NCBI RefSeq assembly: GCF_041261445.1
Contig: NZ_JBGCCU010000008.1
Location: forward strand, 124,001-188,000
Direction: 5' to 3'
Length of the DNA: 64,000 nt
Source: Catenulispora sp. EB89
GTDB taxonomy: Bacteria; Actinomycetota; Actinomycetes; Streptomycetales; Catenulisporaceae
Below the pieces are notes generated by a model. That model was given only the letters and a program-made list of their open reading frames with translations, was not told the origin of the DNA and did no database searches. Positions 1 to 64,000 of the stretch are shown here, piece after piece; within the stretch, counting starts at the first letter, position 1, and each line of letters begins with the position of its first letter. The position numbers and the translations under genes were made by a program.

Positions 1-1
1 A

Positions 2-2005
2 GCCGCGTCCGCCGCTCCCTACGAGGCGACCCGCCTGGAAGACCTCGATCTGCTGCCCAAGCTGCCCGAGGAACAGTGGCTGAGCGTCCCGGTCTGGCGC
101 CAGATTCCGGCCGCCCCGCCCGCCGCCGCGCAGCCCGGCTCCTGGCTGGTGTTCGCGCGGGACGGACTCGCGGCGCAGGTCCTGGACGAGCTGCGCGCCG
201 CCGCCGCAGCGAGTGGCGCCGCCGTGACCGAGGTCCGCCCCGGAGTCGGTTACGGTGACGGCTACGCGGCCGGCGCCGACGGCGGCTACACCGTCCGCCC
301 GGGGAGCAGCGAGGACATCCTCGCAATGCTTCAAGACCTGCGCCGCCGCGAGATCGGCCTGGAGCGGGTCGTGCACTTGTGGGCTCTGGACGAGCGCTCC
401 GAACTGGACGACAAGACCGCGCTCGCCCTCGGCCTGCACTCGCTCGCCGCGCTGTGCCGCGCCGCGGGCGAGGCCGGGTCGACGCACTGGGCGCTCGACA
501 TCGTGAGCGCCGGGGCCTTCCCGGTGCTGGACGGCTCCGAGGCCCGGCCGGTCGCGGCCGCGCTCGTGGGACCGGCGCTGGTGATCCCCCTGGAGTACCC
601 GTCGATCTCCACGCGGCTCATCGACGCCGAGCCGGCCACCGACGCCGCGGCGATCGTCGCCGAGCTGCGCCGGGAACGCACCGGGACGCCCGTCGCGCTC
701 CGCGGAACCCGGCGCTGGCTCAGCGGTTTCGAGACGGTCGCGCCCGCCGACCTCGACGAGGCCGCGAAGACCCTGCGGCCCGGCGGCGTGTACCTGATCA
801 CCGGCGGCCTCGGCGGCCTCGGCCTGGCGATGGCCGAGCGCCTGGTGCGGGCCTGCGGCGCGAAGCTGGTCCTGCTCGGTCGCAGCGGCCTGCCGCCGCG
901 CGAGCAGTGGGCCGCGATCGCCTCCGGCGCCCTGGCCGCCGATCCGGCGGTGCGCGACCGCGTCGAGCGGGTCCGCGCCCTGATCGCCCTCGGCGGCGAG
1001 GTCGAGATCGCGGTCGGCGACGTCGCGGATTCCGCCGACGTGCGCCGCGCCGTCGGACTGGCGCAGGAGCGCTTCGGCGCGCTGCACGGCGTCCTGCACG
1101 CCGCCGGAGTGCCCGGGGTCGGCCTGATCCAGTTCAAGGGGTCCGGCGACAGCGACGCGGTGCTCGCCCCCAAGGTCGACGGTGTCAGGGCCCTGGCCGA
1201 GGCGCTGCGCCTGGACGAGCCCGACGAGGTGCCGCTGGACTTCCTCCTGCTGTTCTCCTCGATCGTCACCAGTACCGGCGGCGGCCCCGGCCAGTTCGAC
1301 TACTGCGCCGCCAACAGCTACCTCGATGGCTACGCGGCCAAGCTCGCCGCCGCCGGCCACCGGGTGGTCTCGGTGGGCTGGGGCGAATGGGCGTGGAACG
1401 CCTGGGAGGGCGGCCTGGGCGGCGTCGACGACGGGACGGCGGCCTTCATGCGCCGGCACCGCGACGCCTTCGGCCTCACCTTCGATGAGGGCTGGCGGAT
1501 GCTGCTGCGGGCGCTGGCCGCCGGCGAGCCGCGGGTCGTGGTCAGCACCCAGGACCTGCCGACGATGGTGCGCTACGGCCGCTCGTTCACCGTGGACCTG
1601 TTCTGGGCCGCGACCCCCGCCGAGGGCGCCGGCCAGGCCCGGCACCCGCGCCCGGAACTGGTCACCGCGTATCAGGAGCCGTCCACCGAGGCCGAGCGGA
1701 CCATCGCCGAGATCTGGGGCGCCGCGCTCAAACTGGACCGGATCGGCGCCCTGGACAACTTCTTCGAGCTGGGCGGCAGCTCGCTGCTCGGGATCAACCT
1801 GCTGGCCGCGGTGCAGCGCGCGTTCCCCGGCGCGCACCTGCCGCCGCACATCCTGCACGAGGCACCGACGGTCGCCGCGCTGGCCAGGATCGCCGCCGGC
1901 CTGGTCGAGGACACCCCGCCGGAGCGCGGCGGCGAGGTCCGCGAGCTCGCCGAGCTCCGCAGATCCGGGCTCAAGGCCGCCGCCGCGCGTCGGCGGCGCG
2001 GCTGA
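2..2005 (+). CDS. Type I polyketide synthase, C-terminal part (KR-ACP), 5' end outside window
   Basis: The frame is open from base 2, so this is the end of a larger modular PKS. The first visible residues (SVPVWRQ) match the linker that follows an AT domain. A ketoreductase structural half comes next. Its catalytic half has the NADPH motif ITGGLGGLGLA and a Ser/Tyr/Asn catalytic region (LLLFSSIV, then FDYCAANSY). No LDD motif follows HAAGV, so it does not look like a B-type KR, but stereochemistry is not safely called. A C-terminal ACP carries the phosphopantetheine serine in ELGGSSLLG. There is no thioesterase domain, so release or transfer must happen elsewhere. The next gene starts 39 bases downstream in the same direction, which suggests one operon with the extender-unit genes. 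Confidence 0.92.
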   Translation, partial: AASAAPYEATRLEDLDLLPKLPEEQWLSVPVWRQIPAAPPAAAQPGSWLVFARDGLAAQVLDELRAAAAASGAAVTEVRPGVGYGDGYAAGADGGYTVRPGSSEDILAMLQDLRRREIGLERVVHLWALDERSELDDKTALALGLHSLAALCRAAGEAGSTHWALDIVSAGAFPVLDGSEARPVAAALVGPALVIPLEYPSISTRLIDAEPATDAAAIVAELRRERTGTPVALRGTRRWLSGFETVAPADLDEAAKTLRPGGVYLITGGLGGLGLAMAERLVRACGAKLVLLGRSGLPPREQWAAIASGALAADPAVRDRVERVRALIALGGEVEIAVGDVADSADVRRAVGLAQERFGALHGVLHAAGVPGVGLIQFKGSGDSDAVLAPKVDGVRALAEALRLDEPDEVPLDFLLLFSSIVTSTGGGPGQFDYCAANSYLDGYAAKLAAAGHRVVSVGWGEWAWNAWEGGLGGVDDGTAAFMRRHRDAFGLTFDEGWRMLLRALAAGEPRVVVSTQDLPTMVRYGRSFTVDLFWAATPAEGAGQARHPRPELVTAYQEPSTEAERTIAEIWGAALKLDRIGALDNFFELGGSSLLGINLLAAVQRAFPGAHLPPHILHEAPTVAALARIAAGLVEDTPPERGGEVRELAELRRSGLKAAAARRRRG

Positions 2006-2044
2006 CACCCCCACAAACAAGTGCACACACAGAAGGAGAGAACT

Positions 2045-2884
2045 GTGACCGTTGTCGGAGTGGTCGGTGCCGGCGTCATGGGCATCGGCGTCGCCCAGAA
2101 CCTCGCCCAGGACGGATACGACGTCGTCCTGGTCGACCTGGACGAGCAGACGCTGGCCGCGGCCCGCGCCGAGATCGTCCGCAACTGCCGGATGAGCAAG
2201 CTGATGGGCGGCCCGGCCCTGGACCCGGACGAGGTGCTGGCCCGGATCAGCTCCGCGGTCGGGGTCGAGGCGCTGGCCAAGGCCGAGTTCGTGATCGAGA
2301 ACATCACCGAGGACTGGGAGGCCAAGCAGGCCGTGCACCGGCGCCTCGACGAGGTGTGCGCCGAGCAGACCGTGATCATCGCCAACACCTCGGCGATCCC
2401 GATCACCCGGATCGCCTCGGCCGGCCGGCACCCGGAGCGGGTCGTCGGCGTGCACTTCATGAACCCGGTGCCGGCCAAGCCGGTGGTCGAGCTGATCCCC
2501 GGCGTGCACACCTCGCCGCGCACCCTGGAGCTCACCCGCGAACTGCTCGCCGGCATGGGCAAGAAGCCGGTCGAGGTCAAGGACGCCAGCGGCTTCGTCT
2601 CCAACCGGGTGCTGATGCTCACCGTCAACGAGGCGGCCTTCCTGGTGTACGAGGGGGTCGCGACCGCCGCGCAGGTCGACGAGGTCTTCCGGGGCTGCTT
2701 CGGGCACCCGATGGGCCCGCTGGAGACCGCCGACCTGATCGGCGTGGACACCATCCTCTACAGCGTCGAAGTGCTCCACGAGCACTACGCCGACAGCAAG
2801 TACCGGCCGTGCCCGCTGCTCAAGCAGATGACCGACGCGGGCCTGCACGGCCGCAAGTCCGGCCGCGGCTTCTACACCTACTAA
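2045..2884 (+). CDS. fkbK: FkbK-like 3-hydroxyacyl dehydrogenase of the (meth)oxymalonyl-ACP pathway
   Basis: A 279-residue NAD-dependent dehydrogenase of the 3-hydroxyacyl-CoA dehydrogenase family. The Rossmann motif VGAGVMG lies at residues 7-13. The family's catalytic region is visible around VGVHFMNPV, and the C-terminal domain ends in GRKSGRGFYTY. In the FkbG-K / ZmaG pathway this enzyme oxidises glyceryl-ACP at C3. The GTG at 2045 is chosen because AGAAGGAGAG sits just upstream. An upstream in-frame ATG at 2021 would put that ribosome site inside the gene. It is followed by the ACP gene, the FkbI homologue and FkbH, the usual pathway partners. Confidence 0.93.
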   Translation: MTVVGVVGAGVMGIGVAQNLAQDGYDVVLVDLDEQTLAAARAEIVRNCRMSKLMGGPALDPDEVLARISSAVGVEALAKAEFVIENITEDWEAKQAVHRRLDEVCAEQTVIIANTSAIPITRIASAGRHPERVVGVHFMNPVPAKPVVELIPGVHTSPRTLELTRELLAGMGKKPVEVKDASGFVSNRVLMLTVNEAAFLVYEGVATAAQVDEVFRGCFGHPMGPLETADLIGVDTILYSVEVLHEHYADSKYRPCPLLKQMTDAGLHGRKSGRGFYTY

Positions 2885-2899
2885 ACCGAGGAGACGGCC

Positions 2900-3154
2900 A
2901 TGGCCGAGAACACCGGCGAGCAGATCACCAGCTTCATCCACGCCCGCTTCCCGGAGGCGGACTTCACCGAGACCGACGACATCTTCTCGCTCGGTTTCAT
3001 CAACTCCCTGTTCGCCATGGAGCTGGTGATGTACATCGAGAAGACCTTCGGCATCACCATCGGCAACGACGACCTGCGCATCGACAACTTCCGCACCGTC
3101 GCGGCGATGACCGGGCTCGTCGCCCGGCACGTCGCGCCCGCGCCGGTCGCTTAG
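2900..3154 (+). CDS. fkbJ: Discrete acyl carrier protein (FkbJ-like)
   Basis: An 84-residue acidic carrier protein. The phosphopantetheine attachment serine is probably Ser36 in SLGFINSLFA, a variant of the common GxDS motif seen in FkbJ-type ACPs. In this pathway the ACP is loaded with a glyceryl unit by FkbH, then carries it through the two oxidations. It has a good ribosome site (GAGGAGACGGCC) and lies 15 bases after fkbK and 10 bases before the acyl-CoA dehydrogenase gene, so co-translation in stoichiometric amounts is likely. Confidence 0.92.
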   Translation: MAENTGEQITSFIHARFPEADFTETDDIFSLGFINSLFAMELVMYIEKTFGITIGNDDLRIDNFRTVAAMTGLVARHVAPAPVA

Positions 3155-3164
3155 GCGGCGGGGT

Positions 3165-4415
3165 ATGACCAGCACCCTTACCGAACCGACCATCGAACCG
3201 ACCACCGAGCCGGACGCTGCGGCGCTCGCCGCCACAGCGCCCGTGCCGCCCGTGCCGCCCGCGCAGACCGCGCCCGACCGCGACAGCGCGCGCACGTTCG
3301 TGGACAAGCACATCGTGCCGAACGCCGAGGACTACGACCGCCTCGGCGAGATCCCCGAAGAACTCCTGCGGGCGGTGGCGGCCGAAGGGCTCTGGGCCCC
3401 GTTCCTGAGCCCCGAGTTCGGCGGCCACGGCCTGGCCATGACCACGCTCGGGGAGATCCACGAGGAGTTCGGCCGGGGCTGCTCCTCGATGCGCAGCCTG
3501 CTGACCGTGCACACCATGGTCTCCTGGGCGCTCCAGCGCTGGGGCAGCCGGGACCAGCTCGAGCGCTGGGCGCCCGAGCTGGCCGCCGGCCGCGTCCTGG
3601 GCGCCTTCTGCCTGTCCGAGCCGGGGGCCGGCAGCGACGCCGCCGGCATCGCCTCCTCGGCCGCCGAGCGGCCCGGCGGCGGCTGGCTGCTCAACGGTGT
3701 CAAAACCTGGATCACCGGCGGCCGGCGCGCCGACCTCTTCCTGGTCTTCGCCAGGGCCGGGCAGAGCATCGTCGCGCTGCTCGTCCCGCGCGACACCCCG
3801 GGCGTGGAGGTGGCGCCGATCGACGACATGCTCGGCACCCGGGCGTCGCTGGTCGCCGAGGTGCGGTTCACCGACGTGCGGCTGGGACCGGACGCGCTGC
3901 TCGGCCCGGGCGCGTTCGCCTCCGGCATGGTGCTGACCGGGACGCTCGACCTGGGACGCTTCTCCGTCGCCTCGGGCTCGGTCGGCATCATCCAGGCCTG
4001 CGTCGACCTGAGCGCGGCGCACGCGGCCCGGCGCACCGTCGGCGGGCAGCCGCTGCGCGACCTGCAGCTGATCCAGGCCAAGCTCTCCGACATGGTCACC
4101 GACGTGCGCGCGGCCCGGCTGCTGTGCGCCGAGGCCGGCCGGCTCAAGGACGCCGGGGATCCGGCGACAATCATGGCGACGTGGATCGCGAAGTACTTCG
4201 CCTCCACGGCCGCCGCCCGGCACGCCTCGGAGGCCGTGCAGATCCACGGCGCGCTCGGTTGCAGCCCCGGCCACCCGGCCGCGCGGCTCTACCGGGACTC
4301 GAAGGTCATGGAGATCATCGAGGGCAGCACCGAGATCCAGCGGATCACGATCGCCGGCGAGGCGTTTCGGGACCGGTTGCCGACGACCGACACGAACAAG
4401 GAGTGGGCCCGGTGA
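3165..4415 (+). CDS. fkbI: FkbI-like acyl-CoA dehydrogenase family flavoenzyme
   Basis: A 416-residue member of the acyl-CoA dehydrogenase family. The flavin- and substrate-binding middle domain is clear (CLSEPGAGSD, then GVKTWITGG). The C-terminal helical domain includes HASEAVQIHGALGC and the family ending MEIIEGSTEIQRI. In zwittermicin/FK520-type pathways the homologue oxidises the ACP-bound aldehyde intermediate to the carboxylic acid, giving hydroxymalonyl-ACP. The first 40 residues are low-complexity (Pro/Thr/Ala-rich) and are probably disordered. Its TGA overlaps the GTG of the next gene (GTGA), so the two are translationally coupled. Confidence 0.92.
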   Translation: MTSTLTEPTIEPTTEPDAAALAATAPVPPVPPAQTAPDRDSARTFVDKHIVPNAEDYDRLGEIPEELLRAVAAEGLWAPFLSPEFGGHGLAMTTLGEIHEEFGRGCSSMRSLLTVHTMVSWALQRWGSRDQLERWAPELAAGRVLGAFCLSEPGAGSDAAGIASSAAERPGGGWLLNGVKTWITGGRRADLFLVFARAGQSIVALLVPRDTPGVEVAPIDDMLGTRASLVAEVRFTDVRLGPDALLGPGAFASGMVLTGTLDLGRFSVASGSVGIIQACVDLSAAHAARRTVGGQPLRDLQLIQAKLSDMVTDVRAARLLCAEAGRLKDAGDPATIMATWIAKYFASTAAARHASEAVQIHGALGCSPGHPAARLYRDSKVMEIIEGSTEIQRITIAGEAFRDRLPTTDTNKEWAR

Positions 4416-5485
4416 GCACCACGACGGAACCCGGACTCGCGGTCCCGGCGAAGCCGGTGCAGGGCCGCGTCAAATGCGTGGTCTGGGACCTGGACCACAC
4501 GCTCTGGGACGGTGTGCTGCTGGAGGACGAGCAGGTCCGGCTGCGCCCCGGCATGGTCGAGCACATCCGCAGGCTCGACGGCCTCGGCGTGCTGCACTCG
4601 ATCTCCAGCAAGAACGACCCCGAGCTCGCGACGGCGAAGCTGCGCGAGTTCGGGATCGACGACCTCTTCCTGTGCCCGCAGATCGGCTGGGACGCCAAGT
4701 CCGAGTCGATCCGGCGCATCGCGACCCGGCTCAACCTGGGCCTGGACGCGTTCGCCTTCGTCGACGACCAGGAGTTCGAGCGGGCCGAGGTCGAGTTCGC
4801 GCTGCCGGAGGTCACCTGCGTCGACGTGCTCGACGTGGACGAGGTGCTGCTCCGGCCGGACTTCCACCCCCGGTTCGTCACCGACGAGTCGGCGCAGCGC
4901 CGCGGCATGTACCGCAGCCAACTGGAGCGGGAGGAGCTGGAGACCGAGTTCAAGGGCACCAGCGAGCAGTTCCTGGCCAGCCTGGACATGACGTTCACCA
5001 TCGCCCCGGCACGGCGCGAGGACCTCCAGCGCGCCGAGGAACTGACGATCCGCACCAACCAGCTCAACGCGACCGGCCGCACCTACTCCTACGACGAGCT
5101 CGACGCGCTGCGGGAGTCGCCCGACCACCTGCTGCTCGTCGCCTCCCTCACCGACCGCTTCGGCTCCTACGGCAAGATCGGCGTGGCCCTGGTGGAGAAG
5201 GGGCGGCCGGACTGGCGGCTGAACATGATGCTGATGTCCTGCCGGGTGATGTCCCGCGGGGTCGGCTCGGTGCTGCTCAACCACATCATGGGCCGGGCAC
5301 GCGCGGACGGCGCCGGACTGCTGGCCGACTTCGTGGAGACCGGCCGCAACCGGATGATGCAGATCACCTACGCGTTCAGCGGATTCCGCGAGGTCTCCCG
5401 GGACGGCGCGCACGTGGTGCTCGCCGCCGACACCAGCGCGCTGCAGGACCCGCCGGGCTACGTGGTGCTGGAGGTGGAGCAGTGA
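4412..5485 (+). CDS. fkbH: FkbH-like HAD phosphatase/glyceryl transferase
   Basis: A 357-residue bifunctional enzyme. The N-terminal HAD-like domain carries the nucleophile motif VVWDLDHTLWDG, and the C-terminal part resembles a GNAT fold (LMSCRVMSRGVGSVLLNHI). Characterised FkbH proteins take D-1,3-bisphosphoglycerate, remove phosphate and load the glyceryl group onto the discrete ACP. That is the committed step to hydroxy- or methoxymalonyl-ACP. The GTG at 4412 overlaps the stop of the preceding gene and is preferred over the much longer open frame beginning at 4124, which lies inside the acyl-CoA dehydrogenase gene. The gene overlaps the thioesterase start in the same GTGA fashion. Confidence 0.93.
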   Translation: MSTTTEPGLAVPAKPVQGRVKCVVWDLDHTLWDGVLLEDEQVRLRPGMVEHIRRLDGLGVLHSISSKNDPELATAKLREFGIDDLFLCPQIGWDAKSESIRRIATRLNLGLDAFAFVDDQEFERAEVEFALPEVTCVDVLDVDEVLLRPDFHPRFVTDESAQRRGMYRSQLEREELETEFKGTSEQFLASLDMTFTIAPARREDLQRAEELTIRTNQLNATGRTYSYDELDALRESPDHLLLVASLTDRFGSYGKIGVALVEKGRPDWRLNMMLMSCRVMSRGVGSVLLNHIMGRARADGAGLLADFVETGRNRMMQITYAFSGFREVSRDGAHVVLAADTSALQDPPGYVVLEVEQ

Positions 5486-6258
5486 GCGTCGTCGCGGTCG
5501 AGCCCGCGGCGGCCGATCCGGTCGCGTGCCTGCCGTTCGGCGTGCCGGAGGGCGAGACGGTCCTGTACTGCCTGCCGCACGCGGGCGGATCGGCGTCGGT
5601 GTACCGGTCCTGGGCCGGGCGGCTCGGCGGCATCGCGGTGGCGCCGATCCAGCTGCCCGGCCGCGAGACGCGGATGAGGGAGACCCCTTATACGCGGATG
5701 GCCCCGTTGGTGGACGAGCTCGCGGACGCGATCCTGGAGCGGCAGCGGACGCGCGGCGCGTACGCGGTGTACGGCCACAGCCTCGGCGCGCTGGTCGGCT
5801 TCGAGCTGGTCCGCGAGATCCGGCGCCGCGCGGGCCTGGCGCCGGTGCACCTGATCGTCTCCGGTTGTTCCGCCCCGGACCTGCTCGAAGGGAACGACGG
5901 CCAGCCTCCGGTGTCGGAGATGAGCGACGAGGAGGTGGTGGGCCTGCTGCGCCGGCTCGGCGGGACGCCGGAGCCGATCCTGGCCGACCGCTCGGTCCGG
6001 CGCCTGATCCTGCCGCCCTTCCGTGGCGACCTGACAGTCCGCGACACCTACGGCTACCAGCCGGAGCCGCGGCTCGGCGTGCCGGTCACGGCGATCGCCG
6101 CCACCGCCGACCCGCGGGCCAGCGTCGCGCAGATGCGCGGCTGGGGCCGGCAGACCAGCCGCGGCTTCCGGATGCACCTGCTCTCCGGCGGGCACTTCGC
6201 CGTCCTGGAGCACGCCGAGGCCACGCGCGCTTTCATCCGCGGGGCCGTCGAAGGCTGA
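5482..6258 (+). CDS. Type II thioesterase
   Basis: A 258-residue alpha/beta hydrolase of the GrsT/RifR type. The nucleophile elbow is GHSLG with Ser100, the oxyanion segment is LPHAGGSASVY, and the catalytic His lies in LSGGHFAVLEH near residue 238. Enzymes of this class clear stalled or wrongly loaded acyl groups from PKS carrier domains. The GTG at 5482 overlaps the fkbH stop. It is the last gene of the forward operon, and a strong hairpin follows at once. Confidence 0.93.
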   Translation: MSVVAVEPAAADPVACLPFGVPEGETVLYCLPHAGGSASVYRSWAGRLGGIAVAPIQLPGRETRMRETPYTRMAPLVDELADAILERQRTRGAYAVYGHSLGALVGFELVREIRRRAGLAPVHLIVSGCSAPDLLEGNDGQPPVSEMSDEEVVGLLRRLGGTPEPILADRSVRRLILPPFRGDLTVRDTYGYQPEPRLGVPVTAIAATADPRASVAQMRGWGRQTSRGFRMHLLSGGHFAVLEHAEATRAFIRGAVEG

Positions 6259-6272
6259 GGCGGTATAAGGCC

Positions 6273-6311
6273 GATTCGCCCGCATCCTCCTGCCGAGGAT
6301 GCGGGCGAATC
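6273..6311. terminator. Bidirectional terminator between convergent PKS operons
   Basis: A perfect 17-bp stem (6273-6289 with 6295-6311) with a 5-nt loop. It sits 14 bases after the thioesterase stop and 19 bases past the stop of the opposing PKS gene. The perfect arms can end transcription from both sides. A clear U-tract is missing, as is usual in high-GC actinomycetes. Confidence 0.85.
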
Positions 6312-6330
6312 TTCTATTCGGTGTCAGGTG

Positions 6331-9300
6331 TCAGGTGTCGCGGATGCAGGAGGCGAGCCCGCGTACCGTCGGGTGCTCCACGATGGCGGTGGCCGGCAGC
6401 GTCACGGCCTGCTCGGAGCCGATGCTGACGGCCAGCTGGACCGCGGTGAGGGACCGGCCGCCGAGCTCGAAGAAGTTGTCGTCGGCGCCGATGGGCTCCA
6501 CGTTCAGGGTGCGGATCCAGGCGTCGGCGATCGAGCGTTCGAGGCCGGCGTCGGGCTCGATGTAGGGGACCGCGAGGGTGGGTCGGGCGGTTCGCTCGGC
6601 GCGGGTGGCGTCGGGGTCGGCGTCGGCGGTGGAGGCGACGTGTGACCGAAAACCGCGCTGCGGCGAGCCGTTCGTGATGACGACCTGAGCCAAGTGGCTG
6701 CTGGCCGCCACGGCGCCTTCCAGGAAGCGCAGGGCGACGGACAGCGCTGACTGCTGCTGCTGGTGGTCGTCGCCGGCGATCGACTCGTCCCACGTCAGGG
6801 CGAGCCATCTGCCGTGGCCCCTCTGGCGGGCTGCGTGTGCGCGAGCCGCGAGTGCCGCGCCGTCCGGCGAATCAGGGCACAGTGCGATGAGGCGGCAGTC
6901 TCCGGCATCGCCATCATCCGCGCTGATCACGATCACCTTGGCGCCCGCGGCCTCCAACGAGGCTTTGGCTGCTTGGACGGCGGTGCCCTCGACGCCGGCG
7001 ATCCCAACAATCTGCTCGCGAAACGACCCGGATCGGCGCTGCTGACCGGGACCGTCGAGCTCGACCAGCTCATAGTCGCGCACCCACACATCGGCACCGC
7101 GAACAGCCGTGGGCCCCTGGTATTCGCCCACCATCGCCGCGAGCGTCTGGTCCACGTCCGCGAAGCCGTCGATGTCGATGTGCCGGCCGCCCACCTGCCC
7201 CGCGAACGCCCCGATCGGGGCCTGCTCCGGATGCGCCAGGTCCGCCCCGCTCACGCCGACCGCCTGCGAGGTCAGGAACACCAGGCCGACCCTCGCCGTC
7301 GGGAGCGCTTCGCGGAGCGCGTCCACGAACGTTGGCGCGCTCTCGATCCCGCTTTCGTGGACGACACAGATGCGCGGCGCGACAATCAGATCCCTGAGGT
7401 CCGCCTCGGACTCGATCACTTCGGCGCCGGCTATCAGCAGCCTGTGTTCGAGCGGACTCATCACGGAGTCGGCGCCCAGCAGCAGCCAGGGACCCGCAGC
7501 CCGCAGGCGCGTGTCGAGGTCTGCGGTCGGCCGGGGGAGTGGGCGCCAGATCGGCACGTACGAACGAACCCGCGGCTCGAAGTCGCTGACCGTCTTGGTA
7601 TCGAGCGAGGCAGACGCGTCAGCGTCGATCCAATGGCGCTTGCGCTGGAACGGGTACGTCGGGAGCTCGACGCGCCGACCAGCGCCCCGATGCAGCGCCT
7701 TCCAATCGATCCGCGAACCCGCGAGCCACAGCCTGCCCAGCGCCGCCACCAGCCACTCGGCCGCGCCACCCGCCGCAGGATCGACCGCGAGCTCGACGGT
7801 ATTGGTCGAACCCTGGTTGTCCCCGATCGTCGCACGTACCCCGAGGCCATCCAGAGCCACCCGCAAGGCCTCCAGCACTGCTACACGCCCCACCGCAACA
7901 TCCTGCGACACCAGCCCGGCGATCGCCGCGCCCAGCTCCGCCCACACCGCCCCGGTCAGCTCCTCGGGCACCACGATGCGAACCTGCGGATCCCGCCGCT
8001 GCGTCAGCCCCTCAATCCACCGCGCCGGATCGCCCATAGCCTCGATCGCATCACCGAGATCGCGGCACACCACAGCCCGCCGCAGCGCGAACCGCCCCCG
8101 CGACACCTGGAGCGTGAAGGCGATGTCCGCAAGACTCTGCGATTCCTCCGACCCCTCCGACCCCTCCATCACGCGCCGAAGGTGGCCACGCAGCCGCTCG
8201 GCCACCTGGCCCAGCGCCTCCTCGTCCGCCGCCGAGAACGCCAGCAGCTGCGGACCCGTAGCGCGCGCCGCGCCCGACTCGCGGACCGGTGCCTCCTCCA
8301 GCACCACATGCGCGTTGGTGCCGCCCACGCCGAACGAGCTGACCCCCGCGCGCCGCGGTTCGGGCCCGGCCGGCCACGGCTGGTCCCGCGTCAGCACCGT
8401 GAACCGGCCCTCGCTCGCGGCCAGCGCCGGGTTGGGTGTCCGGAAGCCGGGCACCGCGGGCAGCAGCGCGTGCCGCAGGCACAGCGCGGCGCGGATGAGG
8501 GCCGTGACGCCCGACGCGGCGTCGAGGTGCCCGACCGCCGGCTTCACCGAGCCCAGGACGCGGGTGCCGTCCGAGTCCTTGAACACCCGGCCGAGCGCCG
8601 CCAGCTCGATCGAGTCGCCCAGCGGCGTGCCGATGGCGTGGCACTCGACGTAGCCCACCGATTCCGGCTTGACCCCGGCGACGGCCAGCGCGGCCGAGAT
8701 CGCCTCGGCCTCGCCGTCCACGCCCGGGGCGCCGTAGCCCGCGCGGTCGCGGCCGTCGTTGTTCACCGCGGAGCCGAGGATCACCGCGTGGATGACGTCG
8801 CCGTCGGCGAGTGCGTCCGCCATCCGCTTGAGCGCCACGACCGCGACCCCGGAGCCCGGGACCGTGCCGTTCGCCTCGGCGTCGAACGGACGGATCCGGC
8901 CGTCCGGCGAGTGGATCCCGTCGGGCCGGTGCACGTACCCGGCCGGCTGCGGCAGCGGCAGCGAGGCGCCGCCGGCCAGCGCGATGTCGGTCTCGTAGGT
9001 GAGCAGGCTCTGGCAGGCCAGGTGCACGGCGACCAGCGAGGTCGAGCAGAAGCTCTGCACGGTCACCCCGGGCCCGCGCAGCCCCAGCTTGTAGCTCACC
9101 AGCGAGGTCAGCGAGTCGCGCTCGTTCCCGGCCGCGAAGGACTTCGCCGCCTCCGGATCCTTCGCCAGGCGCAGGTTGCGCAGCATGTAGTCGGGGAACG
9201 AGCAGCCCGCGTAGATCCCCACCACGCCGTCCGGCTCGGTCGGCCGGTATCCGGCGCTCTCCAGGGCTTCCCACGCGCACTCGAGCAGCAGCCGGTGCTG

Positions 9301-9603
9301 CGGCTCCATGATCTCGGCCTCGCGCTCGGTGAAGCCGAAGACCGCGGCGTCGAACAGCTCGATCCCGTCGACCGGTCCGCCGACGCGCACGTAGCCCGGG
9401 TCGGCGGTCACGGCCGGGTCCAGGCCCGCCGCGACCGCCTCCTCGTCCGTGATCGCGCGCAGGCCCAGCCGGCCGCGGGTGAGGTCGTCCCACAGCTGCG
9501 CGACCGTGGACGCGCCGGGGAATCGTCCCGACATGCCGACCAGCGCGACCGCCGACTCGTGGTCGGCGGCGGGATCGTCGTCTTCGATTCCTTGGATCTT
9601 CAT
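6331..9603 (-). CDS. AT-less modular PKS: KS, degenerate KR, ACP
   Basis: A 1090-residue PKS. The KS spans about residues 18-437, with the active-site Cys186 in VQSFCSTSLVAVH, His322 in ECHAIGTPLGDSIE and His359 in VGHLDAASG, so condensation is possible. The usual KS-AT linker follows (to ~515). Then only ~100 residues, with no GxSxG acyltransferase motif, lead to the post-AT linker ending LPTYPFQRKRHW (~648-658). The AT core is therefore missing. A KR-like region (~680-960) lacks the TGGxGxxG site (it reads GIAGVEG) and shows no catalytic Tyr, so it is probably structural. The ACP has its serine in ELGGRSLTAV. The ATG has GGGAGA upstream. It is transcribed toward the opposing operon. Confidence 0.9.
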   Translation of the reverse strand: MKIQGIEDDDPAADHESAVALVGMSGRFPGASTVAQLWDDLTRGRLGLRAITDEEAVAAGLDPAVTADPGYVRVGGPVDGIELFDAAVFGFTEREAEIMEPQHRLLLECAWEALESAGYRPTEPDGVVGIYAGCSFPDYMLRNLRLAKDPEAAKSFAAGNERDSLTSLVSYKLGLRGPGVTVQSFCSTSLVAVHLACQSLLTYETDIALAGGASLPLPQPAGYVHRPDGIHSPDGRIRPFDAEANGTVPGSGVAVVALKRMADALADGDVIHAVILGSAVNNDGRDRAGYGAPGVDGEAEAISAALAVAGVKPESVGYVECHAIGTPLGDSIELAALGRVFKDSDGTRVLGSVKPAVGHLDAASGVTALIRAALCLRHALLPAVPGFRTPNPALAASEGRFTVLTRDQPWPAGPEPRRAGVSSFGVGGTNAHVVLEEAPVRESGAARATGPQLLAFSAADEEALGQVAERLRGHLRRVMEGSEGSEESQSLADIAFTLQVSRGRFALRRAVVCRDLGDAIEAMGDPARWIEGLTQRRDPQVRIVVPEELTGAVWAELGAAIAGLVSQDVAVGRVAVLEALRVALDGLGVRATIGDNQGSTNTVELAVDPAAGGAAEWLVAALGRLWLAGSRIDWKALHRGAGRRVELPTYPFQRKRHWIDADASASLDTKTVSDFEPRVRSYVPIWRPLPRPTADLDTRLRAAGPWLLLGADSVMSPLEHRLLIAGAEVIESEADLRDLIVAPRICVVHESGIESAPTFVDALREALPTARVGLVFLTSQAVGVSGADLAHPEQAPIGAFAGQVGGRHIDIDGFADVDQTLAAMVGEYQGPTAVRGADVWVRDYELVELDGPGQQRRSGSFREQIVGIAGVEGTAVQAAKASLEAAGAKVIVISADDGDAGDCRLIALCPDSPDGAALAARAHAARQRGHGRWLALTWDESIAGDDHQQQQSALSVALRFLEGAVAASSHLAQVVITNGSPQRGFRSHVASTADADPDATRAERTARPTLAVPYIEPDAGLERSIADAWIRTLNVEPIGADDNFFELGGRSLTAVQLAVSIGSEQAVTLPATAIVEHPTVRGLASCIRDT

Positions 9604-9738
9604 GGCGCGATCTCCCTATGAAGATGCCTGCACGTACTTCGGCGCGGACTGGCCGCAACGATCGTCGCGTGCGATCAGGGACCTGAGAAGCGGTCGGCGG
9701 TGGCCGGTTGCGGCGGGCACATCGCTGCCAACGGCGAT

Positions 9739-9784
9739 GTGAAGCCACGGAACGCGGGAAGCCGCCGAACGCCGTGAAGCCACG
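9739..9784. repeat. Direct repeat pair upstream of the AT-less PKS gene
   Basis: The 11-mer GTGAAGCCACG occurs at 9739-9749 and again at 9774-9784, in the gap between the PucR gene stop and the PKS start. The 35-base spacing is close to three or four helical turns, so these could be regulator sites for the PKS promoter. No function can be assigned. Confidence 0.4.
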
Positions 9785-9786
9785 AT

Positions 9787-11043
9787 CTACGGGGCGTTCT
9801 CCTTGGCGTCGGTCGAGAGATACATGTGAACACGCACAGCCATCAGCAACGCCGCCGATTCCTCGCCGCCACACGCCGCCAGATCAAGGAACGGTCGCAA
9901 TTCGCTGATGCGATATTTGACAGTGTTCTGATGCACGTTCAGCACCGACGCGACCTCCTTCAACCGGCCGCCGTGCGACAGGTAGGCGTCAACGGTCGGT
10001 ATCACCCATCGGCGGTCCATCACCGGGGTCAGTGGGGCCAGCGCGGCGCCCGCGAACCGCCGGGCCCGGTCCAGGTCGGCGAGCATCGCGATCAGCGGCG
10101 CCAGCTGGTGGTGGTCGAACACCGGACGGATCGCCGCCCCGCCGGTGATGCCGAGACCGACCCGCAGCGCGTCCAGCGCCTCGCCGTAGCTCAGACGGGT
10201 CTGGCCGGCGTCGTCGGCGACCTGTCCCAGCCCGATGCCGACGATCCGGCCCGCCGGCAGCCCGGCCAGGCTGCGCACCAGGTGCTCCCGGCCCTGGCCG
10301 GGCATCTCGATCGCGGCGATGACACTGTGGTGGCGCACGGTCCAGAACAGCGCGCCGGCGTGGTTCACCAACGTCCTGCCGACCTTCTCCAGGTCGGCGA
10401 GCGGTGCGCTGCCCCGGACCTCGGCCACCGCCACGCAGTGCTTCGCGGCGAAGGCGTCCACGCCCCGGTGGTGGTCGGCCACGGTCCCGGCGAGCACCGC
10501 GTCGAACAGCCGGGTCCGAGGCCGCTGTTCCATGACCCGGGCGTCCCGGGGGGACTGGTCCGCGTAGACCGCGGCCACCTCGGTGCTGATCCGGTCGGCG
10601 AACTCGAGCACGAACGCCGCCATCGAGGCCAGGTCGTGGTCGCTCGTCGTGCCGGTGACGGCGAGCGTCCCTGTCACCTCCCGCCAGAACACCTGGACGC
10701 CGAGCCGGTAGGCCCGCAACACCGCTTCGCGGTCGATGCCCTGCAGGGCCCGCCGCCGGGCGCCCTCGATCATCGGCACGAAGTCCTCGTCGCGCAGTTC
10801 GCCGGTCCGCATCGCGTTCAGGCAGCACCGGACCGTCGCCGCCGACACCTCGCGGACGTCGGTGAGCAGCGACTCGTCGGTGATCGCGCGATATTCGGTG
10901 ATGGAGTCCTGATAAGCACGCACCATTACATAAGCGAGCGCATCGACGCGCTCCTCCAGCAGAGCCGCAACGCCTTTGTGCTTTCCGATCACCGGGCCCA
11001 TGGCGGCGGCACCGGTGTAAGCCTCTAACAGCCTAGGCTCCAT
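9787..11043 (-). CDS. PucR/CdaR-family transcriptional regulator
   Basis: A 418-residue regulator. The C-terminal PucR-type helix-turn-helix reads RLKEVASVLNVHQNTVKYRI. It is preceded by a GGDEF-like middle domain (ERPRTRLFDAVLAG region onward) and an N-terminal helical domain found in actinomycete family members. The start at 11043 is chosen because CAGGAG lies eight bases upstream. Upstream in-frame codons to 11145 encode a basic, low-complexity stretch. It sits directly upstream of, and in line with, the AT-less PKS, so local control of the polyketide genes is plausible but unproven. Confidence 0.88.
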   Translation of the reverse strand: MEPRLLEAYTGAAAMGPVIGKHKGVAALLEERVDALAYVMVRAYQDSITEYRAITDESLLTDVREVSAATVRCCLNAMRTGELRDEDFVPMIEGARRRALQGIDREAVLRAYRLGVQVFWREVTGTLAVTGTTSDHDLASMAAFVLEFADRISTEVAAVYADQSPRDARVMEQRPRTRLFDAVLAGTVADHHRGVDAFAAKHCVAVAEVRGSAPLADLEKVGRTLVNHAGALFWTVRHHSVIAAIEMPGQGREHLVRSLAGLPAGRIVGIGLGQVADDAGQTRLSYGEALDALRVGLGITGGAAIRPVFDHHQLAPLIAMLADLDRARRFAGAALAPLTPVMDRRWVIPTVDAYLSHGGRLKEVASVLNVHQNTVKYRISELRPFLDLAACGGEESAALLMAVRVHMYLSTDAKENAP

Positions 11044-11731
11044 AGCCGGCGCTCCTGACCTCTGTCCGCGTACGCGCCAAACACGCGGGGTCGAAGCGCC
11101 TGCCCGACCGGAGCCGTGCGACGGGATCAACGCAAAACGACGCAATCTTCATGTGCCCTCCTCGGCGTGGCGATCCGTGGGCGCACGCCTGCTGCGGCCG
11201 TCCCACCGGGGGACGAGCCTCGGCCGAGCGTGGGTGTATCTTTTATCGTTCAAACACCGTGGAAGTGCACGAAACGGTGAAGCTTCCAGGAACTCCCGAC
11301 AGTACACAAGTAACGCGACGGCGAATCACGGAGCACCATCCTTCGCGACTTTCCGCGATCGGCGCCCCATGTATGGTCATCCAACCACAAACAATAGCGA
11401 ATCAATAGCGTTATTTGTGCCGTCACGATTCGGGCGTCCGAGCCTGTCGCCGGATCCATCAGAACCTCCGAGTCGCGCGGTGCTGTCGCCTCCAGAGTCC
11501 TGCCGGCCGTGGTCGTCCGCATCGGCGAAACCACGTACTTGTCCACGTAGCGACACGGAGCCGGACGGCGGCCGCCGTGGTCGAATCGTTTCCGCGCCGC
11601 CACTCTTGACTTTCAGTCCAATAGTGACCAGGCTTGCCGGTATCGCAGCCGGACCTGGCATGCGCGGCTGTGCGGCTGGTTCTTCGGTGGGTGACGCGGC
11701 CGCCGGTAGCCCTGGAGCAAGGGGATGGGAC
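11044..11731. other. Divergent intergenic region, no gene recognised
   Basis: This 688-base gap between the PucR gene and the AurF-like gene is clearly lower in GC around 11230-11440. It contains an 11-base-spaced direct repeat CAATAGCG (11392-11399 and 11403-11410) inside the partly palindromic run between ACAAAC at 11388 and TTTGT at 11413. Promoters of both divergent genes must lie here. Open frames in it have no ribosome site or coding bias that I can support. Confidence 0.5.
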
Positions 11732-12631
11732 ATGGCGCGCGGGACGCTTGACCGGGAACAGGTGGCGGAGAAGCTGCTGGACGCGTCCGCGAAGCACTCC
11801 TTCGACCCGGTGCACGAGGTCGACTGGGAGCAGGAGCAGCCGGCGGATCTGTTCTACGCCGTACCGGAGCACGTCTCCCTGTACGGCACGCCGCTGTGGG
11901 AGCGGATGACCGCGGAGCAGCGGATCGAGCTGAGCAAGCAGGAGATCGTCAACATCATGTCGATGGGGATCTGGTTCGAGACCATCCTCATGCGCATGCT
12001 GTTGAAGATGGCCTACGAGCGGCATCGGCCGGAGTCGCGGCACGTGCAGTACGCGTACACCGAGGTCGGGGACGAGTGCCGGCATTCGCTGATGTTCATC
12101 CGCATGATCGAGACGGTCGGGGCGCGGCCGTACGGCCGGCCCGGGTATCTCAACACGCTGGGTCGCTATGTTCCGGTGCTGCTCCAGGGCGCGCCGATGT
12201 GGGTGGGCACGCTCATGGGGGAGGAGATCGTCGACGTCATGCAGCGCGAGATGATCCGCGACGAGCGGGTGCAGCCCCTGGTGCGGCAGGTGTCGAAGAT
12301 CCACGTGATCGAGGAGACCCGGCACGTCAGCTACGCCCGCGAGGCGCTGGCGCGGCGTGTCCCGCGCGCCGGGCGGCTGGAGCGGGAGCACGCGCGGCTG
12401 GTCGCGGCCGAGAGCGCGGTGGTGGTCGGCGAGTTCATGGTGAACCCGGCCGTCTACAAGCGGGTCGGGATCGCGGACCCGGTGGCCGCGCGGCGGATGG
12501 CGAAGGGTAACCCGTACCACCTGGAGGTGAAGCGGCGGGCCGCGGCGAAGGTGGTGCCGTTCTTCGAGGAGCTCGGGCTGATGGGCGGGCCGACGTTGAA
12601 GCGGTGGCAGCGCTCTGGGTTCGTGGCCTGA
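11732..12631 (+). CDS. AurF-family diiron oxygenase (arylamine N-oxygenase-like)
   Basis: A 299-residue ferritin-like helical protein of the AurF / para-aminobenzoate N-oxygenase family. The ligand pattern is visible in order: Glu in KQEIVNIMS, ExxH in VGDECRHSL, Glu in LMGEEIVDV, and HxxxExxxxxxH-type ligands in HVIEETRHVSYAREAL. Characterised members oxidise arylamines to nitro- or nitroso-arenes, and others act on different amines. The ATG at 11732 has AAGGGGATGG just upstream. Its place beside the polyketide genes suggests a tailoring or starter-unit role, but no p-aminobenzoate synthase gene is visible. Substrate is unknown. Confidence 0.85.
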   Translation: MARGTLDREQVAEKLLDASAKHSFDPVHEVDWEQEQPADLFYAVPEHVSLYGTPLWERMTAEQRIELSKQEIVNIMSMGIWFETILMRMLLKMAYERHRPESRHVQYAYTEVGDECRHSLMFIRMIETVGARPYGRPGYLNTLGRYVPVLLQGAPMWVGTLMGEEIVDVMQREMIRDERVQPLVRQVSKIHVIEETRHVSYAREALARRVPRAGRLEREHARLVAAESAVVVGEFMVNPAVYKRVGIADPVAARRMAKGNPYHLEVKRRAAAKVVPFFEELGLMGGPTLKRWQRSGFVA

Positions 12632-12668
12632 TCGGTCGGTCCCGAGCGCCGGCTGTCGCGGCGTGAGC

Positions 12669-13796
12669 TTATTGCGGCGTGAGCACGATCCAGACCTGGC
12701 CGGGGTGGAACGGCATCGGCCGGCCGTTGACGGTGAAGCTGGTCGTGGCGGCGTCGTTCGGACGCGACCAGGTGCCGGTGTAGGAGTTGCCGTCCCGCAG
12801 CACCACAGCCTGACCGGTGCCGACCGTCGGCGCGTACGGCGAGAGCTGGTCGGGCACGTCGTGGAAACCGCGCGGCGACGTCGTCTCGGCGACCTTCTGC
12901 AGCACGATGGTCGGCGCCCCGAGCGCACCGCCGTCGGTGGTGGAGGCGTCCCGGCCGTCCATCGCGATCAGGTACTCGCCTTTGCCCGCGTCCCAGGTGA
13001 AGGTGAAGGACGCCGAGGGCATGCGCGCCGTGGCGGTCGCGGTCGGGACGCCGCCGGCCGGCGCGGCGCCGAAGCGGAAGCCGATGTCCTTGGCGGCGGC
13101 GGTATCAGGGAAGTCGCTCAGTACCTTGGCCGGGTTCAGGTACTCGTTGTAGGGCGCGTTGCGCGAGTCGTCGCGGGAGAACGCGGCGCCGTCCTGATCG
13201 GGGCTCGTGTTGGAGATGTCCGCGGCGGCCAGCACCGGTAGGAACACGCTCAGCGCGCCGGAGTAGGCGAAGTCGACTTTGCCGTACTGCTCCAGGATCG
13301 GCAGGTCGCTCTCCCGGGCGCTGCGCACCGGCCCGATCTTGCCGCCGGCCGGCAGATGGTTGGAGTCGTACACGGCCAGGAAGCGCGAGAGGCCGCCCTC
13401 GACCTCAATCGCGTAGACGACGTCGGCCGAGGCCAGACCGGTCTGTGGTCGCGCGTAGACGATGTTGTCGATCTTGACCGCGAGGATCTTCCCGGCCGGT
13501 CCCGGCAGACCGGTGAGCGGCGAGACGTTGCCCGAAACAGAGGTCGACGATGTCGTCGAACCGGTCGGCGCCGCGTCCGGCTTCTTGTGGCCGCTGCTGC
13601 ACGAGGCGGTCAGACAGAGGGTTGCGGTGCAGCAGGCCAGCGCGGCCGCACAGGTACGAGTTCGGGTGCTGCGAGTGCTGCGGCTGCTGCGGATGCCGGG
13701 GGTGCGAGTTCGGGTACGGAGTCGAGTCGCGGGGCGGGACTCGGGTCGGATCTCGGGTCGGGTCTCGGGTCGGGTCTCGGGGCGCGTGAGTCGCAT
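12669..13796 (-). CDS. DUF3048-domain lipoprotein
   Basis: A 375-residue exported protein. After an unusually long Arg/Thr/Pro-rich N-terminus (~48 residues) comes a short hydrophobic core and a lipobox, LTASC. The mature part has the two-part DUF3048 (YerB-like) signature, with conserved segments such as DNIVYARPQTGL, GPVRSARESD and a C-terminal WSRPN region. Family function is not established. It stands alone, 70 bases after the methyltransferase operon and in the same direction, so it could be read through from it. Confidence 0.85.
   Translation of the reverse strand: MRLTRPETRPETRPEIRPESRPATRLRTRTRTPGIRSSRSTRSTRTRTCAAALACCTATLCLTASCSSGHKKPDAAPTGSTTSSTSVSGNVSPLTGLPGPAGKILAVKIDNIVYARPQTGLASADVVYAIEVEGGLSRFLAVYDSNHLPAGGKIGPVRSARESDLPILEQYGKVDFAYSGALSVFLPVLAAADISNTSPDQDGAAFSRDDSRNAPYNEYLNPAKVLSDFPDTAAAKDIGFRFGAAPAGGVPTATATARMPSASFTFTWDAGKGEYLIAMDGRDASTTDGGALGAPTIVLQKVAETTSPRGFHDVPDQLSPYAPTVGTGQAVVLRDGNSYTGTWSRPNDAATTSFTVNGRPMPFHPGQVWIVLTPQ
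13739..13786. repeat. Short tandem repeat coding the N-terminus of the DUF3048 lipoprotein
   Basis: About four imperfect copies of a 12-base unit (consensus GGGTCGGGTCTC). On the minus strand they encode repeats of Thr-Arg-Pro-Glu. Such arrays can slip during replication and change the length of the signal-peptide n-region. Confidence 0.7.
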
Positions 13797-13865
13797 GGGT
13801 CGGTCTTCCTCCCCGTCGGTGCGCTGCGTCGCGCATGGCGACGTAGTGCATTTACCCGATCCGGC

Positions 13866-15308
13866 CTACCTCGATGCAGGCGGCCAGGTCACGGCCAGGC
13901 GCACATGCTCCCGCACGCCGATCACACCCGCATCCGGGGCCGGGCCGCCGATCGGCCGGGCGGTGATGACCGGCCCGGAGCCCAGCCGCTGCTCACGACT
14001 CCACACCGCGGTGCTGTCGGCCAGCGCGGAGGCCAGCTGCGCGGCGCCCGGGCCGAAGGCGTGAGCGCCGAGTTCGATGCGGCCGTCGGGGCGGGCGCGC
14101 GCGGTGAGGTGGGCGAAGCCGGCGGGGGTGGCGACGGCGGGAGTGGCGGTGGCCAACGCCGGTTCCAGGGGTTCGGTGCCCGGCGCACCCGGCCGGCCCG
14201 GTGCGGCCGGGGCGCCGGGGACGTGCACGGTCAGCTGGCAGTAGCCGGGGAACTCGGTGGCGAGCCACAGCGGCAGCGTGTCCCACGGCTCCCAGCGCCA
14301 GACCCGGACGCCGGACCAGCGCTCGGCGCGCGGGCCGCGCAGGTGCGCCTCGACGCGCGCCGCGTCGGGGATCGCGTCGAGATCGTCGGCGGCGACGGTG
14401 AGATCGCCGTCGTTGAGCAGGAGTCCGTCCTCGGGATGGCTGCCCGCGCCCTGCATCTTGACGAATCCGCACAGCCGCGTGGAGCGGCTGACGAGGCGGT
14501 CGTCCTCGCGGTCGAAGGCCACCGAGCGGGTCATGCCGTGCAGCAGCAGCGGCACGACGACGCGGCCCCGCGGCGTCAACTGCCTGATCCAGGCCGGCGG
14601 CAGGTCCCAGGCCTCGACCGTCACCACGACGCGGTCGTACGGCGCGTGCTCGGGCACCCCGGCCGCGGCGTCGGCGGTGACCACGTGCACGGCGGTGTAG
14701 CCGGCCTCATCCAGGCAGCCGCGCGCGCGGTCGGTCACCGCCGGGTCGATGTCGACGGTGGTGACCTCGCCGTCCGGTCCGGCGAGCTCGGCCATCAGCG
14801 CGGCGTTGTAGCCGCCGGAGCCGATCTCCAGCAGCCGCATGCCGGGCCGGATGCCGGCCTGCTCCAGCATGATCGCCTGGATGTCGGGCGCGCTCACCGA
14901 GCTGGTCGGGACGCCGTGCCGGTCGCGCTTCACGAACACGACCCGGTTCGCGTACGCCGTTTCCAGCGCCAGCCCAGGCGTGAACAGGTGCCGGGGCACG
15001 GCGCGGACGGCCGCCGCGACCTCGGGCGTGCTGATCGCGCCCTCGGCGACGAGGCGGTCGGCGAGCGCGGCCCGGAAGGCGGCGGCCTGGGCCTCGGCGC
15101 GGGAGGCGCGGGATGCGGCCCGCCCGGCCTCGGCCCGATCGCGCCAGGCCCGACGGCGGCGCTCGCGATCCGAGTCGGAATCGGGACCAGCAGCGGAACC
15201 AGAATTGCGACCGGAGCCGGAACCCGTGCCTGAACCGGAACGCGCGCCCTCGCCGCGTTCGTCCAGATCTCGATCCCGATCTCGATCCGCCGTCGCCACG
15301 AAAGCCAC
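13866..15308 (-). CDS. PCMT-like methyltransferase (FxLD/RiPP-maturation type)
   Basis: A 480-residue SAM-dependent methyltransferase related to protein-L-isoaspartate O-methyltransferase. The N-terminal signature VPRHLFTPG is followed by SAM motif I LEIGSGGYNAAL and motif II VTTVDIDP. The long C-terminal extension (beyond ~260) matches what I know of methyltransferases from lanthipeptide 'FxLD' loci and ATP-grasp RiPP systems. The first ~60 residues are low-complexity (Arg/Asp/Ser/Gly). The GTG start at 15308 is uncertain, because GAGGAG abuts it directly. It lies 9 bases after the upstream gene. No dehydratase, cyclase or ATP-grasp gene is nearby. Confidence 0.78.
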   Translation of the reverse strand: MAFVATADRDRDRDLDERGEGARSGSGTGSGSGRNSGSAAGPDSDSDRERRRRAWRDRAEAGRAASRASRAEAQAAAFRAALADRLVAEGAISTPEVAAAVRAVPRHLFTPGLALETAYANRVVFVKRDRHGVPTSSVSAPDIQAIMLEQAGIRPGMRLLEIGSGGYNAALMAELAGPDGEVTTVDIDPAVTDRARGCLDEAGYTAVHVVTADAAAGVPEHAPYDRVVVTVEAWDLPPAWIRQLTPRGRVVVPLLLHGMTRSVAFDREDDRLVSRSTRLCGFVKMQGAGSHPEDGLLLNDGDLTVAADDLDAIPDAARVEAHLRGPRAERWSGVRVWRWEPWDTLPLWLATEFPGYCQLTVHVPGAPAAPGRPGAPGTEPLEPALATATPAVATPAGFAHLTARARPDGRIELGAHAFGPGAAQLASALADSTAVWSREQRLGSGPVITARPIGGPAPDAGVIGVREHVRLAVTWPPASR

Positions 15309-15317
15309 CTCCTCGCA

Positions 15318-15911
15318 TCAGGCGTCCTCCCCAGCCTGGTACAGCGAGTAGGCCTTTTCATAGTGAGTTCCCTCCTCCGGGTGCTGCGGCAGCGCGGGAT
15401 GCGGCCGCCGTCCGCCGTGCGCGATCGTCCGGACGGCCCCGCGGCTCATCGGCTGCGCCCGCCGCTCGCGCACCACCCAGCCGCGCAGCGTGGACTCGTG
15501 GCCGGGCAGCGTGTGGCAGGGGCCGCGGCAGCTGCGCAGGATCAGCCCGAGCGGGGCGCCGGTGAGCGCGCCGAGCACCAGCAGCCCGCCGAACGTGGTC
15601 CCGGCGCCCTCGCGGTCGGTGAGACAGCGCCGTCCGCGCCGGGACAGCGCCAGGTCGGCGGCCAGCCCCGGCTCGCCGCGCGGGCCGTGCGCCAGGCAGG
15701 TGGCCAGGTGTTCGCCGTCGGGCGCGGTGCGGGCCAGGCGGTCCACGAGGTCGGCGGCCAGCCGGCGCGCGGCGTCGATGGCCCGGAGCGGATCCGGCTC
15801 GGCCTCGGCGGCGTCCCAGATCGCCCGGCCGGCTCGGCGGCGGACGTGGTCGGGGTGCCGGGTCCAGCGGTCGCCGGTGGCGGTGGCGAGCGCGGCGGCT
15901 TCGGCGGTCAT
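15318..15911 (-). CDS. Hypothetical protein, 197 aa
   Basis: Not recognised. The ATG at 15911 has a strong AGGAGG ribosome site seven bases upstream, and codon third positions are G/C-rich, so it is very likely translated. It starts inside the end of the MFS gene, with the TTGACCATG arrangement indicating translational coupling. The protein is Arg/Ala-rich, has one weakly hydrophobic stretch (LLVLGALTGAPLGLIL) and three cysteines close together (RSCRGPC and an upstream TCL). It ends in an acidic aromatic tail (HYEKAYSLYQAG). Context suggests it works with the transporter and methyltransferase. Confidence 0.65.
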   Translation of the reverse strand: MTAEAAALATATGDRWTRHPDHVRRRAGRAIWDAAEAEPDPLRAIDAARRLAADLVDRLARTAPDGEHLATCLAHGPRGEPGLAADLALSRRGRRCLTDREGAGTTFGGLLVLGALTGAPLGLILRSCRGPCHTLPGHESTLRGWVVRERRAQPMSRGAVRTIAHGGRRPHPALPQHPEEGTHYEKAYSLYQAGEDA

Positions 15912-15913
15912 GG

Positions 15914-17296
15914 TCAACCTCCTGATGGCGAGGGCGATGCCGAGGGGGCGGTCGAGGACTCCAGGCTCGGCGCGGTCGGCGATGCGGGTTCGGGTTCGAT
16001 CACTGTTTCGACCGTAGCGGAGGGTTCTGACAAGTCGGCATCTTCCAGGTCAAGTCGCCGTACAGCGGGCAAAGCGAGCATCAGCGCGACCGTCGCGAAC
16101 TGGAACACCGCCCCGAACGCCAGGAACGCCCCGATCCCGAACGCCGCCCCCAACGGCCCGGCCGCCACCAGCCCGAGCGGCCCCAGCGCGAACGCGCCGA
16201 GCGTCTGGTACGCCGTGATCCGCCCCAGCACCTCGGCCGGCACCCGCGCCTGCATCACGGTGGTGTCCAGCGCGCCCCCGACCGCCCCGCCGACCCCGGT
16301 GACCGCCGCGGCCGCGCACACGAACGGCAGCGACAGGTCGCTGGCCAGCAGCGCGGGCGTGCAGACGTAGCCGAAGGTGGCGACCACCGAGATCAGGAAC
16401 GGCCGCTTCGGCCTGCGCCCCAGCAGCGCCAGCCCGCCGAGGATCGACCCCGCGCTGTTCGCGGCCAGCACCAGGCCCCACGCGCCGGCCCCGCCGAGCC
16501 GGTGCTCGGCCACCACCGGCCCCAGCACCAGATACGGGGCCCAGACCAGGGCGTTGAAGAGCGCGAACTGCAGCGTGCTCAGCCACAGCCAGGTCCGCGA
16601 GCGGAACTCGTCCCACCCGTCCCGCAGATCCCTGATGATCGTGGTCCGCTCGCCGGGCTCCGGCTGCGGCACGTGCGCCAGGCGCAGCAGCACCACGACG
16701 CTGACCGCGTAGCTCCCGGCGTCGATGAACAACACTGACGCCGGCCCCGCGGCCCCGCCGAAGGCCGCCGCGATCATGCCGCCGAGCGCGGGACCGGCGA
16801 CCCCCGCGCTGGACACCGCCACGCTGAGCATGGCGTTGGCGTCGCTCCGCCGCCCGGCCGGGATGAGCCGCGGGATCAGCGCCTGCAGCGAGGGGCTGAA
16901 GACGCCCTCGCCGACGCCGGACAGCGCCGCCGTGACGATCATCGCGGTCAGCGTGGCGTGCCCGGTGAGCACCAGCAGCCCGAAGGCCGCCTGCGCCCCG
17001 CAGCGCAGCAGGTCGGAGGCGATCATCACCTTCCGGCCGCCGAGCCGGTCCGCGAACACCCCGCCGAGCAGCAGGAGCAGGATCACCGGCACGATGCGCG
17101 CGGCCATCACCCAGCCCAGGCCGCCGGGCCCGGCGCCGGTGTGCAGGACGGCGAAGGCGGTGGCGACCGGGGCCATGGAGGTACCGAGCCGGGAGGTCAG
17201 GTAGCCGGTGAAGAACCACCGGAAGTCCTTGTCGGCCAGCGTGGAGAAGATTCGAGACACATCGGGAGCGTCGCCGCTCGGCAGAGTGCCGCTCAA
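15914..17296 (-). CDS. MFS transporter
   Basis: A 460-residue major facilitator protein with about 12 hydrophobic segments between residues ~25 and 415. The cytoplasmic loop 2-3 motif is FADRLGGRKVMIASD. The closest recognisable group is the MFS_3 / enterobactin-exporter-like family of drug and metabolite exporters. The C-terminus is a Ser/Pro/Glu tail. The start is taken as TTG at 17296. An internal GTG at residue 12 is an alternative, and neither has a clear ribosome site. It is the first gene of a three-gene minus-strand operon. Confidence 0.9.
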   Translation of the reverse strand: MSGTLPSGDAPDVSRIFSTLADKDFRWFFTGYLTSRLGTSMAPVATAFAVLHTGAGPGGLGWVMAARIVPVILLLLLGGVFADRLGGRKVMIASDLLRCGAQAAFGLLVLTGHATLTAMIVTAALSGVGEGVFSPSLQALIPRLIPAGRRSDANAMLSVAVSSAGVAGPALGGMIAAAFGGAAGPASVLFIDAGSYAVSVVVLLRLAHVPQPEPGERTTIIRDLRDGWDEFRSRTWLWLSTLQFALFNALVWAPYLVLGPVVAEHRLGGAGAWGLVLAANSAGSILGGLALLGRRPKRPFLISVVATFGYVCTPALLASDLSLPFVCAAAAVTGVGGAVGGALDTTVMQARVPAEVLGRITAYQTLGAFALGPLGLVAAGPLGAAFGIGAFLAFGAVFQFATVALMLALPAVRRLDLEDADLSEPSATVETVIEPEPASPTAPSLESSTAPSASPSPSGG

Positions 17297-17426
17297 GAGT
17301 TTTCTGCGCTTAAGTTGAGTCTCTTTGCATAAACTTTATGAGCGGCTATATCTGTCGCAGTAAACACCTGTCTTGACCAGTCGTACTACACTTCTTTTGG
17401 GCTCGCTGAAAGGAGGGAGCGGAAGC

Positions 17427-18248
17427 ATGTTTACTGCGGTAACTTCGGACTTCGCACCGCCGGTGGAATACGCGGTCGCGGTCGAGCGGTTCCTGGCCTC
17501 CGCCGGCCTGAGCGCGGCCTCGCAGCGGGTCTACCGGATCGCGCTGACCACCTGGTCCTGGCTGCTGGTCGAGCGCGAGTCGCCGGTCGGCCCGGCCCGC
17601 CGGGGCGCGCCGGCGCCGGTGGTACCGCTCGGGCAGCTCGACAGCGCCTCGGCACCGTCCCGCCTGGCCGCCGGCTTCGCCGCCCGCGAGGCGGCCGTCG
17701 GCGCCCGCACCGCGAACCGCGAACTGGCGATCCTCCGCAGCGCCCTGACCTGGTGGCGCGCCCGCGAATGGGTGGCCTGCGACCCGACCGCCGGCATCCG
17801 CCGCCGCACCGCGACCGCCCGAAGCGTCGAGCCGCTGAGCGACGAGCAGGCACGCGCGGTCCTGCGCCTCCGCGCGCCGCTGCGCGAACAAGCCCTGTGG
17901 CACGCGGTCTACGACAGCGGCGGCGGCATCGGGCGCATCCTCGCCCTGGACGTCCCCGACCTGGACCCGAACGGCCGCCGCACCCACCCCCGCCTCCCCG
18001 GCGAACCCCTGCACTGGCGCCCCACGACCGGACGCCTGCTGGCCCTGCTCGCCGCCGGACGCCCCACGGGCCCGCTGTTCCTGACCGACCGCCGCGCGCC
18101 CGCCGACACCCCCGCCCACGACCTGTGCCGGGTGACCGGCCGCGGCCGGCTGTCCTACCGCCGCGCGGCGGAGCTGTTCACCGCCGCGACGCAGGGCCTT
18201 GATGAGGCCGGACGCGGATGGACGCTGCGGCAGCTGCGCCGCGAGTGA
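17427..18248 (+). pseudogene. Truncated tyrosine recombinase/integrase-like protein
   Basis: A 273-residue protein with a clear AAAGGAGGG ribosome site at its ATG. The N-terminal half looks like the SAM-like core-binding domain of phage integrases (residues ~12-120). The region that should hold catalytic Arg I reads HAVYDSGGGIGRILALDVPDLD, where the conserved Arg of the GLRxxE motif is lost. The protein stops at WTLRQLRRE, exactly where the HxLRH box would begin, so the remaining Arg, His and Tyr are absent. It cannot be a working recombinase. It may be a decayed integrase or a repurposed DNA-binding protein. The next, broken glycosyltransferase suggests a decaying region. Confidence 0.75.
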
Positions 18249-18281
18249 CGCTGATGGCGCGTTAGTGCAGGTGACGAGGTA

Positions 18282-18739
18282 ATGCAGGTGACGAGCGTGG
18301 TGGCGCGTGACAGGCTGCTGCGAGTGGCCGACGATCTCGTGTGGTGGCCGCAGACGCCGACGGTGGACGAAGGCCGCGTCGCGGTCGTGACCGTCTCGTA
18401 CAACACGCTAGAGCTGACGGCGTTCCTGCTCTGGTCGCTGCGCACCATTGTGACCTGGCCGAAGCTGGAGATCGTGGTCGTGGACAACGGCTCCCGCGAC
18501 GGATCGGCGCGGTTCCTGGCCGAGGCGGCGAGCCGCGGGGTCTGCACTTCGCCGACGGCCACGTGATCCACCGCGGACGCGGCACCCTCGCCGCGGTCCA
18601 CGCCGCCGAGGAGCGGGACCACCCGCTCTACACGTGGGCCGAGACCCACCACGACGCGCACTACGCCGAAGTCCCCGGCGCGGACGAGCGTTACCGCGCG
18701 CTGCTCCAACGATTCCGCGATCAACCACACGTCATATAA
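18282..18739 (+). pseudogene. Glycosyltransferase family 2 remnant with internal deletion
   Basis: The first ~85 codons match the GT2 N-terminus (VAVVTVSYNTLELTAFLLWS, then VVVDNGSRDGSARFL). After about base 18545 the frame shifts. The following frame (to the stop at 18739) reads like a GT2 C-terminus: FADGHVIHRGRGTLAAV, then YTWAETHHDAHYAEVPGA. The centre of the enzyme, including the DxD-type metal site, is gone. The junction lies near 18535-18550. One deletion explains both the loss and the frameshift. Confidence 0.75.
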
Positions 18740-18839
18740 GCATCCTTAAACGATCTGTCTCCGCTGGACGGGTGATTCGGCTCCGGACTCCCGTCTAACT
18801 GCGTTAATGCCCCGCGGGAAGTGGTGCATAAGGGGACTT

Positions 18840-21170
18840 ATGGAGCCTGATGAGGGGGCGCGGCCGCTTCCGCGTCATCGTTTCGTGGAACTGCCGGTCT
18901 TCGGCATCGCCTCCGGGCGATCCGTCGGCGCAGTGCGAGCCGATGACGTCGCCGAGCTGAGGACGATCGCCGGGATCGAGGCGCGCGGGGAGCAGCTGGG
19001 GCGGGAGTCCGAACAGGCACCTGAGGAGGGTCCGGAGCTGGACCCGGAATCGGACCCGGCTGCCAGCACACCGACCCGCATCCCCGCCCTCGACGGACTC
19101 CGCGCCCTGGCCGTGGCCGCCGTCCTCCTCTATCATGCCGGCATCTCCCGGGCCCGCGGCGGCTTCCTCGGCGTCGACGTCTTCTTCGTCCTGTCCGGCT
19201 ACCTCATCACCGGCCTGCTCGCCCGCGAGTACCTCGCGACCGGTGCCGTAGCCCTGCGCCGCTTCTACCACCGCCGCGCGCGCCGCCTGCTGCCGGCGCT
19301 GTTCGTGGTCCTGGCGGCCGTCTGCGCTTACGTGGTGCTGCGGCTGCCCGGTGAGGCCGCGGGCTTCCGCGGCGACGCCACCGCCTCGCTGTTCTACGTC
19401 ACCAACTGGTGGTTCGTCGCCAAGGGCCAGTCCTACTTCGGCGGCACCGGCCGGCCGAGCCTGGTGATGCATCTGTGGTCGCTGGCCGTCGAGGAGCAGT
19501 TCTACGTCGTCTGGCCGGTGTTCCTGCTGGTCGCGCTCGGCCGGTCGCCGCAGTCGGAGCGCGCCGAGCGGATCAGGGCCCTGTGGCGTGCCGTCGGGTG
19601 GGCCACGCTGCTGGCGGTCTGCTCGGTCGGGCTGTCCGTCCTGCTCTACTCGCCGTGGCGCGACCCCTCCCGCGTCTACTACGGCACCGACACCCGCGCC
19701 TTCGAGCTGCTGATCGGCGTGCTGGCCGCGCTGATGCAGATCGCGCGGGAGAAGCCGGGGCGTGCGGTGGCGGCTGGAGCGGTGGCGGCCGGAGACGGAA
19801 ACGGTTCGACCGCGCAGACCCTGCGCCGCATCGCCGTCGAATCGGCGTCGTTCCTCACGTTGGCCGGCATCCTGTGGGCCTTCGCCGCCGTCCCCGCGTC
19901 CTCGCCCACGCTCTATCCGATGGGCCTCATCGCGGTGTCCATCGCCTCGGCCGTCCTTATCAGGACCCTGGTCTCCGGCACCGCGGTGTCCGGGCTGCTG
20001 TCCGGCCGGCCCTTCGTCTGGCTCGGCGAGCGCTCCTATGCGCTCTACCTGTGGCACTGGCCGATCTTCGACGTCACGCGCCCCGGCGTCGACGTCGCCT
20101 GGCCTCCGCAGACCGTGCTGCTGGTGCGCGTCCTGCTCTCCGTGGTGTTCGCCGACCTCACCTACCGCTTCATCGAGACGCCGATCCGTCACGGCGCCCT
20201 CGGCCGGGCCGCCGCGCGGGCGCGCGAGGCGTTCGGACGGCGCGAGCTCGGCGTGCCGCTGGCGACCGCCGGATCGGCGCTGGCCGTGCTCACGGCGGCC
20301 GCCATGCTCACCGACACGCTGGTCACGACCGCTGCCGCGCACCCTGTCGACGCGCGAGCCGTCGCCGTCGACAACCGGCCGGCCGCCGCCTTGGACGAGC
20401 CGCACGGCAGCGCGCCGCAACCTCACCCGCACGCCGCCTCGGTCGGCGGAGCCACCCCCTCCTACCCGACCGCGCTCCCGCCGCGTCCGGCGCACCCGCC
20501 GCGCGTGGCCCTGATCGGCGACTCGCAGGGCATGACCCTGTACATCAACCGGCCCCCGGACACCGCCGCCTACGTCCACCTCCTCGACGACACCACCGAA
20601 GGCTGCGACTTCCTCGGCGGCCGCATCAGCAGCGGCGCCGGCGACCGCCGCGACCTGGACGCCGAATGCGGCGCCACGGTCGCCAAGTGGGCCTCCCGGA
20701 TCGAGCGCGACCACGCCGACACCGCGCTGCTGATGGTCGGCGCCTGGGACCTGTTCGACGAGCAGGTGGACGGCGCCGCGCTGCCGTTCGGCAGCTCCGG
20801 CTGGGACGCGTACTTCACCGACCGGCTGGGCCAGGCCGTCAGCACCCTGAAGGCCACCGGCCTGCCGCAGCTCGACCTGGCGCTGCTGCCTTGTTACCGG
20901 CCGACCCACACTGCGGGGAGCTCCGGCGGCCTGTGGCCCGAGCGCGGCGACGATTCGCGGGTCGCGCACGTCAACACCCTGCTGGCGTCCTACGCCCAGG
21001 ACCCGGCGCACCACGTCCGCGCGCTCTACCCGCCGGCGCAGTTCTGCCAGGACCCGACCATCGCCTCCAGCCGCTCCTACCGCTGGGACGGGGTCCACTA
21101 CTACAAGCCGGGGGCGCGTCTCTATTTGCGGAACGCGATCCCCCAACTTCTGGAGGCGGACACGCCGTGA
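18840..21170 (+). CDS. Acyltransferase_3 / SGNH-hydrolase membrane protein (OafA-like)
   Basis: A 776-residue membrane O-acyltransferase. Residues ~80-450 hold about ten transmembrane helices with the family motifs ALDGLRALAVAAVLLYH, FLGVDVFFVLSGYLI and MHLWSLAVEEQFYVVWPV. A Pro/His-rich linker leads to a C-terminal SGNH domain beginning VALIGDSQGMTLY and ending in a WDGVHYYKPGARLY block. Such fusions usually O-acetylate cell-surface polysaccharides or glycolipids. The ATG at 18840 is chosen for its AAGGGGACTT. An upstream ATG at 18807 lacks a ribosome site. Its stop overlaps the GTG of the small gene downstream. Confidence 0.92.
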   Translation: MEPDEGARPLPRHRFVELPVFGIASGRSVGAVRADDVAELRTIAGIEARGEQLGRESEQAPEEGPELDPESDPAASTPTRIPALDGLRALAVAAVLLYHAGISRARGGFLGVDVFFVLSGYLITGLLAREYLATGAVALRRFYHRRARRLLPALFVVLAAVCAYVVLRLPGEAAGFRGDATASLFYVTNWWFVAKGQSYFGGTGRPSLVMHLWSLAVEEQFYVVWPVFLLVALGRSPQSERAERIRALWRAVGWATLLAVCSVGLSVLLYSPWRDPSRVYYGTDTRAFELLIGVLAALMQIAREKPGRAVAAGAVAAGDGNGSTAQTLRRIAVESASFLTLAGILWAFAAVPASSPTLYPMGLIAVSIASAVLIRTLVSGTAVSGLLSGRPFVWLGERSYALYLWHWPIFDVTRPGVDVAWPPQTVLLVRVLLSVVFADLTYRFIETPIRHGALGRAAARAREAFGRRELGVPLATAGSALAVLTAAAMLTDTLVTTAAAHPVDARAVAVDNRPAAALDEPHGSAPQPHPHAASVGGATPSYPTALPPRPAHPPRVALIGDSQGMTLYINRPPDTAAYVHLLDDTTEGCDFLGGRISSGAGDRRDLDAECGATVAKWASRIERDHADTALLMVGAWDLFDEQVDGAALPFGSSGWDAYFTDRLGQAVSTLKATGLPQLDLALLPCYRPTHTAGSSGGLWPERGDDSRVAHVNTLLASYAQDPAHHVRALYPPAQFCQDPTIASSRSYRWDGVHYYKPGARLYLRNAIPQLLEADTP

Positions 21171-21367
21171 TCGTCCCGGCGAACCTGGCCAGGTGGCCGG
21201 ACCTGCAAGCGGTGCTCGGGTCCGCGAACTGCCATGGGCGCCGGTGCTACTGCCAGCGGTTCAAGAGCCCTGGCAGTGATTGGAAGAACGTCTCCGATGA
21301 GGAGCGGGCGTTCCGGCTGCGGATGTCCTGGGCACCGGCGGCAGGGCGTCGCCGCGGCGTGTTGTGA
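21167..21367 (+). pseudogene. GNAT N-acetyltransferase N-terminal remnant
   Basis: A 66-codon frame that starts with a GTG overlapping the acyltransferase stop. It reads LARWPDLQAVLGSANCHGRRCYCQRFK and then a short helix, the usual beginning of a small GNAT family with a Cys-x-Cys-Gln motif. It loses similarity after EERAFRLRM and stops before any acetyl-CoA-binding motif. The TetR gene begins its end 45 bases later, so the rest of the gene is deleted. Confidence 0.6.
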
Positions 21368-21411
21368 TGCGCATCGATTTCTGAGTGCTTCTGGCCCCGC
21401 TCTGGCCCTGC

Positions 21412-22026
21412 TTACGTCGATGCGGCGCGCCCTCGCACCAGCGGCAGGAAGACCTCGTCCACGATCTCGACGACGACCTCGTCGGGGACCTCGGGAAGGC
21501 CCCGCACGGCGTACTCTCCGCGCAGCACCATGATCGGCAGCGAGGCGACGCGCGGATGGATGGCTTCGTGCGGAGCCTCGCCGCGCGCCACCGCGTGCTC
21601 CAGGAGCGTCAGCCACGCGGCGTCCATGGCGTTGCCGCCGGCCTGTTCGCGAAGGAGCGTGAGCAGGTCCGGGTCGTCTGCCGCCGCCGCGAGCAGGTTG
21701 CGGAGGACGGCGCCTTGGGGGGAGGACCAGGTCGTGTTCGCGGCTCGGAGCAGGGCCAGGGCGTCGCCGCGCAGCGTGCCGGTGTCCGGGACCTGTAGCT
21801 CGCCGGCGACCAGGTGGCGGTAGGCGGCCACACCGAGGGCGGCGCGGGCCGGCCAGCGGCGGTAGATCGCGTTCTTGTTCGTTCCGGCGCGCTGCGCCAC
21901 GCGGTCCATCGTCATGCCGCCGTAGCCGGATTCGCGGAGTTCCTCGGCGGCGGCCCGCAGGATCGCGTCCTCCAGCTCCGCGCCCCGGCGGCGGGTGGGG
22001 GTTTCGCGGTGCTGGTCGGGCGGCAT
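21412..22026 (-). CDS. TetR-family transcriptional regulator
   Basis: A 204-residue regulator with an N-terminal TetR helix-turn-helix (residues ~18-64; TMDRVAQRAGTNKNAIYRRW) and a TetR C-terminal ligand domain typical of actinomycete members (TetR_C_11-like). It is divergent from the TIM-barrel protein gene, and a palindrome lies between the two, so it probably represses both itself and that gene. Inducer unknown. Confidence 0.92.
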   Translation of the reverse strand: MPPDQHRETPTRRRGAELEDAILRAAAEELRESGYGGMTMDRVAQRAGTNKNAIYRRWPARAALGVAAYRHLVAGELQVPDTGTLRGDALALLRAANTTWSSPQGAVLRNLLAAAADDPDLLTLLREQAGGNAMDAAWLTLLEHAVARGEAPHEAIHPRVASLPIMVLRGEYAVRGLPEVPDEVVVEIVDEVFLPLVRGRAAST

Positions 22027-22047
22027 GGCGGGGTGTCCTTTCGAGGA

Positions 22048-22068
22048 TAGGGTACGCTACGTACCCTA
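22048..22068. promoter_or_regulatory. Candidate TetR operator
   Basis: A perfect 8-bp inverted repeat, TAGGGTAC at 22048-22055 and GTACCCTA at 22061-22068, with a 5-base spacer. It lies in the 69-base gap between the divergent TetR and TIM-barrel genes. Size and position fit a TetR dimer site covering both promoters. Confidence 0.7.
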
Positions 22069-22095
22069 AGCTTGCTTCCGTGATCGGAGATTGCG

Positions 22096-23163
22096 ATGCG
22101 CGTTTTCGGCGTCACGTACGACACCGGGTTCACGACCGCCGGGACCACCAACCACGAACCGTTCCTGCCGGACATTGTGCAGCGTGAGATGCGGGTGATC
22201 CGCGAGGACCTGCACTGCGATGCTGTGCGTATCACTGGCGGGGTCGCGGAGCGGTTGGAGATCGCCGCGCGTGCGGCGGCTGCGGTCGGGCTGGAGGTTT
22301 GGTACTGCCCGTTCACGAATGGGCTGAGTCGGGAGGAGCTGTTCGGGTTCCTGGTTGATGCGGCTGAGCGTGCTGAGCGGCTGCGTGCTGAGGGGGCACG
22401 GGTGGTTTTCCTTGCCGGGTCGGAGATCACGTTGTTCACCGATGGGTTTCTGCCGGGGGAGACGTTTCAGGAGCGGGCCGCGGTGTTGGGCGATCCGGTG
22501 CGGTTCCGGGGGTTGCTGCCGCGGTTGAACGTTGATCTGAACGCGTTCTTGGCGCGGGTGCTTGTCGAGGTTCGGGCTCGGTTTCGTGGGGTGGTCGGCT
22601 ATGCGTCGGTGGCGTTCGAGCGGGTGGACTGGACGCTGTTCGATGTGATTGCCAGCGATGCCGGGTACCGCGATGCGACCAATGCTGCGATGTTTCCTGA
22701 GGCGTTGAGGGCTCAGGTCTCGCAGGGGAAGCCGTTTGCCGTTACGGAGTTCGGCTGTGGCGCGTTTCGCGGTGCCGCTGCGTTGGCGTCGCGGGGCGAC
22801 GCGATTGTGGAGTGGGGCGAGGACGCGCGGCCGGCGCGGATGGCGGAGGGGACTGTTCGCGATGAGGAGGAGCAGGCCGGCTACGTGCGGGAGATGCTGG
22901 GGATCTACGACGCCGCCGGGGTCGAGGCGGCGTTCGTCTACACCTTCGCGCGCTGGGACATGCCGACGCTCGGGGACCGTGAGGCGGAGCCGGAGCGGGA
23001 CTTCGACGCGGCGAGTTTCGGGATCGTCAGGGTGCTGCCGCCGGGGGTTGCGGTGGGGGAGTATGCGGAGCTCAACTGGGAGCCGAAGTCCGCTTTCGGG
23101 GTAGTCGCAGAGTTCGGGCTTGCGCGGCGTGCGCGGCTCGCGGGGGTGGTGGAGGGCGCCTGA
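22096..23163 (+). CDS. TIM-barrel glycoside-hydrolase-like protein
   Basis: A 355-residue protein without signal peptide. The pattern of alternating strands and helices, together with TEFGCGAF (a nucleophile-type Glu at a strand end, near residue 219), points to a glycoside-hydrolase-like (beta/alpha)8 barrel. GSEITLF near residue 117 could hold the second acid. Close relatives in actinomycetes are often called 'abortive infection' proteins, but nothing here proves that role. Codon use is less G/C-biased at third positions than in its neighbours (many GTT, GCT, CGG/CGT choices), which may mark acquired DNA. It probably belongs to the TetR regulon. Confidence 0.7.
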   Translation: MRVFGVTYDTGFTTAGTTNHEPFLPDIVQREMRVIREDLHCDAVRITGGVAERLEIAARAAAAVGLEVWYCPFTNGLSREELFGFLVDAAERAERLRAEGARVVFLAGSEITLFTDGFLPGETFQERAAVLGDPVRFRGLLPRLNVDLNAFLARVLVEVRARFRGVVGYASVAFERVDWTLFDVIASDAGYRDATNAAMFPEALRAQVSQGKPFAVTEFGCGAFRGAAALASRGDAIVEWGEDARPARMAEGTVRDEEEQAGYVREMLGIYDAAGVEAAFVYTFARWDMPTLGDREAEPERDFDAASFGIVRVLPPGVAVGEYAELNWEPKSAFGVVAEFGLARRARLAGVVEGA

Positions 23164-23339
23164 GGGTTGTGCGCTCGGGGCGTGGGATCGTGGAAGAGTT
23201 GGCGGGCGCGGTTGCTTTTGTGAGTGGCGCGTAGCCGCCGTACCGCCCCGCCGCCCCATCACCGCCGCACCGCCGCCCATCACCGCCGGACCGCCGCCCC
23301 ATCACCGTCGCAGATCATCGCAGGATTGTAGGAGAGACC

Positions 23340-24119
23340 ATGCCGACCGTAGCGCTGCAGATTCCGACCCCCGACGGCCAGGCCGACGCTATCGCCGCCG
23401 TTCCCGAGGGCGGCGGGCGGCATCCGGGGGTGCTGCTGTACATGGACATCTTCGGCATCCGGCCCGAGCTGGAGCGCAAGGCCGTCGAGCTGGCCGAGCA
23501 CGGGTACTACGTGCTGGTCCCCAACGTGTTCTACCGGCACGGGACGGCGCCGCTGATCGACCTGCCCGACTTCGTCGGCGAGGACGAGCGGCACAAGGCG
23601 GTCGAACAGCTGCTGCCGATGTTGCAGGCGCTCACTTCGGAGCAGGCGCTGAGCGACGCCGAGGCGTACCTGACGTTCCTGTCGGAGCAGCCGGGCGTCA
23701 CCCCCGGCCCGGTCGCGGTGATGGGCTACTGCATGGGCGGCGGCCAGGCCCTGCGCACCGCCGCGGCGTTCCCCGACCAGGTGGCGGCCGTCGCATCCTT
23801 CCACGCCGGCAAGCTGGTCAACGACACGCCCGAGAGCCCCCACCGCGCCCTCATCCCGACGATCACCGCCGACGTCCACATCGGCCACGCCGAGACCGAC
23901 ATGCGCCCGGAGCACGTCGCCGAACTGAACAAGGCACTGGACGCGACGGGAGTGCGCTACACCTCGGAGATCTACCCGGGCACCGTGCACGGATTCACGA
24001 TGGCCGACACATCGGCCTTCAGCGCCGAGGGACTGCAGCTGCACTGGGACCGGCTGCTGGCGCTGCTCGGCGGCGCGCGGTTTGGGGCGGGGGCGGAGGC
24101 GGGGGCGGAGGCGGAGTGA
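23340..24119 (+). CDS. Dienelactone hydrolase family protein
   Basis: A 259-residue alpha/beta hydrolase. The Cys nucleophile is in MGYCMGGG (about residue 131), an acidic residue follows in the HIGHAETD segment, and the His is in TVHGFTM. That is the Cys-Asp-His triad of dienelactone hydrolases. The ATG has TAGGAGAGACC upstream. The C-terminal Gly/Ala/Glu run (AGAEAGAEAE) is low-complexity. It stands alone, so an aromatic-degradation role cannot be claimed. Confidence 0.9.
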   Translation: MPTVALQIPTPDGQADAIAAVPEGGGRHPGVLLYMDIFGIRPELERKAVELAEHGYYVLVPNVFYRHGTAPLIDLPDFVGEDERHKAVEQLLPMLQALTSEQALSDAEAYLTFLSEQPGVTPGPVAVMGYCMGGGQALRTAAAFPDQVAAVASFHAGKLVNDTPESPHRALIPTITADVHIGHAETDMRPEHVAELNKALDATGVRYTSEIYPGTVHGFTMADTSAFSAEGLQLHWDRLLALLGGARFGAGAEAGAEAE

Positions 24120-24240
24120 GCTGACCGCGGTGCGGTTGGGATGTGGGGTACAGGCGATTTTTACGGCTTCGCCTAAGGTTTGGTGACCTCGCTGGTTGGC
24201 GCAGTTCGGTTGATGGACTTGTTTCGCGCTGGCGGTTGCC

Positions 24241-24420
24241 GGTGTACGTGGACACGACCGCGCGCAGGTCGGGGCCTAGGCTTAGTGCCTTGGCGGCCGC
24301 CGGTGTGCATGGACACGACCGCGCGCAAGTCCGGGCTTAGGTGTGGTGCCTTGGCGGCTGGCGGTGCAGGCGTGCGGGACCGCGCGGTGGTGGTGCAGGT
24401 CTCTGCGGCGGTGCGCTGGC
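24241..24420. repeat. ~60-bp tandem repeats, block 1
   Basis: Three degenerate head-to-tail units, at about 24241-24301, 24302-24362 and 24363-24420. The first two share the core GGACACGACCGCGCGC, then a GGTC/AGTCC element, a GGGCCTAGG/GGGCTTAGG element and GTGCCTTGGCGGC. The third is eroded. The block lies in a gene-free stretch. No frame through it has coding bias. Function unknown. Confidence 0.65.
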
Positions 24421-24550
24421 GGTGTCGGTGGTTCGGCGGTGTTGGTGTCGGTGTCGGTGGTGCGTGCTATATCTATGTATAAGGGGTGATAATGCCCTAA
24501 CAAAATGCCGCCATGCCGACCCGCACCACCAGCCGGCGCTGGCTGCCGGC

Positions 24551-24715
24551 GGTTTTCGCGGACACGATCGCGCGGCGGTCCGACTTGCGCTGCGGTGCGT
24601 TGGCAGGCGGCGGTGTTCGTGGGCAAGACCACGCGCCGGTCGAGCTTGAGCGTGGCGCTTTGGCGGCTGGTGGTTTTCGTGTCCACGACCACGCACCGGT
24701 CCGAGTCACTGCGCA
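24551..24715. repeat. ~60-bp tandem repeats, block 2
   Basis: About three more units of the same family, beginning near 24551, 24611 and 24671. They carry the variants TTTTCGCGGACACGATCGCG, GTTCGTGGGCAAGACCACGC and TTTTCGTGTCCACGACCACG, each followed by a CGGTCCGA-like element and GCGTTGGC/GCTTTGGC. A lower-GC spacer (24465-24515) separates the two blocks. Confidence 0.65.
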
Positions 24716-24897
24716 CGCGTCATGTGGGCGGCCGTCTGCCGCGTTTGGTGGGCGCCAGAGGCCTCCGGCGGGCACTCTACAGCGAGGGGGCGACCCGCGC
24801 GACCTGCTGTTTGGCGGCGGCCCGCGACTGTTCGGCTATCCATCACGCTGTGCGTTACGCCGCGCTGCCTGCCAGCGGTGTTGCTTGTGGTCGCCGA

Positions 24898-25246
24898 GGT
24901 TCTGGGCCCCTCACCGCGTCGTCGCCGTAAACGGAACCAGCCCGGTCCGCAATGCAGCGTAGTTAAGGAATCTGCGGCCCTGTCAACTAGGACAATTTGA
25001 CCTCAACGCTCGTTCAATACGCTCGACTTGTCACAGCCTGGCGGCGGCGAGGGCACCGTATCCGAAGCCCACCTGGTCAAATTCAGCGCAGTTGACAACG
25101 GGCCAGAACTCTTAACTACGCGGCATTGGCCCGGTCCGGCGGTATCAAGCCGGATCGCTGCTGCTGTGGTGCAGTCGCGCCCGGCTTGACACCACCGGCC
25201 CGGCCAGGTTGGCTTCGCCCGTCGACGCGGCGAGGGACCCAGAACC
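24898..25246. repeat. Long imperfect inverted repeat element (MITE-like candidate)
   Basis: The left arm (24898-25002) and the reverse complement of the right arm (25075-25246) align in order over several blocks. These are GGTTCTGGG(C/T)CCCTC, CCGCGTCG, CCGG(T/A)CCG, CAATGC(A/C)GCGTAGTTAAG, TGTCAACT and AATTTGACC. The right arm has an extra ~60 bases between the outer and inner blocks. The loop is ~70 bases. The element encodes no transposase, so it would be a non-autonomous element or the remains of two copies inserted tail to tail. Confidence 0.65.
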
Positions 25247-25339
25247 AACACCCCACATGGTCCTTCGGACCCCCTCACCACACCACCGGCGCCGCTGCGC
25301 CGTCACCATGCGCGGCCGCCGAGGTGCCGGCGCAGCCCC

Positions 25340-26038
25340 CTAAACCTGCTGCGAAGTCCCCCGCGCCGACCCGCGCTCCTCATCCTCCGGAGCGATCCCG
25401 TGCCGCACCGCCCACAGGGCGGCCTGCGTCCGGTCGGCGACGCCGAGCTTCATCAGGATGTTGGAGACGTGCGTCTTCACCGTCTTCTCGGCGAGTACCA
25501 GTGCGCGGGCGATCTCGCGGTTGGAGCGCCCCTGCGCGATCAGCACCAGTACCTCGCGCTCCCGCGCCGTTAGCGGTGGGGCCTGTGCCCCCGCTTCGCC
25601 GCTGCCGCCGCCGGAGTTCAGCAGTGCTGCGGCGACCTCCGGCTCCAGGAGTACGTGGCCGGCGTGGACCGAGCGGACTGCGGCGGCCAGGGCGGAGGGG
25701 TCGACGTCTTTGTAGACGTAGCCGCGGGCGCCGGCGCGGATCGCGGGGATGATCATTCGGCGGTCGGTGAAGCTGGTCACCACCAGGACCCGGGCTGTGG
25801 AGCCCGCTTCGCGCAGCAGTTCCATCGCGCCGACGCCGTCGACGCCGGGCATCACCAGGTCCAGCAGGATCACGTCCGGTTTCAGTTCTGCGGCCAGTTC
25901 CGCGCACTGCGCGCCGTCTGCCGCCTCGCCGACGACTTCGATGCCTTCCTGCAGCTCCAGGAAGGTGCGCAGGCCTTGGCGGACCATGCGGTGGTCGTCC
26001 GCGATCAATACTCTGATGACCTCAGGCCGCGCGGCCAC
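25340..26038 (-). CDS. NarL/LuxR-family response regulator
   Basis: A 232-residue regulator. The receiver domain has the acidic pair in LIADDHRMV, the phospho-acceptor Asp in [10 protein letters not shown] (about residue 58) and the Lys in YVYKDVD. The C-terminal LuxR helix-turn-helix ([20 protein letters not shown], then [15 protein letters not shown]) binds DNA. The GTG at 26038 overlaps the kinase gene stop by 17 bases, so the two are translationally coupled and form one system. Confidence 0.93.
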
Positions 26039-27194
26039 GGTCCACCTCCAGCCGGATCGTCGTTCCCGCCCCGGGCGCCGAGGTGACGTCCAGGCGTCCG
26101 CGCACCGATTTGGCGCGGTCGCGCATTGAGACCAGGCCCAGGCTGCGGCCGGCGCGGCGGACCGCGGCCGGGTCGAAGCCGACGCCGTCGTCGACCACTT
26201 CCAGGGCGGCGCCGCCGTCGCAGGACTTGGCGCCGGTCGGGCAGTGCTCGTGGAGGCGCACGGTGATCTTGGTGGCGTCGGCGTGGCGCAGCGCGTTGTG
26301 CAGCGCCTCCTGTGCGACGCGCAGCAGGACCTCCTCCGCGGCCGGTGACAGGGCTTTGACGTCGGCGCCTTCGAAGGTCACGCGGGGGCCGCCGGCGGTC
26401 TGGTTCACCCGGTCCAGGACCTCGACGTGCTTGCGCAGCGTCACCGCCAGGCCGTCCTCTTCCAGCTCGGCGGGCCGCAGCTCGACCACTACCGAGCGCA
26501 GCTCCTCGGCGGCCTCCTTGGCCAGGGTGGCGACCTGCTCCAGTTCGGCGCGGGCCCGGGCCGGGTCGGCGTCCAGGACGTCGGCGGCCGCCTGGGAGGT
26601 CAGGCGCAGGGCGAACAGCTTCTGGGCGACTGCGTCGTGCAGTTCGCGGGCCAGGCGGTTGCGCTCGCGAGTGATCGCCAGCTCGCGTTCGCGCTCGTAG
26701 AGCCGGGCGTGGCGCAGGGCGATCGCGGCGTGGCCGGCCAGGATGCCGAGCAGTTCCTCGTCGTCCTTGGTGAAGCCGCCGGCCTTGTTGGCCAGGAACA
26801 GCGCGCCGAGGATCTCGTCGCCGTCGCGGATCTGCTGGCCGAGGAAGGCGTCCATCTCCGGGTGCGCCTTGGGCCACCAGCGGAAGCGCGGATCCTGGCG
26901 GATGTCGGGGAGCCGCTGCGGCGCCGGGTCCTGGAGCATCACGGCGAGCATGCCGTGCTGCCGGGGGAGCGGGCCGATCGCGGCCCACTGCTCGTCGCTG
27001 ATGCCGTCCACGAGGAACTGCGCGAAGCTGCCGGCGCCGTCGGGCACGCCGAGCGCGGCGTACTCGGCGCCGATCAGCTCGCGGGCGGTGGCCACGATCG
27101 TCTGCAGCACCTCGTCGGTGGCGAGGTGGCGGCTGACCGCGAGGACGGCCGCCGACAGGCGGCGCATGGTGTCCAGCGCGTTCTGGGGGCTCAT
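26022..27194 (-). CDS. GAF-domain sensor histidine kinase (DevS-like)
   Basis: A 390-residue cytosolic sensor kinase. An N-terminal GAF domain (residues ~20-165) precedes a HisKA_3 dimerisation domain, with the phospho-acceptor His in [18 protein letters not shown], and a HATPase_c domain ([12 protein letters not shown]-box, [22 protein letters not shown]). There are no transmembrane helices, so it probably senses an internal signal. An alternative ATG at 27230 would add 12 residues. The one used begins [10 protein letters not shown]. It partners the overlapping NarL-type regulator. The signal is unknown. Confidence 0.92.
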
Positions 27195-27332
27195 GCTCGC
27201 AGGGTATCGCCGATGATCGCGCGGCCCCATCGGGCCGGGGACCGGTCGGGCCTAGGCCGCCGGTCCTAGGACCAAGGGCGGTGCCCGACTCCGGTCCCGG
27301 GCCCGATCCCCGCGCCGGGCCCGCGGAGCAGG

Positions 27333-28184
27333 GTGAAGGACATGAACACGACGACAAACCAGACCGATACGAAGCAGCCCGAAACGGCGGCCGGCCGAGC
27401 GGCGGGCGGCACGTGGAGCGGCAATCCGGTGGCGGTGATCAGCGGCGCCTCGCAGGGCCTGGGCCTGGCGCTGGCCCGCGGCCTGGCCGAGCGCGGCTGG
27501 TCGCTGGTGATCGACGCCCGCACCGCCGACCGGCTGGCCGCCGTGCGCACCGAGCTGGCCGAGCTGACCACGGTCGTCGCGCTGCCCGGCGATGTCACCG
27601 ACGACGCCCACCGCGCCGACCTCGCCGAGGCGGCCTCCGAGCTGGGCGGCGCGAGCCTGCTGGTGAACAACGCCTCCAGCCTCGGCGGCTCGCCGATGCC
27701 GGCGCTCGCGGCGTTCCCGGTGGAGGCGCTGGCCGAGACGTTCGCGGTGAACGTGGTGGCGCCGCTGGCGCTGGCGCAGCTGCTGCTGCCGCAGCTGCGG
27801 CAGCACGGCGGGGAGGTGCTCAACATCTCCTCCGACGCCGCCGTCGAGCCGTACGAGGGCTGGGGCGGGTACGGGGCGTCCAAGGCGGCGCTGGACCACG
27901 CCTCGGCGATCCTGGGGCTGGAGGAGCCGCAGGTGCGGGTGTGGGCGGTGGATCCGGGCGATCTGCGGACGCAGATGCACCAGGACGCGTTTCCCGGCGA
28001 GGACATCAGCGATCTGCCGCTGCCGGAGACCGTGGTGCCGGCTTTCCTGCGGCTGATCGATGAGCGGCGGCCTTCGGGGCGGTATCAGGCTTCTGATCTG
28101 CTGCCGCGAGGCGGCGTGGCCGGGGTGGCCGGGGTGGCTGAGGCCTCCGGAGCTTCTGCGGCGTCCAGTGTGGAGGTGGCCTGA
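27333..28184 (+). CDS. Short-chain dehydrogenase/reductase
   Basis: A 283-residue classical SDR: cofactor motif ISGASQGLGLALA, NNAS structural motif (LLVNNASSLGG), Ser in NISSDAA and the YxxxK pair in GYGASKAAL. A Gly/Val/Ala-rich tail of about 25 residues follows the core. The GTG at 27333 has GGAG four bases upstream. An ATG nine bases later is the alternative. It lies immediately before the QueA-like gene with a single base between stop and next start codon, so the two probably act together. Confidence 0.88.
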   Translation: MKDMNTTTNQTDTKQPETAAGRAAGGTWSGNPVAVISGASQGLGLALARGLAERGWSLVIDARTADRLAAVRTELAELTTVVALPGDVTDDAHRADLAEAASELGGASLLVNNASSLGGSPMPALAAFPVEALAETFAVNVVAPLALAQLLLPQLRQHGGEVLNISSDAAVEPYEGWGGYGASKAALDHASAILGLEEPQVRVWAVDPGDLRTQMHQDAFPGEDISDLPLPETVVPAFLRLIDERRPSGRYQASDLLPRGGVAGVAGVAEASGASAASSVEVA

Positions 28185-28185
28185 C

Positions 28186-29343
28186 ATGGGGATCCTGCTG
28201 CACGAGCCGACTGTCGCGAACGGCTCCGCCGCCTCCCGGCCCGGTCCGCTGCCGGCCGGACCGCTGGGCCCGGGCTTCCGCGTCTCCTCCGACCTGCTGG
28301 CCCGCAAGCCAGCCGAGGCCCGCGGCCTGGACCGGGACGGCGTGCGGCTGCTGGTCGCACGCGGGCGGGGCGCCGCCGACCCGGAGATCGCGCACTACGT
28401 GTTCTCGGACCTGCCGGAGGTCCTGGAGCCGGGCGACCTGCTGGTGGTGAACAACTCCGGCACGCTGCCGGCCGCACTGGACGCGGTGACGCTCGGCTCC
28501 GGCACCCCGCTGGTGCTGCACGTGTCGACCGGCACACCGCAGGACCCGGACGCGTGGATCGTCGAGCTGCGCCGGCCGCTGGGGGACGGCTCGACCAAGC
28601 CGTTCGCGCTGGAGCCGGGATCACCGGACCCGGCCAGCCCGGCCGAGCCGGGACTGCGGCTGCGCGTCACCGGTGGCGCGACGGTCACGCTGCTGCGGCC
28701 GTACACGAGCCGACTGTGGGTGGCGCGCCTCGACCTGGGAATGTCGGTCGCCGACTACCTGAGCCGGCACGGCCGCGCGATCCGCTACGACTACGTCGAC
28801 CGCGACTGGCCGATCGCGGCGTACCAGACGGTGTTCGCCGCGATCCCGGGCAGCGCGGAGATGCCCAGCGCCGCCCGGCCCTTCTCCGCCGACGTGGTCG
28901 CACGCCTGGTGGCCAAGGGCGTCTACATAGCGCCGATCACACTGCACACCGGCGTCGCCTCCCCCGAGGCACACGAGAAGCCGTACGCGGAGTGGTACTC
29001 GGTCCCCGAGGCCACGGCGGAGCTGGTCAACCACGTCCGCGCCCGAGGCGGCCGCGTGATCGCGATCGGCACCACAGCCGTCCGCGCCCTGGAATCGGCG
29101 TCCGATGAGGAGGGGACGGTCCATCCCGGCCAGGGATGGACCGAGCTGATCATCACGCCGGAGCGCGGGGTGCGAGCCGTCGACGGCCTACTGACCGGCT
29201 TCCATGAACCGGAAGCATCGCATCTGCTGATGCTGACGGCGATCGCCGGGCCGCGCCTGATCCGGGCCAGCTACGACGCGGCGCTGGCGGGGCGGTATCT
29301 GTGGCATGAGTTCGGGGATGTGAACCTGCTGCTGCGGCGGTGA
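28186..29343 (+). CDS. QueA-like S-adenosylmethionine:tRNA ribosyltransferase-isomerase homologue
   Basis: A 385-residue protein with the QueA fold signatures: YVFSDLPEVLEPGDLLVVNN near residue 70, PITLHTGVASPEAHEK, VIAIGTTAVRALESA, and the C-terminal FGDVNLLL. It lacks the TR(V)xPAR segment that follows VVN in standard QueA (here NNSGTLPAALDA), so it is a divergent branch. Standard QueA makes epoxyqueuosine in tRNA. No other queuosine gene is in the window, and many actinomycetes lack the pathway, so the substrate may differ. The ATG at 28186 has GGAGG nine bases upstream, inside the SDR gene. Confidence 0.85.
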   Translation: MGILLHEPTVANGSAASRPGPLPAGPLGPGFRVSSDLLARKPAEARGLDRDGVRLLVARGRGAADPEIAHYVFSDLPEVLEPGDLLVVNNSGTLPAALDAVTLGSGTPLVLHVSTGTPQDPDAWIVELRRPLGDGSTKPFALEPGSPDPASPAEPGLRLRVTGGATVTLLRPYTSRLWVARLDLGMSVADYLSRHGRAIRYDYVDRDWPIAAYQTVFAAIPGSAEMPSAARPFSADVVARLVAKGVYIAPITLHTGVASPEAHEKPYAEWYSVPEATAELVNHVRARGGRVIAIGTTAVRALESASDEEGTVHPGQGWTELIITPERGVRAVDGLLTGFHEPEASHLLMLTAIAGPRLIRASYDAALAGRYLWHEFGDVNLLLRR

Positions 29344-29368
29344 GGCAGCCAGTCAGCGAGGGGGGGCA

Positions 29369-29400
29369 TGAGCGGTCCGGGCAATCCGCCGGACCGCTCA
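29369..29400. terminator. Terminator between QueA-like and TetR genes
   Basis: A perfect 12-bp stem (29369-29380 with 29389-29400) and 8-base loop, 25 bases after the QueA-like stop and reaching the end of the convergent TetR gene. It can serve both directions. Confidence 0.8.
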
Positions 29401-30039
29401 CCCGTCATCCCCCTCCAACAAAGCCCCCACCAAAGCCACAATCTGCGGCCGCAGCTCCGGCAGCGCCGCGACCTCCCCGGCATTGATCCGCTCCGTCACC
29501 AGCCCGCCCACCGCCCCGGTCACCGACCGTGCCACGAACAGTGGGTCCAGGCCGCCGCGCCAGCGACGGCCGATCGTGACGGCCTGCGCCAGGTTCATCG
29601 CGAAGGCCTCGGCGCGGGCCAGGCGGCGGGTGACGGCGGGGTAGCCGGCGGCGTAGATCTCGATCATGAACACGCGGGCGTTCGTCGGGTTCCCGGCCAG
29701 GGCGCCCAGGTAGGCCTCCATGATCCGGTCCAGGCGGACCAGGGCCGGGTCGCCGGGGGAGCCCAGGGACTGCTCGATCAGGCGGGCGAAGTTGTCCGCC
29801 GAGCGGTCGAACGCCGCCAGGAAGCAGTCCTGCTTGTCGGTGAAGTGCTCGTAGAACGTCTGGCGCGAGATGTGCGCCCGCGACAGCACCGCCCCGACCG
29901 TGGCCGCGGCGTAGCCGCTCTCCGCCACGACCTCCAGCATCCCGTTCAGCAGCCGCCCGCGTTGTGCCGCGCTGACGTCCTCGCGGCTCAGGCCGTGGTT
30001 GCCGCGGGGCAGGGGAGCGGGCAGTGTGTCGGGGTCCAC
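29398..30039 (-). CDS. TetR-family transcriptional regulator
   Basis: A 213-residue regulator. The TetR helix-turn-helix is at residues ~30-75 (ATVGAVLSRAHISRQTFYEH). The C-terminal half is a typical all-helical ligand domain. It is divergent from a small PaaI-type thioesterase gene (107-base gap), the likely target. No clear palindrome was found in that gap. Confidence 0.9.
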   Translation of the reverse strand: MDPDTLPAPLPRGNHGLSREDVSAAQRGRLLNGMLEVVAESGYAAATVGAVLSRAHISRQTFYEHFTDKQDCFLAAFDRSADNFARLIEQSLGSPGDPALVRLDRIMEAYLGALAGNPTNARVFMIEIYAAGYPAVTRRLARAEAFAMNLAQAVTIGRRWRGGLDPLFVARSVTGAVGGLVTERINAGEVAALPELRPQIVALVGALLEGDDG

Positions 30040-30146
30040 GGCAGGAATCTACGGTACGCGCGGCGCCTTTGCGTTTTGCGGCCACGGGGAGCGGTCCCCG
30101 GGTCTCGATTTGACGCCGGGCCCTGAGATCCGCTCAATGGACCTCC

Positions 30147-30560
30147 ATGGTCACCCTCGACATCGATACGGCGCGCATGGTCCTTGCCGCGCAGCCGTTC
30201 AGCGTCCTTCTCGGGGCGCGCGTGGAGGTCTTCGAGAAGGGGCGTGCGGTTTTGGCCGTCCCCATCCGCGAGAACCTCAAGCAGCAGAACGGGTTCGTCC
30301 ACGGCGGCGTGCTCGCCTACGCGGCGGACAACGCCATCACCTTCGCCGCCGGCACGACGCTCGGCCCGGACGTGCTCACCAGCGGCGTCACGATCAGCTA
30401 CGTGCGGCCGGCGTCCGGGGTGACGCTGCAGGCCGAAGCCGAGGTCACCTACACCGGACGCCGCCAGGCCGTGTGCCGGTGCGACCTGTACGGCGTGGCG
30501 GAGGACGGCGCACGGGTGCTCAGCGCGGTGGCCCAGGGGTCGGTGCTCTGCGTGTCGTGA
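30147..30560 (+). CDS. PaaI-family hotdog thioesterase
   Basis: A 137-residue single hotdog domain. The signature GFVHGGVLAYAADNA (residues ~50-64) and the following strand TSGVTISYVRPA are typical of PaaI/4HBT acyl-CoA thioesterases, which hydrolyse aryl- or acyl-CoA as tetramers. It is the only gene in its unit, and strong hairpins lie downstream. Confidence 0.88.
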   Translation: MVTLDIDTARMVLAAQPFSVLLGARVEVFEKGRAVLAVPIRENLKQQNGFVHGGVLAYAADNAITFAAGTTLGPDVLTSGVTISYVRPASGVTLQAEAEVTYTGRRQAVCRCDLYGVAEDGARVLSAVAQGSVLCVS

Positions 30561-30660
30561 CCGGGCGTCGTGTCCTGACCGGGTGTCGTGTCGCGACCGG
30601 ACGTCCGCCGCAGCCCCCGGCGGAGTCTCCTGACGCTGAATCAGCTCCCTGAACAGGGAC

Positions 30661-30695
30661 GGGCCCGCCGGCGGAGTCCATCTTCCGGCGGGCCC
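30661..30695 (+). terminator. Hairpin terminator after the PaaI-type gene
   Basis: A perfect 11-bp stem (GGGCCCGCCGG at 30661-30671 with its complement at 30685-30695) and a 13-base loop, 100 bases beyond the thioesterase stop. Confidence 0.75.
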
Positions 30696-30749
30696 GAACA
30701 CCGCGGAAAGGCAACCTTTTCGAGGCTCGCGACGTTCTATAAGCAGGGG

Positions 30750-30771
30750 CCGACGGCGCGTGCGCCGTCGG
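30750..30771. terminator. Hairpin terminator at the end of the DUF4442 gene
   Basis: The 10-bp arms CCGACGGCGC (30750-30759) and its complement (30762-30771) are separated by two bases, so in practice an 8-bp stem with a 6-base loop. It lies 9 bases beyond the stop of the minus-strand DUF4442 gene and also faces the forward thioesterase gene. Confidence 0.7.
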
Positions 30772-30780
30772 TGGGTGGGG

Positions 30781-31245
30781 TCAGCTGTTGGGCCGCAGGG
30801 TCCAGATGATGGTCATCTCGCCAGTCACGGCGTCGTCGACGTCGCGCTGGATGGCGACATGGATCGGGAACTCGGGGCGCGTGCCGCCCTTGAGCTCGGC
30901 GATGATGTCGTCCACGGGGCGCCCGAGTGTTGCTGTGGCCGTGACGTCGCCTCGGGCGACCTTCTTGAAATCGATGGTGGCGGTGGTGGGCAGGGGGGTG
31001 GCTTCAGCCATGAGGTGGCCGAACGCGGCGGTGACGATCGCGCCGGAGGCGGATTCGGCCAGCGTGAACATCGCGCCGGCGTGCGGCCCGCCGATGTGGT
31101 TCCGGTACGCCGGCTGGTCCCGGAACTTCAGCACGGCGCGCTCCGGCGTGGTCTCGACGTACTCCAGCGCCAGCGTGCCGACCATGGGGACGGCGGCGGT
31201 CAGGAAGGCGCCGACGTCGAAAGGCTCTTGCTCTGCTGCGGTCAT
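30781..31245 (-). CDS. DUF4442 hotdog-fold protein
   Basis: A 154-residue hotdog protein of the DUF4442 / PaaI-like group. The central segment GGPHAGAMFTLAESASGA corresponds to the HGG motif and long helix of the fold, and a final strand (EMTIIWTL) closes the sheet. Thioesterase activity is likely by family but unproven. It lies 9 bases downstream of the nickel permease gene and is probably read with it, although a functional link is not obvious. Confidence 0.82.
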   Translation of the reverse strand: MTAAEQEPFDVGAFLTAAVPMVGTLALEYVETTPERAVLKFRDQPAYRNHIGGPHAGAMFTLAESASGAIVTAAFGHLMAEATPLPTTATIDFKKVARGDVTATATLGRPVDDIIAELKGGTRPEFPIHVAIQRDVDDAVTGEMTIIWTLRPNS

Positions 31246-31254
31246 GCCATGATC

Positions 31255-32427
31255 CTACTGGTCGGTAACTTTCTCGGCCACCGGCATCGCCGCGGTCCAC
31301 TTCTGCTCGATGCGGCCGAACTTCCACACGGCCACGGCCGCCAGCCAGACCACCAGGAACATGCCCACGATGGCGAAGCCGATGCTGTTCAGGTCGACGT
31401 GCGCCACCCAGTCCCAGAAGCCGCCGGTCAGGTTCAGCTTGTCCTGCAGGATGCTCAGCAGTTCGATGGTGCCGATGATGAGCGCCACGGCCACCGACAG
31501 GCCGGTGATCGTGATGTTGTAGAACACCTTGCGCACCGGCTTGGAGAAGGCCCAGCCGTAGGCGAAGTTCATGAACGAGCCGTCGATGGTGTCCAGCAGC
31601 GACATGCCGGCGGCGAACAGGATCGGCAGGCACATCACCGCGTACCAGGGCAGGCCCGAGGCCACCGAGGTGCCGGCCAGGACCAGCAGCCCGACCTCGG
31701 TCACGGTGTCGAAGCCGAGGCCGAACAGCACGCCGACGGGGTAGATCTGCCAGGGCTTGTTCACCGCCCGCATGGCCCGGCCCAGGAACCGGTTCATCAG
31801 GCCGCGGTTGTTCAGGTGCTCCTCGAGCGTGGCCTCGTCGAACTCCCCGCGCCGCATCTGCCGGAACACCTTCAGGATCCCGACCAGCACCACCAGGTTG
31901 ATGATCGCGATCAGGTACAGGAAGGTGCCGGAGACCGTGGTCCCGACCAGGCCGCCGAAGTTGTGCAGCCCGGACTTGTCGTCGGTCAGCTGCACGCCCA
32001 GGCCCTTCAGGCCCAGGCCCAGCAGCAGGGTCAGTGCGACCACGATGGTGGAGTGGCCGAGGGAGAACCAGAAGCCCACCGACAGCGGCCGCTTGCCCTC
32101 GGCCATCAGCTTGCGGGTGGTGTTGTCGATGGCCGCGATGTGGTCGGCGTCGAAGGCGTGCCGCATGCCCAGGGTGTAGGCGGTCAGGCCGGTGCCGAAG
32201 CCGAACAGGCCGCCCTGCAGCTTGTAGTGGCCGGGCACGACGATCACCGCCAGGATCCCCCAGCCGACCACGTGCAGCAGCGCGATGAACCCGAACATGC
32301 CCCCGACGCGCCCCCACTCGGCGGGGGTCAGGCTGGCCCGGATCCGGGCCAGCCGGGATCCGGCCGCCTGGTCCGCTGCCTGCGCGGTGCCGGTGCTGTC
32401 GGTGCCACCTGCTGTGGTCGCGGTCAT
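31255..32427 (-). CDS. NiCoT-family nickel/cobalt permease
   Basis: A 390-residue transporter with about eight transmembrane helices. The NiCoT signature RHAFDADHIAAIDNTTRK (HX4DH) is in helix II, FSLGHSTIVV follows, and the further family motifs LGFDTVTEVGLL and LFAAGMSLLDTIDG are present. It imports Ni2+ (or Co2+) at high affinity, for example for urease, hydrogenase or Ni-SOD. The ATG at 32427 is used. Another in-frame ATG at 32457 is possible. A Nur-like palindrome lies ~93 bases upstream, so repression by nickel is likely. Confidence 0.93.
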   Translation of the reverse strand: MTATTAGGTDSTGTAQAADQAAGSRLARIRASLTPAEWGRVGGMFGFIALLHVVGWGILAVIVVPGHYKLQGGLFGFGTGLTAYTLGMRHAFDADHIAAIDNTTRKLMAEGKRPLSVGFWFSLGHSTIVVALTLLLGLGLKGLGVQLTDDKSGLHNFGGLVGTTVSGTFLYLIAIINLVVLVGILKVFRQMRRGEFDEATLEEHLNNRGLMNRFLGRAMRAVNKPWQIYPVGVLFGLGFDTVTEVGLLVLAGTSVASGLPWYAVMCLPILFAAGMSLLDTIDGSFMNFAYGWAFSKPVRKVFYNITITGLSVAVALIIGTIELLSILQDKLNLTGGFWDWVAHVDLNSIGFAIVGMFLVVWLAAVAVWKFGRIEQKWTAAMPVAEKVTDQ

Positions 32428-32519
32428 GGCGCGGGACGCCCCCTGTGCTCGGTACATGGTCGCCGCCGGGGCCGACGGCGGGGGAGGACGCCTGCCCGCC
32501 CCAGACGCGATTATTTTGC

Positions 32520-32540
32520 AGTTGCGAAGAGTTCGCAACT
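32520..32540. promoter_or_regulatory. Nur-like operator upstream of the nickel permease
   Basis: A perfect 21-base palindrome: AGTTGCGAA, spacer GAG, TTCGCAACT. Seen in the 6-5-6 frame it is TTGCGA-N5-TCGCAA, one base per arm away from the Streptomyces Nur box TTGCAA-N5-TTGCAA. It lies in the promoter region of the NiCoT gene. The match of site and gene makes nickel-dependent repression by a Nur (Fur-family) protein a strong inference. Confidence 0.75.
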
Positions 32541-32713
32541 ACTCGATGAGTCCACGGAGGGACGCATACCGTGATGAGAGGTGGATCACGACCGGTTCCT
32601 CCGGATTTTTTCAGAATTTTCAGTTCACGATGGTCTGATGTGTTGACGCCCGAAGACAATGACTGCGAGGGGTCTGCCGAGTCGGCAGGGGCCCGGATGA
32701 GGAGCCGTTCCCC

Positions 32714-34966
32714 ATGGCCCTGCGTGTGATCGACTATCCCCGCCGCGGGAAGTCCGGGCTGCGGCACTGGCTGCCGTCCTGGCGGCTGGTCGCCAGCACG
32801 CTGATCGCGTTCGTGCTGCTGGTCACCGGCGGGGCCTGGGCGGTCTACGCCTCGATCGACGTCCCGCCGATCAACGAGTCGGTGACCCAGCAGCACCTGA
32901 CCGTCGTCGACGACAAGGGCGTGGTGCTCGGCCGGCGCGGCCCGGAGATCCGCCAGGACGTCCCGCTCTCGCAGGTCCCGGCCCAGGTGCAGAACGCCTT
33001 CCTGTCCGCCGAGGACCGCAACTTCTGGTCCGACGGCGCCATCTCGGTCACCGGCACGGCCCGCGCCCTGGTCAACGACCTCGGCGGCGGCTCCACCCAG
33101 GGCGGCTCGACGATCACCCAGCAGTACGTGAAGAACGCCTACCTCACCGACGAGCGTACGCTGTCGCGCAAGGCCAAGGAGGCGGTCATAGCCCTGAAGA
33201 TCTCCCAGCAGCAGCCCAAGTCGCAGATCCTGCAGGGCTACCTGAACACCGTGTACTTCGGCCGCGGCGCCTCCGGCGTCGAGATGGGCGCCCGCGCCTG
33301 GTTCAACAAGGACGTGGACCAGCTCAGTGTCGCCGAGGGCGCGGTGATGGCCGCGCTGGTGAACGCTCCGTCGTACTACGAGCTGGCGCCCAAGGACCCC
33401 TCCGTCATGGCCAAGCTCCAGGCACGCTGGAACTACGTGCTCGACGGCCTGGTCAAGATGGGCAAGCTGAGCCAGACCGACCGCGCCGCCGTGCAGTTCC
33501 CGGCGCTCGCCGCCTGGCCCCGGCCCAGCAGCCAGAGCGACAACCAGGACCCGTACCTGGTCGAGGCGGCGATCGGCGAGGCCGAGGCGAAGACCGGCCT
33601 GACCCGCGAGCAGCTGGTCACCGGCGGCTACACGATCAACACCACGTTCGACGCCAAGATGCAGGACGCCGCGGCCGCCGCGGTGCAGGCGCAGATCACC
33701 AGCCAGCTCAACCCGGCCAAGCGGTCCGTGGACAACTACGTGCACACCGCGATCGCGACCGTGGTCCCCGGCGACGGCGCGGTGCGCGTCCTCTACGGCG
33801 GCGACGACTACGCCAAGCAGGCCTTCAACGCCTCCTGGCAGGGCACGCTGTCCCCGGGCTCGTCGTTCAAGACCTTCGCGCTGGCCGCGTACCTGCAGAA
33901 CGGCGGCACGGTCAACGACACCTTCGACGGCGACTCGCCCTACCGCGTCCCCAACTCCCAGCAGGTGATCCCGAACGAGGGCGGCACCAGCTACGGCCAG
34001 GTCTCGGTGCAGTACGCGCTGAACCAGTCGATCAACTCGGTGTTCGTGGAGCTGGGCCAGCAGATCGGGATGACCAAGGTCGCCGACGCGGCGCGCGCCG
34101 CCGGCATCCCGGTGAACGCCTCCGAGCAGTCGCTGCCGACGCTGCCGCTGGGCGTGGTGTCCACCAACCCCGAGTCGATGGCCGACGCCTACGGCACCTT
34201 CGCCGCGCACGGCCAGCAGGTGGATCCGTACACGGTGGCCAGCGTCGTACAGGGCGGCAAGACCGTGTACGCGCACCAGAGCCTGGCCAAGCAGGCCTTC
34301 ACCCCGGCCGTCGCCGACCAGGTGACCCGGGCCCTGCAGGGCGTGGTGACCAACGGCTCCGGCGGCGGCGCGCAGCTGTCCGACGGCCGCGACGTGGCCG
34401 GCAAGACCGGCACCACCGACCTGCCGGGCGACGGCGCCAAGCTGGGCTCGGTCTGGTTCGTCGGCTACACCCCGACGCTGTCGACCGCGGTCGCGGTCTG
34501 GGGCCAGACCGACGGCGGGGCGCTGATGTCGATCAACGGGATGGCCGGCAAGGACACCGTCGGCGGCGGCGCGGTGGCGGCGCCGCTGTGGGCGGCGTAC
34601 ATGAACAAGGCGGTCGCCGGGACGCAGGCGCAGTCGTTCACGTTCACGGCGCAGAACAACCAGGCGGTGCCGATGAACCCGGTGAGCTCCTCGCCCTCCG
34701 GGACGCCGGCGACCAGCGGCGCGACGCCGGGCCAGACCTCGACCGGGCTGCCGTCGCCGCCGGCGCCGACCAGCACCTACCAGCCGCCGGTCACGCCGCC
34801 GACGAGCACCGGGGCGACCGGCGGGACGTCGACGACGTCGGGGAACGCGCCGAGCACGTCGAACTCGCCGGGCTCCCCGGGGACGAGCACGACGCAGATC
34901 CGGCCCACGCAGCCGGGTGGGCGGCCGACGACGACCGGCGGGCCGCAGCCGCAGACGAGCGGGTGA
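32714..34966 (+). CDS. Class A penicillin-binding protein (transglycosylase-transpeptidase)
   Basis: A 750-residue cell-wall synthase. A cytoplasmic stub and one membrane helix (residues ~30-50) precede the GT51 transglycosylase domain (catalytic Glu in LSAEDRNFW; QGGSTITQQYVKN; GYLNTVYFGRGASGVE). The transpeptidase domain has SxxK in GSSFKTF, SxN in NQSINSVF and KTG in AGKTGTTD. The last ~90 residues are a Ser/Thr/Pro/Gly tail outside the membrane, probably disordered. It polymerises and cross-links peptidoglycan. It stands alone, facing a deformylase gene with a shared terminator. Confidence 0.95.
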   Translation: MALRVIDYPRRGKSGLRHWLPSWRLVASTLIAFVLLVTGGAWAVYASIDVPPINESVTQQHLTVVDDKGVVLGRRGPEIRQDVPLSQVPAQVQNAFLSAEDRNFWSDGAISVTGTARALVNDLGGGSTQGGSTITQQYVKNAYLTDERTLSRKAKEAVIALKISQQQPKSQILQGYLNTVYFGRGASGVEMGARAWFNKDVDQLSVAEGAVMAALVNAPSYYELAPKDPSVMAKLQARWNYVLDGLVKMGKLSQTDRAAVQFPALAAWPRPSSQSDNQDPYLVEAAIGEAEAKTGLTREQLVTGGYTINTTFDAKMQDAAAAAVQAQITSQLNPAKRSVDNYVHTAIATVVPGDGAVRVLYGGDDYAKQAFNASWQGTLSPGSSFKTFALAAYLQNGGTVNDTFDGDSPYRVPNSQQVIPNEGGTSYGQVSVQYALNQSINSVFVELGQQIGMTKVADAARAAGIPVNASEQSLPTLPLGVVSTNPESMADAYGTFAAHGQQVDPYTVASVVQGGKTVYAHQSLAKQAFTPAVADQVTRALQGVVTNGSGGGAQLSDGRDVAGKTGTTDLPGDGAKLGSVWFVGYTPTLSTAVAVWGQTDGGALMSINGMAGKDTVGGGAVAAPLWAAYMNKAVAGTQAQSFTFTAQNNQAVPMNPVSSSPSGTPATSGATPGQTSTGLPSPPAPTSTYQPPVTPPTSTGATGGTSTTSGNAPSTSNSPGSPGTSTTQIRPTQPGGRPTTTGGPQPQTSG

Positions 34967-35066
34967 CGCGGGCGCTGGCTCCGGCTGCCGCGCTGGTTCC
35001 GGCGGTTTCGACGGTTCTGACGGTTCCGGCGGTTCCGTCGGTTCCGGCGACTGCTCGGATGACATG

Positions 35067-35096
35067 ACGAAGGGCCCGCATGTGCGGGCCCTTCGT
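35067..35096. terminator. Bidirectional terminator between PBP and deformylase genes
   Basis: Perfect 14-bp arms (35067-35080 and 35083-35096) separated by two bases, giving a stem of about 13 bp with a tight loop. It is flanked on the forward side by CGTCGTT. It lies between two convergent genes. Confidence 0.85.
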
Positions 35097-35128
35097 CGTT
35101 GCCGTCTTTCTCTGTCTCGTGTTCCGGT

Positions 35129-35719
35129 TCAGTTCGCGGGGGCGGTCGCCGTCTCGGCCTGCGCTGCCTGCGCCGCCTTCTCCGCCTTCTCCGCCTGCAT
35201 CCGCTCCATCTCGGCCAGCACGTTCTTGCGCTGGCGCTTGCTGAGCCGGTCGATGTAGAGGCGGCCCTCCAGGTGGTCGAACTCGTGCTGCAGGCAGCGG
35301 GCGAAGTAACCGGTGCCCTCCACGGTGATCGGCTCGCCCTTGACGTTCACGCCGGTCACCTTCGCGTAGTCCGGGCGCGCGAGCTCGTGGTGCGGGCCGG
35401 GGACGGACAGGCAGCCCTCGGCGGAGTCGTCCAGCTGGCGCCGGTCGGCCGGCAGCTCGGCCAGCACCGGGTTCACGATGTGGCCGACGTGCTGGACGTC
35501 GTCGTCGTCATGGCAGTCGTAGACGAACACCCGCAGCGCCACGCCGATCTGGTTGGCGGCCAGTCCCACGCCCTCGGCGGCGTACATCGAGGCGAACATG
35601 TCGTCGACGAGCACCGCCAGCTGGTCGTCGAAGGTCTCCACCGGAGCACACGGGTGGTGCAGCACCGGATTGCCGACGATCGTGATGGGCCGGGCGGTGC
35701 CGGAATCGGAGTGGCTCAT
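35129..35719 (-). CDS. def: Peptide deformylase
   Basis: A 196-residue enzyme with all three deformylase motifs: [10 protein letters not shown] (residues 50-59), EGCLS with the metal ligand Cys103, and QHEFDHLEG with His145 and His149 as ligands and Glu146 as catalytic acid. It removes the formyl group from nascent proteins. A C-terminal Ala/Glu/Gln-rich helix (~25 residues) follows the domain. A second def copy elsewhere is common in actinomycetes and cannot be judged here. Confidence 0.95.
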
Positions 35720-35800
35720 GACGTTAATCTTACGGGTCGGCGCAGTTCAGCCCGTTACTGTGGGTAGGTATCCGCGGGAACACTGGAGCGGGCTGACCAG

Positions 35801-35817
35801 TTACCCCAAGGGGGTAA
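35801..35817. promoter_or_regulatory. CsoR-type operator
   Basis: The palindrome TTACCCC-AAG-GGGGTAA lies 38 bases before the CsoR-family gene. It matches the G/C-tract dyads (TACCCC...GGGGTA) bound by CsoR/RcnR-type repressors, so the regulator probably controls its own gene. Confidence 0.7.
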
Positions 35818-35854
35818 TCCACCAGGCGCGACGACGACGGATGGGACACCGGGC

Positions 35855-36136
35855 ATGCACGGCTACACCGACCGCAAGGACGACTACAACAAGCGGCTGC
35901 GCCGCATCGAGGGACAGGTGCGGGGCCTGCAGCGGATGGTCGAGGAGGACAAGTACTGCATAGACATCCTCACGCAGATCTCCGCGGTCACCAAGGCCCT
36001 GCAGTCGGTGGCCCTGGGGCTGCTGGAGGAGCACGTGGCGCACTGCGTGGCCGACGCCCTGGCGACCGGCGGCCCGGAGGCGGACGCGAAGGTCAAGGAG
36101 GCCAACGAGGCCATCGCGAGGCTAGTGCGGTCCTGA
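35855..36136 (+). CDS. CsoR-family metal-sensing repressor
   Basis: A 93-residue all-helical DUF156 protein. The copper-binding Cys-His-Cys set is present as Cys35 (DKYCIDIL), His60 and Cys64 (EEHVAHCV), and the N-terminal basic helix (RLRRIEGQVRGLQRMVEED) makes DNA contacts. This pattern indicates Cu(I) sensing rather than Ni/Co (RcnR) or persulfide (CstR, which lacks the His). An operator-like dyad lies just upstream. No copper ATPase or chaperone gene is adjacent, so its target exporter is probably elsewhere. Confidence 0.9.
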   Translation: MHGYTDRKDDYNKRLRRIEGQVRGLQRMVEEDKYCIDILTQISAVTKALQSVALGLLEEHVAHCVADALATGGPEADAKVKEANEAIARLVRS

Positions 36137-36181
36137 GCTCCGCCAGGCGCGGTACCCCGCCGCTACGGCAGACTGGCGGTC

Positions 36182-36940
36182 ATGACGGACCAGACCGCTC
36201 AGACCGCCCAGCCCGATCAGACGGATCAGACCGCTAGGGAAGCTCAGAACGCTCAGGTCGCCCAGACCGCCGGCAACCCCATCGTCGTCAGCGTCCGCGG
36301 CGAGGCCAACCTCGAAGCGGACCCGGAACTGTGCGAGTTCACGGTCACGGTCACGGCCCGCGACAAGGACCGCCGCGCCGCCCTGGAGCAGCTGACCAAG
36401 CGCAACAAGGAACTCCTGGACCAGATCAAGGCCGACTACGGCGACGCGCTGGAGAAGCTGGAGACCGGCCGCTTCTCGGTGTACCCGGAATGGCGCAAGC
36501 GCACGGACAAGATGGGCCCGTATCAGGGCTCGGTCCGCATCCGGCTCGTGGTGAAGGACTTCACAGTCCTCGGCGAGATGGTCACCCGCATCGCCGACGG
36601 CGAAGGCCGCGCGATCGACGGCCCCTACTGGACCCTCCGCCGCGACTCGGAGGTCTACCGCAAAGCCCGCACCGAGGCCGTCGGCGAGGCGGTCCGCAGA
36701 GCACGCGAGTACGCGGACGCACTCGGCTCCCACCTCACGGCCCTCCTCGAACTGGCCGACACCGGCCTGTCGACCGGCGGCGCCCCAGCCCCCCAAGGCC
36801 GCGCGATGTACGCGATGGCGACGCGCGGCGGCGGCATGGTCGACGACGGCCCGCCCGCGCTGGACCTGGAACCGACGCGGCAGAACGTCTACGCGGCTGT
36901 GGAGGCTCGGTTCTCGGCCACGCAGCCTGGGGAGTTGTAG
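36182..36940 (+). CDS. SIMPL-domain (DUF541) protein
   Basis: A 252-residue protein with the SIMPL/DUF541 domain from about residue 33 (VVSVRGEANLEADPELCEFTV) to ~245. The first 30 residues are a Gln/Thr/Ala-rich run, not a signal peptide, so it is probably cytosolic, unlike E. coli YggE. The family forms ring-shaped oligomers, and its role is poorly known. It lies 45 bases after csoR and may share its transcript. Confidence 0.85.
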   Translation: MTDQTAQTAQPDQTDQTAREAQNAQVAQTAGNPIVVSVRGEANLEADPELCEFTVTVTARDKDRRAALEQLTKRNKELLDQIKADYGDALEKLETGRFSVYPEWRKRTDKMGPYQGSVRIRLVVKDFTVLGEMVTRIADGEGRAIDGPYWTLRRDSEVYRKARTEAVGEAVRRAREYADALGSHLTALLELADTGLSTGGAPAPQGRAMYAMATRGGGMVDDGPPALDLEPTRQNVYAAVEARFSATQPGEL

Positions 36941-36953
36941 GGGCTTCTAGGCG

Positions 36954-37059
36954 GCGCTGCTCCGATCGGGCGGACTTCGGCGGTGGTGGCTTCCTTCGGC
37001 GGTTGACGTTCCGGGACAATCGATACGAGGGTGGTTTGTCCCCCTGGATGGGGTGGGGT
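36954..37059 (+). repeat. Dispersed ~105-bp repeat, copy A
   Basis: This stretch is about 80% identical to the reverse complement of 45613-45715. Shared blocks in order are GCGCTGCTCCGATCGGGCGG, ACTTC, TTCGGCGGTTGACG, TCCGGGA, AATCGA, ACGAGGGTGG and GGATGGGG. No frame is conserved between copies without stops or shifts. It lies directly between the SIMPL gene and a decayed monooxygenase fragment. Confidence 0.75.
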
Positions 37060-37240
37060 GCGAAGCGCGGCAGCGCAGGCAGTACCCGACGCGGCGGTCG
37101 TCGTGTTCGAACGCTCGGCCGGTGAACTGCGGGACCGCGGAGTCGGGATCGGCATCGACATCCAGACGCGAGCGGTTCGCCGAGCTGGTCGCCGCAGGCC
37201 GCCACGACCAACACCGCGCGGCACTGGTGCAAACCGCACT
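37055..37240 (+). pseudogene. Decayed partial copy of the adjacent FAD monooxygenase gene
   Basis: This stretch repeats codons ~20-85 of the intact gene 330 bases downstream. It reads AAAQAVPDAAVVVFERSAGE and IGIDIQ where the gene has AAAQAVPGAAVVVFERSAGE and IGIQHE. A small insertion after GIGI shifts the frame, and the start, nucleotide-binding glycine motif and remainder are missing. It looks like a partial tandem duplication. Confidence 0.8.
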
Positions 37241-37333
37241 CGCAGTAGCACCTGCCCCAGCACGTTGAGCCGCGGCGGCGCCGACCCGCCGGCAACGATA
37301 TTTTGGGCTGAGCTCTGATACGGGGGGTCGGCG

Positions 37334-38545
37334 ATGACAACTGGCAGCATACGAATCGGCGTGGTCGGCGGCAGCATCGCCGGGTGCGCGGCGGCGTTGG
37401 CGGCGGCGCAGGCGGTGCCCGGCGCGGCGGTCGTCGTGTTCGAGCGTTCGGCCGGGGAGCTGCGGGAGCGCGGGGCTGGGATCGGCATCCAGCATGAGCG
37501 GTTCGCGGAGCTGGTCGCGGCGGGGCTTCTCGATGCTTCGCTGCCCGCTACGACCAACGCCGCGCGGCAGTGGTACGCGTGGGGCGGCGAGGGGTCCGGG
37601 CTCGGGAAGCTGATCTGGCCGCAGCCCTTCCCTTTCAATGCCTACAACTGGGGGCACCTGCACCGCTCGTTGCGCGGCCGGTTGCCGTCGCACGTCGAGT
37701 ACCGGGGCGACGCACGGGTGGTCTCGGCGGCGCCCAGCGAATCCGGTGCCTCCGTCACGCTGGCCGATGGCACCGTCGAGCACTTCGACCTGCTGCTGGG
37801 TGCCGATGGCTACCGCTCGGTGGTGCGCGAGGCGATGTTTCCGGGCGTCGTGCCGGAGTACGCGGGCTACCTGTGCTGGCGGGGCCTGGCGGACTTCGCA
37901 GAGCTCGAGGGGCTGCCGACCGATGCGTTCTTCACCGTCGGTTTCCGGCACGGGCACCTGGTCGCGTACCCGATCCCCGCCGATGACGGCCGTCGGCACT
38001 TCAACTGGGTGCTGTACTCCATGGTCCCGCCGGAGCTGGCCAGCGACCTGGGCACCGCGACGAGCATCCCGCCCGGCGCGGTCTCGGACGGCCTCCTGGA
38101 CTTCATGGACGCGTTGCTCACCCGCGAACTGCCGCCACTCTGGGCCGCGGCACTCCGCAAGACCCCGCGCGAAGAGGTCTTCATCCAGCCGATCTACGAC
38201 TTCGAAGCTCCCGCCTACGCCAAGCACCGCATGCTCCTGCTCGGCGACGCCGGCGCGGTCGCGCGCCCCCACGCGGGCGCCGGCGCGGTGAAGGCCATGC
38301 AGGACGCCGCCACCCTCCTGCACCTCTGGCCCGCCGCCACCGACCTCGACGACCTCGCCGCGCGCTACGACGCGGCCCGCCGCCCCGCCGGCGACGCCGT
38401 CGTTGCGCTGGCCCGCCGCATCGGCGAGGCGCAGGTGCTGCACACGCCGGACTGGTCGGCGTTCGAGGAAGCGACGTTCATCCCCTGGCTCACCGCGCAG
38501 ATGGAACTGCCGGACGGGACGGAGATCGGCGGACGGAAATTGTGA
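37334..38545 (+). CDS. FAD-dependent monooxygenase (PHBH family)
   Basis: A 403-residue aromatic-hydroxylase-like flavoprotein. The dinucleotide-binding motif is VVGGSIAGCAAALAA (residues 10-24), the central DG motif is LLGADGYRSVVRE, and the C-terminal GD motif is LLLGDAGAVARPHAGAGAVK. Such enzymes use NAD(P)H and O2 to hydroxylate small aromatics or related compounds. Residues that set substrate are not predictable. It stands alone and is preceded by a decayed partial copy of its own 5' region. Confidence 0.9.
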   Translation: MTTGSIRIGVVGGSIAGCAAALAAAQAVPGAAVVVFERSAGELRERGAGIGIQHERFAELVAAGLLDASLPATTNAARQWYAWGGEGSGLGKLIWPQPFPFNAYNWGHLHRSLRGRLPSHVEYRGDARVVSAAPSESGASVTLADGTVEHFDLLLGADGYRSVVREAMFPGVVPEYAGYLCWRGLADFAELEGLPTDAFFTVGFRHGHLVAYPIPADDGRRHFNWVLYSMVPPELASDLGTATSIPPGAVSDGLLDFMDALLTRELPPLWAAALRKTPREEVFIQPIYDFEAPAYAKHRMLLLGDAGAVARPHAGAGAVKAMQDAATLLHLWPAATDLDDLAARYDAARRPAGDAVVALARRIGEAQVLHTPDWSAFEEATFIPWLTAQMELPDGTEIGGRKL

Positions 38546-38638
38546 CGCCGTTGATTGGCCGATCCATGACACAGGTCATGCCAGGGTCATGATTCGCGGC
38601 AATGCCGAAACGGCATGTCAGAGCCCTACGCTCGGATC

Positions 38639-40204
38639 ATGAAGACCGTTTCGAAGACCGCCGCCTTCGCCGCGCTGGCGCTCGGCGCGACGGTGGCGAC
38701 CGGTCCGGCCGCCACCGCCACCACCACAACAACCTCAACCTCAACCACCACCGCGAACACCGGCGCCACCCCGATCACCGTGACCGTGCACGCCGACCAA
38801 GCGCTCGCGCGCGTCCCCGCCGCGCCGATCGGCACCAACGACTGGGACTCGGATCCGAACATCACCAACCCCGGCACCAGCGCGCTCCTGGACGCCGCCG
38901 GACTCCGCGTCCGCGAGCTCAACACCGGCCCGTTCGACGACGTCTACCGCTGGCGCACCAACACCGACGACGCCAACGCGGCCACCGCCAACCTCGGTCC
39001 GGACGCCCCGCTGCCGTGGCAGACCTGGGTCCACCAGACCGAACAGACGCACGCGCAAGCGATGATCCACGTCAACTACGGCAGCACCGCGACCGACGGC
39101 CCCGGCGGCACCGACATCGGGCCGCAGGAGGCGGCGGCCTGGGTGCGCCAGGCGAACATCGTGGACCACGACGGCATCAAGTACTGGACCATCGGCGAAG
39201 AGGTCTGGGGCAACGGCTTCTACACCAGCTTCCCGGCCTTCGAGCCGGACAACCACGCGGACAAGAGCCCCACGGCCTACGGCCGGAACGCCGTGCTGTT
39301 CGCCAAGGCGATGAAGGCCGTCGACCCGAGCATCGAGGTCGGCGTCGAGATCTCCCCGTTCGCCCCCGCCGCCGGACAGCCGGACTGGAACGGGCCGCTG
39401 CTCAAGGCGGCCGGCTCGGCCATCGACTTCGTGGACGTGCACTCGTACCGCCCGCCCTTCGCCGACACCAGCGACGCCTCGCTGTTCACGGTGCCGGCCC
39501 GGATCCCCGCCCAGATGGCGTCCATCAAGGCCGACATCGCGCAGAACGCCGGCCCGCACGCCGACCACATCCAGGTGATCGTCGGCGAGACGAACACCGC
39601 CGGCTTCGACCCGGGCGTGCAGAGCGTCACCGCGCCGGACGCGCTCTACGCGGCCGACGACGTGGCCACCTGGCTGGAGCAGGGGGCATCCCAGGTGGAC
39701 TGGTTCAACACGCACATCGGCGCGGTGCAGGACGCGGCCGGCTCGCCGGACGACCCGGACGGCCACGGCTACGGCGACTGGGGCCTGCTCTCCTCGGGTG
39801 TGAACAGCTGCGTGACCAACGTCCAGGGCGCCAAGGTGTGCGAGCCGCCCGTGAACACGCCCTTCCCGGCCTACTACGCGCTCAGCCTGACCAGCCGGCT
39901 GGCCGGTCCGGGCGCGACGCTGGTGCGGACCTCGGTGTCGGGCACGGGTAGCACGGGCAGCACGCCGATCGTCACCCACGCCGCCGTTCAGCGCAACGGC
40001 GATCTCGTGGTCCTGATCGAGAACGAGGACCCCGCCGCGACGCACACCGTGCAGCTGGACTACGCGGGCTACCGACCGCTGCCGTTGGCGATCAGCTACC
40101 GCTACGCCCCCGGCAGCACCGCCATCGCCACCTCGATCGGGTCCGCCGGCCGGGCCCAGCTGCCCGCGTACAGCCTGACCGAACTGGTTCTGTCTCGCAT
40201 CTGA
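38639..40204 (+). CDS. Secreted alpha-L-arabinofuranosidase-like glycosidase
   Basis: A 521-residue exported protein. A signal peptide (MKTVSKTAAFAALALGATVA) is followed by a Thr-rich linker and a (beta/alpha)8 barrel. The likely acid/base Glu is in YWTIGEEVWGNG and the nucleophile Glu in VIVGETNTAGF. A C-terminal beta-sandwich (residues ~415-521) fits clan GH-A arabinofuranosidase architecture. The ATG at 38639 is chosen because it begins a proper signal peptide. An upstream ATG at 38615 would add eight residues. Probable substrate: plant or bacterial arabinan or a related polysaccharide. Confidence 0.78.
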   Translation: MKTVSKTAAFAALALGATVATGPAATATTTTTSTSTTTANTGATPITVTVHADQALARVPAAPIGTNDWDSDPNITNPGTSALLDAAGLRVRELNTGPFDDVYRWRTNTDDANAATANLGPDAPLPWQTWVHQTEQTHAQAMIHVNYGSTATDGPGGTDIGPQEAAAWVRQANIVDHDGIKYWTIGEEVWGNGFYTSFPAFEPDNHADKSPTAYGRNAVLFAKAMKAVDPSIEVGVEISPFAPAAGQPDWNGPLLKAAGSAIDFVDVHSYRPPFADTSDASLFTVPARIPAQMASIKADIAQNAGPHADHIQVIVGETNTAGFDPGVQSVTAPDALYAADDVATWLEQGASQVDWFNTHIGAVQDAAGSPDDPDGHGYGDWGLLSSGVNSCVTNVQGAKVCEPPVNTPFPAYYALSLTSRLAGPGATLVRTSVSGTGSTGSTPIVTHAAVQRNGDLVVLIENEDPAATHTVQLDYAGYRPLPLAISYRYAPGSTAIATSIGSAGRAQLPAYSLTELVLSRI

Positions 40205-40220
40205 CGACGCTCCGAACCAG

Positions 40221-40248
40221 GCCCCTGGCAGCCGATCCGGCCAGGGGC
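40221..40248. terminator. Terminator between glycosidase and histidine kinase genes
   Basis: A perfect 9-bp stem (40221-40229 with 40240-40248), 10-base loop, followed by a short TCCTTCGTC run. It is located between convergent genes. Confidence 0.75.
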
Positions 40249-40271
40249 TCCTTCGTCGGCCGGCGCGGCGT

Positions 40272-41525
40272 TCACTCAGCGGCCGAGGCCGTCGGCAGAC
40301 TGAACACAACCTCGAATCCGCCCTGCGCACGCGGCCCGGCGGCCAGCGTGCCGCCAAGCATCCTGGCTCGCTCGCGCATGCCGATGAGCCCGTCTCCGGC
40401 ACCGCGGTGATCGGTTTCCCCGCTATGGACACTATGGACTTGGACTTGGGCCTGTCCGGACTCCGCCGACGGGACGGTGTTGGTTATGCGTGCCTCGAAG
40501 CAATCCGCACTGAAGTGCAGCGCCACCTCCGCCGTGGCTGCCGGTCCCACGTGCTTGAGCACGTTCGTCAGCGCTTCCTGCACGATCCGGTAGACCGCGA
40601 ACTCGGTGCCCTCTCCCAGCGGCCTGCGCGCGCCGGTGAGCGCGAGCCGTACGTCCACGCCGGCGGCGCCCACGCGCTCGACCAGAGCGTCCAGCTGCGC
40701 CAGCCCCGGCGTGCGTCCCCCGCCCTGCGCCTCCGCGCCGGAGTCCGCCGTACCGGAGCCCGCCTGGCCGGGGCGCGCGCCGCCGCGCAAGAGACGCAGC
40801 ACAGACCGCATCTCCTGCAAGGCTTCGTTGCTCGTGGCCCTGACCGCGCCCAAAGCCTCCTGCGCCGTCGGCGGATCCGAGTCGAACACGTACGACGCGA
40901 GACCGGCCTGGATCGAGACGACCGACAGGTGGTGTGCGACCACGTCATGCAGCTCCCGCGCGATCCGCAGGCGCTCAGCCGTCACCGCGAGCTCAGCGCG
41001 CGCGGCCTGCTCTTTGTGAAGCTGCTCGGTGAGCTCCGCGAGACGGATATTGCGCTCGGCCAGCCGGAAGGCCTGGAGCCCGAAGACGGCAAGGATCACG
41101 GGTACGACGATGGCCTGCACAATGGTCGCGGGCAGGGAACCGCCCCGGGTGACGATGCCGCCGTAAATCCAGATCACCCCCAGTACTGAGGCGCCGTACG
41201 CTCCCGCGCGCAGCCCGCGGTAAGCCGCCAGGCTGTAGAGCGCGATCATGGGACCGTATGTCCCGACGACCGGCCAGAAGCCGCACGCCTCGATCGCCAC
41301 GCACGCCGCGCAGCTGGCGATCAGGGTCACCCACGGCGCCGAGCGGCGCACCAGCGCGGGGACGATCGAGAGCGTGATGAGGATCTGGCCGAGGAAGTCC
41401 ATGTGGCGCCATGGCTGCGCCGGCTGCGAGAGCGGCACGAGCAGGGCGACGGACAGCATCCCGACGATCAATACGGCGTCGTACACCCGCGTCGACCTGC
41501 CGAGCAGAAATCGGTTCCAGGTCAT
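40272..41525 (-). CDS. Orphan sensor histidine kinase
   Basis: A 417-residue membrane kinase of the NarL-partner type. Four to six membrane helices fill residues ~15-150. HisKA_3 follows, with the His in RIARELHDVVAHHLSVVSIQ. The HATPase_c domain has VQEALTNVLKHVG (N-box) and GDGLIGMRERARML (G-box). This four-part layout is that of Streptomyces kinases paired with LuxR-type regulators, but no response regulator gene lies on either side. A Gly/Gln/Thr-rich insertion sits between the two catalytic domains. Confidence 0.9.
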   Translation of the reverse strand: MTWNRFLLGRSTRVYDAVLIVGMLSVALLVPLSQPAQPWRHMDFLGQILITLSIVPALVRRSAPWVTLIASCAACVAIEACGFWPVVGTYGPMIALYSLAAYRGLRAGAYGASVLGVIWIYGGIVTRGGSLPATIVQAIVVPVILAVFGLQAFRLAERNIRLAELTEQLHKEQAARAELAVTAERLRIARELHDVVAHHLSVVSIQAGLASYVFDSDPPTAQEALGAVRATSNEALQEMRSVLRLLRGGARPGQAGSGTADSGAEAQGGGRTPGLAQLDALVERVGAAGVDVRLALTGARRPLGEGTEFAVYRIVQEALTNVLKHVGPAATAEVALHFSADCFEARITNTVPSAESGQAQVQVHSVHSGETDHRGAGDGLIGMRERARMLGGTLAAGPRAQGGFEVVFSLPTASAAE

Positions 41526-41722
41526 GCGGGATCACCGCACAGCATCGAAGCACCGTCCCGTCTCGTGAAGACACAACCGACCGGACATTAGTCGAATCCT
41601 GACTCCTGAGGGCAGGAGGAGAAGGCCGGCGGTTGCCCGTTGTGTAGTAGCGGCAAACGATGGACGCGCGGGGTGCGGCGCTGGTTGAATCCGCAACGGA
41701 CTATCTCAGAGAACGAAGATAG

Positions 41723-43168
41723 ATGCCTGGGGGCGCCATGAGGTCCGTCAGTTTCACCGTCGGGGTGCCGCCGGCCGTCACGGCGCTCGCCGAGCAGCGC
41801 GCACTCGGGGCGCAGAAAGCCGTCTTCTGGCGGCGCGCGGCTCCTGTGCTGCTGGTGTGGCCGATCACCATCGTGGGGGTGGCCTTGGCGGTCACCCTGG
41901 GGTTGCTCGGCTGGCACGGGCCGGCCCTCATCCTGATCGGGGCCCTCGTGGTGGGGATCGCGCTGTGGCGGTACAGCGGCGACGCCAGATGCGTCGTCGT
42001 GTACGAGCACGGGCTCGCGTGCTGCGTCGGCCGGCAACTGCGGTCTGTGCGCTGGGACGAGGCGCTCTACTCGTGGCGGGGCAAATCCGATATGGCGATC
42101 ATGCCGCGGAAGGACGTCCTGGAAGCAACAGGCGCCGCGGACACGCCGGATCTGACGGGGCCGGGCGGCCGCATCATCCTGCGACGGGTCGCGGGGATCT
42201 ACCGGCTGCTGCAGCTCGTCGACGCCGAGTTGCAGCCGCGCGCGTTCGCCCGGGGTCAGGCCCGGCTCGCGGCGGGCGAGCAGGCGGACTTCCCGCCGAT
42301 GGCGGTCACCGCCGCCGGCATCTTCGCGGACCAGGGGAAACGCACGGTCCACGCGCCGTGGCCGGCCGTCGCCTCGTACACCCACGACGGAGGCGTCATC
42401 GTCGTCAGCGCCTTCGTCAAGGACGCCACGAAGGGCAGGATCGCCAAGGAGTGGTTCCGGGCGCTCGTGGCGGACGCGACCGCGGCCGACTGGTTGATGG
42501 CCGCGACCGATCCCGATCCGACCACGCCGCCGGCTGAGAAGGCCGCCGACCTGCTGGCGAAGGACATCGCTACCGAGCAGGCCGAGGTACGGCAGCGTTC
42601 GCGGAAGGACCGCCGGCAGGCCGTCTTCGGCGGGGCCGCCTTCGCCGCCGTGGTGATCGGCGGCGCCGCGATCACGACGATCCATCTGCCCAGGCACGGG
42701 CTCGGCTATACCGCGGCGTGCGACGGCCACGGTGCCTCTCGCGCCACGGCCTACGTCCCGGGCGGCGGCGCGCCGCATCCCATCGACTTCGAGGGCGGCT
42801 CCGACGGCTTCGCGGGAGTCGACGACAATGCCGGAGTCCTGGACGGCGAGTACGTCGGGTGGGCCCCTGCGAAGGCGACCGACGTCCAGCTCGTCGCCTG
42901 CGTCACCGGTGTCCAGACCGAGACTTTGCTCGACAACTGTCCGTATTCCAGCGGAGCGAACATACCGATGAAGTTGGAGCAGTACACCATCTCGGTCTAC
43001 GCGGCACGGACCGGGGCGCAGGTCCTGGCACCGCACGAGATCGACGGCGACGACTCGGCCTGCCCGGACACGATCACAGTGGTGAACGGACGGGCGCCGT
43101 CGGACTTCTACTCCAAGCTGACGTTGACCACTGTCCAATCGGCGGTGGCCTCCGCCGTCACCAACTGA
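41723..43168 (+). CDS. Membrane protein of unknown function, 481 aa
   Basis: Not recognised beyond resemblance to actinomycete DUF6585-like proteins. Two adjacent membrane helices (residues ~38-82) form an N-terminal hairpin. A PH-like beta-rich region follows (CVVVYEHGLACCVGRQLRSV to ~225). A charged linker leads to a third helix (~310-328) and an exported Cys-containing domain of ~150 residues with at least five cysteines, probably disulfide-bonded. An ATG 15 bases downstream (41738), with GGGGGC before it, is an alternative start. It is divergent from the orphan histidine kinase, which might regulate it. Confidence 0.75.
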   Translation: MPGGAMRSVSFTVGVPPAVTALAEQRALGAQKAVFWRRAAPVLLVWPITIVGVALAVTLGLLGWHGPALILIGALVVGIALWRYSGDARCVVVYEHGLACCVGRQLRSVRWDEALYSWRGKSDMAIMPRKDVLEATGAADTPDLTGPGGRIILRRVAGIYRLLQLVDAELQPRAFARGQARLAAGEQADFPPMAVTAAGIFADQGKRTVHAPWPAVASYTHDGGVIVVSAFVKDATKGRIAKEWFRALVADATAADWLMAATDPDPTTPPAEKAADLLAKDIATEQAEVRQRSRKDRRQAVFGGAAFAAVVIGGAAITTIHLPRHGLGYTAACDGHGASRATAYVPGGGAPHPIDFEGGSDGFAGVDDNAGVLDGEYVGWAPAKATDVQLVACVTGVQTETLLDNCPYSSGANIPMKLEQYTISVYAARTGAQVLAPHEIDGDDSACPDTITVVNGRAPSDFYSKLTLTTVQSAVASAVTN

Positions 43169-43247
43169 GCGGCGGTGGTGGCGGCGGTGGCGGCGGCGCC
43201 GGTAGCTGACGCCCTGCCGTCACCCCTCCGCTGCCCCTCCGCTGCCC

Positions 43248-44189
43248 TCAGGGGCTCGTCACGACCTGCCCGGCGTAGGACAGGTTCCCGCCGAACCCGA
43301 ACAGCAGCACCGGCGCGCCCGCCGGGATCTCCCGCCGCTCGACCAGCTTCGCCAGCGCGATCGGGATCGAGGCGGCGGAGGTGTTGCCGGAGTCGACGAC
43401 GTCCCGGGCGATCACCGCGTTCACGGCGCCGAGCTTGGCCGCCAGCGGCTCGATGATGCGCAGGTTCGCCTGGTGGAAGACGACGCCGCCGAGGTCCTCG
43501 GGGCGGATGCCGGCGCGGTCGCAGACCCGGCGGGCCACGGCCGGGAGTTCGGTGGTGGCCCAGCGGAAGACGGTCTGGCCCTCCTGGGAGAAGCGGTTCG
43601 GCGTGCCCTCGATGACCACGGCGCGGCCGCGTTCGGGGACCGACCCCCACAGCACCGGGCTGATGCCGGACGCGTGGTCGGTGGCGGTGACCACCGCGGC
43701 GCCCGCGCCGTCGCCGACCAGGACGCAGGTGCTGCGGTCGGTCCAGTCGGTGACGGCGCTCATGAAGTCGGCGCCGACGACCACGGCCGTGGCGGCCTGG
43801 CCGCAGCGGATCGCCTGGTCGGCCAGCGCCAGGGCGTGGGTGAAGCCGGAGCAGACGACGTTCACGTCGATGGTCGCCGGGGCCTTCATGCCCAGGCGCG
43901 CCGCGACGCGCGCGGCGGTGTTCGGGCTGGTCGCGACGGCGGTGCTGGTCGCTACGAGGACCAGGTCCACGTCGGCCGCCGCGATGCCGGCGCCGGCCAG
44001 CGCCTTGCCGGCGGCCACGGCGGCGAACTCGTCGAGCGTCTGGCCGGGCTCGGCGACACGGCGGGTCCGCACCCCCACGCGCGTGGTGATCCACTCGTCG
44101 CTGGTGTCGACCAGCTGCGCCAGGTCGGCGTTGGTGAGGACGCGGTCGGGCTGGCTGTGGCCGAGGGCTGCGATCCGGGAACCGGGCAC
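43248..44189 (-). CDS. fabH: 3-oxoacyl-ACP synthase III (FabH-like)
   Basis: A 313-residue thiolase-fold condensing enzyme with the Cys-His-Asn triad: Cys113 in VNVVCSGFTHAL, His in VVFHQANLRI and Asn in DSGNTSAAS. The C-terminal GFGGNLSYAGQVV is the family end. It starts fatty-acid (or polyketide) chains from acyl-CoA and malonyl-ACP. The GTG has AAGGAGCG four bases upstream. No ACP or other fab genes are adjacent, so this is probably an extra, stand-alone copy, perhaps for special starters. Confidence 0.92.
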   Translation of the reverse strand: MPGSRIAALGHSQPDRVLTNADLAQLVDTSDEWITTRVGVRTRRVAEPGQTLDEFAAVAAGKALAGAGIAAADVDLVLVATSTAVATSPNTAARVAARLGMKAPATIDVNVVCSGFTHALALADQAIRCGQAATAVVVGADFMSAVTDWTDRSTCVLVGDGAGAAVVTATDHASGISPVLWGSVPERGRAVVIEGTPNRFSQEGQTVFRWATTELPAVARRVCDRAGIRPEDLGGVVFHQANLRIIEPLAAKLGAVNAVIARDVVDSGNTSAASIPIALAKLVERREIPAGAPVLLFGFGGNLSYAGQVVTSP

Positions 44190-44376
44190 GCGACGCTCCT
44201 TAGTTTGTTCGCGGAGCGGGTCGCTGCTCGCGGGGCGGGCGGTTGTTCCCTACTGATCCTCGCGTGCTGACGTGAAGGGGTGCGGTCACGGAAGCACCAA
44301 GGGGTTCGTGTCGGGTCTGGAGGGTTCCGCCATAGGTGGTCTACGCGAGAAAAGGTGTGCGCTGCTGGAAACGCTT

Positions 44377-44410
44377 GCGGCGGCGGGCAGTAAGTCCTGT
44401 CCGCCGCCGC
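44377..44410. terminator. Hairpin between fabH and the DsbA-TPR gene
   Basis: A 14-bp stem with a single G-T wobble (44377-44390 with 44397-44410) and the loop TAAGTC. It lies 57 bases past the end of the minus-strand DsbA-TPR gene and upstream of fabH, so it probably ends that transcript. Confidence 0.7.
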
Positions 44411-44466
44411 TGGATTGTACGTCTTCCCGCGAGGTGCGGGTTGCCGCGGCCTAAGCGTCTACGCGT

Positions 44467-45285
44467 CTACGCGTATTCCGGCGTCATCGCCGCGGCCATT
44501 CGGAGATGCGTCCCGGCCTCCTCGGCGTGTCCCTGACGCTTCAGCGTGCGGCCGAGCATCAGGCGCGCGTAGGAGTCGGAGGGGTGGTCGGCGAGCGTCG
44601 CCTCCAGGACCTGGCGTGCCCGGCCCAGCTGCGCCGAGGCGAAGTACGCCGAGGCGGCGACGCGGCGGATGTTCGGGTCCTGAGCGTGCTCGGCCAGCAG
44701 CGGCTCCAGGAGCACCAGGGCGCCGAGCGGGTCGTTGAGGGCGAGCAGTTCCTCGGCCCAGCGGAGGCGCTCGACCTCGGGCGGGAGGCGGCGCGCGCTT
44801 CTGCCGGCGTCGGCGTCTGCGCCGTCGGACGCGTCGAGGAACTCGCCGATCGTCGCCGGCGACATCGCGAACTCCAGCAACCGCTCCCCGTCGGCGAGCG
44901 TCGGCGAGATGGTGATGCCGCGCGCCTTGCCGATCAGCAGCAGCTCACGCAGCCGCGCCTGCCCGCCGCCGGACGCCAACAGCGCCCCGCCGTCCGGGAA
45001 CCCCGCACGCTCCGCGACGGCGGCCAGCTCGACCAGGTCGCGCACATCATGCGACGCCAGCAGCTCAGCAACGACCCGACCCTGCAGCTCGACCCCGCCA
45101 CGCTCCTCGGCGAGCACCAGCAGGCGCAGGGCATCACGCGGCGCGTCGGGATCGGCGGCATCGGTCAGCAGCGGACGCCAGACAACTTCGGCGGCGACGT
45201 CACCCGCCCCCAACGCCACGCGCAGCCGCTCGGCCGCGGCGTGGGTCCACGGGTTGGCGATGTCGGCCCACATCTCGATACGCAT
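44467..45285 (-). CDS. DsbA-like protein without active-site cysteines, fused to TPR repeats
   Basis: A 272-residue protein. The first ~165 residues follow the FrnE/DsbA thioredoxin-like plan (MRIEMWADIANPWTHAAAER at the start, then an all-helical insert and ARGITISPTL with the cis-Pro region). The CPWC motif of FrnE is replaced by NPWT, so it cannot do disulfide chemistry. The C-terminal ~100 residues form two to three TPR-like helix pairs (LGALVLLEPLLAEHAQDPNI, then ARLMLGRTLKRQGHAEEAG). It probably binds a protein partner. The ATG at 45285 is chosen because the longer frame upstream runs through the repeat region. Confidence 0.72.
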   Translation of the reverse strand: MRIEMWADIANPWTHAAAERLRVALGAGDVAAEVVWRPLLTDAADPDAPRDALRLLVLAEERGGVELQGRVVAELLASHDVRDLVELAAVAERAGFPDGGALLASGGGQARLRELLLIGKARGITISPTLADGERLLEFAMSPATIGEFLDASDGADADAGRSARRLPPEVERLRWAEELLALNDPLGALVLLEPLLAEHAQDPNIRRVAASAYFASAQLGRARQVLEATLADHPSDSYARLMLGRTLKRQGHAEEAGTHLRMAAAMTPEYA

Positions 45286-45501
45286 GTGGGACAGAACGCG
45301 CTGGCAATGGGGAACATTCCTGACCCGAGACCGGGACGTTAGCCGGGCCGGGAGGTGGCGAAAACCGCTCACCGACGACCGCGCCGCCGGAAGAAGTGCG
45401 CAACCGCCGCCAGACCGCAAGGGCAGGTTCCATCCCCGAGATCGAGGCCTCCGCGAGCGTCGCGAGGCTCCGCGCGGCGCGCCTCGATCATGCCGCCGAC
45501 T

Positions 45502-45606
45502 GCCATTTGTGGCCAGAGGCACCTGTTCCGCCTCGGGCTGGATGCGCTGCTGGCCGGTGTCGACTCGCCATCTCTGCGGCAGCTCGCCAGCCTCGGCCAC
45601 AATGGC
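45502..45606. repeat. Segment bracketed by near-perfect 12-bp inverted repeats
   Basis: GCCATTTGTGGCC at 45502-45514 is the complement of GGCCACAATGGC at 45595-45606 apart from one extra base. The two bracket ~80 bases with no coding sign, right next to the dispersed repeat copy B. This may be the end structure of a small mobile element. Confidence 0.5.
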
Positions 45607-45612
45607 ATGGCA

Positions 45613-45715
45613 ACCCCGCCCCATCCGGGGACACCCACCCTCGTGTCGATTATCCCGGACCGTCAACCGCCGAACGAAGACACAGCGCCGGAAGTCCGCC
45701 CGATCGGAGCAGCGC
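45613..45715 (-). repeat. Dispersed ~105-bp repeat, copy B
   Basis: The minus-strand counterpart of 36954-37059. On that strand it contains TTCGGCGGTTGACGGTCCGG followed by GATAATCGACACGAGGGTGG. It lies just past the end of the substrate-binding lipoprotein gene. Presence in two unlinked intergenic sites in opposite orientation argues for a dispersed element. Confidence 0.75.
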
Positions 45716-45743
45716 GATCAAACGGCGCCACCAAGCAGCGCCA

Positions 45744-47021
45744 TCAATCCGGCAACGTAGCCAACTCCTCGATCTCCACATTCGCCAGCGCCGTCCCGTC
45801 CACCTGCACCCGCCGCAGATACCACTTCTGGATCGGCGCGTGCGTCGTCGACGCCAGCTGCCAAGCCCCGCGCGGGCTGTCGATGCGCCCCAGCGCCGCG
45901 ATCGCCGCGTTGACGGCTGCGGCGCCTGCGTTCGGGCCGGCCTGGGCGACTGCCTGGTCCAGTAGTGCCGCCGCGTCGTAGCCGTCCAGGGCGTAGACGC
46001 TCGGCTCCTGGCCGTCGTGGCCCGCTGCCCACGCTGAGACGAAGGCCCGGTTGGCGGCCGTGTCGACGTCGGGGGAGTAGTTCAGTACCGAGGTGATGTT
46101 CGTGGCCGCCGGGCCCTCCTGCTTCAGCAGCGGGCCGTCGGTGACCAGGCCGACCGCGTACAGCGGCAGGTCCTTCACCTGCGAGCGCGCGTACTGCTGC
46201 ACGAAGCGCACCGCCTCGGCGCCGGTGAAGGCGCAGTACACCGCCTTCGCTCCGGAGTCCTTGATCGCCTGGAGGTACGGGGTGAAGTCGGTGGTGTCGT
46301 TCGCCGGCGTGAACGTCGCCGCCGGGGTGAACGTCGGCTGGCCTCCGGTGTTGGCCAGCTTGCCGCCGAGGGCGGTGTAGGAGTCGACGAACCCGCGCAC
46401 CTGCTCCCAGTCGCCGGGGTAGTTGCCGCCGATTGCGAAGACCGGGGACTTGACGTGGTTGTAGATGAACGGTGCGATCGCCGCGCCGGGCTCCGTGGAC
46501 AGGAACGCCACGTTCCATATGTAGCTGATGTCCGTCAGGTCCGGACGCGCCACCACGCCGATCAGCGGTACGTGTGCCGCGTCCGCCAGCGGTGCGACGC
46601 TCTCGTAGCCCGCGTAGTCGATCGGGCCGACGACGGTCTGCGCCCCGGCCGCCACCAGGCCCTGCATCGTCGTCGCGGTGGCCGCCGGTGTCGGGCCCTC
46701 GTTGGCGACGGTCACCTGCGCCGGACGGCCGCCGAGCCGGCCGGCGTGCTGGCTGACGTAGAGCTCGAAGCCGTCGCGGGCGTCGACGCCGCCGGTGCCG
46801 TTGGTGCCGGACGTGTCCAGCAGCAGCCCCACCGGGAACGGCGTGTGGCTGTCGGGGCGGCCCGCGGGGTCGCCGTACGCCAGGCCGCCGCCGCCGTAGC
46901 CGCCGCCGTACGCGCAGCCCGCCGAGGCGGCGGTGGAGGCGGCCAGCAGCAGTGCGGCGAAGGCCCGCCGGCGGTGCCCGGCGGCACTCGCGACAGGGGC
47001 ACCGCCCCGGGCCGCCGCCAT
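45744..47021 (-). CDS. ABC-type branched-chain amino acid-like substrate-binding lipoprotein
   Basis: A 425-residue exported lipoprotein: a basic n-region, hydrophobic core and lipobox SAGC near residue 36, then a Gly/Tyr-rich linker. The mature part is a type I periplasmic-binding fold (Peripla_BP_6, LivJ-like): PVGLLLDTSG at the start and VVGPIDYAGYESVAPLADA near the ligand cleft. Its ATG overlaps the stop of the GTPase gene (TGATG), so it is the last cistron of the conservon operon. No permease or ATPase genes follow, so it may act as a ligand sensor for the conservon instead of in transport. Confidence 0.88.
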   Translation of the reverse strand: MAAARGGAPVASAAGHRRRAFAALLLAASTAASAGCAYGGGYGGGGLAYGDPAGRPDSHTPFPVGLLLDTSGTNGTGGVDARDGFELYVSQHAGRLGGRPAQVTVANEGPTPAATATTMQGLVAAGAQTVVGPIDYAGYESVAPLADAAHVPLIGVVARPDLTDISYIWNVAFLSTEPGAAIAPFIYNHVKSPVFAIGGNYPGDWEQVRGFVDSYTALGGKLANTGGQPTFTPAATFTPANDTTDFTPYLQAIKDSGAKAVYCAFTGAEAVRFVQQYARSQVKDLPLYAVGLVTDGPLLKQEGPAATNITSVLNYSPDVDTAANRAFVSAWAAGHDGQEPSVYALDGYDAAALLDQAVAQAGPNAGAAAVNAAIAALGRIDSPRGAWQLASTTHAPIQKWYLRRVQVDGTALANVEIEELATLPD

Positions 47022-47608
47022 CAGTTCATCCGGTCGTCGGGCGGCAGGTCGTCGCGCATCCGCTGCTGCGTGATCGCGTGCTCCAGCAGCGTCACCAGCA
47101 CCCCCCTGGCCGAGTCGCGCCGCCGGGCGTCGCAGATCAGCAGTGGCGTGTCGTCCTCCAAGGCGAGTGCCTGGCGCAGTTCCTCGTGCCCGTACACCTG
47201 CGCGCCGTCGAACTGGTTCACGGCGATGACGTGCGGGATCCGGCGGTCCTCGAAGAAGTCGATGACCGCGAAAGCGTCGCCCAGGCGCCGGACGTCGGCC
47301 AGCACCACCGCGCCGAGTGCGCCGCGGGAGAGCTCCTCCCAGAAGAACCAGAAGCGCTCCTGGCCCGGGGTGCCGAACAGGTACAGGATCAGGTCCTCGG
47401 CGATGGTGATGCGGCCGAAGTCCATCGCCACCGTGGTGCTGCGCTTGGTCGGGATCAGGTGGACGTCGTCCAGTCCCATTCCGGCCTGCGTCATCTCGGC
47501 CTCGGTGGTCAGCGGCTGGATCTCGGAGACCGCCCCGACCAGGGTGGTCTTCCCGACGCCGAAGCCGCCGGCCACGACGATCTTCGCCGCGATCGTGGGG
47601 GCGGCCAT
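47021..47608 (-). CDS. cvnD: CvnD-like small Ras-type GTPase
   Basis: A 195-residue GTP/ATP-binding protein of conservons. The P-loop is VAGGFGVGKTTLVGAV, a switch region includes TTVAMDFGRITI, the G3-like segment is LFGTPGQERFWF and G4 is VIAVNQFDG (N-x-F-D in place of NKxD, usual for this family). The ATG at 47608 overlaps the roadblock gene stop. Upstream in-frame codons lie inside that gene. It probably works with CvnA and CvnB in a G-protein-like signalling complex at the membrane. Confidence 0.92.
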   Translation of the reverse strand: MAAPTIAAKIVVAGGFGVGKTTLVGAVSEIQPLTTEAEMTQAGMGLDDVHLIPTKRSTTVAMDFGRITIAEDLILYLFGTPGQERFWFFWEELSRGALGAVVLADVRRLGDAFAVIDFFEDRRIPHVIAVNQFDGAQVYGHEELRQALALEDDTPLLICDARRRDSARGVLVTLLEHAITQQRMRDDLPPDDRMN

Positions 47609-48045
47609 CAGCGGGCCCCCGGGAGGTTGCCGTGGGCCAGCATCCGGGCCCGCGCGGTCGGCGTCAGGGATTCCCCGACCTGGTTGATCAGCTCGGCCAT
47701 GGCGTAGGTGACCTGGCCGATGTCGCACTCGCGCTCGGCGTACACCAGCAGCGAGGCGCCGTCGCTGACGGCCATCGAGAACAGGAAGCCGTTGCCGAGT
47801 TCGGTCAGGTTGCTGCGCACCGGCTCGGAGTCCAGCAGCAGCGCGGCCCCGGCCAGCAGGCTCACCAGTCCGGCGGCCACCGCCGCGAGCTGCTCACCCT
47901 GCTCCTCGCCCAGATCCCGGGAGGCGGCCACCACGATGCCGTCGGCGGAGACCGCCAGCGCGTGCTGGACCCCGGGCGTGCCGTGGGCGAAGTCGTTGAG
48001 CAGCCAGTCGAGGCTGCCGTGCGGATCGGGTGCAGGTTCGTTCAT
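47608..48045 (-). CDS. cvnB: CvnB-like roadblock/LC7 protein
   Basis: A 145-residue roadblock/LC7 domain protein (LDWLLNDFAHGTPGVQHALA, then SADGIVVAAS and a long helix LAAVAAGLVSLLAGAALLL). Such proteins act as GTPase-activating or scaffold partners of the CvnD-type GTPase in bacterial conservons and MglA/B-like systems. It lies 47 bases after cvnA and overlaps cvnD directly. The DUF742 gene (cvnC) normally found between them is absent. Confidence 0.92.
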   Translation of the reverse strand: MNEPAPDPHGSLDWLLNDFAHGTPGVQHALAVSADGIVVAASRDLGEEQGEQLAAVAAGLVSLLAGAALLLDSEPVRSNLTELGNGFLFSMAVSDGASLLVYAERECDIGQVTYAMAELINQVGESLTPTARARMLAHGNLPGAR

Positions 48046-48092
48046 GGGGCGGTTCCCGTGGGGCTAGAGGATGGCATGAGGGGTTTGCGTCA

Positions 48093-50546
48093 CTACGATT
48101 TCGGCCCGTTGCGGCCGCTGAGCCCGCGTGCGTAGGCGGCCATGGTCGCCGCCACGTATTCGGGGTCGCGGTCGATGCGGGCCTTCTTCTTGGCGGGCTC
48201 GGGGTGGCTGCCGGGCCCGCCGTCGGTCGGAGGTGCTGGGGACGCGGCCGCTTCCGGGGCCGGGGTGCGCCGTGCCCTGGCCGGCAACTGGGCCTTCGGG
48301 CGACGTACAGGCAGGCCGTTCACAGTTGTATAGGTGTCAGAAGACTGAGATCCGTTACTGCCGTTGGCCGAAGCGTGGCCGTTGACCTGAGCGCTGCCGC
48401 TGCTGCCGTCGGCCGAAACGCTGCCGTTGACGTGAGCGCTCCCGTTGGCGCCGATCGTGGCCGGCTCGTCGACGTCCGGGAACGGCAGCTCGGGCCAGTC
48501 GATGTCCTCGGCGGCGGCGTCCTCGCCGTTGACCCCGTTGACCCCGTTGATTCGGTTGACCGCGGCGGCCGTGTCCGGCACGAGATGGACCGTGCCGTCC
48601 GCGGGCGCGGCACCGGCCTCCGCCGAGACCACCCGCAACGGCAGCCCCACCTCGGCCACCGTCCCGCCGCCGGGCCGGGCCCGCAGCTGGATCTCGATCC
48701 CGTACCACGCGGCCAGATGCGCGACCACGGTCAGGCCCATCGCCCGCACCGTCTCGCTGTCCACCTGCCGCGGCGCGGCCAGCTGGGTGTTCAGCTCCGC
48801 ACGCCGCGCCGGCGTCATCCCCAGGCCGCGGTCGGCGATCTGGATGATCACCCGGTCGGTCATCCGGTGGCCCTCGACCGTCACCCGGCTGTCCGGCGCG
48901 GAGAACGCGGTCGCGTTGTCCAGCAGCTCCGCGCACAGGTGCACGAGGTGGTCCACGACGTGCGGCGCGATGACGACCCCCCGATCGACGGCCTCCAGAT
49001 CCACGCGCGTGTACCGCTCGATCCGCCCCAGCGCGGCCCGCAGCACGTCCAGCAGCGTCACCGGACGCTCCCGCACCCGCGCCGAGCCCTCGCCGCCGAG
49101 CACCAGCAGGCTCTCGTTGTTCCGCGCCATGCGTGCGGCCAGGTGGTCCAGCACGAACAGCCGCGCCAGCCGGTCCGGGTCCTGCTCCAGGCGCTCGGCG
49201 CGGTCCAGCTCGCTGGTCAGCGCGCCGGTCAGGCGCTCGCCGCGGCGGGCCAGCGCCACGAACGTGGCGCCCACTCCGGCGCGCAGCAGCACCTGCTCCG
49301 CGGCGGTCCGCAGCGCCTCGCGGTGCACCGAGTTGAAGGCCCGCGCGACCGCGGCCAGCTCGTCCTTCGGGTCGTTCGCGTTCAGCGCGTCCCCGCGCCC
49401 GGTGCCCAGCGGCAGCGCGTCGCCGGCGTGGTCGGCGAACTCCTCGGGGGTGCGGCCGGTCAGCGACTCGGTGGTGCGCAGCTCCTCGACGGCGGCCGGC
49501 AGGCCGGAGAAGGCGACGGTGTTCGCCGCGTCCCGCAGCTGTCGCAGGCCCCTGATCATCGGCCGGCCGAGCCGCAGGCTGATCATCACCACCAGCAGCG
49601 CGGTGCCGGCGATCGCGGCGGCCTCCACCTCGGCGATGTGCTCGGAGCGGTCGCGCAGCCGGGCCACGGCGGACATGGTCGCCATGTCCATCTCCTCGCG
49701 GACCGTGTCCAGCGCGGCCCGCCGGGCGCTCATCGTCTGCACCCACATGTCCTTGTCCGGCGACAGCAGGTCCCCGGGGCCCAGGTGGGATATCTGGTCC
49801 TCGAACTGCTGCGCGTTCAGGATGTCCGCGGTGGTCATCGCCTGGTCCGGGCGCTCGTTCCAGCCGGCCGGGGCCGCGGTGTCGAAGGCCTCCATCGCGT
49901 CGTCGTAGGCCTGCCGGTCGTGCGCGATCGCGGCGACCGCGGCCGGCGTCAGCGGCAGTCCGACCGCCGAGCGCAGCACGTCGGACTCCTCCTGCCCGGT
50001 CGCCTCAGAGGCCTGATACAGCAGGTTCGCGGCCTGCAGCCGGGCCGCGATCGGCTGCGAGGCGCTGCCGTCGTCGATCACCGAGCTGCGCAGCTGTGCC
50101 AGGTCGGCGATCGCGATGCGGTACTGGAACACCACCGTGGACAGCGCCGGCGCGGCCTGTGCCTTGATCTGCGCGCGCAGCGCCGTCAGCTGCGTCAGGT
50201 CCTGGTCGATGCGCGAGAGCAGAGCCCTGGTCCCCGGCGTGATCCGCGGCATGGAGCGGACCTGGTGCCGGTAGGCGGCCAGCGCCGCGTCGGTCTGCGC
50301 TATGCGGGTCTCGACGTCGGGGGAGAGCTGGTTCTGGTGGGTGGTGAGCTGCAACGCCATCGCGGTGCGCTCGTCCTGTAAGCAGCCCAACAGTTTGCCC
50401 GCGGCGTCCGAGGTGTGCATCAGGGACCACAGACGCTCACTGCGCATGGCCTCGCCGGCGGAGGCGGTCAACGCCACGGCCCCGAAGCCGGACACCGCGG
50501 CGAGCGGGACGGCGACCAGGACGCCGAGCCTGCGCGTGATCCTCAA
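48093..50546 (-). CDS. cvnA: CvnA-like sensor histidine kinase with nitrate/nitrite-sensing domain
   Basis: A large kinase-like protein (817 residues from this start). A first membrane helix (residues ~8-28) precedes an external NIT-type domain (LQDERTAMALQLTTHQNQLS to ~290). A second helix (~305-325) and HAMP-like segment follow, then a HATPase_c domain (LVHLCAELLDNATAFS; IQIADRGLGMTP; MGLTVVAHLAAWYGIEI). The last ~150 residues are disordered (Asn-Gly and Ser-rich repeats). The TTG at 50546 is preferred because GAGGGG lies five bases upstream. The longest frame begins at ATG 50645 without a ribosome site. It heads the conservon. Confidence 0.88.
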   Translation of the reverse strand: MRITRRLGVLVAVPLAAVSGFGAVALTASAGEAMRSERLWSLMHTSDAAGKLLGCLQDERTAMALQLTTHQNQLSPDVETRIAQTDAALAAYRHQVRSMPRITPGTRALLSRIDQDLTQLTALRAQIKAQAAPALSTVVFQYRIAIADLAQLRSSVIDDGSASQPIAARLQAANLLYQASEATGQEESDVLRSAVGLPLTPAAVAAIAHDRQAYDDAMEAFDTAAPAGWNERPDQAMTTADILNAQQFEDQISHLGPGDLLSPDKDMWVQTMSARRAALDTVREEMDMATMSAVARLRDRSEHIAEVEAAAIAGTALLVVMISLRLGRPMIRGLRQLRDAANTVAFSGLPAAVEELRTTESLTGRTPEEFADHAGDALPLGTGRGDALNANDPKDELAAVARAFNSVHREALRTAAEQVLLRAGVGATFVALARRGERLTGALTSELDRAERLEQDPDRLARLFVLDHLAARMARNNESLLVLGGEGSARVRERPVTLLDVLRAALGRIERYTRVDLEAVDRGVVIAPHVVDHLVHLCAELLDNATAFSAPDSRVTVEGHRMTDRVIIQIADRGLGMTPARRAELNTQLAAPRQVDSETVRAMGLTVVAHLAAWYGIEIQLRARPGGGTVAEVGLPLRVVSAEAGAAPADGTVHLVPDTAAAVNRINGVNGVNGEDAAAEDIDWPELPFPDVDEPATIGANGSAHVNGSVSADGSSGSAQVNGHASANGSNGSQSSDTYTTVNGLPVRRPKAQLPARARRTPAPEAAASPAPPTDGGPGSHPEPAKKKARIDRDPEYVAATMAAYARGLSGRNGPKS

Positions 50547-50751
50547 GGCGGCCCCTCGCGACAAGGCTGACAGGGTATGGGCGGACTGCTTGCGAAGTGT
50601 GTGGTGCGAGTGTGGTGCAGGTGATGCCGGGCAAGGTGGCCTCATCCAACCGGGAGGCGGGGACCTGAGTCAAGCCTCGAATAGCGTGGACTATTCGCGC
50701 AGGTGGTGGCGGCGTTAAATTCGGTGGCCCCGCCCCGGGGCCGCTACTAGC

Positions 50752-52551
50752 GTGGCGATCATGCGGCGCCTCCCCGAGCCGGACCCCGGCCTTCCCGACA
50801 CCCGATCGGCGACCCGGTACTTGATCTGGCTCGTACGGATGCAGTGGACGTCGATGACGCTCGGCGCGTTCTGGGGCATGGTCTGGATGGTGAGCCAGGC
50901 GCTGATGCCGGCCGCGATCGGCAAGACCATCGACGCCGGCGTCACCGCGAGGGACACCGGCGAGATCTGGCGCTGGTCCACTGTGGTGCTTCTCCTGGGT
51001 TGCCTGACCGGTGTGGCCGGGATCCTGCGCCACCGGTGCGCCGTCACCAACTGGCTGACCTCCGCCTACCGCACCGTGCAGCTCACCGCGCGCCAGGCGA
51101 CCGACCTCGGCGCCACCCTGCCCAGCCGCATCGCCACCGGCGACGTGGTGTCGATCGGCACCGCCGACACCTCCAGCATCGGCAGCACGATGGACGTCAG
51201 CGCGCGGTTCGCCGGCGCGGTGGTGTCGGTGGTGCTGGTCTCGGTGCTGCTGCTCAGCACCGAGGTGCGGATCGGGCTCACCGTGCTGATCGGCGTGCCG
51301 CTGATCATGGCCCTGGTCGGGCCGCTGCTCAAGCCGATGCACCGGCGGCAGAGCGAGGTGCGCGCGCTGCAGGGCAAGCTGACCGGCCGTGCCAACGACA
51401 TCGTGGCCGGCCTGCGGGTGCTGCGCGGCATCGGCGGCGAGCCGGAGTTCGCCGAACGCTACCGGGAGCAGTCGCAGGAGCTGCGGTTCGCCGGGGTCCG
51501 GGTGGCGCGCGTGGAGTCGGTGCTGGAGTCGGCGCAGGTGCTGCTGCCGGGGCTGTTCGTGGTCGGCGTGACCTGGCTCGCGGCCCGGCTGGCGGTGTCC
51601 CACGAGATCACCACCGGGCAGCTCGTGGCGTTCTACGGCTACGCCGCGTTCCTGGTGCTGCCGTTGCGGACGATCACCGAGGCCTGGGGCCGGCTTCTGC
51701 GGGCGCACGTGGCGGCCACGAAGGTTGTCAGGGTCCTGGCACTGAGCCATCCGCTGGCCGAGACCGCGGGTTCCGAGGAGCGGGCCGAGGGCACCGGGGC
51801 GCTCGTCGACGAGCACTCCGGGCTGAGCCTGAAGCCGGGGTCGTTCACGGCGGTGGCCGCCGCGGACCCGGCCGAGGCGATCGAGCTGGCCGACCGGCTC
51901 GGACGCTACCGGGCCGCCGACGGCGTCACGCTGGACGGCGTGCCGCTTGAGGCGATGCCGCTGGGGAGCCTGCGGCGGCGGGTCCTGGTGGCGGACAACG
52001 ATGCGCGGTTGTTCTCGGGGCGGTTGGCTGACGGGCTGGCCGGCGTGGGTGCTGGTGCTGGTTCCAGTGCTAGTGCTAGTGCTAGTTCCGGTGTTGATAT
52101 CGGTGCTGGTTCCAGCACCGCCACCGGCGATCGCGCTGACAGCGTGAGTCGCATCACCGCCGCCCTGCACACCGCCGCGGCCGAGGACATCATCGAGGCC
52201 CTGCCCGAAGGCCTGGACGCCACGGTCTCCGAACGCGGCCGGTCCTTCTCCGGCGGTCAGCAGCAACGGCTGCGCCTGGCGCGTGCGCTGCTCGCCAACC
52301 CGGAGGTACTGCTGCTCGTCGAGCCGACCAGCGCGGTCGACGCGCACACCGAGGCCTGCATCGCCGAACGGCTGGCGGCGGCCCGCGCCGGCCGCACGAC
52401 CGTGGTGTTCACGACCAGTCCGCTGATGCTCGACCGGGCCGAGCGCGTGGTGTTCCTGGCCGGGGGCCGGGCCGCCGCCGAGGGCCGGCACCGCGAACTG
52501 TTGGCGACCGTGCCCGGCTACCGGGCGACCGTGACCAGGGAAGAGAACTGA
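50752..52551 (+). CDS. ABC exporter half-transporter, catalytically degenerate subunit
   Basis: A 599-residue half-transporter. The six-helix membrane domain spans residues ~25-310. Its nucleotide domain keeps the signature FSGGQQQRLRLARAL but lacks the Walker A loop entirely (KPGSFTAVAAADPAEA). It has Asn in place of the Q-loop Gln (LVADNDARLF), Val for the Walker B Asp (LLLVEPTSAVD) and no H-loop His (VVFTTSPLML). A Ser/Ala/Gly-rich insertion coded by a 6-base repeat sits at ~425-460. It must act with the intact partner encoded next. The start is GTG 50752 or ATG 50761, and neither has a clear ribosome site. Confidence 0.9.
   Translation: MAIMRRLPEPDPGLPDTRSATRYLIWLVRMQWTSMTLGAFWGMVWMVSQALMPAAIGKTIDAGVTARDTGEIWRWSTVVLLLGCLTGVAGILRHRCAVTNWLTSAYRTVQLTARQATDLGATLPSRIATGDVVSIGTADTSSIGSTMDVSARFAGAVVSVVLVSVLLLSTEVRIGLTVLIGVPLIMALVGPLLKPMHRRQSEVRALQGKLTGRANDIVAGLRVLRGIGGEPEFAERYREQSQELRFAGVRVARVESVLESAQVLLPGLFVVGVTWLAARLAVSHEITTGQLVAFYGYAAFLVLPLRTITEAWGRLLRAHVAATKVVRVLALSHPLAETAGSEERAEGTGALVDEHSGLSLKPGSFTAVAAADPAEAIELADRLGRYRAADGVTLDGVPLEAMPLGSLRRRVLVADNDARLFSGRLADGLAGVGAGAGSSASASASSGVDIGAGSSTATGDRADSVSRITAALHTAAAEDIIEALPEGLDATVSERGRSFSGGQQQRLRLARALLANPEVLLLVEPTSAVDAHTEACIAERLAAARAGRTTVVFTTSPLMLDRAERVVFLAGGRAAAEGRHRELLATVPGYRATVTREEN
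52040..52127 (+). repeat. Short tandem repeats in the ABC gene
   Basis: Runs of GCTAGT and GGTGCTGGTTCCAG units code a Gly/Ala/Ser insertion in the nucleotide-binding domain of the degenerate subunit. The codon choice (many GCT, AGT, GGT) is unlike the rest of the gene, which suggests recent repeat expansion. Confidence 0.7.
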
Positions 52552-52552
52552 G

Positions 52553-54343
52553 ATGAGCGAGTCCGGGCCTCAGGCTTCCGGTCGCCAAGCGTTGCCGGTG
52601 GCGACGTATCCCGAGGTGCGCCAGTACGCGGGGCAGGTCGCGCGCGCCCGCGGCCGCGACCTGGCGCTCACCGTCGGGCTGTTCGCGCTGGCCGCGGTGG
52701 CCGGGCTGTTCGGGCCGCGGCTGCTGGGGTCGCTGATCGACGGCGTGCAGCACGGCACGACCGCAGGGCACGTCGACACCATCGTCGGGCTGATCGCGCT
52801 GTTCCTGATCGTGCAGACCGTGGTCACCCGGTACGCGAAGCTGGCCGCCGGCAAGTTCGGCGAGGGCGTGCTCGCCGAGCTGCGCGAGAACTTCGTGGCG
52901 CGGGTGCTGGAGCTGCCGCTGTCCGTGGTGGAGCGGGCCGGCAGCGGCGACCTGCTCTCGCGTTCGTCGCGGGACGTGGACATGCTGAGCATGGCCGCGC
53001 GGTACGGCGTGCCGACCACGCTGGTCGCGATCGTCACGGTCCTGCTCACCATCGGGGCGCTGGCGCTGGTCAGCCCCTGGGCGGTGCTGCCGCTGCTGGT
53101 GATCGTGCCGCCGATCGCGGTGGTGTTCCGCTGGTACCTGAAGCGCGCGCCGGAGGGCTACCTCGCCGAGAGCGCGCGCTACGCGGACATGACCGACAGC
53201 CTGGCCGAGACCGTGGACGGCGCGCGCACCGTCGAGGCGCTGGGCTTGCAGCGCTATCGCATCGGCCGCACCGACGAGGACATCCGGCGGCAGTTCGCCG
53301 CCGAGCGCTACACGCTGCGGCTGCGGTGCGTGTTCTGGCCGACGGCAGAGTCCTGCTACATCCTGCCGGTGGCGCTGACGCTGCTGCTCGGCGGGCTGGG
53401 GTACGTGCACGGCTGGTTCACCCTCGGCCAGGTCACGGCGGCGACGCTGTACATGCAGCAGATCATGGGCCCGATCGACGACATGCTGGCCTGGGCCGAC
53501 CAGCTCCAGGTCGGCGGCGCGTCGCTGGCGCGCCTGCTCGGCGTGGCCGGCGTCCCGGCCGACCGCGAGGCCTCCGGCGAGCAGCCGCAGGGCGAGGACC
53601 TGCGCGCTCGCGACGTGCGCTACTCCTACATCCCGGGCCGCGAAGTCCTCCACGGCGTCGACCTGTCCCTGACCGCCGGCGAACGCCTGGCGATGGTCGG
53701 CCCCTCCGGCGCGGGCAAGTCCACCCTCGGCCGCCTCCTGGCCGGCATCCACGGCCCCACCGCGGGCTCCATCGCGGTCGGCGGCGTCCCCCTGGTCGAA
53801 CTCCCCCTGGCCGACCTCCGAGGCCAAGTGGCGCTGGTGAACCAGGAACACCACGTCTTCGCCGGCACCGTCCGAGAGAACGTGGTCCTCCCACGCCCGG
53901 ACGCCACCGACACCCAGGTCCGCGACGCCCTCTCCGCAGTCGACGCCCTGACCTGGGCCGAAGCGCTCCCCGAGGGCCTGCAGACAGCGATCGGCGCCGA
54001 CGGCCACACCCTCTCCCCGGCCCAGGCCCAGCAACTGGCACTCGCCCGCCTGGTCCTGGCCGACCCGCACACCCTGGTCCTCGACGAAGCAACCTCCCTG
54101 ATTGACCCCCGCGCCGCCCGCCACCTGGAGCGCTCACTGGCGGCGGTGCTGGAAGGCCGCACGGTCATCGCGATCGCGCACCGCCTGCACACCGCGCACG
54201 ACGCGGACCGCGTGGCGGTGGTGGAGGACGGCGTGATCGCCGAGCTCGGGAGCCATGAGGAGCTGGTCGCGACCGGCGGGGCGTATGCAGACCTGTGGGA
54301 GTCGTGGCATGGGCGCGGGGCTGCGGCTGCGGAGCAGGTGTAG
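52553..54343 (+). CDS. ABC exporter half-transporter, active-site subunit
   Basis: A 596-residue half-transporter. Six membrane helices (~35-310) precede a nucleotide domain with intact Walker A (VGPSGAGKSTLGRLLAG), Q-loop (ALVNQEHHVFAG), Walker B (TLVLDEATSLID) and H-loop (IAIAHRLHTAHDAD). Its signature is changed to LSPAQAQQLALARL. Paired with the upstream subunit (no Walker A, intact FSGGQ), one canonical and one dead ATP site result. The start lies one base after the upstream stop, so a fixed heterodimer is expected. Substrate is unknown. Drug or peptide export is typical. Confidence 0.93.
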   Translation: MSESGPQASGRQALPVATYPEVRQYAGQVARARGRDLALTVGLFALAAVAGLFGPRLLGSLIDGVQHGTTAGHVDTIVGLIALFLIVQTVVTRYAKLAAGKFGEGVLAELRENFVARVLELPLSVVERAGSGDLLSRSSRDVDMLSMAARYGVPTTLVAIVTVLLTIGALALVSPWAVLPLLVIVPPIAVVFRWYLKRAPEGYLAESARYADMTDSLAETVDGARTVEALGLQRYRIGRTDEDIRRQFAAERYTLRLRCVFWPTAESCYILPVALTLLLGGLGYVHGWFTLGQVTAATLYMQQIMGPIDDMLAWADQLQVGGASLARLLGVAGVPADREASGEQPQGEDLRARDVRYSYIPGREVLHGVDLSLTAGERLAMVGPSGAGKSTLGRLLAGIHGPTAGSIAVGGVPLVELPLADLRGQVALVNQEHHVFAGTVRENVVLPRPDATDTQVRDALSAVDALTWAEALPEGLQTAIGADGHTLSPAQAQQLALARLVLADPHTLVLDEATSLIDPRAARHLERSLAAVLEGRTVIAIAHRLHTAHDADRVAVVEDGVIAELGSHEELVATGGAYADLWESWHGRGAAAAEQV

Positions 54344-54359
54344 GGAAGGCGCGCGGGCC

Positions 54360-54396
54360 GGGCTCGGGCCGGGCCGCAGCCGCCCCCGCCGAGCCC
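54360..54396. terminator. Possible terminator between convergent genes
   Basis: GGGCTCGG (54360-54367) can pair with CCGAGCCC (54389-54396) across a 21-base GC-rich loop. It is the best hairpin between the ABC operon and the convergent DUF4037 gene, but weaker than others in this window. Confidence 0.4.
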
Positions 54397-54406
54397 AAGC
54401 CCGATC

Positions 54407-55423
54407 TCAGAGGCCGATCGCCCTGCGCGTGAACTCAGCCCGCCCCAGGAAGTCGGTGTTGTCAGCGAACTGATCGATCGCGCCGGCCTGCGAAAGCGCC
54501 CGGATCTCCGCGTCCTCGATACGCTCCAGCAGGGCGCCGGTGAAGCGCTCGGCGCCGATGACCTGGAACGGCCGGTCGAAGTACAGCCGCGTGCTCGTGT
54601 CGAGCGGTTCGGTGAGCCCGAGCCCGTTGTGCTGCTCGGCCACGCGCGTGTAGACCCGCCCGAGCTCCCGCTCTCGCGCCTTCCAGCCCGTCGCGGCGAG
54701 TGCGGCGGTCATCAGCGGCACGAGGTCCGGCCCCGCCTCCGTCCGCGCGAATGCCGACCCGAGCCACTTGCTGTACGGCGGATACCGCCGCTCCATCAGC
54801 AGCACCAGCCGCATCAGGTCTCGAACAAGCCGCGCGCACACCACCGCCGAGCCGAGCTCGTCGCCGACCTCGCCGCAGCGGCCGACGAAGGCCTCCTCCT
54901 GCGAGATGCGCTTCCACTGGCACGCCAGCACGTACAGCCACACGTCGCGCGGGTACCACGCCAGCCGCGCGCGATCGGCCGTGAGCTGCCCGAGACCGTC
55001 GTGGAACACCGCGCCCGACGTCGCCTCCAGCAGGCGCTGCGTCGGCGTCGCGAGCCAGTCGGCGGTCGTCACGCCCCGCGACGGCGTGTATCCCAGGCAT
55101 CCGGTCAGCCAGTCGTCGACCCCTGCGACGGTGACCTGAGCCGGGTACCCAAGGAACGTCTCCGGGAGCTGATATGCGAACACTGACAAAAGCCGCTCCC
55201 GATGCCGCGCCACATCGTCGGGCGCCAGGAACAGCTGCACCTGCGGACCCCAGTCATGGTCCGTCGAACGCGCGGTATCGAACCCGAGCACCTCCGAGCC
55301 GCTGCCGAGCCGGGCTGTGGCGTGCGGCAACCCCGGCAGCTCCTTGTCCAGGATCGGCAGCACGGCTTCGAGGTAGAAACGCCGCGACAGTTCCAGGCCG
55401 GGCACGAAATCCGGGTCGGTCAT
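54407..55423 (-). CDS. DUF4037-domain protein (nucleotidyltransferase-like)
   Basis: A 338-residue protein of the DUF4037 family. The segment ARLGSGSEVLGFDTARSTDH followed by DWGPQVQLFL resembles the GS-x-DxD start of nucleotidyltransferase folds, and the remaining helical part (YPRDVWLYVLACQWKRISQE) is the family core. Function is not established. It may act on small molecules or tRNA-like substrates, which is inference from the fold only. It is monocistronic, with the GlxA-type regulator gene upstream in the same direction. Confidence 0.82.
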   Translation of the reverse strand: MTDPDFVPGLELSRRFYLEAVLPILDKELPGLPHATARLGSGSEVLGFDTARSTDHDWGPQVQLFLAPDDVARHRERLLSVFAYQLPETFLGYPAQVTVAGVDDWLTGCLGYTPSRGVTTADWLATPTQRLLEATSGAVFHDGLGQLTADRARLAWYPRDVWLYVLACQWKRISQEEAFVGRCGEVGDELGSAVVCARLVRDLMRLVLLMERRYPPYSKWLGSAFARTEAGPDLVPLMTAALAATGWKARERELGRVYTRVAEQHNGLGLTEPLDTSTRLYFDRPFQVIGAERFTGALLERIEDAEIRALSQAGAIDQFADNTDFLGRAEFTRRAIGL

Positions 55424-55466
55424 GCTCCGAAGCCTTCCGTGAAGATCCCTGCCGCGCGACCGGTTT

Positions 55467-56441
55467 TCAAGCCCGAGCGAAAGTCCGCCGATAAGCCTGC
55501 GGCGACACCCCCACCGAAGCCCGCAAATGCTGCCGCATCGACGTAGCCGTCCCGAACCCCGCCTTCTCCGCCACCCGATCGATCGGCAGATCAGTCGCCT
55601 CCAACAGATGCCGCGCCAGGTCCACTCGCTGCACCGTGAGCCACTGCCCGGGACTCTGCCCGGTCTCCGTACGGAACTGCCGAGTAAAAGTCCTGATACT
55701 CATCCGGGCCTGCCCCGCCATGTCCTGCAACGTCAACGGCTCATGCAGCCGCTCCAAAGCCCAGGCACGCGCCGGCCCGGTCCCGGTGGCCGCCGGCGTC
55801 GGCACCGGCCGCTCGATGTACTGCGCCTGACCACCGTCCCGCGACGGCGGCACCACGCACGCGCGCGCCGCCGCGTTCGCCACCGAGCTCCCGTGGTCGC
55901 TGCGGATGATGTGCAGGCACAGGTCGATGGCAGCAGCGACGCCGGCCGAGGTGAGGATGTCGCCGTCGTCGATGAACAGCACGTTCGGATCCACCGACAG
56001 CGTTGGGAACAGCTCCTCCATCCGGTCGGCCTGGTGCCAGTGCGTCGTCACCTTGCGCCCGTCGAGCAGCCCGGCGGCAGCGAAGACATACGCGCCGGTG
56101 CACAACGCCACCTTCCGCGTCCCCGGACGGATCCGACCCAGCGCCTCGGCCAGCTCCACCGGCAACGGAGCGCCGTCGGCGAGCTCATCCACGATCGGGT
56201 ACGCCGGCGGAATGATCACCGTGTCCGCCTCGGCCAGCGCCGCGGCGCCGTGCTCGACATACAGCGAGTAGTCCTCGGTCGTGGTGACCGGTCCGGCCGT
56301 CAATCCGCAGGTCACGACCTCGTACAGGGGCTCCATGCCGGGACCCGGCGCGGCGCCGAACAGTCGTGCCGGGATGCCCAGATCGAACGGGATCACGCCG
56401 TCCAGCGCGAGGACTACGACACGATGCCGATGATGAGTCAT
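55467..56441 (-). CDS. GlxA-family regulator (DJ-1/PfpI plus AraC HTH)
   Basis: A 324-residue regulator. Residues ~5-190 form a DJ-1/PfpI-like amidotransferase domain with the nucleophile-elbow Cys in VALCTGAYVFAAAGLLDG. The C-terminal AraC domain has two helix-turn-helix units (LTLQDMAGQARMSIRTFTRQ and IDRVAEKAGFGTATSMRQHL). Family members sense small metabolites and activate nearby genes. It is divergent from an oxidoreductase gene with an inverted repeat between them. Confidence 0.92.
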   Translation of the reverse strand: MTHHRHRVVVLALDGVIPFDLGIPARLFGAAPGPGMEPLYEVVTCGLTAGPVTTTEDYSLYVEHGAAALAEADTVIIPPAYPIVDELADGAPLPVELAEALGRIRPGTRKVALCTGAYVFAAAGLLDGRKVTTHWHQADRMEELFPTLSVDPNVLFIDDGDILTSAGVAAAIDLCLHIIRSDHGSSVANAAARACVVPPSRDGGQAQYIERPVPTPAATGTGPARAWALERLHEPLTLQDMAGQARMSIRTFTRQFRTETGQSPGQWLTVQRVDLARHLLEATDLPIDRVAEKAGFGTATSMRQHLRASVGVSPQAYRRTFARA

Positions 56442-56475
56442 GGCCCGATTCTTTCACATGTTGGCCATCGGGCCA
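56441..56475. promoter_or_regulatory. Candidate operator between GlxA-type regulator and oxidoreductase
   Basis: The perfect 9-bp arms TGGCCCGAT (56441-56449) and ATCGGGCCA (56467-56475) are separated by 17 bases, in the 71-base divergent promoter region. Position at the regulator start codon fits autoregulation. Confidence 0.55.
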
Positions 56476-56512
56476 CTGTCGGCGTCCGGGGATGGTCCGC
56501 GAACGTAGAGCC

Positions 56513-57496
56513 ATGACCGAACAGCCTTCCTCGGCGCCGACCATGCGAGCGATCGTCGCCACCAAGCCCGGCCCCGCCGACGTCCTCCAGGAGACCCGCG
56601 TCCCCAAGCCCCGGCCCGGCGGCACCGAGATCCTGGTCCGCGTGCACGCCGCCGCGATCAACCCGGCGGACTGGAAGACCCGCGCCGCCGGCGGCTGGGC
56701 CGGCCGCCCCGACATCACCGAGCAGGGCCCGATCCTCGGCTGGGACGTCTCCGGCGTCGTCGAGGCGGTCGGCCGCGGCGTCACCTTGTTCAAGCCCGGC
56801 GACGAGGTCTTCGGCATGCCCCTGTTCCCGCGCTTCCCCGGCGGTTACAGCGAGTACGTCGCCGCCCCGTCCCGCCAGTTCGTCCTCAAGCCCGCGGACC
56901 TGACCCACGTCCAGGCCGCCGCCCTCCCGCTCGCCGCGCTCACCGCCTACCAGGCCCTGCGGGACTTCGCCGACGTCCAGCCCGGCCAGAAGGTCCTGAT
57001 CCACGCCGCGGCCGGCGGCGTCGGCCACCTCGCGGTCCAGATCGCCAAGGCCTTCGGCGCGCACGTCGTCGGCACGGCGAGCGCCGCCAAGCACGACTTC
57101 CTGCGCGAGCTCGGCGCCGACGAGGTGGTCGACTACCGCGAGGTGGACTTCGCCGAGACCGTGACCGGCGTCGACGTGGTCGTCGACGCCATCGGCGGCG
57201 ACTACTTCGACCGCTCTCTGCGCACGATGAACCCCGGCGGTACCTTCGTCGCCCTGAGCTACGACGTCACCCCCGCGATGAAGGCGCGCGCCGCCGAGCG
57301 CGAGGTCACCGCCGACTTCATGCTGGTCGAGCCGGACCTCGGCGGCCTGACCGCGATCCGCGCCCTGGTGACCGACGGCCGGCTGCGTCCCGTCGTCGAC
57401 ACGGTCCTCCCGCTGGCCGACGCCGCCAAGGCGCACGAGCTCGGCGAGACGAACCGTGCCGCCGGCAAGATCGTCCTGACCGTCGTCGAGGACTGA
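56513..57496 (+). CDS. NADP-dependent zinc-less medium-chain oxidoreductase (quinone reductase-like)
   Basis: A 327-residue MDR enzyme. An N-terminal GroES-like domain (AAAINPADWKTRAAGG; GWDVSGVVEAVG; KPGDEVFG) is followed by a Rossmann domain with the NADP motif AAAGGVGHLAVQIAKAFGA. The catalytic zinc Cys is absent, so it belongs to the quinone oxidoreductase/crotonyl-CoA reductase-like branch. The ATG at 56513 is chosen because it begins the domain and follows the regulatory gap. The frame is open upstream into the GlxA gene only by chance. Likely regulated by the divergent GlxA-type protein. Confidence 0.92.
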   Translation: MTEQPSSAPTMRAIVATKPGPADVLQETRVPKPRPGGTEILVRVHAAAINPADWKTRAAGGWAGRPDITEQGPILGWDVSGVVEAVGRGVTLFKPGDEVFGMPLFPRFPGGYSEYVAAPSRQFVLKPADLTHVQAAALPLAALTAYQALRDFADVQPGQKVLIHAAAGGVGHLAVQIAKAFGAHVVGTASAAKHDFLRELGADEVVDYREVDFAETVTGVDVVVDAIGGDYFDRSLRTMNPGGTFVALSYDVTPAMKARAAEREVTADFMLVEPDLGGLTAIRALVTDGRLRPVVDTVLPLADAAKAHELGETNRAAGKIVLTVVED

Positions 57497-57534
57497 CCGC
57501 CAGGCAGTTAGTCCGCTCACACCCACCTAACGAG

Positions 57535-57564
57535 CGCCCCGGACCGCACCACCGGTCCGGGGCG
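57535..57564 (+). terminator. Terminator after the oxidoreductase gene
   Basis: A perfect 12-bp stem (57535-57546 with 57553-57564), loop CACCAC, then TCGTCGTG. It lies 38 bases past the stop codon. Confidence 0.85.
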
Positions 57565-57758
57565 TCGTCGTGCTCGGTCACCTGCTCGGTCACCAGCTCG
57601 ACCACCGGGTCCGGGCGCACCAGTCCCGGCCGCCCCGTTACCCCCACCTACCGCAAGGTAATCCGGCGATCAAGGATTGATTCCGAAGGATTTCCGTCGC
57701 TAGACTGGTCGCACACTATTTCTTCCACCAATCATCCGATGATCAGGCGAGGTGACAC

Positions 57759-59897
57759 ATGCGGCAGCACACGGGAATCCTGCGAGTCCTGTTCGACGAG
57801 GCCCACAGCGAGGCCTGGACGATCGATCCGGCCGACGCCCTGGCGATGAATCCCGTGAATCCGGCCGACGCCGGCTATACGCATGCCGCCGATCTCCTGC
57901 GCGGGCGGGGCTACTCGGTCACCGCGCACCGCGAGGGCGCCTTCACCCCTGACTCGCTCTCCAGCGCCGACGTCCTGGTCATCGCGCACCCGGCCGACCC
58001 GGCGCGCGAGCGCACCACCGGGATCGGGACCCCGGTGTTCACCCCGGCTGAGCTGGACATCCTCCAGTCCTACGTCGCTGCCGGCGGCGGTCTGGTGCTG
58101 CTCGCCGACAGCGAGCAGGACACCGGCTCCAACCTGGCCGCGCTGCTCGGCCGCTTCGGCGTCGGCATCGACCACTTCACGGTGCAGGACGCCGCGCGGC
58201 GGCACAACGGCAACGCCCGCTGGGTGCTGGCCGAGCGCGCCGCGCTGCCGGAGAACCGGATCGAGGCCGAGGACGTGCTGGCCGGCGTCGCCGAGGCCTG
58301 CTTCTACCGCTCCGGCACCCTGTTCACCGCCCAGGACGCCGACATCCTGCCGCTGCTGAACTCCTCGCCGACCGCCGACCCCGCCGACCGGCCGCTGGCC
58401 GTGGGCGTGCGCTTCGGCAAGGGCCGGGTCGCGGTGTTCGCCGACTCCGACATGTTCGGCGACGACTCGATCGCCGACTACGACCACCGCGCGCTCTGGA
58501 TCAACGCGGTCACCTGGGCCTCGCGCCGCCCGAAGCAGGCGAACGCGGCTGACGCCGTGCCGCACCCGGTCGCTTCCTCGGAGGCGTTCGGCGACCTGAA
58601 GGCGGCGATCGAGGAGCTGCGGCCGCTGCAGTCCAAGGACGGCTCGATCGACTTCGAGGCCGAAGGCAACGACCGCGCACGGGCCGAGTCCCTGGCCAAG
58701 CGCATCGGCGCGGCCGTGGAGGCGCTGGCGCCGGAGTTCCCCCACGACGCGGACTACCTCGGCGCCGTCCTGAAGGACCTGCGCCGCTGGGCCGAGGACG
58801 GCTTCGGCGTGCCGGACTTCCTGGACTCCCTCGGCGCCTTCCACCCGGCCGCGCAGCGCGAGGACGGCCGCGAGCACCTCGTGGTGTTCCCGATGTACAC
58901 GCAGAACGGCAACCTGGACCGCAACTTCGAGGCGCTGATCATCCGCACCGTCTGGCCGGACTGGATCGCCGAGCTGGAGCGCGACAAGTACCCGAACCCG
59001 CAGTTCGTGCCGATCGAGTTCGTCGCCGCCGACGCCTTCACCGCCGGCTACGACACCAACAGCGCAGTACTGTTCCCCGAGACCGTGGCCGTGCGCGAGA
59101 CCCCGGTGTTCACCTGGGGCGCCATCATGCAGGACCGCGAGGCCGCGCGGTTCCGGATGGTCACCTCGGCCGCCGCCGCGACGCTGAAGATGTCGCTGCC
59201 GCCGGACGCCGCGCGGCTGCTGGAGGACCAGCGGCTGACGCAGGAGGTGTTCGTGCTCTGGGACCTGGTCCACGACCGCACGCACAGCCACGGCGACCTG
59301 CCGTTCGACCCGTTCATGATCAAGCAGCGGATGCCGTACTTCCTGTACTCGCTGGAGGAGCTGCGCTGCGACCTGACGACGTTCCGCGCCGCGGTGAACC
59401 TGGAGCGCGACGGCGGCGCCGGCGCCTCGCACGCGCGCCTGGTCCAGTACACGATCCTGTTCGACCGCCTGTTCCGCTTCCCGATCACCGGCGGCCGGGT
59501 GCGCAACTACGACGGCCTCGGCGGCCAGCTGCTGTTCGCCTACCTGCACCGGCACGGCCTGATCCACTGGACCGACAACCGGCTGGCCGTGGACTGGTCG
59601 CGGATCGCCGACGCGGTGATCGCGCTGGCCACCGAGGTGGAGACGCTGTACCGGGACGGCATCGACCGGCCCAAGCCGGCGCACTGGATGGCCGCCTACC
59701 AGCTGGTCGCGAGCTACGTGGCGCCGAACCCGAACTCGGTCTGGGCCCGGGGCGCCTCCGCGCTGCCGCTGGACGGTCCGCCGAAGGGCCTGGTCGACGC
59801 CGTGCTGCCGGACGAGTTCCCCCTGTCGATGTTCTACGAGGCCCTGAACAAGAAGCTGAAGCCGGTCATCGAGGCGACTCGGGGCGTCACCGGCTGA
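57759..59897 (+). CDS. DUF6421 family protein
   Basis: A 712-residue cytosolic protein. The first ~250 residues resemble a class I glutamine-amidotransferase-like/ThuA-type fold (VLFDEAHSEAWTI; AADLLRGRGYSVTAH; LVLLADSEQDTGSN; GRVAVFADSDMFGDD). The rest (~280-712) is the DUF6421 core, with a histidine-rich conserved stretch HDRTHSHGDLPFDPFMIKQR that could bind a metal. Enzymatic function is not known. It heads an operon with an SDR and a threonine aldolase-like enzyme, an arrangement I know to recur in actinomycetes. Confidence 0.85.
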   Translation: MRQHTGILRVLFDEAHSEAWTIDPADALAMNPVNPADAGYTHAADLLRGRGYSVTAHREGAFTPDSLSSADVLVIAHPADPARERTTGIGTPVFTPAELDILQSYVAAGGGLVLLADSEQDTGSNLAALLGRFGVGIDHFTVQDAARRHNGNARWVLAERAALPENRIEAEDVLAGVAEACFYRSGTLFTAQDADILPLLNSSPTADPADRPLAVGVRFGKGRVAVFADSDMFGDDSIADYDHRALWINAVTWASRRPKQANAADAVPHPVASSEAFGDLKAAIEELRPLQSKDGSIDFEAEGNDRARAESLAKRIGAAVEALAPEFPHDADYLGAVLKDLRRWAEDGFGVPDFLDSLGAFHPAAQREDGREHLVVFPMYTQNGNLDRNFEALIIRTVWPDWIAELERDKYPNPQFVPIEFVAADAFTAGYDTNSAVLFPETVAVRETPVFTWGAIMQDREAARFRMVTSAAAATLKMSLPPDAARLLEDQRLTQEVFVLWDLVHDRTHSHGDLPFDPFMIKQRMPYFLYSLEELRCDLTTFRAAVNLERDGGAGASHARLVQYTILFDRLFRFPITGGRVRNYDGLGGQLLFAYLHRHGLIHWTDNRLAVDWSRIADAVIALATEVETLYRDGIDRPKPAHWMAAYQLVASYVAPNPNSVWARGASALPLDGPPKGLVDAVLPDEFPLSMFYEALNKKLKPVIEATRGVTG

Positions 59898-60018
59898 GGC
59901 GGCGCCAGGGGCTAGGGTCGCTGTCGGCGCTGCGGAGTCGCGGCGCCGCGGTGGCCCTGCCTCGTATGCCTCGAACGCTTTGTATATCCGGACACTGTTT
60001 CGATCGGAGACTTCCAGC

Positions 60019-60732
60019 ATGAGCTTGAACACCGACTCAGTGGTTGTGGTGGCCGGCGCCGGCGGCGGCGCCGGGGGTGCCGTGGTGCGGGCCCTGACCG
60101 CGGCCGGCGCGACCGTCATCGGCATCGACACCACCACCGAGAACGCCGAGCGGGCCGCCGCGGTCGCCGTCGGGCCCGGCCGCGCCGTCCCGGCCGCAGT
60201 GGATCTGCTCGACCTGGACGCCACCAAGGCCTTCGCCGAAAGCGTGCTCAAGGAGCACGGCCGCGTCGACGGCGTGATCCACCTGGTCGGCGGCTGGCGC
60301 GGCTCGAAGACCTTCGGCGAGACCAAGCTGGAGGACTGGGAGCTGCTGCACAAGCTGCTGGTCCAGACCCTGCAACACACCTCGCTGGCCTTCCACGACG
60401 CCCTCGACGCCGCCGGCGACGGCCGCTTCGTGCTCATCTCGGCGACCGCCGCCTCCGCGCCGACCGCCGGCAACGCCGCCTACGGCGCCGCCAAGGCCGC
60501 CGCCGAGGCCTGGACGCTGGCGCTGGCCGACAACTTCAAGAAGAGCGGCGACCACGCCGCGGCGGTGGTGCTGGTCGTCAAGGCGCTGCTGACCGATGCC
60601 ATGAAGGAAGCCAAGCCGGAGGGCAAGTTCCCCGGCTACACCCACGTCGACGAGCTGGCCTCGGAGATCGTGAAGCTGTTCGGGCAGCCGGCCGCCGAGG
60701 TCAACGGCACCCGCGTCCGCCTCGCCCCCTGA
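60019..60732 (+). CDS. Short-chain dehydrogenase/reductase (DUF6421-associated)
   Basis: A 237-residue SDR with the cofactor motif VVAGAGGGAGGAVVRAL in place of the common TGxxxGxG, a structural motif VIHLVGGWRG (as in dihydropteridine-reductase-like SDRs), Ser in FVLISATAA and the YxxxK pair in AAYGAAKAAAEAW. The ATG at 60019 is used. GGAGA lies ten bases upstream. It lies between the DUF6421 and threonine aldolase genes. Confidence 0.9.
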   Translation: MSLNTDSVVVVAGAGGGAGGAVVRALTAAGATVIGIDTTTENAERAAAVAVGPGRAVPAAVDLLDLDATKAFAESVLKEHGRVDGVIHLVGGWRGSKTFGETKLEDWELLHKLLVQTLQHTSLAFHDALDAAGDGRFVLISATAASAPTAGNAAYGAAKAAAEAWTLALADNFKKSGDHAAAVVLVVKALLTDAMKEAKPEGKFPGYTHVDELASEIVKLFGQPAAEVNGTRVRLAP

Positions 60733-60758
60733 ACCAGTCTGACCCGCTAAGGAACACC

Positions 60759-61823
60759 GTGACTATCACCCGTCGCCACGACCTCGACTACCGTGGCTTC
60801 GCCAGCGACAACTACGCCGGGATCCACCCCGAGATCCTGGAGGCGATCGCCGTCGCCAACGGCGGCCACCAGATCTCCTACGGCGAGGACGTCTACACCG
60901 AGCACCTGCAGGAGATCTTCCAGGGCCACTTCGGCCCGCGCGCCGAGGCGTTCCCGGTGTTCAACGGCACCGGCGCCAACGTCGTGGCGATGGACGCGAT
61001 GATCGAGCGCTGGGGCTCGGTGATCGCCGCCGCCACCGCGCACATCAACGTCGACGAGTGCGGGGCGCCGGAGAAGATCGGCGGCCTGAAGCTGCTGACC
61101 GTGGCCACCCCCGACGGCAAGCTGACCCCGGAGCTCATCGACACCCACGCCTGGGGCTGGGGCGACCAGCACCGCGCGCAGCCGCTGGTGGTCGCGATCA
61201 CGCAGTCCACCGAACTCGGGACCTGCTACACCCCCGAGGAGATCAAGGCGATCTGCGACCACGCGCACCAGCACGGCATGAAGGTCTTCCTGGACGGCTC
61301 GCGCCTGGCCAACGCCGCGGCGACCCTGGGCCGCCCCTTCAAGGAGTTCACCACCGACGCCGGCGTGGACGTGCTGACCTTCGGCGGCACCAAGAACGGC
61401 CTGATGCTGGGGGAGTGCGTGGTCGTGCTCAACCCCGACGCCGCGCACGGCGTGATGTACCTGCGCAAGATGTCGATGCAGCTGGCCTCGAAGATGCGCT
61501 TCCTGTCCGCGCAGTTCGAGGCGCTGCTGTCCGGCGACCTGTGGCTGCGCAACGCCTCGCACGCCAACGCGATGGCGCAGCGGCTCGCGGCGGCGGTGCG
61601 CGAGGTGCCGGGCGTGACGATCACGCAGCAGGTGCAGGCGAACGCGGTGTTCGCGGAGCTGCCGCGGGACGTCACCGAGCGCCTGCAGAAGCGTTTCCGC
61701 TTCTACACCTGGAACGAGCACACCGGCGAGGTTCGGTGGATGTGCTCGTTCGACACCACGGAGGCGGACATCGACGCGTTCGCCGCCGCGGTGCGCGAGG
61801 AGATGAGCCACGCCGGGGCCTGA
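60759..61823 (+). CDS. Low-specificity threonine aldolase / beta-eliminating lyase
   Basis: A 354-residue PLP enzyme of fold type I. The start FASDNYAGIHPEILEAI, the VFNGTGANV phosphate-cup segment, FLDGSRLANAAATLG (PLP Asp) and the Schiff-base Lys in LTFGGTKNGLMLG are as in L-threonine/allo-threonine aldolases, which cleave beta-hydroxy amino acids to glycine and an aldehyde. The GTG has AAGGAAC upstream, 26 bases after the SDR stop. A coupled SDR suggests further reduction or oxidation of the aldehyde or hydroxy acid. Confidence 0.92.
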   Translation: MTITRRHDLDYRGFASDNYAGIHPEILEAIAVANGGHQISYGEDVYTEHLQEIFQGHFGPRAEAFPVFNGTGANVVAMDAMIERWGSVIAAATAHINVDECGAPEKIGGLKLLTVATPDGKLTPELIDTHAWGWGDQHRAQPLVVAITQSTELGTCYTPEEIKAICDHAHQHGMKVFLDGSRLANAAATLGRPFKEFTTDAGVDVLTFGGTKNGLMLGECVVVLNPDAAHGVMYLRKMSMQLASKMRFLSAQFEALLSGDLWLRNASHANAMAQRLAAAVREVPGVTITQQVQANAVFAELPRDVTERLQKRFRFYTWNEHTGEVRWMCSFDTTEADIDAFAAAVREEMSHAGA

Positions 61824-61851
61824 CGGGCCCGCGGCGCGGCGCCGGTCCTGT

Positions 61852-61879
61852 CCGGTCCTGATTCGGGGGTCAGGACCGG
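61852..61879 (+). terminator. Terminator after the threonine aldolase gene
   Basis: A perfect 10-bp stem CCGGTCCTGA/TCAGGACCGG (61852-61861 with 61870-61879) and an 8-base loop, 28 bases after the stop codon and before the convergent ROK gene. Confidence 0.8.
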
Positions 61880-61967
61880 GCGGCTTCGGCGCGCCGTTCT
61901 GCATTTCGGTTCGGAGTTCAGTGTTCGTACAGGGGCCTCACCCGCGAATCCCTGCGGCTTCAGGGTT

Positions 61968-63188
61968 CTAAGGCCGCCCCGCAGGGTCCTGATAAACCCG
62001 CTCCAGTGCCGAATGCGCACCCCCGAGCGCCGGCGCCGAGAACCCGAGCCGCGACACCTCGACCTGGCACCCGCCGGCGTCCGGCGCCATCACCCGCTCG
62101 CGCACCACCGAGCGCACCCGCTCCAGCATCAGCTCCCCGACATGCGTGAAGTACCCCCCGAGCACCACCGCGCCCGGGTTCAGCACGTCGGCCAGCAACC
62201 CGATGCCCAGTCCCAGATCGGCCGCCACCCGGTCGAACGCCGCCACCGTCCGCTCGTCCCCGGCCAGCGCGCGCTCCCGCAGCTCGGCCAGCCGCTGCTC
62301 GACGTCCACGGTCGGGTCGTGCACCGGATCGCCGGGCGCGGCGGCCAGCCGTAGCAGGGCACTGAGACCGACCATCGTCTCCCAGCACCCGCGCCGCCCG
62401 CACGCGCACTCCCGCCGCTCCGGGTCCAGCGGCATGTGCCCGATCTCGCCGGCGAACCCGGCGGCGCCGCGCAGCAGCCGGCCGTCGCTGACGATGCCGC
62501 CGCCGATGCCGGTCTCGCCGGTGATGTAGAGCAGGTCGTGCAGGTCGGCGTCCTTGATCGCCAGGTACTCCGCGACCGCGCCGAGCTTCGCGTCGTTCTC
62601 CAGCCGCAGCTCCGGCGTGCCGGGGCCGAGGCGCGCGCCGAGCTCGGCGAGGACCTCGACGTCCCGCCATCCCAGGTTGGCCGCGTAGTCCACGCGCCCC
62701 GCCGCGATGTCGACGACGCCGGGCACCGCCAGCGTGATCCCGGCCGGTCGGACACCGGTGCCCGCGATCTCCGTCAGGCAGCGCGTGATCAGCCCGGCGA
62801 GCAGGTCGAGCACCGATCCGACGCCGGCCGCCGCGACGCCGACCGGCAGCCGCTGTTCGAACACTGTCTCGCCGCGCAGCGTCATCGCCAGGACGCCCAC
62901 GTAGTCGGCGCTGATCTCCGCTCCGACGCCGCACACGTCGCGGCCGTCCAGATGCACCGACAGCCCCGGCCGCCCGATCGACCCGTCGCGCTCGACCGTC
63001 CCCTCCGAGGCCAGCCCGAGTGCCACGAGCTCCCCGACCAGACCGGTGATGGTCGGCTTCGGCAGGCCGGTGTCGGCGGCGATGCGGACGCGCGAACGGG
63101 GTCCGGCGTCCCTCAGCAACCGCAGGACCACGCCGAGGTTGTCCCGGCGGATCGACGCGCGGTCGCTCGGCCGCAGATCCGACTTCAT
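61968..63188 (-). CDS. ROK-family transcriptional regulator
   Basis: A 406-residue ROK repressor. An N-terminal winged helix (residues ~15-65; SRVRIAADTGLPKPTITGLV) precedes the ROK sugar-kinase-like domain: ALPGV-type phosphate site, ENDAKLGAVAEY, GETGIGGGIV, and the zinc-binding HxxxCxCGxxGCxE motif (GHMPLDPERRECACGRRGCW). Such proteins repress sugar-utilisation genes and respond to sugars. It is divergent from a secreted lectin-domain gene, a plausible target. Confidence 0.93.
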   Translation of the reverse strand: MKSDLRPSDRASIRRDNLGVVLRLLRDAGPRSRVRIAADTGLPKPTITGLVGELVALGLASEGTVERDGSIGRPGLSVHLDGRDVCGVGAEISADYVGVLAMTLRGETVFEQRLPVGVAAAGVGSVLDLLAGLITRCLTEIAGTGVRPAGITLAVPGVVDIAAGRVDYAANLGWRDVEVLAELGARLGPGTPELRLENDAKLGAVAEYLAIKDADLHDLLYITGETGIGGGIVSDGRLLRGAAGFAGEIGHMPLDPERRECACGRRGCWETMVGLSALLRLAAAPGDPVHDPTVDVEQRLAELRERALAGDERTVAAFDRVAADLGLGIGLLADVLNPGAVVLGGYFTHVGELMLERVRSVVRERVMAPDAGGCQVEVSRLGFSAPALGGAHSALERVYQDPAGRP

Positions 63189-63302
63189 CCTCCACCCCTT
63201 TCGCTGGCGCCCATCGTGGCATGCGGCGCCGCCCGGGTATTGACGGCTGCCGCAATAGTTTGGATCCTACTTTAACTAACTACAGACCGGGAGGGCCCAC
63301 CT
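63189..63302. promoter_or_regulatory. Divergent promoter region of ROK and lectin genes
   Basis: A 114-base gap. It contains the lowest-GC run nearby (about 63252-63285, with TTTAACTAACTACAG) just ahead of a GGGAGGG ribosome site for the lectin gene. No clear palindrome was found. Confidence 0.4.
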
Positions 63303-64000
63303 GTGAGAACGAGACCGGCGATCCGGACCAGAACGTCCGTCGCCCTCGGAGCCGTCGCCCTGGCGGCGGTCGGCCTGGCCGCCCCAGCCTCCGCGGCACC
63401 CACAGCCGGAGCCGTGCACGCTTCGGCCGCAGGCGTGGTGACGCTGGGCGGCAAGTGCCTGGACGACGCGAACCAGGGCACTGCGAACGGCAACGCCGTC
63501 CAGCTCTATGACTGCAACGGATCCTCGGCGCAGAACTGGACCTGGAGCGCCGACGGCACCGTGACGGACTACGGCAAGTGCCTGGACATCACCGGCGGCT
63601 CCGATGCGAACGGTGCTCTGCTCCAGCTCTACGCGTGCACCGCGAGCGCCGCGCAGCAGAAGTTCACGTGGCTCCCCGACGGCACCGTCTACAGCAGCAA
63701 GTCCGGCAAATGCCTGGCGGTGCAAGGCGGATCCGCCGCCGACGCCGCCCGCATCGGCCTGGCGCCGTGCGACCCCTCGCAGCCGCTCGAAGTCTGGAAC
63801 GCCACGACGGCCCCGCCGCCGAAGTACACCCTGTCCGCCGGCACGCCGGTCTCCTACGCCAACCCCGACGACACCCCGGCGTCGGTCTACACCGACGCGA
63901 ACGGCCAGTTCTATTATCAGCAGTCACATTCCCTTTACGGGGCGACCGACAGCCGCCAGTGGAGCTTCTACTCCGGCAGCAACTTCGACACCGCGGCCCT
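63303..64000 (+). CDS. Secreted ricin-type beta-trefoil lectin-domain protein, 3' end outside window
   Basis: The frame is open to the window end (about 232 codons seen). A signal peptide (core VALGAVALAAVGLAAPASA) is followed by a ricin B-like beta-trefoil (residues ~42-165). Its repeats have the sugar-site pattern GKCLDD...GNAVQLYDCNGSSAQNW, GKCLDI...ALLQLYACTASAAQQKF and GKCLAV...RIGLAPCDPSQPLEVW. After the linker TTAPPPKYTLSAG another domain begins (YANPDDTPASVYTDANG), possibly catalytic, such as a glycosidase or peptidase. The GTG at 63303 is supported by GGGAGGG. Confidence 0.85.
   Translation, partial: MRTRPAIRTRTSVALGAVALAAVGLAAPASAAPTAGAVHASAAGVVTLGGKCLDDANQGTANGNAVQLYDCNGSSAQNWTWSADGTVTDYGKCLDITGGSDANGALLQLYACTASAAQQKFTWLPDGTVYSSKSGKCLAVQGGSAADAARIGLAPCDPSQPLEVWNATTAPPPKYTLSAGTPVSYANPDDTPASVYTDANGQFYYQQSHSLYGATDSRQWSFYSGSNFDTAA

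Follow-up and report, generated by a model that had tools for sequence, protein, structure and literature searches.

An AT-less terminal polyketide synthase module in Catenulispora sp. EB89 and a candidate case of acyltransferase sharing

The window analysed here, the whole 64,000-nucleotide stretch of Catenulispora sp. EB89, carries a single-module polyketide synthase (PKS) gene lacking an acyltransferase (AT), for which anatomy, clade, order of domain losses and gene context are established. By sequence comparison, the missing AT is an old, conserved trait and not a one-off decay. The gene would be the last elongation module of a butyrolactol-type polyene–polyol assembly line: its ketosynthase (KS) would accept the chain from the penultimate module and add one further hydroxymalonyl unit, as suggested by analogy with published butyrolactol labelling. 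As to the AT donor, we infer, with a probability slightly above one half (∼0.55), that the AT of the penultimate module takes hydroxymalonyl from the discrete carrier protein FkbJ and also charges the window module. The terminal module's own AT was deleted in an ancestor of the whole clade, so that hydroxymalonyl would be delivered by the penultimate ACP-type (GYSxG) AT, taking the unit off FkbJ and placing it on its own and on the terminal carrier protein; a single AT would then serve neighbouring modules. Since the ketoreductase (KR) was lost later in the window lineage, C3 probably remains a ketone before release.

Anatomy and gene context of the terminal module

The following features are found in the window.

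1..2005, forward strand: 3′ end of own_033, the PKS gene upstream, which supplies the KR and carrier protein of the module presumed to be penultimate
2045..2884, forward strand: FkbK-like 3-hydroxyacyl-CoA dehydrogenase (Pfam 3HCDH_N and 3HCDH)
2900..3154, forward strand: FkbJ-like discrete ACP, 84 aa (Pfam PP-binding), kept in relatives
3165..4415, forward strand: FkbI-like acyl-CoA dehydrogenase (Pfam Acyl-CoA_dh domains)
4412..5485, forward strand: FkbH glyceryl-ACP protein (NCBIfam TIGR01686 FkbH, 274 bits, over the cut-off)
5482..6258, forward strand: discrete thioesterase, probably type II (Pfam Thioesterase)
6331..9603, reverse strand: AT-less terminal PKS module, 1090 aa, ATG start (KS, linker, AT remnant, post-AT linker, broken KR, carrier protein)
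8299..9552, reverse strand: KS, residues 18–435, with Cys186, His322, His359 and the terminal-clade signature ECHAxGT and KPxxGH (Pfam)
8005..8298, reverse strand: KS–AT linker, residues 436–533, limits approximate (Pfam CurL-like_PKS_C and RhiE-like_linker; folded in the model)
7768..8004, reverse strand: AT remnant, residues 534–612, limits approximate, without GHSxG or HxxH (predicted small α/β unit)
7624..7767, reverse strand: post-AT linker, residues 613–660, C-terminal end ELPTYPFQRKRHWID
6589..7623, reverse strand: broken KR region, residues 661–1005, cofactor and Tyr motifs gone
6340..6576, reverse strand: carrier protein domain, residues 1010–1088, GGRSL serine kept (Pfam PP-binding)

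On the 1090-aa protein, Pfam recognizes the KS N and C domains, the KS extension, the CurL-like/RhiE-like linker and the carrier protein; neither an AT nor a KR family is matched up to an E-value of 1. An earlier note on this DNA, made from the sequence alone, had described a KS with its Cys and two His, an AT core lost from between two preserved linkers and a KR without cofactor and Tyr motifs, and all three descriptions hold. Cys186, His322 and His359 are invariant across nine aligned terminal modules, the window module included, as is the terminal ACP serine, and the KS Lys is also kept. The spacing from GTNAH to YPFQR is 214 residues in the window protein and 133–241 across 16 terminal modules, against 438–504 in the measurable AT-bearing modules of the same clusters (several gave no value). 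About 80–100 residues are left between the KS–AT and post-AT linkers, and this segment contains neither GHSxG nor HxxH. In the KR, both TGGLGxxG and YxxxN are absent; with these motifs gone, the module departs from the active terminal KR of butyrolactol-type PKSs.

Relative to genome G001, dN/dS amounts to 0.18 in the KS, 0.19 in residues 431–545 (linker) and 0.29 in the carrier protein, with higher values in residues 546–615 (AT remnant, 0.44) and in the KR region (0.42). Judged by these ratios, purifying selection acts on the KS, linker and carrier protein and is looser on the AT remnant and KR. For the inter-linker segment, AlphaFold predicts a folded β-α-α-β-β-α unit (mean pLDDT 79.9 for linker plus remnant over nine sequences); the full-length model (mean pLDDT 48.4) was left out of the analysis. 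In Foldseek searches with linker plus remnant, the best fold match is oxazolomycin OzmQ KS1 (PDB 4oqj), and ZmaA-AT appears at rank 8. On this evidence, the segment resembles an AT reduced in size more than a stretch of filler. A folded, active AT, which the earlier note would have taken as evidence against the loss, is seen neither by Pfam nor by AlphaFold.

The fkbK-J-I-H set and the thioesterase adjoin the PKS, as in butyrolactol-type hydroxymalonyl PKSs, and Pfam finds no TE domain after the terminal carrier protein. The presumed penultimate module has its GYSLG AT immediately beyond the window edge (C8:122721-123662). In the window cluster, one GYSxG AT stands against three modules.

The terminal-module family and the loss of its AT

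The 16 terminal modules compared come from the window family, Streptomyces, Microbispora, Nonomuraea, Amycolatopsis and the butyrolactol-type cluster on S. cattleyicolor pSCAT; the list is a lower bound, with at least 80 loci in a scan of genome contigs. An AT match is found in none of the 16, so that AT absence exceeds chance. The module had been taken for an isolated case, a view that gives way to this count and to own_033, where module 1 is likewise without an AT; module 2 of own_033 and the malonyl-type modules have ATs.

In the KS tree, the 15 complete terminal KSs group together (SH-aLRT 99), and their sister group (98) consists of KSs from hydroxymalonyl-type modules of the same assembly lines. 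The KS of pSCAT cat_02 (butyrolactol-type terminal module) falls inside the terminal clade (support 99). In this tree, built without annotated trans-AT reference KSs, the window KS has AT-bearing modules of its own line as its sister group, a placement that disfavours a trans-AT origin and supports the proposal of a cis-AT module that lost its AT. The phylogeny indicates a single loss of the terminal AT, in descent from a cis-AT parent, and a later loss of the KR in one subclade including the window gene. Among extension modules, 15/48 of the hydroxymalonyl type and 0/24 of the others are AT-less (the counts are not independent), and the trees point to at least four separate AT losses, if ATs were not regained. 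Of the 392 Streptomyces genomes surveyed, 25 matched A3 at 1e-15, only G392 (7e-86) at ortholog strength, with the next match at 3e-23; among seven loci checked, a module was readable in one only, with an intact AT.

KR motifs are lost in 6/16 terminal modules and the terminal-clade KSs carry the altered signatures ECHAxGT and KPxxGH, as might befit a module that does not elongate and instead passes the chain on, helps release or is a relic. Such a role is improbable: Cys, both His and Lys are kept, KS and ACP are under purifying selection, and butyrolactol assembly, if colinear, requires every one of its 11 modules, those without an AT included. A decarboxylating or non-elongating KS, the other finding that would have spoken against the earlier reading, is disfavoured by the kept Cys-His-His and by butyrolactol labelling and domain table, which imply that the butyrolactol counterpart must elongate.

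Candidate donors of the extender unit

The complete set of four fkb genes is visible next to 14/16 terminal modules, in support of the earlier claim that the unit is needed in trans. The note had considered transfer straight from FkbJ. In such a route, either the KS would condense the chain with FkbJ-bound hydroxymalonyl or the terminal ACP would be charged by FkbJ with no AT involved. The frequent adjacency of the fkb genes and the confinement of extension-module AT loss to the hydroxymalonyl type favour this route. Nevertheless, direct transfer is unlikely, given the invariant terminal ACP serine; moreover, if extension took place on a discrete ACP, the mid-line AT-less modules, whose own ACPs persist, would be left with a stranded chain. 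AT sharing fits better because the presumed penultimate module keeps its GYSxG AT in 15/15 clusters where it is seen. The GYSxG ATs that are long enough, 37 in all, fall into a single clade (100/99), which includes both ATs of the pSCAT butyrolactol-type modules. According to PMC4207774, GYSxG marks ACP-bound extender units in ZmaA and ZmaF. In the same paper HAFH, the motif of the GYSxG ATs, is of malonyl-CoA type; this speaks against the sharing reading, as does the malonyl prediction of Komaki et al. for the butyrolactol pair.

A discrete AT could alternatively load the terminal ACP with malonyl or hydroxymalonyl. The discrete AT gene sought upstream has one candidate, own_028, an AT-bearing protein of the window cluster that keeps GTSQG and HASH; its AT groups with the loading-AT clade and G001 encodes no equivalent between the corresponding neighbour genes, so that own_028 is disfavoured as donor. 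Other candidates are a conserved GHSVG AT (301–304 aa) that Nonomuraea rhodomycinica and N. glycinis encode in a gene set lying ∼17 kb upstream of their loading PKS gene (the same type lies on another contig in N. harbinensis), trans-AT-type ATs of other clusters in two genomes (a tandem protein in G000, C41; an AT-NMO protein in G004, C1, 2.93 Mb), and FabD. There are precedents: the AT-null DEBS module 6 is rescued by MCAT, in the relevant passage of PMC6164871, and a standalone AT is proposed for haliamide modules 2 and 5 (PMC6274090). This alternative is nonetheless rather unlikely. No discrete AT recurs across clusters, and besides own_028 none is found in the stretches around the clusters of the window genome, G001, G004, G007, G009 and G013. 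GYSxG occurs in 0/9 discrete ATs from five cluster-bearing genomes, 0/12 further genomes pass the fabD cut-off, and G013 (97 percent complete) has only one standalone short-frame AT, FabD-sized. PF00698 listings were complete for G000, G004, G006, G013, G149, G150, G493 and G494, and not for G001, G007, G009, G147 and G148. Finally, butyrolactol C1–C2 take label from glucose and none from acetate (PMC5355916).

It is possible, albeit doubtful, that AT sharing goes further, with one ACP-specific penultimate AT feeding three modules (its own, the AT-less preceding one and the terminal one) from FkbJ. Since the terminal KR died in the window branch, the released end would be a 2-hydroxy-3-keto acyl chain, which might cyclize through the C4 hydroxyl, giving a 2,3-dihydroxybutenolide (the ascorbic acid ring) and not the dihydroxylactone of butyrolactol. 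If AT sharing holds true, cis-AT lines working on ACP-bound extender units could shed ATs serially while a remaining AT serves the neighbours. The family would represent a natural experiment in AT sharing and a possible origin of AT-less lines, would guide the engineering of hydroxymalonyl incorporation and would offer a testable product prediction for a little-explored cluster family.

Comparison with known systems

AT-less butyrolactol domain strings are already in print: of the 11 extension modules in the domain table, the 8th and the 11th have no AT (PMC5932044), and the backbone likewise counts 11 units. Butyrolactol C1–C8 derive from four hydroxymalonyl units (PMC5355916). Taken together, labelling and domain tables imply that the AT-less last module there adds hydroxymalonyl. 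Colinearity is assumed, because other AT predictions in the table conflict with the labelling: Komaki et al. predicted malonyl for the AT pair, and the first extension module is called methylmalonyl (PMC5932044). As in the window, the butyrolactol A PKS has an AT-less terminal KS protein, Orf10-18 (1169 aa), encoded immediately ahead of the fkb genes and with a hydroxymalonyl extender; the second module of Orf10-16 is also AT-less (PMC5932044). Unlike in the window, the butyrolactol KR is active (C3 hydroxyl) and the starter is another one. The comparison passes through the pSCAT counterpart, cat_02, with gene order and size pointing to Orf10-18 as its ortholog.

The oxazolomycin line has discrete ATs. 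Its OzmQ KS1 (4oqj) is 28 percent identical to the window linker plus remnant in the fold alignment and seems also to carry a shrunken AT between linkers, because the profile match covers positions 5–212 of 213 with an insertion. Zwittermicin ZmaA-AT and ZmaF likewise have GYSxG and handle extender units bound to an ACP, namely hydroxymalonyl-ACP and aminomalonyl-ACP (PMC4207774); by contrast, ZmaA-AT forms part of its PKS, and the YASH-motif region reads GAAH and GPFH, against HAFH in the window-line ATs. In the haliamide PKS of Haliangium ochraceum, modules 2 and 5 have no AT, the last of them lacking a KR as well, although the extender is malonyl (PMC6274090). Trans-AT PKSs share with the window the AT-less module with both linkers kept; unlike them, the window module stems from a cis-AT parent in its own line, where most modules keep their ATs.

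Architecture and conservation of the terminal module

The open reading frame at window 6331-9603 (minus strand) encodes a terminal module of 1090 residues, arranged as follows:

KS, residues 18-435
KS-AT linker
AT remnant of 80-100 residues
post-AT linker, with the C-terminal end ELPTYPFQRKRHWID
former KR region
carrier protein

The earlier note had read it as a module with the AT core lost, recognisable linkers, a KS with its Cys-His-His residues and a dead KR, and this description holds. The KS retains Cys186, His322 and His359, the remnant has neither a nucleophile elbow nor an HxxH motif, and the GTNAH-to-YPFQR spacing is 214 residues, versus 438-504 in the measurable AT-bearing modules of the same clusters. 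Both KR motifs are absent. AlphaFold places linker and remnant in two small alpha/beta units; the 221-residue model, which draws on nine sequences, has a mean pLDDT of 79.9 and a pTM of 0.78.

The surroundings in the source genome (G000, 11.9 Mb; window at C8:124001-188000) comprise:

upstream of the terminal module gene: ACP, AMP ligase, ABC pair, own_028, PLP decarboxylase, PKS genes own_031-own_033
G000:C8:116946-126005: own_033, ending at window 2005
between own_033 and the terminal module gene: fkbK-J-I-H, then a thioesterase, facing the latter
G000:C8:73753-91815: own_009-own_022, lying upstream of the PKS genes; a recurring combination of genes for small ACPs, KASIII-like proteins and acyl-CoA dehydrogenase-like proteins, partly common to sister genome G001 and Amycolatopsis locus L073

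A search of 147 related genomes and a scan of wider genome contigs, together with the butyrolactol-type cluster on the S. cattleyicolor plasmid pSCAT, brought together at least 16 terminal modules:

window's own family: own, G001, G004, G006, G007, G009, G013
others: Microbispora oryzae, Streptomyces otsuchiensis, Amycolatopsis sp. A133, three Nonomuraea, two further Streptomyces, pSCAT

None of the 16 has an AT match. Both KR motifs are present in ten; the six without the pair are own, G001, G013 and loci L073, L077 and L078. In the G013 KR the cofactor motif is kept and the Tyr motif lost, an intermediate state. The complete set of four fkb genes is visible beside 14 of the 16, the exceptions being L071, which stops inside fkbI, and the fragmented G006. 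In eight of the ten clusters with an intact KR, the gene directly 3' of the terminal module is a second acyl-CoA dehydrogenase gene (G004:C1:8097827-8098987; counterparts in G006, G007, G009, L071 and L074-L076); L072, pSCAT and G000 lack it at this place.

Order of the losses

In a quick-method tree of 136 KS rows, composed without annotated trans-AT reference KSs, the 15 complete terminal KSs form a single group (SH-aLRT 99); their sister group (support 98) comprises module KSs from the hydroxymalonyl section of these assembly lines, and the six KR-less modules are a subgroup (support 94). These groupings indicate that the terminal module lost its AT once and its KR afterwards. The tree implies at least four separate AT losses: in the terminal clade, module 1 of own/G001, module 1 of G013_003 and module 8 of pSCAT. 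Module 1 of own_033 is likewise without an AT; its gap is 275 residues, versus 144 in G001, owing to an Ala/Glu-rich insert absent from G001. Between own and G001, dN/dS is 0.18 in the KS, 0.19 in the linker, 0.44 in the AT remnant, 0.33 in the post-AT linker, 0.42 in the KR region and 0.29 in the ACP; values in the upstream protein range from 0.13 to 0.54, and as this maximum falls in an apparently intact KR, such single-pair figures are loose.

In the absence of a KR, the ketone at C3 should be retained. Hydroxymalonyl units would place hydroxyls at C2 and C4, and closure of the lactone ring would then yield a 2,3-dihydroxybutenolide like that of ascorbate, a product proposed on purely chemical grounds.

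Supply of the extender unit

Across 11 clusters, which are related and thus not independent, ATs are kept in 33 of 48 hydroxymalonyl-type modules versus 24/24 other extension modules, loading modules left out; loading ATs are truncated in own (own_031) and G001. The presumed penultimate module, the second of own_033 in G000, keeps a GYSxG AT in all 15 clusters where it is visible (that of L072 runs beyond the locus end). The GYSxG ATs that are long enough, 37 in total, all fall in one clade (100/99), with own_028 outside, and the motif is shared by ZmaA and ZmaF, which are ACP-dependent ATs (PMC4207774). The terminal gene overlaps the preceding gene by four bases in L071, L074-L076 and pSCAT, which supports the order of the two modules. 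Collectively, this argues for loading of the terminal module by the shared AT of the penultimate module (probability about 0.55), against which stands the HAFH of these ATs, a malonyl motif. Hydroxymalonyl transfer straight from FkbJ, envisaged in the earlier note, is less well supported, given that the penultimate AT is kept wherever it is visible, and is a less probable route.

The main objection to a shared AT is loading by a discrete one: MCAT can serve AT-null DEBS (PMC6164871), and a standalone AT was proposed for haliamide (PMC6274090). This route seems less probable here, as no discrete AT in the genomes read recurs with the terminal module across the family. G004 has 14 AT matches above cut-off: eight in the G004 cluster that holds the terminal module, all within PKS proteins; one in a 403-residue frame that resembles the housekeeping FabD, judged by eye from a KASIII-like neighbour; two at about 2.93-2.95 Mb, in an 865-aa AT-NMO protein and a 2303-residue frame, both passing the fabD model; and the remainder in large frames. 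In G000 there are own_028 and a FabD-like protein, and C41 additionally encodes an AT-AT-NMO tandem protein of 1032 aa. This protein adjoins a KS protein that has no ATs, and the two apparently belong to a different cluster, of trans-AT type. The fabD cut-off is passed in none of 12 further genomes. The sole standalone short-frame AT is FabD-sized in G013 and in the 77-percent-complete G006, where a PKS fragment also lies at a contig end. All three Nonomuraea share a 301-304 aa GHSVG AT with conserved neighbours (L194:3924-4838, L195:2128-3033, L196:3995-4903), which in N. rhodomycinica and N. glycinis lies some 17 kb upstream of the loading PKS gene and is on another contig in N. harbinensis, a possible donor or starter enzyme. 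The nine discrete ATs whose sequences were read, own_028 among them, all lack GYSxG.

The own_028 gene (G000:C8:96979-98865, minus strand; L010:12979-14865), outside the window, encodes a protein with a complete AT (GTSQG, HASH), placed among the loading ATs, and a shredded KS. It may be a split-off loading AT or a decaying protein.

Comparison with butyrolactol and OzmQ

Butyrolactol A is built from 11 units: four of hydroxymalonyl, which make up C1-C8, one of methylmalonate (C9-C10) and six of acetate (PMC5355916). The extension modules in the published domain table also number 11 (3+1+2+2+2+1); the 8th is KS/KR/ACP and the 11th, Orf10-18, KS/DH/KR/ACP (PMC5932044). Taking the two papers together, a step of our own, each AT-less module has to add hydroxymalonyl, provided that the line is colinear. 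This colinearity is an assumption, since AT predictions in the table partly misfit the labelling (methylmalonyl for the first extension module, malonyl for both modules of Orf10-17; PMC5932044). Gene order and sizes recur on pSCAT, where the terminal module cat_02 has 1154 aa and the counterpart of the 8th module a dead AT (GHGVG, no HxxH). For a related octaketide cluster, too, the last protein is given as KS/KR/ACP (PMC8880029). A second short KS-like protein, Orf10-28 (868 aa), called hypothetical, lies beside ABC transporter genes of the butyrolactol cluster (PMC5355916, Table 2); no counterpart was recognised at the corresponding place on pSCAT.

Elsewhere, L138:2909-15751 (Nonomuraea cypriaca) holds another module of KS-KR-ACP type without an AT. 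Its neighbours are a discrete ACP, an FkbK-like protein, an acyl-CoA dehydrogenase and a protein resembling class II tRNA synthetases (Pfam below cut-off), a set that may supply aminomalonyl-ACP to this module. Short KS-AT remnant-ACP proteins of 855 and 756 aa, encoded at L119:8732-11299 (Streptomyces coffeae) and at L093:8780-11050, carry dead AT halves (GSGVG and GEGPG) and are possibly OzmQ-like; L093 also contains an FkbH-like gene.

For the linker and remnant of the terminal module, the top Foldseek match is oxazolomycin OzmQ KS1 (4oqj), with ZmaA-AT (4qbu) at rank 8. In the profile search, 7zma has the best E-value, but is matched in separate pieces; OzmQ, second, aligns across positions 5-212 of 213. 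Thus, OzmQ KS1, like the terminal module, seems to carry the same kind of shrunken AT.
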